Source: a virus
Virus record (IMG/VR): IMGVR_UViG_3300044985_000125
Location: 1 to 22,557 of that record
Reading direction: 5' to 3' (one strand)
DNA length: 22,557 nt
The translations under genes and the position numbers were made by a program. A model generated the notes under the pieces. That model was not told where the DNA came from. It searched no databases and worked only from the letters and a program-made list of their open reading frames with translations. Shown here in pieces: positions 1 to 22,557 of the stretch. Positions within the stretch are counted from its first letter, which is position 1, and every line of letters starts with the position of its first letter.

Positions 1-405
1 GCCAACCGTAAAGCACCAGCCATCCCCTGCATCCGCGTCGAGGCCAAAGTTCAGCCAGCCTGGATTCGCAATGGTAACTCCAGCACGAAGGGAAGGAAGA
101 ATGATGGTCTGTGTTCCTATAATCGAGTAGCAACACGCTCCACCAAGAGGCCCATCGAAGAAGATGTAGTTTTGATCCTCCTCGGCCCCGGTTGGCGCTC
201 CAGATGCCGTAGCAATCCCACTGACAGTGGCACTACCAGTGCAGTGGAGTTGAGTACCTGGAAAATTGACGTGGAGATGACGCTTTCCAACGAGCTTTCG
301 AAGCGTCGTATTGTCACGAACGAGCCTCCCCGTCAGCCCATTGGAGAGCTTCGAGGGCGAGATCACCCCGTCACCGAGATGTCTACGAAAGACGCTACCT
401 CTCAT
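1..405 (-). CDS. Virion-type protein, tandem paralogue of the next gene (partial, runs off left edge)
   Basis: An open frame of 135 codons starts at ATG 405 and has no stop before the window edge. The ATG follows an AGGAGGG ribosome binding site at 411-417 that overlaps the TAG stop of the upstream gene (415-417), so the two are translationally coupled. The protein resembles its neighbour: both carry an N-terminal R-R-x-L-x-D-x-x-I-S-P-x-K-L pattern, then YSIIGTQTIILP here against YFILGAGTTTLLPQ there, then LNFGLDADAGDGWCFTVG against LNAGLEEAAALGVEYIFGG. The position, two genes after the major capsid protein, suggests a capsid decoration, head-fibre or connector protein, but no family is recognised. 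The C-terminus lies outside the window. Confidence 0.75.
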   Translation of the reverse strand, partial: MRGSVFRRHLGDGVISPSKLSNGLTGRLVRDNTTLRKLVGKRHLHVNFPGTQLHCTGSATVSGIATASGAPTGAEEDQNYIFFDGPLGGACCYSIIGTQTIILPSLRAGVTIANPGWLNFGLDADAGDGWCFTVG

Positions 406-414
406 AACGCCCTC

Positions 415-1263
415 CTAGAGCAAGAACGACTCGTTGTCGTCCTCGACATCAGCACAGATGATCTCTGTCCAGTTCCACAGGCACCCCGCTGCACCCTGAA
501 GGAAGTGAGCGAACGGAACGTAGACCAGATCAGCGACCAGACTCTCCGCGTCCGGAACTTGGAAGTCTCCCGACTCCCCCTTGGTGTGGTTGGTGAAGAT
601 GAACGTGGGCTTGCCGCCCTTCATCCTCACTTCGCAGGTGACGATGTCGTTGTCCGCGACGGCACTGACCCGAGGGAACGGAGTCGTGACCGTGGTAGCG
701 TCACCGACGATCGTCTCCACATTGACCACGCCCGCCTGAATGTTCAGGCAGACCATGTCGTTGTAGTCGTCGACAGGTCCTGCCGCCTCGGCCAGTCTGA
801 AGCCGATGGCGCACTCTGCCGCCTCCGAAGCGTCGTCCAATGCGAACTTGTGCCGGATCAGCCTGTTGCCTCTGGTGCCATCACCGACGGTGCCACCAAG
901 CGGGTTCTTAACCGTCTGGAGCCCACCGAAGATGTACTCGACACCCAGAGCAGCCGCCTCTTCCAGCCCTGCGTTCAGAGTCCCAGTTGCTGCGGGCTGC
1001 TGCGGAAGCAGAGTCGTAGTGCCTGCACCCAAGATGAAGTAGGACGCATTGCCACCAAAGAGCCCAAGAAAGTGGCAAAAGTTGAAAGCGCCTGTTGATC
1101 CAAGTGGATCCTCGTAGCCACCGACACCAACGCATAGCGGCGACTCTCCCGGCCACTGCACATTGAGATACCTGTTGCTCTTCAGGCGGTCGATCAGTTT
1201 TGCAGGGCTGATGATGTCGTCATCCAAAGCCCTACGGGGAATTCCTCGTCCTGTTCCTGGCAT
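415..1263 (-). CDS. Putative capsid-associated structural protein (282 aa), paralogue of the partial gene at 1-405
   Basis: This frame lies directly downstream of the major capsid gene. I chose ATG 1263 because the preceding GGAGGAGGAGGAG is a very strong ribosome binding site. An in-frame TTG at 1281 would translate that site into a run of glutamates and is unlikely. The protein is rich in Gly, Ala, Thr and Val with no long hydrophobic segment, as expected of a beta-rich virion protein. The N-terminal third matches the next gene (R-R-x-L-x-D-x-I-I-S-P-x-K-L at residues about 9-22, YFILGAGTTTLLPQ further in). The C-terminal part (VSAVADNDIVTCEVRMKGG) looks like beta strands. Decoration protein or head fibre is the likeliest role; no catalytic motif is visible. 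Confidence 0.8.
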   Translation of the reverse strand: MPGTGRGIPRRALDDDIISPAKLIDRLKSNRYLNVQWPGESPLCVGVGGYEDPLGSTGAFNFCHFLGLFGGNASYFILGAGTTTLLPQQPAATGTLNAGLEEAAALGVEYIFGGLQTVKNPLGGTVGDGTRGNRLIRHKFALDDASEAAECAIGFRLAEAAGPVDDYNDMVCLNIQAGVVNVETIVGDATTVTTPFPRVSAVADNDIVTCEVRMKGGKPTFIFTNHTKGESGDFQVPDAESLVADLVYVPFAHFLQGAAGCLWNWTEIICADVEDDNESFLL

Positions 1264-1290
1264 CTTCTCCTCCTCCTCCAATGAAGATGT

Positions 1291-1313
1291 GGGGGTGGAT
1301 GCGATCCACCCCC
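1291..1313 (-). terminator. Perfect hairpin between capsid gene and next gene
   Basis: GGGGGTGGAT (1291-1300) and its exact reverse complement (1304-1313) form a 10-bp stem with a 3-nt loop. It sits just after the capsid stop codon (1324-1326), where many phages place a partial terminator or an mRNA-stabilising hairpin. No clear U-run follows on the minus strand (ACATCTTCATT), so attenuation or 3'-end protection fits better than full termination. Confidence 0.6.
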
Positions 1314-1323
1314 GTTAAGTCAC

Positions 1324-2661
1324 CTAGTCGTTGAGTTGCGGATCCTTCAGGTCGCGCAGGACGCCATTGGCCACCGGCATGTCGCAACCGATGTTCTCCA
1401 TGCACGCCATGAACGCTTCCCACTTCGCCTGACGGTTGCCCGTCGAAGCGATGGCCAGATGAAGCAGCGAGCCCTCGTCGACCCACTGTGTCTCCTGCGC
1501 CACGTAGTGGAAGAACGTATCCCACGCCAGAAGGAACAGCTCGCGGGGGATGAGGTCGAACGACCGGTTGATCCGGAGGGCAACGCCTGGAGCGTAGTGC
1601 ATCAGCTCCCCCTCTTTGTAACCGGTGCCCTTGTCATACGTCCCCGACTGAACGGCACGCCGACGATCCGGAGCCACGAACTCGATGTACTTCTCGATCT
1701 GCCCCGGGGTCGTCCAGATGTCCGTCACACGCTTCCCGGACTCCTCATGAATCTGATGGCACATCCGGATGAGGATCTGCTCGGTCAGGTTCCGGAGGGT
1801 TCCCCCGTTGTCGTCCACGATCGACTTCAGCTTCTCGTTGCCGGTCAGCGTGCGGTCGATGCCATGGATGTCGGTGCTGTAGGTACCATCGTCGACCAGT
1901 CCCCGGATCCCGTTGGCGAACACGGTGTTCACCTCGGTTGTGACCCCGGTCTTGGAGACGATGATGATGGTGTCGTCGGCCACGACAGTGCTGCCCGAGT
2001 CGTGATCGGTGACGGCCACACCCGCTTCGGTCTCGAAGGTGATCTGACGATTCGTGTAGTTGACGGATGCGACACGGACGCCATCAGTGTCGACAGCGGT
2101 GCCCCGAGGGGCGGTGATGTCTCCACCGTCACGAACGGAGACCTTGTGCCCGACCCGGAGCAGCTTGGTAGCTTCCGGGACACGGAGGGTGATGAAGTCG
2201 TTTTCGGCTGCCTCGACGTAGGCACGAATGCCCAAGCCAGCCGTACCGACGTAGGTGGACTCGACGAACTTGCCGAGGTTGGACGCGGTCTCCTCCGTGC
2301 GCCGACGAACCTCACCTCCGGACCACGCCGACTTGCCGGTGTTCGCAGCACGTCGAGTGAGCCAGCCGATGTTCATCGTCGCCTGGAAGATGGTGGGGCG
2401 CAGGTTGAACTGCACCTCGTTACGACCCCGGGCCGTCTGAAGGTCGCCCTCGTCGAGGATCTGCGCCACGTTCTGGGGCAGAGCCAGCACACCGTTGAAC
2501 TTCACGTCACCTTCGGTGACACGAGCGCCAGCGGGTGTCGACTTGGACAGCTTCTCGCGGAACGGGGCCTCCTCATTGATCATCGGCTCCAGCGCCTTGG
2601 ACGGGTACACCGTCTTCAGAGCTACGCCGAGATCCGAGAATCCCGAACCAATGTTGGCCAT
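1324..2661 (-). CDS. Major capsid protein (HK97-type fold)
   Basis: A 445-residue protein immediately follows the scaffold gene, the usual place and size for a phage major capsid protein. The N-terminal arm (residues 8-39, containing FSDLGVALKTVYPSKALEPM) is typical of capsid families whose arm reads roughly LxxxLKxVYxxxxxxxxNxxxPFxxxL. The middle is beta-rich (residues about 170-240, many Val/Thr/Asp), fitting E-loop and P-domain. The C-terminal third has a helix resembling the HK97 spine region (EQILIRMCHQIHEESGK) and an A-domain-like end. There is no N-terminal cleavage domain of HK97 length; a separate scaffold is used instead. ATG 2661 is preceded by GGGAG (2672-2676). That site can pair with CTCCC at 2681-2685 (read on the minus strand) in a small hairpin, which could limit translation. 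A second copy of the N-arm occurs at 9741-10196. Confidence 0.9.
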   Translation of the reverse strand: MANIGSGFSDLGVALKTVYPSKALEPMINEEAPFREKLSKSTPAGARVTEGDVKFNGVLALPQNVAQILDEGDLQTARGRNEVQFNLRPTIFQATMNIGWLTRRAANTGKSAWSGGEVRRRTEETASNLGKFVESTYVGTAGLGIRAYVEAAENDFITLRVPEATKLLRVGHKVSVRDGGDITAPRGTAVDTDGVRVASVNYTNRQITFETEAGVAVTDHDSGSTVVADDTIIIVSKTGVTTEVNTVFANGIRGLVDDGTYSTDIHGIDRTLTGNEKLKSIVDDNGGTLRNLTEQILIRMCHQIHEESGKRVTDIWTTPGQIEKYIEFVAPDRRRAVQSGTYDKGTGYKEGELMHYAPGVALRINRSFDLIPRELFLLAWDTFFHYVAQETQWVDEGSLLHLAIASTGNRQAKWEAFMACMENIGCDMPVANGVLRDLKDPQLND

Positions 2662-2697
2662 CTCTCTACTTCTCCCGCAGGGGAGGAGACCTAAACG

Positions 2698-3837
2698 CTA
2701 AGCATTGCCGAACATTTTTTCTGCTCGCCATTTGCTATACGCCAGGGTCCAGTTCCCATGCCTGTCGAACTGCGGGACGCTCTTTGGCGGCTGCGGCTCT
2801 TTCATCCCCTGTGGGAGGGGAGGGCCTCCATGCTTTGGCTTTGGCCCAGAGTTGACTGGAGTTCGCTTCTGTCCCGATACCTTTTGGAACTTCGGCTTGA
2901 GGCTCATCGCCTCAGCAAACTCCCCCATCAGGTGCTTGACCGCTGCCGGAATGTTGATGCCCGGTGAGTCCTTGGGCAGTCGATTCAGGTGTTGGGCAAG
3001 CTGGTTCCTGACGGACGTGGTGAGGACACCAAACTGCTTGGAGCTTAGGTCGATCCCGTACTCCTTCGCCTGTGCCCTCATCTCCGTGTTGAACTCTTCA
3101 CGAGTCAGCCTTGCTACTTGAGCGCCACGTAGTTCTTCCTTGCGATGTGTCTCTCTGCGTCCGAGTACAGCCTGTCGAGCCTTGTCCTGCTGTCTCTCGA
3201 TGCCCGCGATCTCTCGGTTGACGCCGTTCAACTCTCGACGCCCACGAGTGACCGAAGACATGATCGACCGAAGTTCACTTCTCTTGGACGAGACCTGCTG
3301 TTGCAGCGTGGACTTCTCGAAGTCTTCCGCCTTGCCGACTTGGGCTTCGAGCGCCTTGATCTCGTTCTCGACCTGACCGTATGCCCCGACCAGTTGCATC
3401 TGGTCCTGTTGGATCGCCTTGATGTCCTCTTGCAGTGAGCCTAGCTGGTTGTTGAGCCCCTGTACGTCCGGATCCTCTGCGATGAGTGCTTCGGGATCCA
3501 CATCGTCCGCATCTTGGTTCATCAGGTAGTCCCGCAACTCGGCCATCTCTTGATGGATCCGAGAAGAGGAATTCGCCTGTTCGAAGTATCCGGCGACCAT
3601 TGCGTCTTCGTCGCCGCCGTACTTGTCCAAGAGCTTCTGAAGAGCCGTGCTGCGTCCCGGCGCAGGGGCATCTTCTGTGTCGTCAGGGGCGTCGTCTCCG
3701 GTGTCGGTCGTGGTGTCGTCGGCTTGGGAGTCGTCTACGGACGCAGCCGTGTCGTCGGTAGGCGTGTCGGTTGGCTGGTCGGTAGGGGAGTCCTCACCGG
3801 TTCCAGCGTCATCGACTGCATCGGCGTCTACTGTCAT
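2698..3837 (-). CDS. Capsid scaffolding protein
   Basis: This 379-residue protein has the layout of phage scaffolds. Residues 1-60 are a very acidic, low-complexity Asp/Thr/Pro-rich tail. A long helical and coiled-coil part follows (about 110-235, rich in Glu, Gln, Lys, Leu). The C-terminus (about 320-379) is basic and Pro/Gly-rich, with a terminal segment containing WTLAYSKWRAEKMF. Basic C-terminal helices of scaffolds bind the inner face of the capsid protein, and this gene lies just 36 bp before the capsid gene, as usual. ATG 3837 has a GAGGAA ribosome binding site. No protease motif is visible. The assignment rests on composition and position, not on a recognised sequence family. Confidence 0.8.
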   Translation of the reverse strand: MTVDADAVDDAGTGEDSPTDQPTDTPTDDTAASVDDSQADDTTTDTGDDAPDDTEDAPAPGRSTALQKLLDKYGGDEDAMVAGYFEQANSSSRIHQEMAELRDYLMNQDADDVDPEALIAEDPDVQGLNNQLGSLQEDIKAIQQDQMQLVGAYGQVENEIKALEAQVGKAEDFEKSTLQQQVSSKRSELRSIMSSVTRGRRELNGVNREIAGIERQQDKARQAVLGRRETHRKEELRGAQVARLTREEFNTEMRAQAKEYGIDLSSKQFGVLTTSVRNQLAQHLNRLPKDSPGINIPAAVKHLMGEFAEAMSLKPKFQKVSGQKRTPVNSGPKPKHGGPPLPQGMKEPQPPKSVPQFDRHGNWTLAYSKWRAEKMFGNA

Positions 3838-3852
3838 TGGTTCCTCGCTTGG

Positions 3853-3871
3853 CTGAGGGGTAGGCCCTCAG
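3853..3871 (-). promoter_or_regulatory. Intergenic hairpin before the scaffold gene
   Basis: CTGAGGG (3853-3859) and CCCTCAG (3865-3871) form a 7-bp stem with a 5-nt loop in the only gap between the zinc-ribbon gene and the scaffold gene. It lies just upstream of the scaffold ribosome binding site. It may be an RNA processing or translation-tuning element; no U-run follows, so it is a poor terminator. Confidence 0.45.
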
Positions 3872-3878
3872 TCGCAAA

Positions 3879-4061
3879 CTACTTTACCACACTGACTTCC
3901 GGCATCTGATTGAAGACACCGGGGGTCAACTTGAACGAATTCGTACACTGAGCGCACTTGATGATGAGAGGGTGATCCCCTCCTGAGAAGTACCCCATCG
4001 TCAACGGTCCTTTCGCAGTTGAAACCGGCCGTCGGCAGGTTGGACACCAAACGGTTCTCAC
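3879..4061 (-). CDS. Small zinc-ribbon protein (60 aa)
   Basis: Two CxxC pairs, C6-P-T-C9 and C36-A-Q-C39, separated by 26 residues, form a classical zinc ribbon. The GTG start at 4061 overlaps the TGA stop of the upstream gene (GTGA), so translation is coupled. It is in the virion gene block between the portal and scaffold genes, where it may act as an assembly factor or in late transcription. The portal protein also carries a CxxC...CxxC insert. No exact family is recognised. The short length is complete: the frame ends with QMPEVSVVK and a TAG stop. Confidence 0.75.
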   Translation of the reverse strand: MRTVWCPTCRRPVSTAKGPLTMGYFSGGDHPLIIKCAQCTNSFKLTPGVFNQMPEVSVVK

Positions 4062-4213
4062 GCTAGTCCTCTAGCCTGATCGCCCGCCTTCTCTCGACTG
4101 GGCTTCCAACCTGTCTTTCGCATCGTTCCGTAGACGTAAGCGTCCGCTCTCTTCTTCGAAAGCCCCTTCTTCTTGGCCTTCACCTTGAGCGCCCGCTCCA
4201 TCTCTTCAGGCAT
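4058..4213 (-). CDS. Small basic protein with AYVYGTMRKTGW motif (51 aa)
   Basis: ATG 4213 directly abuts the previous stop (TAG-ATG) and the TGA stop overlaps the next GTG. The protein is lysine-rich with KAKKKGLSKKRADAYVYGTM followed by RKTGWKPSREK. From memory of the family, small phage proteins with a KKKGLSxxRAxAYVYGTxRKTGWKPS core are common in virion gene blocks. Their function is not established. The charge suggests contact with DNA or with an acidic protein such as the scaffold tail. Confidence 0.75.
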   Translation of the reverse strand: MPEEMERALKVKAKKKGLSKKRADAYVYGTMRKTGWKPSREKAGDQARGLA

Positions 4214-4348
4214 CTAGCCTCCGACAGCCAGCCTGATCAGGTCTGCCTTGCTCAGGCCCTTTGGCTTTGCCTTCGGCTTTGGTCTGGGCTTCGGCTTGAG
4301 GGTGACCATCTTCTTCTCCACCCTCTTCTTCCCAGTCGTGCCGCCCAT
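4214..4348 (-). CDS. Very basic Lys-Pro repeat mini-protein (44 aa)
   Basis: ATG 4348 overlaps the TGA stop of the preceding gene (TGATG) and the TAG stop abuts the next ATG. The sequence contains a Lys-Pro tract (KPKPRPKPKAKPKGL) like histone H1 tails, followed by a short helix, SKADLIRLAVGG. Such tails bind nucleic acid without specificity. Its place among the head genes suggests DNA condensation or an internal virion component. No family is recognised. Both junctions with neighbours are tight, which supports a real gene despite the small size. Confidence 0.65.
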   Translation of the reverse strand: MGGTTGKKRVEKKMVTLKPKPRPKPKAKPKGLSKADLIRLAVGG

Positions 4349-4557
4349 CAGTACGCCGCCTTGTAGGGGCTGTTGTGCTTCACCTTCGTGCGCCGCCTCT
4401 TGCGGTTGCTGGACTTCACCTTGTCGGTGTCTTCCAGATCGGAGATCCCCTTCATCTGGTCCCCGATGGTCGACCCCTCGTGCCGCCCGTAGTTCTTCAC
4501 GGCAACAGTGTTCTGGGCGCTCATGCTGCCCTTCCCGTACTTCTTGTTCTTCGGCAT
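4348..4557 (-). CDS. Small basic protein (69 aa)
   Basis: ATG 4557 follows AGGTAG, part of the preceding gene's stop region; the stop overlaps the next start. Both termini are basic (MPKNKKYGKG at the N-terminus, NRKRRRTKVKHNSPYKAAY at the C-terminus), around a more acidic middle (GISDLEDTDK). It is unrecognised. With the 82-, 44- and 51-residue genes it makes a run of four basic mini-proteins between portal and scaffold. Confidence 0.65.
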   Translation of the reverse strand: MPKNKKYGKGSMSAQNTVAVKNYGRHEGSTIGDQMKGISDLEDTDKVKSSNRKRRRTKVKHNSPYKAAY

Positions 4558-4560
4558 GAG

Positions 4561-4809
4561 CTACCTCTTCTTCTTCTTCTTGCTGTCCAGACCCTCGGCC
4601 TGATCTCCAGCCTTGGCCTCACCGTACTTGTCTTCCAGTTCCTTGTTCCGACGCCTCAGACGCTCGATCGTCTCTTCCGCATCGGACTGTGTAGGAGGAG
4701 GCTCAGGAGTGCGGGTGTCCGCTTCCAGAAGCGGTGGCTTCTTTTCGGTGAAGTCGTAGCTCTCCTTGTCCCACGGCATCACTTCCTTCTTCTTCTTCTT
4801 CTCTGCCAT
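4561..4809 (-). CDS. Small protein with lysine runs at both ends (82 aa)
   Basis: ATG 4809 follows AGGAGG with a 5-nt spacer, and that site overlaps the portal TAG stop, so it is coupled to the portal. A GTG one codon earlier is in frame but too close to the ribosome binding site. The protein begins MAEKKKKKE and ends with KKKKKR. The middle has a Pro/Thr-rich linker (RTPEPPPTQSD) and a predicted helix, AEETIERLRRRNKELEDKYG. The lysine runs come from repeated AAG triplets, a slippage-prone tract. Position after the portal suggests a head assembly or internal head role; no family is recognised. Confidence 0.7.
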   Translation of the reverse strand: MAEKKKKKEVMPWDKESYDFTEKKPPLLEADTRTPEPPPTQSDAEETIERLRRRNKELEDKYGEAKAGDQAEGLDSKKKKKR

Positions 4810-4818
4810 CACTTCCTC

Positions 4819-7434
4819 CTACTGCGCTTCTGCTGCCCCCGGCGAGGACCCCGGTGCTACTTGTGGGGCCATCGCGGCCATCTGTGCCTTCTGTGCCATG
4901 AGGCGATAGCCATCGACCACCGCACGGAAGCGCATGAACTGTTCGACCTTCTGCTGGACCTCACCGGGATCCTGCATGGTCTGGTTCGCCTTCCCGATGA
5001 TGACTGCTTGAAGGCCCTGCATCTCTGGCGGTTGCTCAGCCGTGCGAACGTCGATCATCTGCTGCCACACGCCAAAGATCTTGATCTCGATCTGCTTCGG
5101 CAAGAAGACAGGCGCGGGAGGTTCCTGCGGAGGAGGAGGCATGGCAGCGGCAGCATCAGGGTTCTGTCCATCCGGACCAGCATCTTCCAAGACGGTGGCT
5201 ACCATCGTGTCGAACTGCTTCTTCTGCTCTTCGTAGTTGCTCAGGGCCTCCGCGTACATCTCTGCGGCTTCCTGTGGGGGAGGCTCGCCACCGTAGAACT
5301 CACGGGTTCTGGCATCGACAGCTTCGAGTCGGGAGAGGGTATCCTCCCATCCAGCGATGAGGGGAAGGATCTGATCCCATCCAGCTTCGGCCGCCATCTG
5401 CTTCCCTTCGTCCTGAAGGATCATGGTGCCGAGGGTCTGGAATCTGATCTGGTGATTGTCGATCGAGGGGTCGATGACCGGGATAACCTGATCGTCTACG
5501 AAGTCCACCCACTGCTGCTTGGCCTTGTCGATCTGAAGTGAGGAGTCCTCGTTGATGTCCGTCGGGAGACCCATGTTCTCAAGGATCCTCTTCTTCGCCA
5601 GCGGGCTCGTCGCGTCGTAAAGCTGATCGGTCAACGCCTCACGAGTGGCCTCCCGCATGATCACAGACTGGTCGACGTACGCCTGCTTCTCGACTTTCAC
5701 CTTCGTCTGACCGGCGATGGCCTCCCGGTCGTACTGCTTCAACTCCCATGAGCCATCAGGGGAAGCCTGCTCGTAGGTGTCTGGGTCGACTCGGTTGACC
5801 CAGAGCAGCTTGAGTTGATGCTCCCAAATGGATTCAAGCGAGGTCACGATGCCGCGTTCACGGGTCGCCCTCTTTCGTTCGGCCTGCTCACCCAGGATTT
5901 GGAGCCCGGACGTAGTAGTGACGTTGCGAGGGGCCTCGCCGACTTCAATGTCAGCAGGACCGACGATCGCAGTCATATCGTCAATGCAGGCTTGCCGCTC
6001 GTTGTAGACGCCTTGTGGCATCAGGATCGACCCGAAGACCTCTGGCTTGGCGTCTGGATTGATAGGGGAGACGCGATAGCGGAAGAGCTTGCCCAGACCG
6101 TAGGCCGCGTTGAACTCGGGGCCTTCAAGGTCTGCGTCTTCCGGGATCAAGAGGTTCGGCGAGCCCATGCGCTCGCGGGCCTCGATCGTCTGCGCGTCCA
6201 TCCCGTTGATTCGGTTCTGTGGGGAGATCAGGTCGTCAGGCAGTGCCTTGCCCCAGAACTCCCCCTCACGTCTCTTCCACACAGCAGAGGTGAGCATGAC
6301 CTCCGGGACCTCTGCCATCCCCTTCTCATCTTCGATCCGCTGCATCAAGGGACCGTTGGCTGCGATGAGTCCCTGTTTATGACCGATGATGATGATCTTC
6401 CGGCCCTCCGGGTGACGGTAGGAAGGGTCGTGATAAAGCTCGAAGACCTGGGTGTGGTGATCGTAGATCCCGGCGTCAAAGCCGTAGTCGAAGCGGCCGA
6501 TGATGTCCCACTCGCCAAGCATCGGGTGCGAGCGCATCAGTTCCTCGGGTGACTCTGGCTCGACCTCGTCGATGAGGTCGGGGTACTGCTCCTCGACCCA
6601 GTCGAGGGAGCGCACCTTGAGGACACCGTGCATCACGGAGTTCGTGTTGTCGACTCCAACCCCACCGTTCTGAGGGTAGTACTCGAAAGGGGAGATCACC
6701 TCAAGATCGGTGCCTCCCCTTGGGGTCTGACGGCCAAGAGGACGAGCGAAGAGATCTCTACCGTGTGACTGCTCCTCATTGAGATTGGCTTGTTCCAGCG
6801 GTCCACCACACGCGACACACGCTGTAATCGGCGTCCCTTCCTTCGTGAAGGGTTCCGAGAAGGTGGCCCCGCACGAAGAACAGCGAGCAGCATCGACCGA
6901 CACCCACATCAATTCCGACCAGCTCTCGTTCCAGAACGACTTCATGATCCCCGTGCCGAACGTGATCACGTTGCGGATAAATCGGTCCCGCTTGTCTGGC
7001 CATTTGAGTTTCTCCAGCCTGTCGTTCAGGACATCGTTGGCAACCTTGACTGCGGCTTGGGAACGAGGGTCGCGGGTACTCGTGACCACCTTCGGCTTCC
7101 ACTGGCGCTTTGACAGCGTGGAAAACTCGATGTCGATCGCGGGCGCGATGCGGTTCGTAACAGGACGGGGAAGCTCGATCTCGGAAGTGGGCTGCATCTC
7201 TCGGAAGGCGAACCCACGAACACCTTCGAACGTCTGCTCCCAGTCGCGCTCGATCCACTGCCGACCGAGATCGTAGTAGAGAGCTAGGGCAACTCGGGTG
7301 AGATGCCTGTTGCGGTACTGGGAGTACCGCTGGAAGTAGCGGTCACGGAAGCCGAGGACATAGTCTTCATCTGCTTCGACTGTCGGGAAGCGAAACAGCT
7401 TGTCCTTGTCGAAGACGATGGTGTCATCAGCCAT
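4819..7434 (-). CDS. Portal protein (871 aa) with a zinc-ribbon insert
   Basis: The portal forms the ring at the capsid vertex through which DNA is packaged. The 871-residue length puts it among large portals like that of P22. Recognisable features are a helical N-terminus (about 35-65, tyrosine/arginine-rich), LPRPVTNRIAPAIDIEFSTL (about 88-107), a wing and stem region with EFWGKALPDDLISPQNRING (about 392-411), and PADIEVGEAPRNVTTTSGLQ (about 493-512). The C-terminal part has coiled-coil and low-complexity Pro/Ala/Gln stretches. An insert at about residues 185-210 has two CxxC pairs (C185, C188, C206, C209), a likely zinc ribbon. ATG 7434 overlaps the previous stop by 8 nt and has AGAGGA upstream. 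A diverged copy of residues about 495-514 occurs in the small gene at 10835-11065. Confidence 0.88.
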   Translation of the reverse strand: MADDTIVFDKDKLFRFPTVEADEDYVLGFRDRYFQRYSQYRNRHLTRVALALYYDLGRQWIERDWEQTFEGVRGFAFREMQPTSEIELPRPVTNRIAPAIDIEFSTLSKRQWKPKVVTSTRDPRSQAAVKVANDVLNDRLEKLKWPDKRDRFIRNVITFGTGIMKSFWNESWSELMWVSVDAARCSSCGATFSEPFTKEGTPITACVACGGPLEQANLNEEQSHGRDLFARPLGRQTPRGGTDLEVISPFEYYPQNGGVGVDNTNSVMHGVLKVRSLDWVEEQYPDLIDEVEPESPEELMRSHPMLGEWDIIGRFDYGFDAGIYDHHTQVFELYHDPSYRHPEGRKIIIIGHKQGLIAANGPLMQRIEDEKGMAEVPEVMLTSAVWKRREGEFWGKALPDDLISPQNRINGMDAQTIEARERMGSPNLLIPEDADLEGPEFNAAYGLGKLFRYRVSPINPDAKPEVFGSILMPQGVYNERQACIDDMTAIVGPADIEVGEAPRNVTTTSGLQILGEQAERKRATRERGIVTSLESIWEHQLKLLWVNRVDPDTYEQASPDGSWELKQYDREAIAGQTKVKVEKQAYVDQSVIMREATREALTDQLYDATSPLAKKRILENMGLPTDINEDSSLQIDKAKQQWVDFVDDQVIPVIDPSIDNHQIRFQTLGTMILQDEGKQMAAEAGWDQILPLIAGWEDTLSRLEAVDARTREFYGGEPPPQEAAEMYAEALSNYEEQKKQFDTMVATVLEDAGPDGQNPDAAAAMPPPPQEPPAPVFLPKQIEIKIFGVWQQMIDVRTAEQPPEMQGLQAVIIGKANQTMQDPGEVQQKVEQFMRFRAVVDGYRLMAQKAQMAAMAPQVAPGSSPGAAEAQ

Positions 7435-7903
7435 CAGCCGGATCCTCTATAGGAGGTGGGTGCGTTGGATGCTCATCCTCTTCCTTGTCCTTGATGTACT
7501 CGCCAGGTTGTCCCTCCTCATGTGGGGTGGGAGCAGGGGAGGGACTCGAACCCCCGACCTCCGGGGTATGAACCCGGCGCTCTGTCTCGACTGAGCTACC
7601 CTGCATCTGACTCCCCGAAATGTAGGGGCGTGGGACGGGGGGTGGGAGCATTCCGCCTCCAGGGAAGTTCACCTTGCGTTGATGCTCTCCGTTCCCCGGG
7701 CTTGAAACAATAGGACGGGGTGGAAGAGGATGAACTTCCCGATGAGCGGCCGGTTGACAGACGGCAAGAAGTCGGTCGATGAGTGCCGTCTCCCTGTCGT
7801 GTGCAGCCTGTTGAATCAGTCTGACCTGAGCCCGAAGGTCAGAGTTCTCGGCCTTCAGAGCAGCGATGGCATCTTGAAGCACACGGGTTTGTGCAAACCA
7901 CAT
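7427..7903 (-). CDS. Coiled-coil protein whose frame reads through a tRNA gene (158 aa)
   Basis: The N-terminal half (residues 1-50) is a good coiled coil, with QDAIAALKAENSDLRAQVRL and then QQAAHDRETALIDRLLAV. It is followed by Pro-rich low-complexity sequence. From about residue 100 the same frame reads through the tRNA at 7528-7605, giving the typical spurious tRNA translation RVHTPEVGGSSPSPAP. It then continues to a TGA at 7427-7429 that overlaps the portal start by 8 nt. The start ATG 7903 lies 7 nt after a TACACT box and has no clear ribosome binding site, so the mRNA may be leaderless. The function is unknown. The N-terminal 95 residues are the most credible part; the C-terminal end may be fortuitous, though it does link tightly to the portal gene. 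Confidence 0.6.
   Translation of the reverse strand: MWFAQTRVLQDAIAALKAENSDLRAQVRLIQQAAHDRETALIDRLLAVCQPAAHREVHPLPPRPIVSSPGNGEHQRKVNFPGGGMLPPPVPRPYISGSQMQGSSVETERRVHTPEVGGSSPSPAPTPHEEGQPGEYIKDKEEDEHPTHPPPIEDPADG
7528..7605 (-). tRNA. tRNA-Met (CAU anticodon) with encoded CCA
   Basis: A full cloverleaf can be drawn on the minus strand: acceptor TGCAGGG/CCCTGCT (6 pairs, position 1:72 unpaired U-U), D-stem GCTC/GAGC, anticodon stem CCGGG/CCCGG with loop TTCATAC (anticodon at 7568-7570), variable loop AGGTC, T-arm GGGGG-TTCGAGT-CCCTC, discriminator C and encoded CCA (7528-7530). The three G-C pairs next to the anticodon loop and the unpaired 1:72 end are hallmarks of bacterial initiator tRNA. 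The D-stem pair C11-G24 is of the elongator type, and the D-loop lacks the usual GG. CAU could also mean an Ile2 tRNA if the host modifies C34 to lysidine. The tRNA lies inside a reading frame on the same strand. Confidence 0.88.
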
Positions 7904-7910
7904 GGTCTCT

Positions 7911-7937
7911 AGTGTATCAAACTGCTTGGGGAGTCAA
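7911..7937 (-). promoter_or_regulatory. Possible leaderless promoter for 7427-7903 and the portal block
   Basis: On the minus strand TTGACT (7932-7937) and TACACT (7911-7916) are separated by 15 nt, shorter than ideal. The -10 box ends 7 nt before ATG 7903, so transcription would start at or next to the start codon. It sits just after the terminator at 7945-7986, where a new promoter is expected. Confidence 0.45.
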
Positions 7938-7944
7938 ACCCTCT

Positions 7945-7986
7945 AAAGGAAAGAAGGGCGGGGAGCCTCTGCAAACCCCCCGCCCC
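7945..7986 (-). terminator. Intrinsic terminator after the terminase unit
   Basis: On the minus strand GGGCGGGG (pairing arm 7978-7985) and CCCCGCCC (7956-7963) form an 8-bp GC-only stem with a 14-nt loop, followed by TTCTTTCCTTT (7945-7955). It lies in the gap between the 55-residue gene and the next unit and separates terminase transcription from the portal/capsid block. Confidence 0.7.
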
Positions 7987-8089
7987 GGAACTGCCTGCCC
8001 GGGGAAGGAGCCAACCACCCCGGATGCCACTCTCATTCGCAGATTACGCACCAAACCCCACTCTGTCAAGGGTCTGGTGAAAACCTACG

Positions 8090-8257
8090 CTACGCTGCCC
8101 TCTTCAGATGGACAGTGGGCTGGAAACCCTCCCGACCGACGGCCATGACACGGTACTTCATGTCGTGGAACTGGACTTCGTTGCCGAGATGGTAGTTCCA
8201 GTTCGCTTGGGCGATGGTGTTGTACTTGCGCTTGCCGACATAGACACGGAGGAGCAT
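8090..8257 (-). CDS. Small protein after the large terminase (55 aa)
   Basis: ATG 8257 lies 3 nt after the terminase TGA stop (8261-8263); the frame ends in TAG at 8090-8092. The protein starts MLLRVYVGKRKYNTIAQANW and includes NYHLGNEVQFHDMKYRVMAV, a compact alternating pattern that looks like a small beta-barrel. It is unrecognised. The tight spacing to the terminase gene and the terminator just downstream support a real gene at the end of this transcription unit. Confidence 0.7.
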   Translation of the reverse strand: MLLRVYVGKRKYNTIAQANWNYHLGNEVQFHDMKYRVMAVGREGFQPTVHLKRAA

Positions 8258-8260
8258 AGA

Positions 8261-9916
8261 TCACCAGCGAGGAGGCTGCCCGGGACGGATTGAGCCCCGG
8301 GTCTGGTCTTCATGGTGGCGACGGACAGCCGTCCTCTTCTTCTTCTGAACCCAGCGACGGAAACTAGCAGTCCGAACCTCCACTGGTTTCGGCGCATCGG
8401 GCAATTTGTCGCGTTCGGCTCTGCGGAGGGACCGCCAGCCTTCAGGTTGGAGGAATGCCACTGCCTGAGTGAACGTGTCGACCTGATCGTCGTAGGCACC
8501 CTTGGGAAACTGGGCGCATTCCTCGACGAACTCCCAGACCCACCGGTCCTTGGTGTTGTCGTCCTTCTGGGGGAGGTGGACATTGTGGGCCATGACGAAC
8601 GGAACGGCCGCTTCGACGCGGCTCCGCTTCGCGGTGTTCTTCACTGGGACTGGGACCACCCCGGGCACGTCGTGGGTGATCGTCTGCTTGAGGGCTGGCC
8701 CCATGGCGGTGTCCTCGACCAGCTTCATGATCGCCTTGGGGTACTTCCGGGCGAAGTTCTTCATGTGCCAGATGACCTCGCCGATGTGGAAGTGGCCCCG
8801 GATGGAATCGACGAGGAAGATGTCGGCGTTCTTCCGGCACCAGACTTGGCCGACGGAGAAGTCGTTGACCTCCTGATCCTTCAGGGCGAGGTCCCACGAC
8901 TGGAGCCACTGATCCGGCTCCTCGGGGAGCGAGTTGTAGTACTGCCACCAGTCCCGCTTCAGCAGTCCTCCACCTTCAGGTGTTGGACGGCCCTGATGGA
9001 GCGCGGACCACCAGAATGGAGACATGCTGGATTTCCGGATCTGGTAGTCCGGATCGTCACTGTGGAACTCAGGCCAGAGCGGATCTCCGACTGCTCGTCC
9101 AAGAGGATCGTTTGCTTCAGCCAAGGACGGAATGTTGATGGTCGTCCACTGGTCAGCGTAGTTGTCGAGAATTCGTCCGAAGAGGTCATCTTGATGCCAC
9201 CTCGTCATGACTCCTACGATTACGCCCTTGGGCTGGAGCCGAGTGAGAGCGGAGGACTGGAACCACTCCCACATCTTGTCTCGGTAGACCTGCGACTCTG
9301 CTTCCTCTGCGCTCTTGACCACGTCATCAAGAATCATCAGGTCAGCGCCCTTGCCCATGAGGGAGCCGCCGTAGCCCACGCAGATCATCCCGCCGCCTGT
9401 CGTGAGTTCCCAGTTGTTGGCGGCGACTTTGTCGGGGTTGATCCGCAGATTCAGGACATCGCCATACTCGATGATCAGGTCGCGGACCTTGGCTCCCCAG
9501 TCCCGGGCGAAGGTCTCGTTGTAGCCGACGAGGATGATCTTGTCCTTGGGGTGGCGTGCGAGCCACCACGCAGGGAGGTACACGTCGATGAGGAGGGACT
9601 TGCCGTGCCGGGGGCCGAGGGAGACGAGGAGGCGGCGAAGGTCTCTCTTCTCCATGTCCACCAGATGGCGGGAGATGAAGTCGAGATGGAGGGCATGATG
9701 CCAGACCCCATGCGAAAATTCGACGGCGAATTCTGCGGGGTTAGGTGGAAGATCGGGCGCGGAGCCGAGGCCGACGGCGAGGCTGTTGAGCTTTTCGAGC
9801 AGCTCGTTCAGTTGAGGAATGGTCAGGCGGGACCGGGCTGAAGTCGAGCCGATCAGCTTTTCGACGCTCGGCACGTTCGCTTTCATACTCTGCGAGTGTA
9901 CCATCACGCCAAGCAC
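8261..9916 (-). CDS. terL: Terminase large subunit (ATPase and nuclease)
   Basis: This motor subunit pumps DNA into the prohead and cuts the concatemer. The ATPase domain shows a Walker A-like GPRHGKS (residues 101-107), Walker B LMILDD (193-198) and the coupling motif TRWH (238-241). The nuclease domain shows SWDLAL (D342), E401-D402 and DDQVD (D476, D477, D480), the acidic cluster expected of an RNase H-like fold. The length of 551 residues is normal. I prefer the GTG start at 9916 because GGGAG lies upstream at 9924-9928; ATGs at 9904 and 9886 lack such a site. Any plausible start overlaps the preceding gene by at least 134 nt. The small subunit is not adjacent but about 2.4 kb upstream. 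Confidence 0.93.
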   Translation of the reverse strand: MLGVMVHSQSMKANVPSVEKLIGSTSARSRLTIPQLNELLEKLNSLAVGLGSAPDLPPNPAEFAVEFSHGVWHHALHLDFISRHLVDMEKRDLRRLLVSLGPRHGKSLLIDVYLPAWWLARHPKDKIILVGYNETFARDWGAKVRDLIIEYGDVLNLRINPDKVAANNWELTTGGGMICVGYGGSLMGKGADLMILDDVVKSAEEAESQVYRDKMWEWFQSSALTRLQPKGVIVGVMTRWHQDDLFGRILDNYADQWTTINIPSLAEANDPLGRAVGDPLWPEFHSDDPDYQIRKSSMSPFWWSALHQGRPTPEGGGLLKRDWWQYYNSLPEEPDQWLQSWDLALKDQEVNDFSVGQVWCRKNADIFLVDSIRGHFHIGEVIWHMKNFARKYPKAIMKLVEDTAMGPALKQTITHDVPGVVPVPVKNTAKRSRVEAAVPFVMAHNVHLPQKDDNTKDRWVWEFVEECAQFPKGAYDDQVDTFTQAVAFLQPEGWRSLRRAERDKLPDAPKPVEVRTASFRRWVQKKKRTAVRRHHEDQTRGSIRPGQPPRW

Positions 9917-10196
9917 TCAGTTGCTCCCAACGCATCTGCTTCCGCTCTAGGAGATCGGCCATCCAGTCGGTCGTGTCTGGCCCAAGCTCCAGATCGGTCT
10001 CTCCCAGTAGGGCACAGAGTTGGATGGCGAGGGACTCAGTCCAAGCGTCATGCTCCAGCGCATTCCGCCACGGGGCCTTGGCGTTGATGATCTTGTCGAG
10101 GGCATTCGGAGGGTAGATCTGCTTCAGAGCCTCCCCGATGTTGGCGAAGCTGCCAGCCATGTAGAGGAGATCGGAGCCGACGTACTTCTCGGTCAT
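9741..10196 (-). CDS. Small protein starting with a copy of the capsid N-arm (151 aa)
   Basis: ATG 10196 overlaps the previous TGA stop (ATGA). Residues about 17-48 (containing FANIGEALKQIYPPNALDKI) align without gaps to residues 8-39 of the major capsid protein of this same phage, with 15 of 32 identical (F, G, ALK, YP, AL, IN, AP, R, L). After that the similarity stops and a different helical segment follows (ERKQMRWEQLSAWRDGT). The last part is Arg/Pro-rich (RKAQQPRRRPRLRARSST) and overlaps the start of the terminase gene by 176 nt, so it may be recent read-through. The capsid arm mediates contacts in the shell, so a free arm could bind capsid or scaffold. That is inference. Confidence 0.65.
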   Translation of the reverse strand: MTEKYVGSDLLYMAGSFANIGEALKQIYPPNALDKIINAKAPWRNALEHDAWTESLAIQLCALLGETDLELGPDTTDWMADLLERKQMRWEQLSAWRDGTLAEYESERAERRKADRLDFSPVPPDHSSTERAARKAQQPRRRPRLRARSST

Positions 10197-10522
10197 ATCG
10201 ACTGGTGCTGCTCGCCGTGGATGGCGTTGAAGAGGGTGGCCGCACGGAGGGCGATCATCCACGCGAGTTGGGAGTCTGGGATCTGGACACCCTTGTCGAT
10301 GCCAGTCTCATCGGGTCCGGATGGGACAGGAGGGTCGCTAGGGATCCCGGAGAGGAGCCACGCGATGTGGTAGGCGGTGTCCTTGTCGTCTCCGGTGTGG
10401 GTGACCTTGTCCCATGTGGCGTAGGGGTTGCCCCTCCTGTCCTTCTGGGGGAGGTAGATCATGGGCTGAGCGACCCCGAGGCAGCCGAGAAGCGCCGAGA
10501 TGTTGGTGGGTTCGGCCTTCAT
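10193..10522 (-). CDS. Unknown small protein in the pre-terminase cluster (109 aa)
   Basis: ATG 10522 overlaps the previous TGA stop (ATGA) and its own stop overlaps the next ATG in the same way. The sequence begins MKAEPTNISALLGCLGVAQP and ends with a helix containing QLAWMIALRAATLFNAIHGE. No catalytic or metal-binding motif is visible, and I recognise no family. The coupled junctions on both sides argue that it is translated. Confidence 0.65.
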   Translation of the reverse strand: MKAEPTNISALLGCLGVAQPMIYLPQKDRRGNPYATWDKVTHTGDDKDTAYHIAWLLSGIPSDPPVPSGPDETGIDKGVQIPDSQLAWMIALRAATLFNAIHGEQHQSI

Positions 10523-10803
10523 CCGGTGATCTTCTGGTTGAGTTCGGCCCGGAAGAACTTCCCGTCGGTGAACATGGGAGGCGTAGGAGGAACGAGCCCT
10601 TCCTTCCGGAGGGAGTCCTCGAATCGCTGGAGGGGGAGGTAGTAGGGGGCCACCCCGGCTTGCTTCTCCCCTCTCCAGTCAGGGCCTCCCATGATCAGGC
10701 AGAAGGCTTGGGAGTAGGGGCGCTCGCAGATGAAGCCCTCCTTGAGGAGATCGTCGAGTTGAGTCGCACCCCACAGTTCTTCTACGTTTCGTTCTACACC
10801 CAT
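10519..10803 (-). CDS. Unknown small protein with its own near-consensus promoter (94 aa)
   Basis: I chose ATG 10803 because it lies 6 nt after the -10 box of a near-consensus promoter (10810-10838), which implies a leaderless mRNA. The frame stays open far upstream to 11046, but that extension is Ser/Pro/Arg-rich and is the shadow of the portal-fragment gene. The protein begins MGVERNVEELWGATQLDDLL and includes a Gly/Pro/Phe-rich middle (CLIMGGPDWRGEKQ). Its TGA stop overlaps the next ATG. No family is recognised. Confidence 0.65.
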   Translation of the reverse strand: MGVERNVEELWGATQLDDLLKEGFICERPYSQAFCLIMGGPDWRGEKQAGVAPYYLPLQRFEDSLRKEGLVPPTPPMFTDGKFFRAELNQKITG

Positions 10804-10809
10804 GCCTAG

Positions 10810-10838
10810 ATTGTAGGGATGCTTGCCGTAGATGTCAA
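10810..10838 (-). promoter_or_regulatory. Near-consensus promoter, leaderless, before 10519-10803
   Basis: On the minus strand TTGACA (10833-10838, perfect -35) and TACAAT (10810-10815, 5 of 6) are 17 nt apart. CTAGGC then leads directly into ATG 10803, so the transcript would start at the start codon. The TGA stop of the portal-fragment gene lies inside the -35 box. The same TACAATCTA-(3 nt)-start pattern occurs at 11526. Confidence 0.8.
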
Positions 10839-11065
10839 GACGCTTCTTGGAACCGCTCGATCGCGTCCCAGATGGAGGACGCCACTTGGCGTCCGAGGGG
10901 CATGGGATCCCTCGTCCTCTGCCCTGCCGTGATCTCTGGGGAGAAGAGGATGAAGGAGAGATTGTCGAAGGGGTCACCCTCGGAGCGGGTCTGGTCTTGG
11001 AGGATCTGGAGGCCGCTGGTGGTGGTGATGTTCCGGGGAGGCTCACCCATCTCGATGTCCTTCAT
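10835..11065 (-). CDS. Small protein starting with a copy of an internal portal segment (76 aa)
   Basis: ATG 11065 overlaps the previous TGA stop (ATGA). Residues 3-21 (DIEMGEPPRNITTTSGLQI) match portal residues 495-513 (DIEVGEAPRNVTTTSGLQI) at 16 of 19 positions. Most third codon positions differ between the two, for example ACC-ACC-ACC-AGC-GGC here and ACT-ACT-ACG-TCC-GGG in the portal. After about residue 25 the sequence is unrelated (GDPFDNLSFILFSPEITAG) and ends IWDAIERFQEAS. So this is a portal piece fused to other sequence, not a simple truncation. It may bind portal subunits or compete with them; this is inference. Confidence 0.7.
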   Translation of the reverse strand: MKDIEMGEPPRNITTTSGLQILQDQTRSEGDPFDNLSFILFSPEITAGQRTRDPMPLGRQVASSIWDAIERFQEAS

Positions 11066-11358
11066 CGGGTGTCCCGGATGACTTCGGTGTCGTTGAGGGG
11101 ATAGCTCCACTCGTCGTGGTCGAGGTCTTGGACATCGAGGAGGTCGCAGGCAACCTTGGCGAAGATCATGCGGAAGTCGTCAGAGTTGCCGGGGTCTTTG
11201 TGGGGATCGAAGTCGGGGTGACCGACGGATTCAGGGAAGCCTCCGAGGAGGATGACGTGGAGCCATGGGGAGACGAACTTCCGCCCTGCGGGGTTGGTCT
11301 CGACCCGTTGGGTGCTGCCATCGTCGGTGACCTTCCAGCCGTTGGCGGATTGGCTCAA
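11062..11358 (-). CDS. Unknown small protein (98 aa, TTG start)
   Basis: The TTG start at 11358 overlaps the TGA stop of the preceding gene (TTGA) and its own TGA overlaps the next ATG. Upstream in-frame sequence is Arg/Pro/Ser-rich shadow. The protein includes NPAGRKFVSPWLHVILLGGF and an acidic helix, DDFRMIFAKVACDLLDVQDL. No known family or motif is recognised. Confidence 0.6.
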   Translation of the reverse strand: MSQSANGWKVTDDGSTQRVETNPAGRKFVSPWLHVILLGGFPESVGHPDFDPHKDPGNSDDFRMIFAKVACDLLDVQDLDHDEWSYPLNDTEVIRDTR

Positions 11359-11519
11359 GCGGGGCCTCGTCCGTGTTCGTTGGGGAGATCGAAGCCTTCG
11401 GCTGCGCGGAGGAGGATGGAGTCGAAGTCTTCCCACTGGGAGGGGAGGGTTTCGTAGGCAAGGCCGAGGGTGAGCATGGCGATGTGGTCGTCGGGATAGA
11501 TGAGGTGGTCGAAGTCCAC
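11355..11519 (-). CDS. First small gene of the pre-terminase cluster (54 aa, GTG start)
   Basis: An upstream ATG at 11558 is in frame, but the promoter at 11526-11554 would start transcription after it. The GTG at 11519 lies 6 nt past the -10 box and is the likely leaderless start. The protein begins VDFDHLIYPDDHIAMLTLGL and ends in NEHGRGPA, with an amphipathic helix in between. It is unrecognised. Its stop overlaps the next TTG start. Confidence 0.55.
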   Translation of the reverse strand: MDFDHLIYPDDHIAMLTLGLAYETLPSQWEDFDSILLRAAEGFDLPNEHGRGPA

Positions 11520-11525
11520 GGGTAG

Positions 11526-11554
11526 ATTGTAGGCGGGATGGGGTGCTACGGCAA
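11526..11554 (-). promoter_or_regulatory. Promoter of the pre-terminase small-gene cluster
   Basis: On the minus strand TTGCCG (11549-11554) and TACAAT (11526-11531) are exactly 17 nt apart, followed by CTACCC and GTG 11519. It lies downstream of the terminator at 11638-11671, as expected for a fresh transcription start. It shares TACAATCTA with the promoter at 10810. Confidence 0.7.
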
Positions 11555-11637
11555 GCATTATTTTGGGAGTGGTGCGATTGGGGCTGGAAGGAGCATTTTA
11601 CTACAAAGCTGTGACTCCGGTTCCAGGGCCGGGGCAC

Positions 11638-11671
11638 AAAAAAAGGGCCGCCCCCATGCGGGGAGCGGCCC
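11638..11671 (-). terminator. Strong intrinsic terminator
   Basis: On the minus strand GGGCCGCTCCCC-GCAT-GGGGGCGGCCC folds into an almost perfect stem with a 4-nt loop, followed by seven T (11638-11644). It comes 9 nt after the stop of the 88-residue gene and closes the small-terminase transcript. Confidence 0.92.
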
Positions 11672-11680
11672 AGTGTGCGA

Positions 11681-11947
11681 TCAGTCGCGCAAGGCGTCGA
11701 TCACGGCGGCGTACGCCATCGCGGTGCCCAGACTCTTGTCTGGCTGCCACGACATCCCAGAGGTGAAGCGCACGAAGCGCCCGTCGGGGTTATGGTCGGT
11801 GGTCTTGTTCTTGTCTTCGATGATGGCGAAGCCCACCGTCCAGCCAGCCAACGGCTCGACAGTGCCTTCCTTGACGACCGACCCGCCCCGCTTGGACTTC
11901 TTCGGAGCGCGCTTGACGACCTTGGACGGCTTCGGCAATAAGCTCAT
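11681..11947 (-). CDS. Small protein with a basic N-terminus (88 aa)
   Basis: ATG 11947 follows GGGAGGTT with a normal 7-nt gap. The first 22 residues are very basic (KPSKVVKRAPKKSKRGG) and may bind nucleic acid. The rest (GWTVGFAIIEDKNKTTDHNP and beyond) looks like a small alpha/beta domain that ends AYAAVIDALRD. No family is recognised. A 10-bp hairpin lies just before its ribosome binding site (11965-11990) and a terminator just after it. Confidence 0.75.
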   Translation of the reverse strand: MSLLPKPSKVVKRAPKKSKRGGSVVKEGTVEPLAGWTVGFAIIEDKNKTTDHNPDGRFVRFTSGMSWQPDKSLGTAMAYAAVIDALRD

Positions 11948-11964
11948 GAGTGAACCTCCCTTGC

Positions 11965-11990
11965 CGGGGGATTCGGGAGTGAACCCCCCG
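11965..11990 (-). promoter_or_regulatory. Hairpin just upstream of the 88-residue gene
   Basis: On the minus strand CGGGGGGTTC and GAATCCCCCG form a 10-bp stem (one G-U pair) with a 6-nt loop. The G-U pair is a mismatch on the plus strand, so the structure is better in the minus transcript. It ends 5 nt before the ribosome binding site of the next gene, so it may tune translation or act as an attenuator. Confidence 0.5.
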
Positions 11991-12020
11991 ACACTATCAA
12001 AGCCCTCTGCCGCTCAGGAT

Positions 12021-12194
12021 TCACCGGAGCGAGTTGGCGATGCGGTCCTGCTGAAGGATGGTGACGAGCCGATCGGTGACCGGCGTGGGCACCGCGCTCT
12101 TGAAGGCCATCATGCGGAGCCGGGCATCGGCTGCCACACGCGCCTTGGCAACGACTACGTCAACGGCCGTGGTCAACAGATTGAAGTGATGCAT
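12021..12194 (-). CDS. Small helical protein (57 aa)
   Basis: I chose ATG 12194 because GGAGGT lies directly upstream; the longer frame from 12284 is Gly/Ala/Ser-rich non-coding sequence. The protein starts MHHFNLLTTAVDVVVAKARV and continues as an apparently all-helical chain to DRIANSLR. No family is recognised. A 12-bp direct repeat, AGGATTCACCGG, flanks the gene at 12016-12027 and 12227-12238. Confidence 0.6.
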   Translation of the reverse strand: MHHFNLLTTAVDVVVAKARVAADARLRMMAFKSAVPTPVTDRLVTILQQDRIANSLR

Positions 12195-12366
12195 GCTACC
12201 TCCACCACCACAGCCCGCCGCCGCCGAGGATTCACCGGGCGCGTATGTATAGAGGTAAAGGGCGGTGCATCTGGGGTAGCGCAACCCCCTCTGGGAGTCG
12301 CATGCTATTCGCTGCCCAGTAGGAGCCGAATGACTTGCAGCATCCGCTAATAACCATTACGTCACC
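12195..12366 (-). other. Non-coding gap between small terminase and 57-residue gene
   Basis: No credible reading frame or tRNA is seen. The gap holds one copy of the AGGATTCACCGG repeat (12227-12238), a small GGGGT-AGCGCA-ACCCC stem-loop near 12275, and an isolated TATACA box on the minus strand with no matching -35. It may be a leader or processing region. Confidence 0.4.
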
Positions 12367-12879
12367 CTATTCAGGTTCTTGGTCAGTGTCGTCGACAGTG
12401 CCAATGTCCTGACCACTGTCCAAAGCTCTTGCTTGCACCAGTTGCGAAATGCGAGCGTCGATCTGGCGCATCAGGCTTTGTCTATCGAAGTCGTGAATGA
12501 TCTTCTCGCTTAACATGCCATGTACTTTGGCGTTAAGCTCGATCGCCTTCATCCGATCTTTGTGATCAGGGTCTCTCACTATCTCTGATAGGTGTCTGAG
12601 CAACTCATCCGGCTTAACGCCACACGACTCAATCCATGTAAGGCGTGCTGCTTCAGCCACATCACCAAACTTCTTCACCAACCTCGGCCCTTGCGTATTC
12701 GGGAACCGATACCCCACTACACGCGCTGCCTTCGTAGGGTCCAATGCCGCTTCCTCCGCATAGACCTTCCAGAACTGTCCCACCAGTTTCGGAATGACCT
12801 TCACGTAATGGGCCTTTAGCAGCCGTCGCCAATCCCCCGGATTCCCCCCATTCCCAGTCTCACGCGCCTCAGTGGCCAT
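12367..12879 (-). CDS. terS: Terminase small subunit (DNA recognition)
   Basis: The small subunit recognises the packaging site and regulates the large subunit. The 170-residue length is typical. The middle has the helix-turn-helix pattern of small terminases, DPTKAARVVGYRFPNTQGPR with LVKKFGDVAEAA (about residues 47-77). It is followed by LLRHLSEIVRDPDHKDRMKA and IELNAKVHGMLSEKI, matching the xLxxIxxDxxxKxxxxxKALELxxKxxGM pattern of the family. The acidic C-terminus (DDTDQEPE) could contact the large subunit. ATG 12879 has a poor ribosome binding site and a TAGAAT box (12902-12907) upstream without a clear -35. It is the first gene of the left arm and is separated from the large subunit by eight small genes. 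Confidence 0.8.
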   Translation of the reverse strand: MATEARETGNGGNPGDWRRLLKAHYVKVIPKLVGQFWKVYAEEAALDPTKAARVVGYRFPNTQGPRLVKKFGDVAEAARLTWIESCGVKPDELLRHLSEIVRDPDHKDRMKAIELNAKVHGMLSEKIIHDFDRQSLMRQIDARISQLVQARALDSGQDIGTVDDTDQEPE

Positions 12880-13066
12880 TCACTTAGTCCCCTCTCCCCC
12901 CATTCTACACTCCCCCACTACCCCACTACTCTCTCCCTGTCCCGTTCAGATCTACCGCGACTATCACACTGGTTGGGGAAACCTGAGCGGCGGGGGGCTG
13001 GTAGGTTGCCGGGCCAGCCGACCCAGCCCGGACCCCACCACACTCTCACGAAAGGAGCCCCACCCC
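12880..13066. promoter_or_regulatory. Divergent intergenic region between the two arms
   Basis: This 187-bp gap lies between divergent genes. On the minus side it holds a TAGAAT box at 12902-12907. The stretch at 12890-12945 is strongly strand-biased (C-rich on the plus strand). CCGGGC (13009-13014) pairs with GCCCGG (13026-13031). No convincing -35/-10 pair for the rightward gene is seen. Such a region may hold the packaging (pac/cos) site or an origin, since the small terminase is adjacent, but nothing here proves it. Confidence 0.45.
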
Positions 13067-13246
13067 ATGCACCGCTTCAATCTCATCGACGGTCGCCACA
13101 CTTACGAGGCCACGGAGCCCAAGACCTTTGGGCCTTTCGGCCTCAAGTCCGAACACGTCCCGCTCTTCTTCCTCAAGGGCACCGCCATCGGCTCGGCACT
13201 CGCTCTGGGTCTCTCCCGCTGGATCAACTCGGACGACCCCAAGTGA
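13067..13246 (+). CDS. Small membrane protein (59 aa)
   Basis: ATG 13067 follows AAAGGAGCCC. The frame upstream is open but Pro/Ser-rich and non-coding in character. One hydrophobic segment (about residues 31-50, VPLFFLKGTAIGSALALGLS) could span the membrane, with a soluble N-terminus. The TGA stop overlaps the GTG start of the next gene. No family is recognised. Confidence 0.7.
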   Translation: MHRFNLIDGRHTYEATEPKTFGPFGLKSEHVPLFFLKGTAIGSALALGLSRWINSDDPK

Positions 13247-13473
13247 CCATCTTCGACATCGAGTTCCCACTAGGCATCCCCGGAATCGGCAAGACCGAGA
13301 TCGTCGAGCAAGAGGACTTCATCTGCACTTGCTCCATCCCCAACCCCAACTTCATGGGCTCCGGAATACTCCTCTGCACCTCCTGTGGTGACCCCATAGA
13401 GGGTGGCCCCGATGAGCCCGACATCATGTGGCTCGTCCCCCTCGACTTCGATCTCGTCTACGAGAGGTACTAA
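13243..13473 (+). CDS. Small cysteine-rich protein (76 aa, GTG start)
   Basis: The GTG start at 13243 overlaps the previous stop (GTGA) and the TAA stop overlaps the next ATG (TAATG). It has CxC (C28, C30) and CxxC (C45, C48), a likely zinc site, then an acidic end (GGPDEPDIMWLVPLDFDL). The function is unknown. Confidence 0.65.
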   Translation: MTIFDIEFPLGIPGIGKTEIVEQEDFICTCSIPNPNFMGSGILLCTSCGDPIEGGPDEPDIMWLVPLDFDLVYERY

Positions 13474-13742
13474 TGCCTCGACCACCTCGGCAACAGAAGA
13501 ACACCATCCGAGTCTGGTATCGCTACACCGTCCAAGGGGCTGGCACCTTCCCCACCGACATGCTCCGCTACGATGTCTGCTGGCCTTCCGGCCCCGACGA
13601 CGTAACCAACATCGACCCCCGAATGGCCGTCGAGTTCCACAAGATCCGCCGCATCTCACTCACCTCGATCCGAACCCCCACCAACAACCGATGGGCCTCA
13701 TACGGATGGACGGTCCACGACCAAACCTTCATCCCTGCATAG
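13473..13742 (+). CDS. Unknown small protein (89 aa)
   Basis: ATG 13473 overlaps the previous TAA stop. The longer frame from 13428 would overlap the preceding gene without a ribosome binding site. The protein has a basic start (MPRPPRQQKNTIRVWYRY) and then alternating beta-like sequence, ending SYGWTVHDQTFIPA. No motif is recognised. Confidence 0.65.
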   Translation: MPRPPRQQKNTIRVWYRYTVQGAGTFPTDMLRYDVCWPSGPDDVTNIDPRMAVEFHKIRRISLTSIRTPTNNRWASYGWTVHDQTFIPA

Positions 13743-13751
13743 GAGCCAATC

Positions 13752-13904
13752 ATGTATCAGCCCTGCGCCGATTGTGGGAGCCTCGTCTCCTGCTACTGCT
13801 TCACCCTCGGTCGCTTCATCGAAGACACCTACTCCGAAGTCTTGGGGGATCCCATCGACATCCCCATCGACATCGCAGAAGCCGAGAAGCGCCTCACCAA
13901 CTGA
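13752..13904 (+). CDS. Cysteine-rich mini-protein (50 aa)
   Basis: ATG 13752 follows AGGAGCCAAT (13741-13750), the ribosome binding motif shared by this arm. The N-terminus has C5, C8, C14 and C16 (MYQPCADCGSLVSCYCFTLG), a compact zinc-binding knuckle. It is followed by an acidic Asp/Ile-rich tail with DPIDIPIDIAEAEK. It is the last gene before the hairpin at 13914-13939. Confidence 0.65.
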   Translation: MYQPCADCGSLVSCYCFTLGRFIEDTYSEVLGDPIDIPIDIAEAEKRLTN

Positions 13905-13913
13905 AGGTAGGTC

Positions 13914-13939
13914 GGAGGCACCAACGCATCGGTGCCTCT
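13914..13939 (+). terminator. Hairpin ending the first right-arm block
   Basis: GAGGCACC (13915-13922) and GGTGCCTC (13931-13938) form an 8-bp stem with an 8-nt loop, extendable by one G-U pair. It starts 10 nt after the stop of the preceding gene. There is no U-run, so it may be a weak terminator of the kind seen in high-GC bacteria. Confidence 0.6.
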
Positions 13940-13966
13940 CCTCGTACCCTCACAGTCAGAAAGTCC

Positions 13967-13996
13967 TTGCCTTGGCTATGCTTGCCATGGTATAAC
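13967..13996 (+). promoter_or_regulatory. Promoter of the long right-arm operon
   Basis: TTGCCT (13967-13972) and TATAAC (13991-13996) are 18 nt apart in the gap between the hairpin and the first gene of the operon. The predicted leader is about 55 nt, ending in AAAGGAGCCG before ATG 14056. Confidence 0.65.
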
Positions 13997-14055
13997 CCTA
14001 ACCTCAACTGGATGAGCAACTACCAGAGAACTACTGTACTAAAGGAGCCGAGTAT

Positions 14056-14277
14056 ATGCCCCGAGCCAAACGCTCCAAGGTGATCGTCGATCAGTATTTC
14101 GTCCTCGACACGTCGAACGAGTCCATCATCTGTGTGGCCGACACCGAAGCCAAGGCCCTCAAAGAGGCCAACTACATGGCCGAAGCCGACGGATGGGATG
14201 AGTCCCTGAGCCTCATCCTCGCAAAGAAGATCAGCAGACTCCTCATCGAGTCCCATCCCAAGATCGTCAAAGCATGA
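14056..14277 (+). CDS. Small protein, first gene of the long operon (73 aa)
   Basis: ATG 14056 follows AAAGGAGCC. The protein has a basic start (MPRAKRSKVIVDQYFVLD), a small beta-rich section and a helix, TEAKALKEANYMAEADGW. The pattern of a short strand followed by DTEAKALKEAN resembles small single-domain phage proteins, but no family is assigned. Its stop overlaps the next ATG. Confidence 0.75.
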   Translation: MPRAKRSKVIVDQYFVLDTSNESIICVADTEAKALKEANYMAEADGWDESLSLILAKKISRLLIESHPKIVKA

Positions 14278-14492
14278 ACCCGAAGGACTACAACGAGACG
14301 CTTGAGATCCTCGCCACCATGGTGCGACCCATCAAAGCTGCTTTGGACACCGAGATCGAGAACCTCAAGGCCGAGAACCGCAACATCCGGCAGCGCCTCA
14401 CCTTTGTCGAGAACCAACTCCACCGCCGTGATCAGCGTGATCAGACGACCAAATCTCTGCGAGCCGTAAAGGAGCCAAATGAAACGACCTGA
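14274..14492 (+). CDS. Coiled-coil mini-protein (72 aa)
   Basis: ATG 14274 overlaps the previous TGA (ATGA). A continuous coiled coil runs from about residue 20 to 55 (DTEIENLKAENRNIRQRLTF). The last residues (VKEPNETT) are encoded by the ribosome binding site and start of the next gene, so the two overlap by 14 nt. It may be a partner or adaptor of the ATPase downstream. Confidence 0.7.
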   Translation: MNPKDYNETLEILATMVRPIKAALDTEIENLKAENRNIRQRLTFVENQLHRRDQRDQTTKSLRAVKEPNETT

Positions 14493-15573
14493 CGAGCAGG
14501 AGTTCGAGCATATCGAGACGACGATTGCCGAACTGCCCAAGTACATGGAGCTTGCCGATCAGACAGGCATCGCTCTCAACATCATCGGTCCCCATGGCGT
14601 GGGCAAGACGCAAATCGTCTACGAATACGGCAAGGCCAACAACCGCCTCGTCTGTGACCGGGTCATCTCGATCATGGACCCGACCGCCGAGTTCGCCATG
14701 GCCGCACTCGATCCGAGTGGCGATCTCAAGTTTCGCCACAATCGCTCCTTCCCCTTCGAAGGATTCGAAGACGAGTGGCTGCACCCCACATCGAAGGCAC
14801 CGCCGATAGTGCTGTTCGATGAGTTCAACCAAGCGCAGACATCCCAACAGAACATGGCCATGAAGATCGTACTGGAGCGCCATGTCCACAACCGCCCACT
14901 GATCCCCGGCACCATGATGGTGCTGGCCGGTAATCGCATCACCGACCACGCCTTCGTGAATCGCTACTCCGGGCCGCTGGCCAACAGAGTTCTCTGGCTC
15001 TACATCCAAGCCTCACTCGAAGACTTCTTCGACTTCGCACACTCCACCAACCGGATCCATGAGTTCGTGATCGCCTACCTCAAGCTGAACCCCAACCACC
15101 TGCACATCTCCACCATGGAGGAGACAACGATCGACGAGCAGACCAAGGTCATGGCCACTTACGAAGGCCCTCACCCCACACCCCGGACTTGGGAATTCGT
15201 CTCCAAGGTTCTCGACTCGAACCCCACAGAGCATGTGCGCCTCACTGCTATCGCTGGACTCGTGGGTCCAGCAGTGGCTACGACCTTTGAGCAGACCTAT
15301 CGGCTCAAGGACGACATGCCCGACCTCAAGACGGTCTGCAACACAGGCGATGGCAAACTGCCCAAGGAAGTGGGGACTCGCTTCGTACTTGTGAGCGCCC
15401 TCCTCAAGAGAGTAAGCGAGGACAACCTCGGCAACATCCTGAAGTACTTCGGCAAGATGGACTCCGAAGTGAGCGTCATGTTCGTGAAGCTGATGCTCAA
15501 GCACAAGCTCACTCTCGCCTCTCACCCGGCTTATGCGGCATGGGCGGTGAAGCATGGCAAGCTCCTCGCCTGA
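14479..15573 (+). CDS. MoxR-type AAA+ ATPase (364 aa)
   Basis: MoxR ATPases work with VWA proteins to remodel or mature protein and metal-cofactor complexes. Motifs visible: Walker A GPHGVGKT (37-44), Walker B VLFDEFNQA (111-119, in the DEhN form typical of MoxR), sensor 1 VLAGNR (148-153), the arginine-finger region GPLANRV (165-171) and sensor 2 TPRTWEFV (234-241). The C-terminal third is helical. ATG 14479 follows the perfect AAGGAGCCAA site (14469-14478). The VWA partner is encoded 2.4 kb downstream at 17933-19120 and a DUF3150-like gene lies between. A CobS-like ATPase is a close alternative name for the same group. Confidence 0.88.
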   Translation: MKRPDEQEFEHIETTIAELPKYMELADQTGIALNIIGPHGVGKTQIVYEYGKANNRLVCDRVISIMDPTAEFAMAALDPSGDLKFRHNRSFPFEGFEDEWLHPTSKAPPIVLFDEFNQAQTSQQNMAMKIVLERHVHNRPLIPGTMMVLAGNRITDHAFVNRYSGPLANRVLWLYIQASLEDFFDFAHSTNRIHEFVIAYLKLNPNHLHISTMEETTIDEQTKVMATYEGPHPTPRTWEFVSKVLDSNPTEHVRLTAIAGLVGPAVATTFEQTYRLKDDMPDLKTVCNTGDGKLPKEVGTRFVLVSALLKRVSEDNLGNILKYFGKMDSEVSVMFVKLMLKHKLTLASHPAYAAWAVKHGKLLA

Positions 15574-15772
15574 TCACGTCAGGGACTTCCGCAACAGACT
15601 GCCCAACTCCTTTGACGACCTTGAGCAAGCGGTCATCGAAGCCTTGGACGCAGCGGACATCGCCTTCCAAAACACCTACGAGGATTTCCCCGAGGCACAA
15701 CCCGAGTTTCGCTTCGCCCAGAACGTGGACTACCTCGCTCTTGGGAACACTGACAACGGATGGTACAGATGA
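15554..15772 (+). CDS. Small acidic protein, first of a tandem paralogous pair (72 aa)
   Basis: ATG 15554 lies 20 nt inside the end of the ATPase gene. The protein is acidic and shares a pattern with the next gene: F/L-D-D-L-E near residue 20, then an I-x-x-L-D helix, and an end of DYLALGNTDNGWY here against DWLTIGSTEPNWY there. It is therefore a tandem duplicate. The function is unknown; position suggests an accessory to the MoxR system. Confidence 0.7.
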   Translation: MASSSPDHVRDFRNRLPNSFDDLEQAVIEALDAADIAFQNTYEDFPEAQPEFRFAQNVDYLALGNTDNGWYR

Positions 15773-15987
15773 TTGACCCACCTAAGCTCGACGACCTTGA
15801 GAGCGGGATCATCCAAGTGCTTGACGAGTTCGACAAGAAGTTCATCAACCTGATACTGCACCACGACGAAATCGTCGCCGAGAACGCGGGAAGCGACACC
15901 GTGAGCATCTCTGAGAACCTCGACTGGCTGACCATCGGTTCGACCGAGCCTAACTGGTACGGATCGGGGAAGCTGATCAACTCATGA
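15769..15987 (+). CDS. Small acidic protein, second of a tandem paralogous pair (72 aa)
   Basis: ATG 15769 overlaps the previous TGA (ATGA); an in-frame ATG at 15760 is the alternative. Shared with the upstream gene are LDDLESGIIQVLDEFD against FDDLEQAVIEALDAAD, and the ending NLDWLTIGSTEPNWYG. The C-terminal GSGKLINS is unrelated to a P-loop in context. Its stop overlaps the next ATG. The function is unknown. Confidence 0.7.
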   Translation: MIDPPKLDDLESGIIQVLDEFDKKFINLILHHDEIVAENAGSDTVSISENLDWLTIGSTEPNWYGSGKLINS

Positions 15988-16322
15988 CCTACCCAATGCT
16001 TGGCGACGGTGCCAACGATTTCTCCCGCTCCAAAGGCAACTGGGAGATCCTGCCTCACTACTTCCTGATCTGCACTGGCGAGACTGCGATCACCATCAAG
16101 GAACTGAGCCTCTCACCTGCCAAGCACGGCATCACCGCCATCTGGAACGTGTGCTTCGGTAGTGATCCACCAACCCAACGCAAATGCGACAACCCACACA
16201 TGCTGCCCCACGGAGGTACCAAATGGGGCAACAAGTTTGAGCCTGTGACCTTTCGGCTCGACAAGAAGAGCCGTCACCGCCGTTTCATCCCACGCAAGAA
16301 GGAGCCAAAGAAGAATGCCTGA
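15984..16322 (+). CDS. Unknown basic protein (112 aa)
   Basis: ATG 15984 overlaps the previous stop (ATGA). The chain looks beta-rich (YFLICTGETAITIKELSLSP) with a very basic C-terminus (KKSRHRRFIPRKKEPKKNA). The last codons lie in the AAGGAGCCAA ribosome binding site (16299-16308) of the next gene. No family is recognised. Confidence 0.7.
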   Translation: MTYPMLGDGANDFSRSKGNWEILPHYFLICTGETAITIKELSLSPAKHGITAIWNVCFGSDPPTQRKCDNPHMLPHGGTKWGNKFEPVTFRLDKKSRHRRFIPRKKEPKKNA

Positions 16323-17172
16323 AGAGCAGAAGGGCTCGCTAAAGGAGCGAGCGATCCTCGTCCGACTGGAGCGAACGAACGTCTGGTTGGGCAAGCGTAC
16401 CGACAAGGAAGCCGCCGCTGCCTATCAGAAGGCCCACGGTCTGACTTCCAAGCACGGCGACTACAAGCGTGATCTGTTCCCGGACTGCGATCAGCCCAGA
16501 GAGCAGGTCATGAACGCCATCAACCACGTCGACTACGTCTATCGGCGTCGAACCCTGCCGTGGTTGCCCGGTGTCAACATCATCGCCACGCCGCTGTTCC
16601 TCAACTTCACAGAGGCCATGAACGAGGCCATGACCAAGCTCGACAAGGCCCGCATCGAACTGAAGAATCAGTGGCCCGCAATGGTGGCTGCCGGAATCAC
16701 CAACTCGAAAGGCACCGCATCCTTGGACGAGTACCCCACGGTCGAGATGCTCGACGACATGTACCAGATGGACCTCACCTACTACCCCGTGGCCGACAGC
16801 CACGATTTCCGCGTCACACTCCCCGCCGATGTGGTCACAAGCATCAAGGAGCGGCTCAAGGAGGACAACGAGAAGCGCCTCGCCCAGACCACGATCGAGA
16901 TCTGGAACAGGCTCACCAAGGAGATCGAACAGGCTTGGAAGAACCTCGACGGCAAGAAGCTCCGGCCCGAGTGGTTGGAGCGCATCAAGGAACTGTCCAA
17001 GTCCATCCCCGATCTGAACCTCGCCGACGATCCCGATCTCAACGAAGCCGCCAAGAAGGCTGAGGCTCTCACCGTTCACGACATCGAAACCCTGAAGGGC
17101 GACCCCGCACTGCGTAAGGAGACTGCCGAGAAAGCCGAGGCTCTCTACGAGAACCTCAAGGATCTCTTCTAA
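16315..17172 (+). CDS. DUF3150-like coiled-coil protein of the MoxR/VWA set (285 aa)
   Basis: The pattern LPWLPGVNIIATPLFLNF (about 81-98), then a helix, then EYPTVEMLDDMYQMDLTYYP (about 138-157) and DSHDFRVTLP resembles the phage DUF3150 family as I remember it. Members often sit between MoxR/CobS-like ATPase and VWA/CobT-like genes. The rest is helical and charged (KERLKEDNEKRLAQTTIEIW). ATG 16315 follows AAGGAGCCAA. It probably bridges or regulates the ATPase and the VWA protein; the exact role is not known. The family call is from motif memory, not a search. Confidence 0.65.
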   Translation: MPEEQKGSLKERAILVRLERTNVWLGKRTDKEAAAAYQKAHGLTSKHGDYKRDLFPDCDQPREQVMNAINHVDYVYRRRTLPWLPGVNIIATPLFLNFTEAMNEAMTKLDKARIELKNQWPAMVAAGITNSKGTASLDEYPTVEMLDDMYQMDLTYYPVADSHDFRVTLPADVVTSIKERLKEDNEKRLAQTTIEIWNRLTKEIEQAWKNLDGKKLRPEWLERIKELSKSIPDLNLADDPDLNEAAKKAEALTVHDIETLKGDPALRKETAEKAEALYENLKDLF

Positions 17173-17528
17173 TGCAGCTAACTGATCCCGGACCGATCCT
17201 CGCAAAGCATCAGCGGTCCTACTTCAAGAAGTTCACTTGGATCGACTGGTCGGGAGCCGCATGTCCCGTCGTCGCATCTCTCTTCAACGCCTACATCGGC
17301 AACATGGAAGCTGCCTTTTGGGCCGGTGTCGTCTTCATCGTGGTGATGCTCGTGATCGCAAAGGAGCAGCGCATCGAGGAACTGCTAGATCAGGGCAAGC
17401 TCGCCATAGAGCAGCGCAACATGGCGATGTCACTGATCCAGAACAGCCCCATAGAGAAGCTCTTCCAAGACATCCATGAGATGCATTCGATGGCCGCCAA
17501 GCCCACCAAGAAAGAGACACAGCATTGA
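17172..17528 (+). CDS. Membrane protein with two TM segments (118 aa)
   Basis: ATG 17172 overlaps the previous TAA stop (TAATG). Two hydrophobic segments (about 27-43 and 46-63, including AAFWAGVVFIVVMLVIA) form a hairpin, followed by a cytosolic coiled coil (KEQRIEELLDQGKLAIEQRN). Its place inside the MoxR-VWA set suggests it may tether that complex to the membrane. No family is recognised. Confidence 0.75.
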   Translation: MQLTDPGPILAKHQRSYFKKFTWIDWSGAACPVVASLFNAYIGNMEAAFWAGVVFIVVMLVIAKEQRIEELLDQGKLAIEQRNMAMSLIQNSPIEKLFQDIHEMHSMAAKPTKKETQH

Positions 17529-17719
17529 TAGCCACTCCCACACAGAAGCCGCAGTACAAGAAGGACTCGGTACGTTGCTCCATCTGCTTCGATGAGGCGA
17601 CGACCACCTGTCAGTACTGTGACAAGCCGCTCTGCCAAGACTGCAAGATCTTGGAGAGAGAGTGCGTCCACTACCGCTGGAAGAACCTCCGCAAGAAGAG
17701 GGAGGCCAAGGGTGCCTGA
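17525..17719 (+). CDS. Zinc-finger protein, cross-brace type (64 aa, TTG start)
   Basis: The TTG at 17525 overlaps the previous TGA (TTGA). Seven cysteines and a histidine (C18, C21, C29, C32, C37, C40, C47, H49) give CxxC-CxxC-CxxC-CxH, the spacing of B-box or RING-like double zinc folds. The C-terminus is basic (RWKNLRKKREAKGA). Such fingers usually mediate protein contacts. It is probably an accessory of the neighbouring MoxR/VWA proteins. Confidence 0.7.
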   Translation: MIATPTQKPQYKKDSVRCSICFDEATTTCQYCDKPLCQDCKILERECVHYRWKNLRKKREAKGA

Positions 17720-17936
17720 GTACATCTACAACGGGCCGCACATCATCTGCATCTGCGTGGGTGAGGAGATCAAGGACATGCACGACAGGCACAAGGTACT
17801 TGTCGGCATCGTCCAAACCACCATGAAGCGCAACCGGCCAAACCCGAACCCACGAAAGATCTGGAGTGACTTCTGGTACCCAATGGAGCATTACACCCGA
17901 CCGTTCAACCGCCGCTACGAGGAAGGAGCCAAATGA
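17712..17936 (+). CDS. Unknown small protein (74 aa, GTG start)
   Basis: The GTG at 17712 follows GGGAGG and overlaps the end of the previous gene by 8 nt; the upstream open frame is Arg/Ser-rich shadow. The sequence begins VPEYIYNGPHIICICVGEEI and ends in a basic, aromatic-rich tail (KIWSDFWYPMEHYTRPFNRR). Its stop overlaps the next ATG. No motif is recognised. Confidence 0.65.
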   Translation: MPEYIYNGPHIICICVGEEIKDMHDRHKVLVGIVQTTMKRNRPNPNPRKIWSDFWYPMEHYTRPFNRRYEEGAK

Positions 17937-19120
17937 ACCAACTGCCGTTGCCCCTGATTCGAGCCAAGAATCAGGTCACTCTCAAGGAGTACTTCTACGC
18001 CGTCCTGATGATGGGCATGAAGACCGTCGTCAACGAAAAGATGCCCGCTGCAATGGGCACCGACGGGAAGCACATCTACGTCAACCCGGCGTTCATCAAG
18101 AGCGAACAGTGGACGCAGGACCACATGATCTTCGCGTTCATGCACGAATGCATCCACGTCATGACCGGGGATATGTGGTGGGCCACCGAGATGAGTCTCG
18201 ACAAGGATTTGGCCAATCAGGCTGCCGACCACTGGATCAACCTCACGCTCATCGCCGAGGGGAAGATCGCACCGAAGAACTGCCTCAAGGACACCAAGTA
18301 CCAGACGAGACACGGACTCTGGACGAAGCTCCAGATCTACAAGGATCTTCTGAACCAGCAGCAGGGACAACAAGGAACGACACAAGGCAACGATCCCTTC
18401 AAAGGGGACGTGATACCTGTTCCACCGGACCCCAACCTGAAAGCCGAGATCGGGCTCAGGGTGAAGGCAGCCGTCCAAGCTGCCAAGTCCTGTGGTGGTC
18501 CCGTCCCGACGTGGGCTGCCGACATGGTCGAAGACATGGCCAAGCCCAAGGTCAACTGGAAGCGTCGACTCTTCCACCTTGCTTCGACGGTCACCTTCGC
18601 ACGAACCGACTACTCGTACCGCCGTCACAACAGACGCTACATCCCTCAAGGGATCATCGCCCCGACTCTCTACAACCCCGACTCGACCATCGGTGAGATC
18701 GTTTGCGCCGTTGATACTTCAGGCTCCGTCAGTCAAGAGGAGCTAGAGCAGTTTTGGGGCGAGATCGTGGAGATCCTCAAGAACCTTCAGCCCCGCAAGA
18801 TGTGGGTGCTGGACGTGGATACGGACATCAGGAAGACACGATGCTACACACCCGAGGACGAGATCCCAACCAAGGTCGAAGTGTCCGGACGTGGGGGCAC
18901 TTCGTTCATCAAGCCTTTCGACTGGATCGAGGACAGGTTCCAAGGAATTGACATGAGTGCCGGTGAAGACTTCCGGCCGCAGATGCTCATCTACCTCACC
19001 GATCTCGAAGGTGGGTTCCCCGCTAATGCTCCAACCTACCCGGTCATCTGGGTATCAACGACCGACCTCACCGCACCATTCGGCGAGACGATTCACATCG
19101 ACATGGGGAGGGACGAATGA
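17933..19120 (+). CDS. Metallopeptidase-like / VWA domain protein, DUF2201-type (395 aa)
   Basis: The N-terminal part has a zincin-like motif HECIH (71-75) followed by a DLANQAADHWIN stretch (92-103), as in DUF2201 putative metallopeptidases. The C-terminal part is a VWA-like domain with a full MIDAS set: DTSGS (261-265), T323 in GRGGTS and D357 in YLTDLEG. Such proteins are the usual partners of MoxR ATPases. Between the domains is a Gln/Gly-rich linker (about 141-153). ATG 17933 has the perfect AAGGAGCCAA site (17923-17932) and overlaps the previous stop. Substrate and role in the phage are unknown. Confidence 0.88.
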   Translation: MNQLPLPLIRAKNQVTLKEYFYAVLMMGMKTVVNEKMPAAMGTDGKHIYVNPAFIKSEQWTQDHMIFAFMHECIHVMTGDMWWATEMSLDKDLANQAADHWINLTLIAEGKIAPKNCLKDTKYQTRHGLWTKLQIYKDLLNQQQGQQGTTQGNDPFKGDVIPVPPDPNLKAEIGLRVKAAVQAAKSCGGPVPTWAADMVEDMAKPKVNWKRRLFHLASTVTFARTDYSYRRHNRRYIPQGIIAPTLYNPDSTIGEIVCAVDTSGSVSQEELEQFWGEIVEILKNLQPRKMWVLDVDTDIRKTRCYTPEDEIPTKVEVSGRGGTSFIKPFDWIEDRFQGIDMSAGEDFRPQMLIYLTDLEGGFPANAPTYPVIWVSTTDLTAPFGETIHIDMGRDE

Positions 19121-19440
19121 GGAGAGACGAACCGTTGGAGAGAGACATCAAGCGCATCGAGAACTGGAAAGGAGACTGGATCGCACTCCTCAAGTTCATG
19201 GAGAGTATCTGGCCGAGCTACGGCGTGGTCAGAAAGAGGCGAGCCCACAACGTCACGATGTGGGAGTTCGTGACCGGAGGCTGGAGTGGGTGCGAGCAGA
19301 TCATCGACGCCTTCTACTCCAACTACCTTGCCAAGTCGCTGCTCTGGGAAAGCGCACACCGGGGTGGACTGCACGTCCTGATGTACCCGATGGAGGGACT
19401 TGGCGTGGACATGGAGGGAGTGGACGATGACACCAAATGA
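19117..19440 (+). CDS. Unknown protein after the VWA gene (107 aa)
   Basis: ATG 19117 overlaps the previous TGA (ATGA). The sequence is helical and aromatic (LLKFMESIWPSYGVVRKRRA, then SGCEQIIDAFYSNYLAKSLL), with an acidic end. It overlaps the next gene by 14 nt. No family or motif is recognised. Confidence 0.7.
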   Translation: MRRDEPLERDIKRIENWKGDWIALLKFMESIWPSYGVVRKRRAHNVTMWEFVTGGWSGCEQIIDAFYSNYLAKSLLWESAHRGGLHVLMYPMEGLGVDMEGVDDDTK

Positions 19441-19921
19441 GATCCACCCACACATCAGGCCCTTCAAGGTCGCCATCAAAGCGTTGCTCAGAGCGCATCT
19501 GCCTCCCCTTCTGCGGGCCATGAGGGGGGTGGCGCAAAGGAAGGATGGAGTGGTGGTGCCAGAGGCAGTGGCAGCCAAAGCGGGCAAAGTCTTGGGCGTT
19601 ATCATGGCAACCAAGAGCCCGTTCCAACACGACAAGATCGTGAACCACGTTCTGGGCAACGCCGATGCCTACACCCGAGTAGGTTGCGGCAAGGACGTGG
19701 CGGCTATGAGGGCTGCTAACAGTTTGCACTCGAAGATGCAGAGTGTCGAAGCGTGGCTGGCCAATCACCCCAACCCGAAGCGTGTCCCCATGATGAACGG
19801 TAACTCTGAAGCTGCTCCACTACCCGAGGACCTGGAATTGAATGAGCTACTGCAAGAGGCCAAGACCTTGGGTATGGTGTACGACCGGGACTTCGTACTG
19901 CTCTTCAGAAAGGAGGACTGA
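19427..19921 (+). CDS. Unknown helical protein (164 aa)
   Basis: I chose ATG 19427 because GGAGGGAG lies upstream and the earlier ATG at 19400 lacks a site. The protein is basic in the first half (RPFKVAIKALLRAHLPPLLR) and acidic near the end (PLPEDLELNELLQEAKTLGM), ending LLFRKED. That last stretch encodes the ribosome binding site AAAGGAGG of the next gene. No motif is recognised. Confidence 0.7.
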   Translation: MTPNEIHPHIRPFKVAIKALLRAHLPPLLRAMRGVAQRKDGVVVPEAVAAKAGKVLGVIMATKSPFQHDKIVNHVLGNADAYTRVGCGKDVAAMRAANSLHSKMQSVEAWLANHPNPKRVPMMNGNSEAAPLPEDLELNELLQEAKTLGMVYDRDFVLLFRKED

Positions 19922-20608
19922 TTGCACTTGAAGCTGACGGACTCCCTCTTCGCAAACGAGGACACGTTCGCCGCCATCGTGAGAGGCCCGTACTACGCCA
20001 CGGTGTCGAAGATCAAGGACAAGTCGCGGCGCAAAGCTGCAAAGAAGTTTGCCAAGGCACACCGCATGGTAATGACCCTTCAGACTCTACCCGACGACAT
20101 CTACAAGCTCATCCCGAAGGCCACCTACCTTCAGACGGTTGCTGCCGACGGCGGCAAGTTCACAATCGACACCGGGATCGAACTGCCAATGATCGAGGGC
20201 CTCATCGGGTCGAGCTATAGCGGCTCTGCAAAGGTGCTGTCAAAGCTGGAAGACGTGATCGGATGTCACCCCATCGCAGCGAAAGAGTGGAAGGACTCTG
20301 AGCCTATCGCAGCGAGAGGAGAGAAGTTCGCAGAGTTGGTGAAGGACTATCTCAACTTCGCTGGATTCACGACGCCAACTCAAATCTGTTGGTCCGCTCC
20401 CGAGTTGGTAGGGTGCGTGTTGCACATCGACCCTTCTGGTGGTGGTAGGAGTAGGACCGGCCGACAGATTCTCCTTGCGAGGTTGAGTGAGAGGCGTTAC
20501 ATTGACCGCAGCAAGATGAGAACGCCGAAGGTAGTTCGTGCAATGCCCGACGAGCTACTGTCCTACATCGGAGAAGCCAAGCTCTTGCACACAGCCCTCA
20601 GAGATTAG
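19922..20608 (+). CDS. Unknown protein (228 aa, TTG start)
   Basis: The TTG at 19922 directly follows the previous TGA and has AAAGGAGG five nucleotides upstream, an ideal site. The protein has a basic helix (SKIKDKSRRKAAKKFAKAHR, about 29-48), a beta-rich middle (GGKFTIDTGIELPMIEGLIG) and a Gly-rich turn, DPSGGGRSRTGRQ, near the C-terminus. No catalytic motif is recognised. A role in nucleic acid handling is possible given the basic helix and the RecA-fold ATPase downstream, but that is a guess. Confidence 0.7.
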   Translation: MHLKLTDSLFANEDTFAAIVRGPYYATVSKIKDKSRRKAAKKFAKAHRMVMTLQTLPDDIYKLIPKATYLQTVAADGGKFTIDTGIELPMIEGLIGSSYSGSAKVLSKLEDVIGCHPIAAKEWKDSEPIAARGEKFAELVKDYLNFAGFTTPTQICWSAPELVGCVLHIDPSGGGRSRTGRQILLARLSERRYIDRSKMRTPKVVRAMPDELLSYIGEAKLLHTALRD

Positions 20609-20610
20609 CC

Positions 20611-20880
20611 ATGCTCAAGCCACTCAACGAAAAGGACAAGCTCACTCTCTGGCAATCCGTCGCCCACGAAATCAACGAAGCAGCCTTCAAATTCCTGAGC
20701 CTGAATGGACTTCAAAGCCCAATCGACACCAATGACTACCGGACATACGCGAGACTCAGGGGAGGGCTGCGAACACTCTGTGCCTTCTCTTCACCATCGG
20801 AAGTTGATGAAGCAGAAGGAGCCTTTGAAACGTGGGCAACGAGAAGCTCGTCTACTCTGCAACCGAGTTCGAAAAGCTAA
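20611..20880 (+). CDS. Unknown small helical protein (89 aa)
   Basis: ATG 20611 lies 2 nt after the previous stop. The sequence looks helical (KDKLTLWQSVAHEINEAAFK), with RTYARLRGGLRTLCAF in the middle. The last 49 nt overlap the start of the ATPase gene, which uses a different frame; the C-terminal SSSTLQPSSKS is typical of such an overlap. It could be a small partner of the ATPase. Confidence 0.65.
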   Translation: MLKPLNEKDKLTLWQSVAHEINEAAFKFLSLNGLQSPIDTNDYRTYARLRGGLRTLCAFSSPSEVDEAEGAFETWATRSSSTLQPSSKS

Positions 20881-21794
20881 CACTCCCTGACATCGGCTAC
20901 TGGGTCGAACACTGGATCCCGAAGAAAGGGATCGTGCTTCTGCATGGGAAGTACGGGGCGTACAAGACAGCCATCGTTCTCAACATGGCCAAGTGTGTGG
21001 CCACTGGCTTCCCACTCTGGGGCCTCAAGACCGAGAAGACCAAGGTGTTGTTCATCGAATGCGACACCCCGATTCAGGCACTCCAGCCAAGAGCCAAGAC
21101 CCTTGGGTTCTCTGGCCTCACCGTTGACTTCGCACCTATCTATCCCGGCCTCGACGTGGTGAATGCGGGGCGGGACGAGTGGAATGCGAGCCGCTATACC
21201 CAACTGCACGACATCCATCTCCGAGAGAAGTACGGGCTCGTGATCGTGGACTCGCTACGCACCATCCACTCTATGAGCGAGAAGGAGGGGGAGACTGCCA
21301 AGGAAGTCTACCTCTCCTGCGCTCGTCTCTTTGCTGACTCAACAGTCCTGCTCGTCCACCACGATAGGAAGTCCTACCGGGAAGACGGTCACGCCAACAA
21401 GTACAAGACGCAGGACATGATCGAAGTGGACAACGAATCGTTCATGGGATCGCAGCGTTGGATAGACCTCGCCACCACTGCCTTGAAGATCTCGAAGCAC
21501 GGGAACCAAGGCATCGTGGTCTCACAGTCGAAGAGCCAATGGGGCACGCAGGCCAATCCCATCTTCCTGAAGCCCGACAAGGATGGGACCACACTTACTG
21601 TCCCCGCCCTGCTGGATGACAACGCTATAGCCGCAGCGGTCGGAGTGATCATGAAGAAGGTGACGATCAAGAACCTTGGTCACTTGGACATCCTGCTGGC
21701 CAAACACTTTGGAGTCTCGGCCCGCTACGTCCGCAACTTCCGGGTCGACTATGAGGAGCGCAATGGACAAGTCCCCACTCGCAGTCGCGCTTGA
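20832..21794 (+). CDS. RecA-fold ATPase, AAA_25/RepA-helicase-like (320 aa)
   Basis: Motifs: P-loop GKYGAYKT (39-46, a Lys-Thr Walker A with a tyrosine before Lys), Walker B LVIVDS (136-141), then VLLVHHDRK (172-180) like the sensor strand of RepA and DnaB-type helicases, and ESFMGSQRWIDLATTA further on. The C-terminus (about 270-320) looks like a small helix-turn-helix region. Proteins of this group are replicative or recombination ATPases, often phage helicase-like. The GTG start at 20832 follows AAGGAGCC with a 10-nt gap and lies inside the preceding gene. No primase or nuclease domain is attached. Confidence 0.82.
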   Translation: MGNEKLVYSATEFEKLTLPDIGYWVEHWIPKKGIVLLHGKYGAYKTAIVLNMAKCVATGFPLWGLKTEKTKVLFIECDTPIQALQPRAKTLGFSGLTVDFAPIYPGLDVVNAGRDEWNASRYTQLHDIHLREKYGLVIVDSLRTIHSMSEKEGETAKEVYLSCARLFADSTVLLVHHDRKSYREDGHANKYKTQDMIEVDNESFMGSQRWIDLATTALKISKHGNQGIVVSQSKSQWGTQANPIFLKPDKDGTTLTVPALLDDNAIAAAVGVIMKKVTIKNLGHLDILLAKHFGVSARYVRNFRVDYEERNGQVPTRSRA

Positions 21795-21984
21795 AGACGC
21801 AGAAGCCTGTGGACCGGACAGCCTAGTGAATCTGCTCGCCAGGCTCTTGATGTGCTACCACGATTTCGACGTGGAGATTTGCCGCCACCCAGACATGTCG
21901 TACTGGGCACCACTGCCCGCAGGGGTGAACCGCAAGAACGGGGGCTACTTCCTACACGCCCAGTACTTGGTAGGTCTGCCATGA
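21763..21984 (+). CDS. Unknown small protein (73 aa)
   Basis: ATG 21763 follows GAGGAGCG and overlaps the end of the ATPase gene by 32 nt. The sequence starts MDKSPLAVALEDAEACGPDS and ends VNRKNGGYFLHAQYLVGLP. The latter resembles FNRRHGGYHVDVLALGRGDW in the next gene, so the pair may share a small domain. No family is recognised. Confidence 0.65.
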   Translation: MDKSPLAVALEDAEACGPDSLVNLLARLLMCYHDFDVEICRHPDMSYWAPLPAGVNRKNGGYFLHAQYLVGLP

Positions 21985-22184
21985 TCGTGAACCGCATCCC
22001 CGGAGACTACGCCCCCTTGGAGAAGGCTATCGAGGAAGCCTTTGGGCAATTCGAGGCAGACATGCCACTGATCCCCAAGCACCTCCTTGGAGATCGCACG
22101 GTTCACTTCAACCGCCGTCATGGGGGCTACCACGTTGACGTGCTGGCCTTGGGCCGAGGGGACTGGCCGAGGCAGATCTCATGA
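21981..22184 (+). CDS. Unknown small protein (67 aa)
   Basis: ATG 21981 overlaps the previous TGA (ATGA) and the stop overlaps the next ATG. The protein is helical at first (PLEKAIEEAFGQFEADMPLI) and ends with the NRRHGGYHVDVLAL segment shared with its neighbour. The function is unknown. Confidence 0.65.
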   Translation: MIVNRIPGDYAPLEKAIEEAFGQFEADMPLIPKHLLGDRTVHFNRRHGGYHVDVLALGRGDWPRQIS

Positions 22185-22447
22185 GTCGTCAGGGTTACCT
22201 CAGCGCCGCCACCGGCCCGATGTGGAAGGAGTTGGTAGCTGACGAGAGAGACTCCGAGTGCAGCTACGATCAGGCCCAAGAGAGGGGCAAGTTCATGACC
22301 GCAGCCTCCAAGATCTTGATGACTGCCGACGCTGGAGTGCTGGAAGTGACCGGGCTCCGGGGGCTCATGAGGAACGTGGCCGATGCCGACATGGTCGATA
22401 TGTCCAAGCACTTGGAAGCTCTGGTTTTCGGCTGGAGTCAGGCGTAA
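22181..22447 (+). CDS. Unknown small protein, last gene of the operon in this window (88 aa)
   Basis: ATG 22181 overlaps the previous TGA (ATGA). The chain is helical with many Met and Ala (RGKFMTAASKILMTADAGVL, then ADADMVDMSKHLEALVFGWS). Its TAA stop (22445-22447) lies inside the first copy of the direct repeat at 22441. No family is recognised. Confidence 0.65.
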   Translation: MSRQGYLSAATGPMWKELVADERDSECSYDQAQERGKFMTAASKILMTADAGVLEVTGLRGLMRNVADADMVDMSKHLEALVFGWSQA

Positions 22448-22498
22448 GTCCTTTCGAATGCGGTTCCAAACTGGCGTCGGGGCGCAAGTCCTTTGAAA
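22441..22498. repeat. Direct repeats at the right end (40-bp spacing)
   Basis: GGCGTAAGTCCTTTCGAA (22441-22458) and GGCGCAAGTCCTTTGAAA (22481-22498) match at 15 of 18 positions with a period of exactly 40 bp. A weaker third copy, AAGTGCCTTTTGGAA, lies at 22532-22546. From 22448 to the edge there is no gene. These could be operator, promoter-associated or origin repeats. Confidence 0.6.
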
Positions 22499-22557
22499 TC
22501 AACAGTCGGTTCTCTGGCACCACCTTCTTGGAAGTGCCTTTTGGAACAGACCCTCAC

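Follow-up and report, generated by a model that had tools for sequence, protein, structure and literature searches.

This study analyzed a stretch of DNA (the window) from an uncultured phage, a linear virus record of 22.6 kb with the late gene block on the minus strand. The late block contains, in this order, a terS-like gene, six small genes (S6 to S1), terL, two small genes, the portal gene, five small genes, a scaffold-like gene and the gene for the major capsid protein (MCP) (Table 1). No lysogeny gene was recognized within this fragment. A tRNA-Met gene (CAT; 7528-7605, late strand) lies in the 3′ part of the open reading frame 7427-7903 in the interval between terL and the portal gene, and the final third of this frame is probably the tRNA read as protein. 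Downstream of the MCP gene, the minus-strand frames 1-414 and 415-1281 are mutually related (31% over 109 residues, E=3e-6), the second being cut by the contig end. The genes 15554-15772 and 15760-15987 are neighboring tandem paralogues to which no function was assigned (E=2e-8). At 17933-19120, a metallopeptidase-like and VWA-like protein (DUF2201 and its N-terminal domain) is encoded, an odd pairing for the replication-side block of a phage.

Table 1. Features of the late gene block and of the small-gene cluster in the window.
Feature	Position	Strand	Remarks
terS-like gene	12367..12879	-	PHROG terS E=1e-3
Intrinsic terminator, upstream of cluster	11645..11671	-	11 pairs, T7; layout in L004 alike
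Promoter-like TTGCCG-17-TACAAT	11526..11554	-	TACAAT 6 nt before S6 GTG (11519)
S6	11355..11519	-	GTG start, 6 nt after -10 box
S5	11062..11358	-	TTG start overlaps S6 stop
S4	10835..11065	-	N-terminal portal piece; C-terminal part homologous to L004 small genes
Portal piece in S4 (DIEMGEPPRNITTTSGLQILQDQT)	10988..11059	-	18/24 identical; portal profile E=1.5e-8
Promoter-like TTGACA-17-TACAAT	10810..10838	-	6 nt before S3 ATG (10803)
S3	10519..10803	-	Small gene; portal resemblance not supported
S2	10193..10522	-	Homologue 44% identical in L004/L005; no virion piece
S1	9741..10196	-	MCP N-arm-like N-terminus; terL start overlapped
Capsid N-arm piece in S1 (MAGSFANIGEALKQIYPPNALDKIINAKAPWRNAL)	10056..10160	-	tblastn E=4e-5; MCP-only profile E=1.3e-9
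terL	8261..9886	-	PHROG E=6e-100
Portal gene	4819..7434	-	PHROG connector family E=1.4e-6; Foldseek top matches podophage portals
Portal-gene stretch matching S4 piece	5881..5952	-	Residues 495-518; portal family strongly conserved there
MCP gene	1324..2661	-	PHROG major head protein E=6.7e-7
MCP-gene stretch matching S1 piece	2548..2652	-	N-arm, residues 4-38

Organization of the small-gene cluster

The six small genes (11519 down to 9741) are tightly packed between the terS-like gene and terL. As described in the initial annotation, they overlap each other, by TTGA at S6/S5 and by ATGA at S5/S4, S3/S2 and S2/S1, all read directly from the sequence; S1 also overlaps the start of terL over 146 nt. 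The two promoters proposed there correspond to two promoter-like sites (1.0 +/- 1.0 in shuffled sequences), and CCTACAATCTA occurs exactly in the window only at these sites. Both -10 boxes are located 6 nt ahead of a start codon, a layout as in leaderless mRNAs. A strong terminator parts the cluster from the upstream genes, and the same order of terminator and promoter was found in the related contig L004. In the more distant relatives L006, L008 and L009, an oppositely oriented ATPase gene takes the place of the cluster upstream of terL; therefore, the cluster behaves like an accessory insertion. The features of a moron or accessory cluster, i.e. insertion between conserved genes together with own promoter-like sites and a terminator, were all found. 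In L009, a tRNA-Ser (2375-2451) lies between the ATPase gene and terS.

Capsid and portal pieces in S1 and S4

The similarity of S1 to the capsid N-arm and of S4 to the portal, both noted in the initial annotation, could be substantiated and refined, and in each gene unrelated sequence follows the piece. S1 was identical to MCP residues 4-38 at 15 of 35 positions (E=4e-5), and a profile built from seven MCP N-arms detected S1 (E=1.3e-9) and its homologues in L004 and L005 (2.6e-8) among about 5,900 open reading frames. The similarity is confined to the first ~35 MCP residues. Within S1, the arm starts at the internal Met13 (MAGSF, base 10160); the MCPs of relatives start with MAGEF. The structure model of S1 was of low confidence (pLDDT 53) and did not resolve the fold of the arm.

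Residues 3-26 of S4 match portal residues 495-518 at 18 of 24 positions, 17 of 20 in DIEMGEPPRNITTTSGLQIL. Depending on direction and search space, tblastn E-values ranged from 8e-6 to 4e-8, and a profile from 14 portals found S4 as well (E=1.5e-8). The piece matches a part of the portal that is among its best conserved; of the 15 residues shared by all 14 portals at positions 495-514, S4 retains 14. On the DNA level, 49 of 72 bases are identical to the portal gene of the window, with 50.4 expected from random synonymous codons, in agreement with the earlier observation that the silent positions of this piece have diverged. A recent capture from the portal of a known relative was considered and dropped, the best donor (L011, 59/72 bases) not being above random-codon expectation (P=0.08). 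Silent positions are thus randomized with respect to the portal of the window and those of the tested relatives, so that no recent donor was found.

Specificity was analyzed at two levels. An all-against-all comparison of the 39 annotated proteins of the window returned at E<1e-3 only the pairs S1-MCP and S4-portal and one pair of adjacent tandem paralogues. In a scan of 83 contigs with 1470 antisense open reading frames as decoys, self matches to portal or MCP occurred only in this phage family; the few other matches look like low-complexity similarity, and two of them were antisense decoys. Considering the E-values, the family profiles and the all-against-all result, the observation is real and far above chance, and chance was also rejected because relatives carry similar pieces.

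Further candidates were dropped. Scaffold-like matches of S2 and g11681 (single-sequence E-values of 0.26 and 0.014) were lost once a scaffold profile was used. For S3, profile comparison did not support a portal-helix piece, despite P=0.0025 for one pairwise score to L024 A. Gene C of L024 showed a marginal resemblance to the capsid arm, with 37 of 2000 shuffles scoring as well. Profile comparison also gave no support for a common fold of S2-S6, except for the homology of S4 to the L004 genes described below.

Recurrence in relatives and evolution of the cluster

Relatives were represented by eleven viral contigs with a portal gene, to which MCP and TerL searches added L024, L025, L027, L028 and L031. 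All are metagenomic fragments, and those of L004 and L005 come without their MCP genes. Searches of bacterial genomes with portal or MCP profiles found no relatives. Among isolated phages, the portal gave weak, distant matches only, and MCP and S1 gave none; for MCP and portal, no structure relative was found by sequence.

L004 and L005 have TerL proteins 77% and 76% identical to that of the window and also contain homologues of S1, S2 and S3, with just 39-44% identity. Their S1 proteins are likewise arm-first (MVGEFANLSDVLKQVYSAKMFTDMVNKESAFRDML) and open exactly as the MCPs of relatives (MAGEF...). In L006, a 166-residue protein (4003-4503) otherwise unlike S1 shows a weak N-terminal match to the arm (E=0.003); its gene lies on the opposite strand together with a replication ATPase gene. 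Homology to S4 was found for the L004 small genes 3812-4042 and, weakly, 4039-4269. The protein encoded at 3812-4042 contains an internal duplication (FHLLVYPSNNDVES / CFLLVYPSNNDVES) and is homologous to the C-terminal part of S4, without the portal piece.

A different part of the portal recurs in L024 and L025, where REKKMxxxFxxxWTHQxDLx occurs in small genes that lie one to three positions upstream of terL. This motif matches RERGIxxxFxxIWEHQLxxL of the portal (residues about 526-548), just past the stretch copied in S4, with profile E-values of 3e-5 and 5e-5 among 24 small proteins; none of 2000 shuffles reached the score, and the profile-profile comparison with hhalign gave E=1.4e-6. According to a weak model of the portal (pLDDT 57), the best structural matches of which are nevertheless podophage portals, a loop (497-508) is followed by a helix (509-546). 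The portal pieces would thus probably cover this loop and the long helix, the S4 piece representing the loop and the helix start. As an internal segment of 24 residues, the S4 piece would not fold as a portal domain. Judged from these comparisons, this phage family recurrently carries small genes that contain parts of its own capsid and portal proteins. The initial annotation had regarded a compacted old duplication as the simpler alternative: this explains where the pieces came from, but alone it does not account for their recurrence, and because the portal stretches differ between lineages, the pieces do not go back to one simple duplication event.

The overlapping small genes upstream of terL in L024 (798-1282) and L025 (733-1124) have a C-terminal CEFEK(x)ER in common, the rest being unrelated. 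This motif may mark a set of small proteins with a shared tag.

Between the window and L004, pN/pS was 0.66 for S1 outside the arm, 0.74 for S2, 0.70 for S3 and 0.33 for TerL; for the S1 arm it was 0.82, pieces of 20-35 residues being too short for a good measurement on their own. The arm was 33% identical, compared to 43% for the remaining S1. Outside the cluster, only about four substitutions in 9.7 kb separate the near-identical sibling L003 from the window. The S4 of this sibling is a strongly diverged allele (pN/pS 0.89) with the portal piece cut to 8 residues (TTSGLQML), and L003 also differs at the S3 start and in a patch of S1. The invariant residues retained in S4 of the window, together with the randomized silent positions, would suggest constraint; in view of the L003 allele, this has to be taken with caution. 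Between lineages, in-frame indels but no stops were observed in the cluster frames, and therefore the genes are not pseudogenes; a decaying duplicated pseudogene was dropped as a candidate, no frames being broken by stops or frameshifts in relatives. The cluster genes are, however, under loose or diversifying constraint, and their alleles are swapped. The earlier suggestion of a maintained mimic set thus stands in part. Matches above chance, open frames and recurrence at the same place in other lineages agree with it, but the pN/pS values of S1-S3 in comparison to TerL, the arm being no better conserved than the rest of S1, and the L003 allele argue against maintenance.

Possible functions and comparison with known systems

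With a probability of roughly 37%, we favor the interpretation that S1-S6 represent a fast-evolving, moron-like accessory cluster in which S1 and S4 are built around segments captured from virion proteins of the same phage. The MCP N-arm would have been captured into S1 and the highly conserved portal stretch into S4, and the resulting proteins could occupy the partners of the copied segments. For the arm, these may be the scaffolding protein or neighboring capsid subunits; in phage 80alpha, the scaffold helix touches mainly the N-arm helix of the capsid protein (PMC5644958). Occupation of the partners might interfere with head assembly or time it, most plausibly against related co-infecting phages. 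The homology of the pieces, their recurrence and family specificity, the coding frames and the autonomous unit of terminator and promoter-like sites support this interpretation, and the changes of S4, S3 and S1 in L003 are counted in its favor as arms-race-like behavior. The arm pN/pS, being no lower than in the rest of the cluster, and the shortened portal piece of L003 count against it, as do the low-confidence model of S1 and the small size of the S4 piece, too short to fold as a portal domain.

Nearly as likely as such a mimic function is that the pieces are captured fragments without it. A recombination-prone region upstream of terL would turn pieces of nearby virion genes into small frames, some of which are kept as accessory proteins with a function unrelated to the source. 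The range of pN/pS in the cluster (0.66-0.89), the swapped S4 allele of L003 with its shortened piece, the unrelated sequence after each piece and the different portal stretches of the lineages can all be explained in this way. Less easily explained are the recurrence in several lineages, the restriction of the sources to the best-conserved parts of two proteins, with no scaffold or TerL pieces, and the capsid piece always being the N-terminal arm located at or near the N-terminus.

Somewhat doubtful is the more specific form of the favored interpretation, according to which self-derived decoys act as an exclusion system: the family would repeatedly build small proteins from its own capsid arm and the most conserved stretch of the portal, and the rapidly swapped set beside terL would interfere with or time assembly against related phages. 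If true, a phage would fight its relatives, or time its own assembly, using copies of its own assembly interfaces. Such copies have been reported for satellites; for a phage's own genes, a limited literature search found no report. It would also offer a simple sequence test for uncultured phages, namely a search for small genes in which segments of virion proteins of the same genome occur. Even without mimic function, the locus shows new phage genes assembled from conserved virion fragments.

A role of the MCP arm as a tag that docks or targets the protein fused to it (S1, the L006 gene) to the inside or the surface of the prohead is unlikely. The capsid-targeting sequences of phage T4 are short N-terminal tags on internal head proteins which are removed by the prohead protease. 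Like these, the arm is an N-terminal, capsid-related segment common to otherwise unrelated phage proteins, here the MCP, S1 and, weakly, the L006 protein, and unrelated C-terminal parts follow it in two different genes. The portal pieces, which are internal, are left unexplained by a tag; also, the S1 arm diverges fast, and the L006 gene lies with a replication ATPase gene on the opposite strand.

Similarly unlikely is a role as decoys for a host immune sensor, where the small proteins present the sensed capsid or portal segments and thereby keep the sensor off the real proteins. Sensors of the MCP (CapRel, Lit) and of portal or terminase (Avs) have been reported (PMC9712102, PMC10286901), and fast evolution with allele swapping fits an arms race; but presenting a sensed segment may switch the sensor on instead of blocking it, binding of these segments has not been reported for any known sensor, and the small proteins themselves have no PADLOC match (S1-S5 and related small genes, E<=0.1). 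Chance similarity or decaying duplicated pseudogenes would agree with short matches and fast evolution, but are highly improbable in view of E-values from 1e-5 to 1e-9, the shuffle and antisense controls, and frames that stay open with in-frame indels over large divergence.

Among known systems, the position of the proposed accessory cluster resembles that of anti-Tab. Tab is a prophage defence which blocks tail assembly, and the anti-Tab gene lies between the terminase genes (PMC10884400). The likeness is one of position in the terS-terL interval and, if the proposed role holds, of an action on virion assembly; unlike the genes described here, Tab, the activity of which is linked to the tape measure, has no reported virion-protein piece.

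With respect to the copied segments, the cluster can be compared with satellites, which redirect assembly with capsid or scaffold mimics: CpmB of SaPI1 copies the capsid-binding motif of the 80alpha scaffold, and Ccm of SaPIbov5 is a homologue of the capsid protein (PMC5644958, PMC8569155). The scaffold profile gave no match of the CpmB type in S1-S6, and a full-length capsid homologue of the Ccm type was not found, the match being limited to the N-terminal arm. In common with CpmB and Ccm, S1 and S4 are small or homologous proteins with a copied virion-assembly interface; CpmB and Ccm change head assembly, and S1 and S4 might do so. Unlike the satellite-encoded scaffold motif or whole capsid protein, the pieces found here are short segments of capsid arm and portal encoded by the phage itself.
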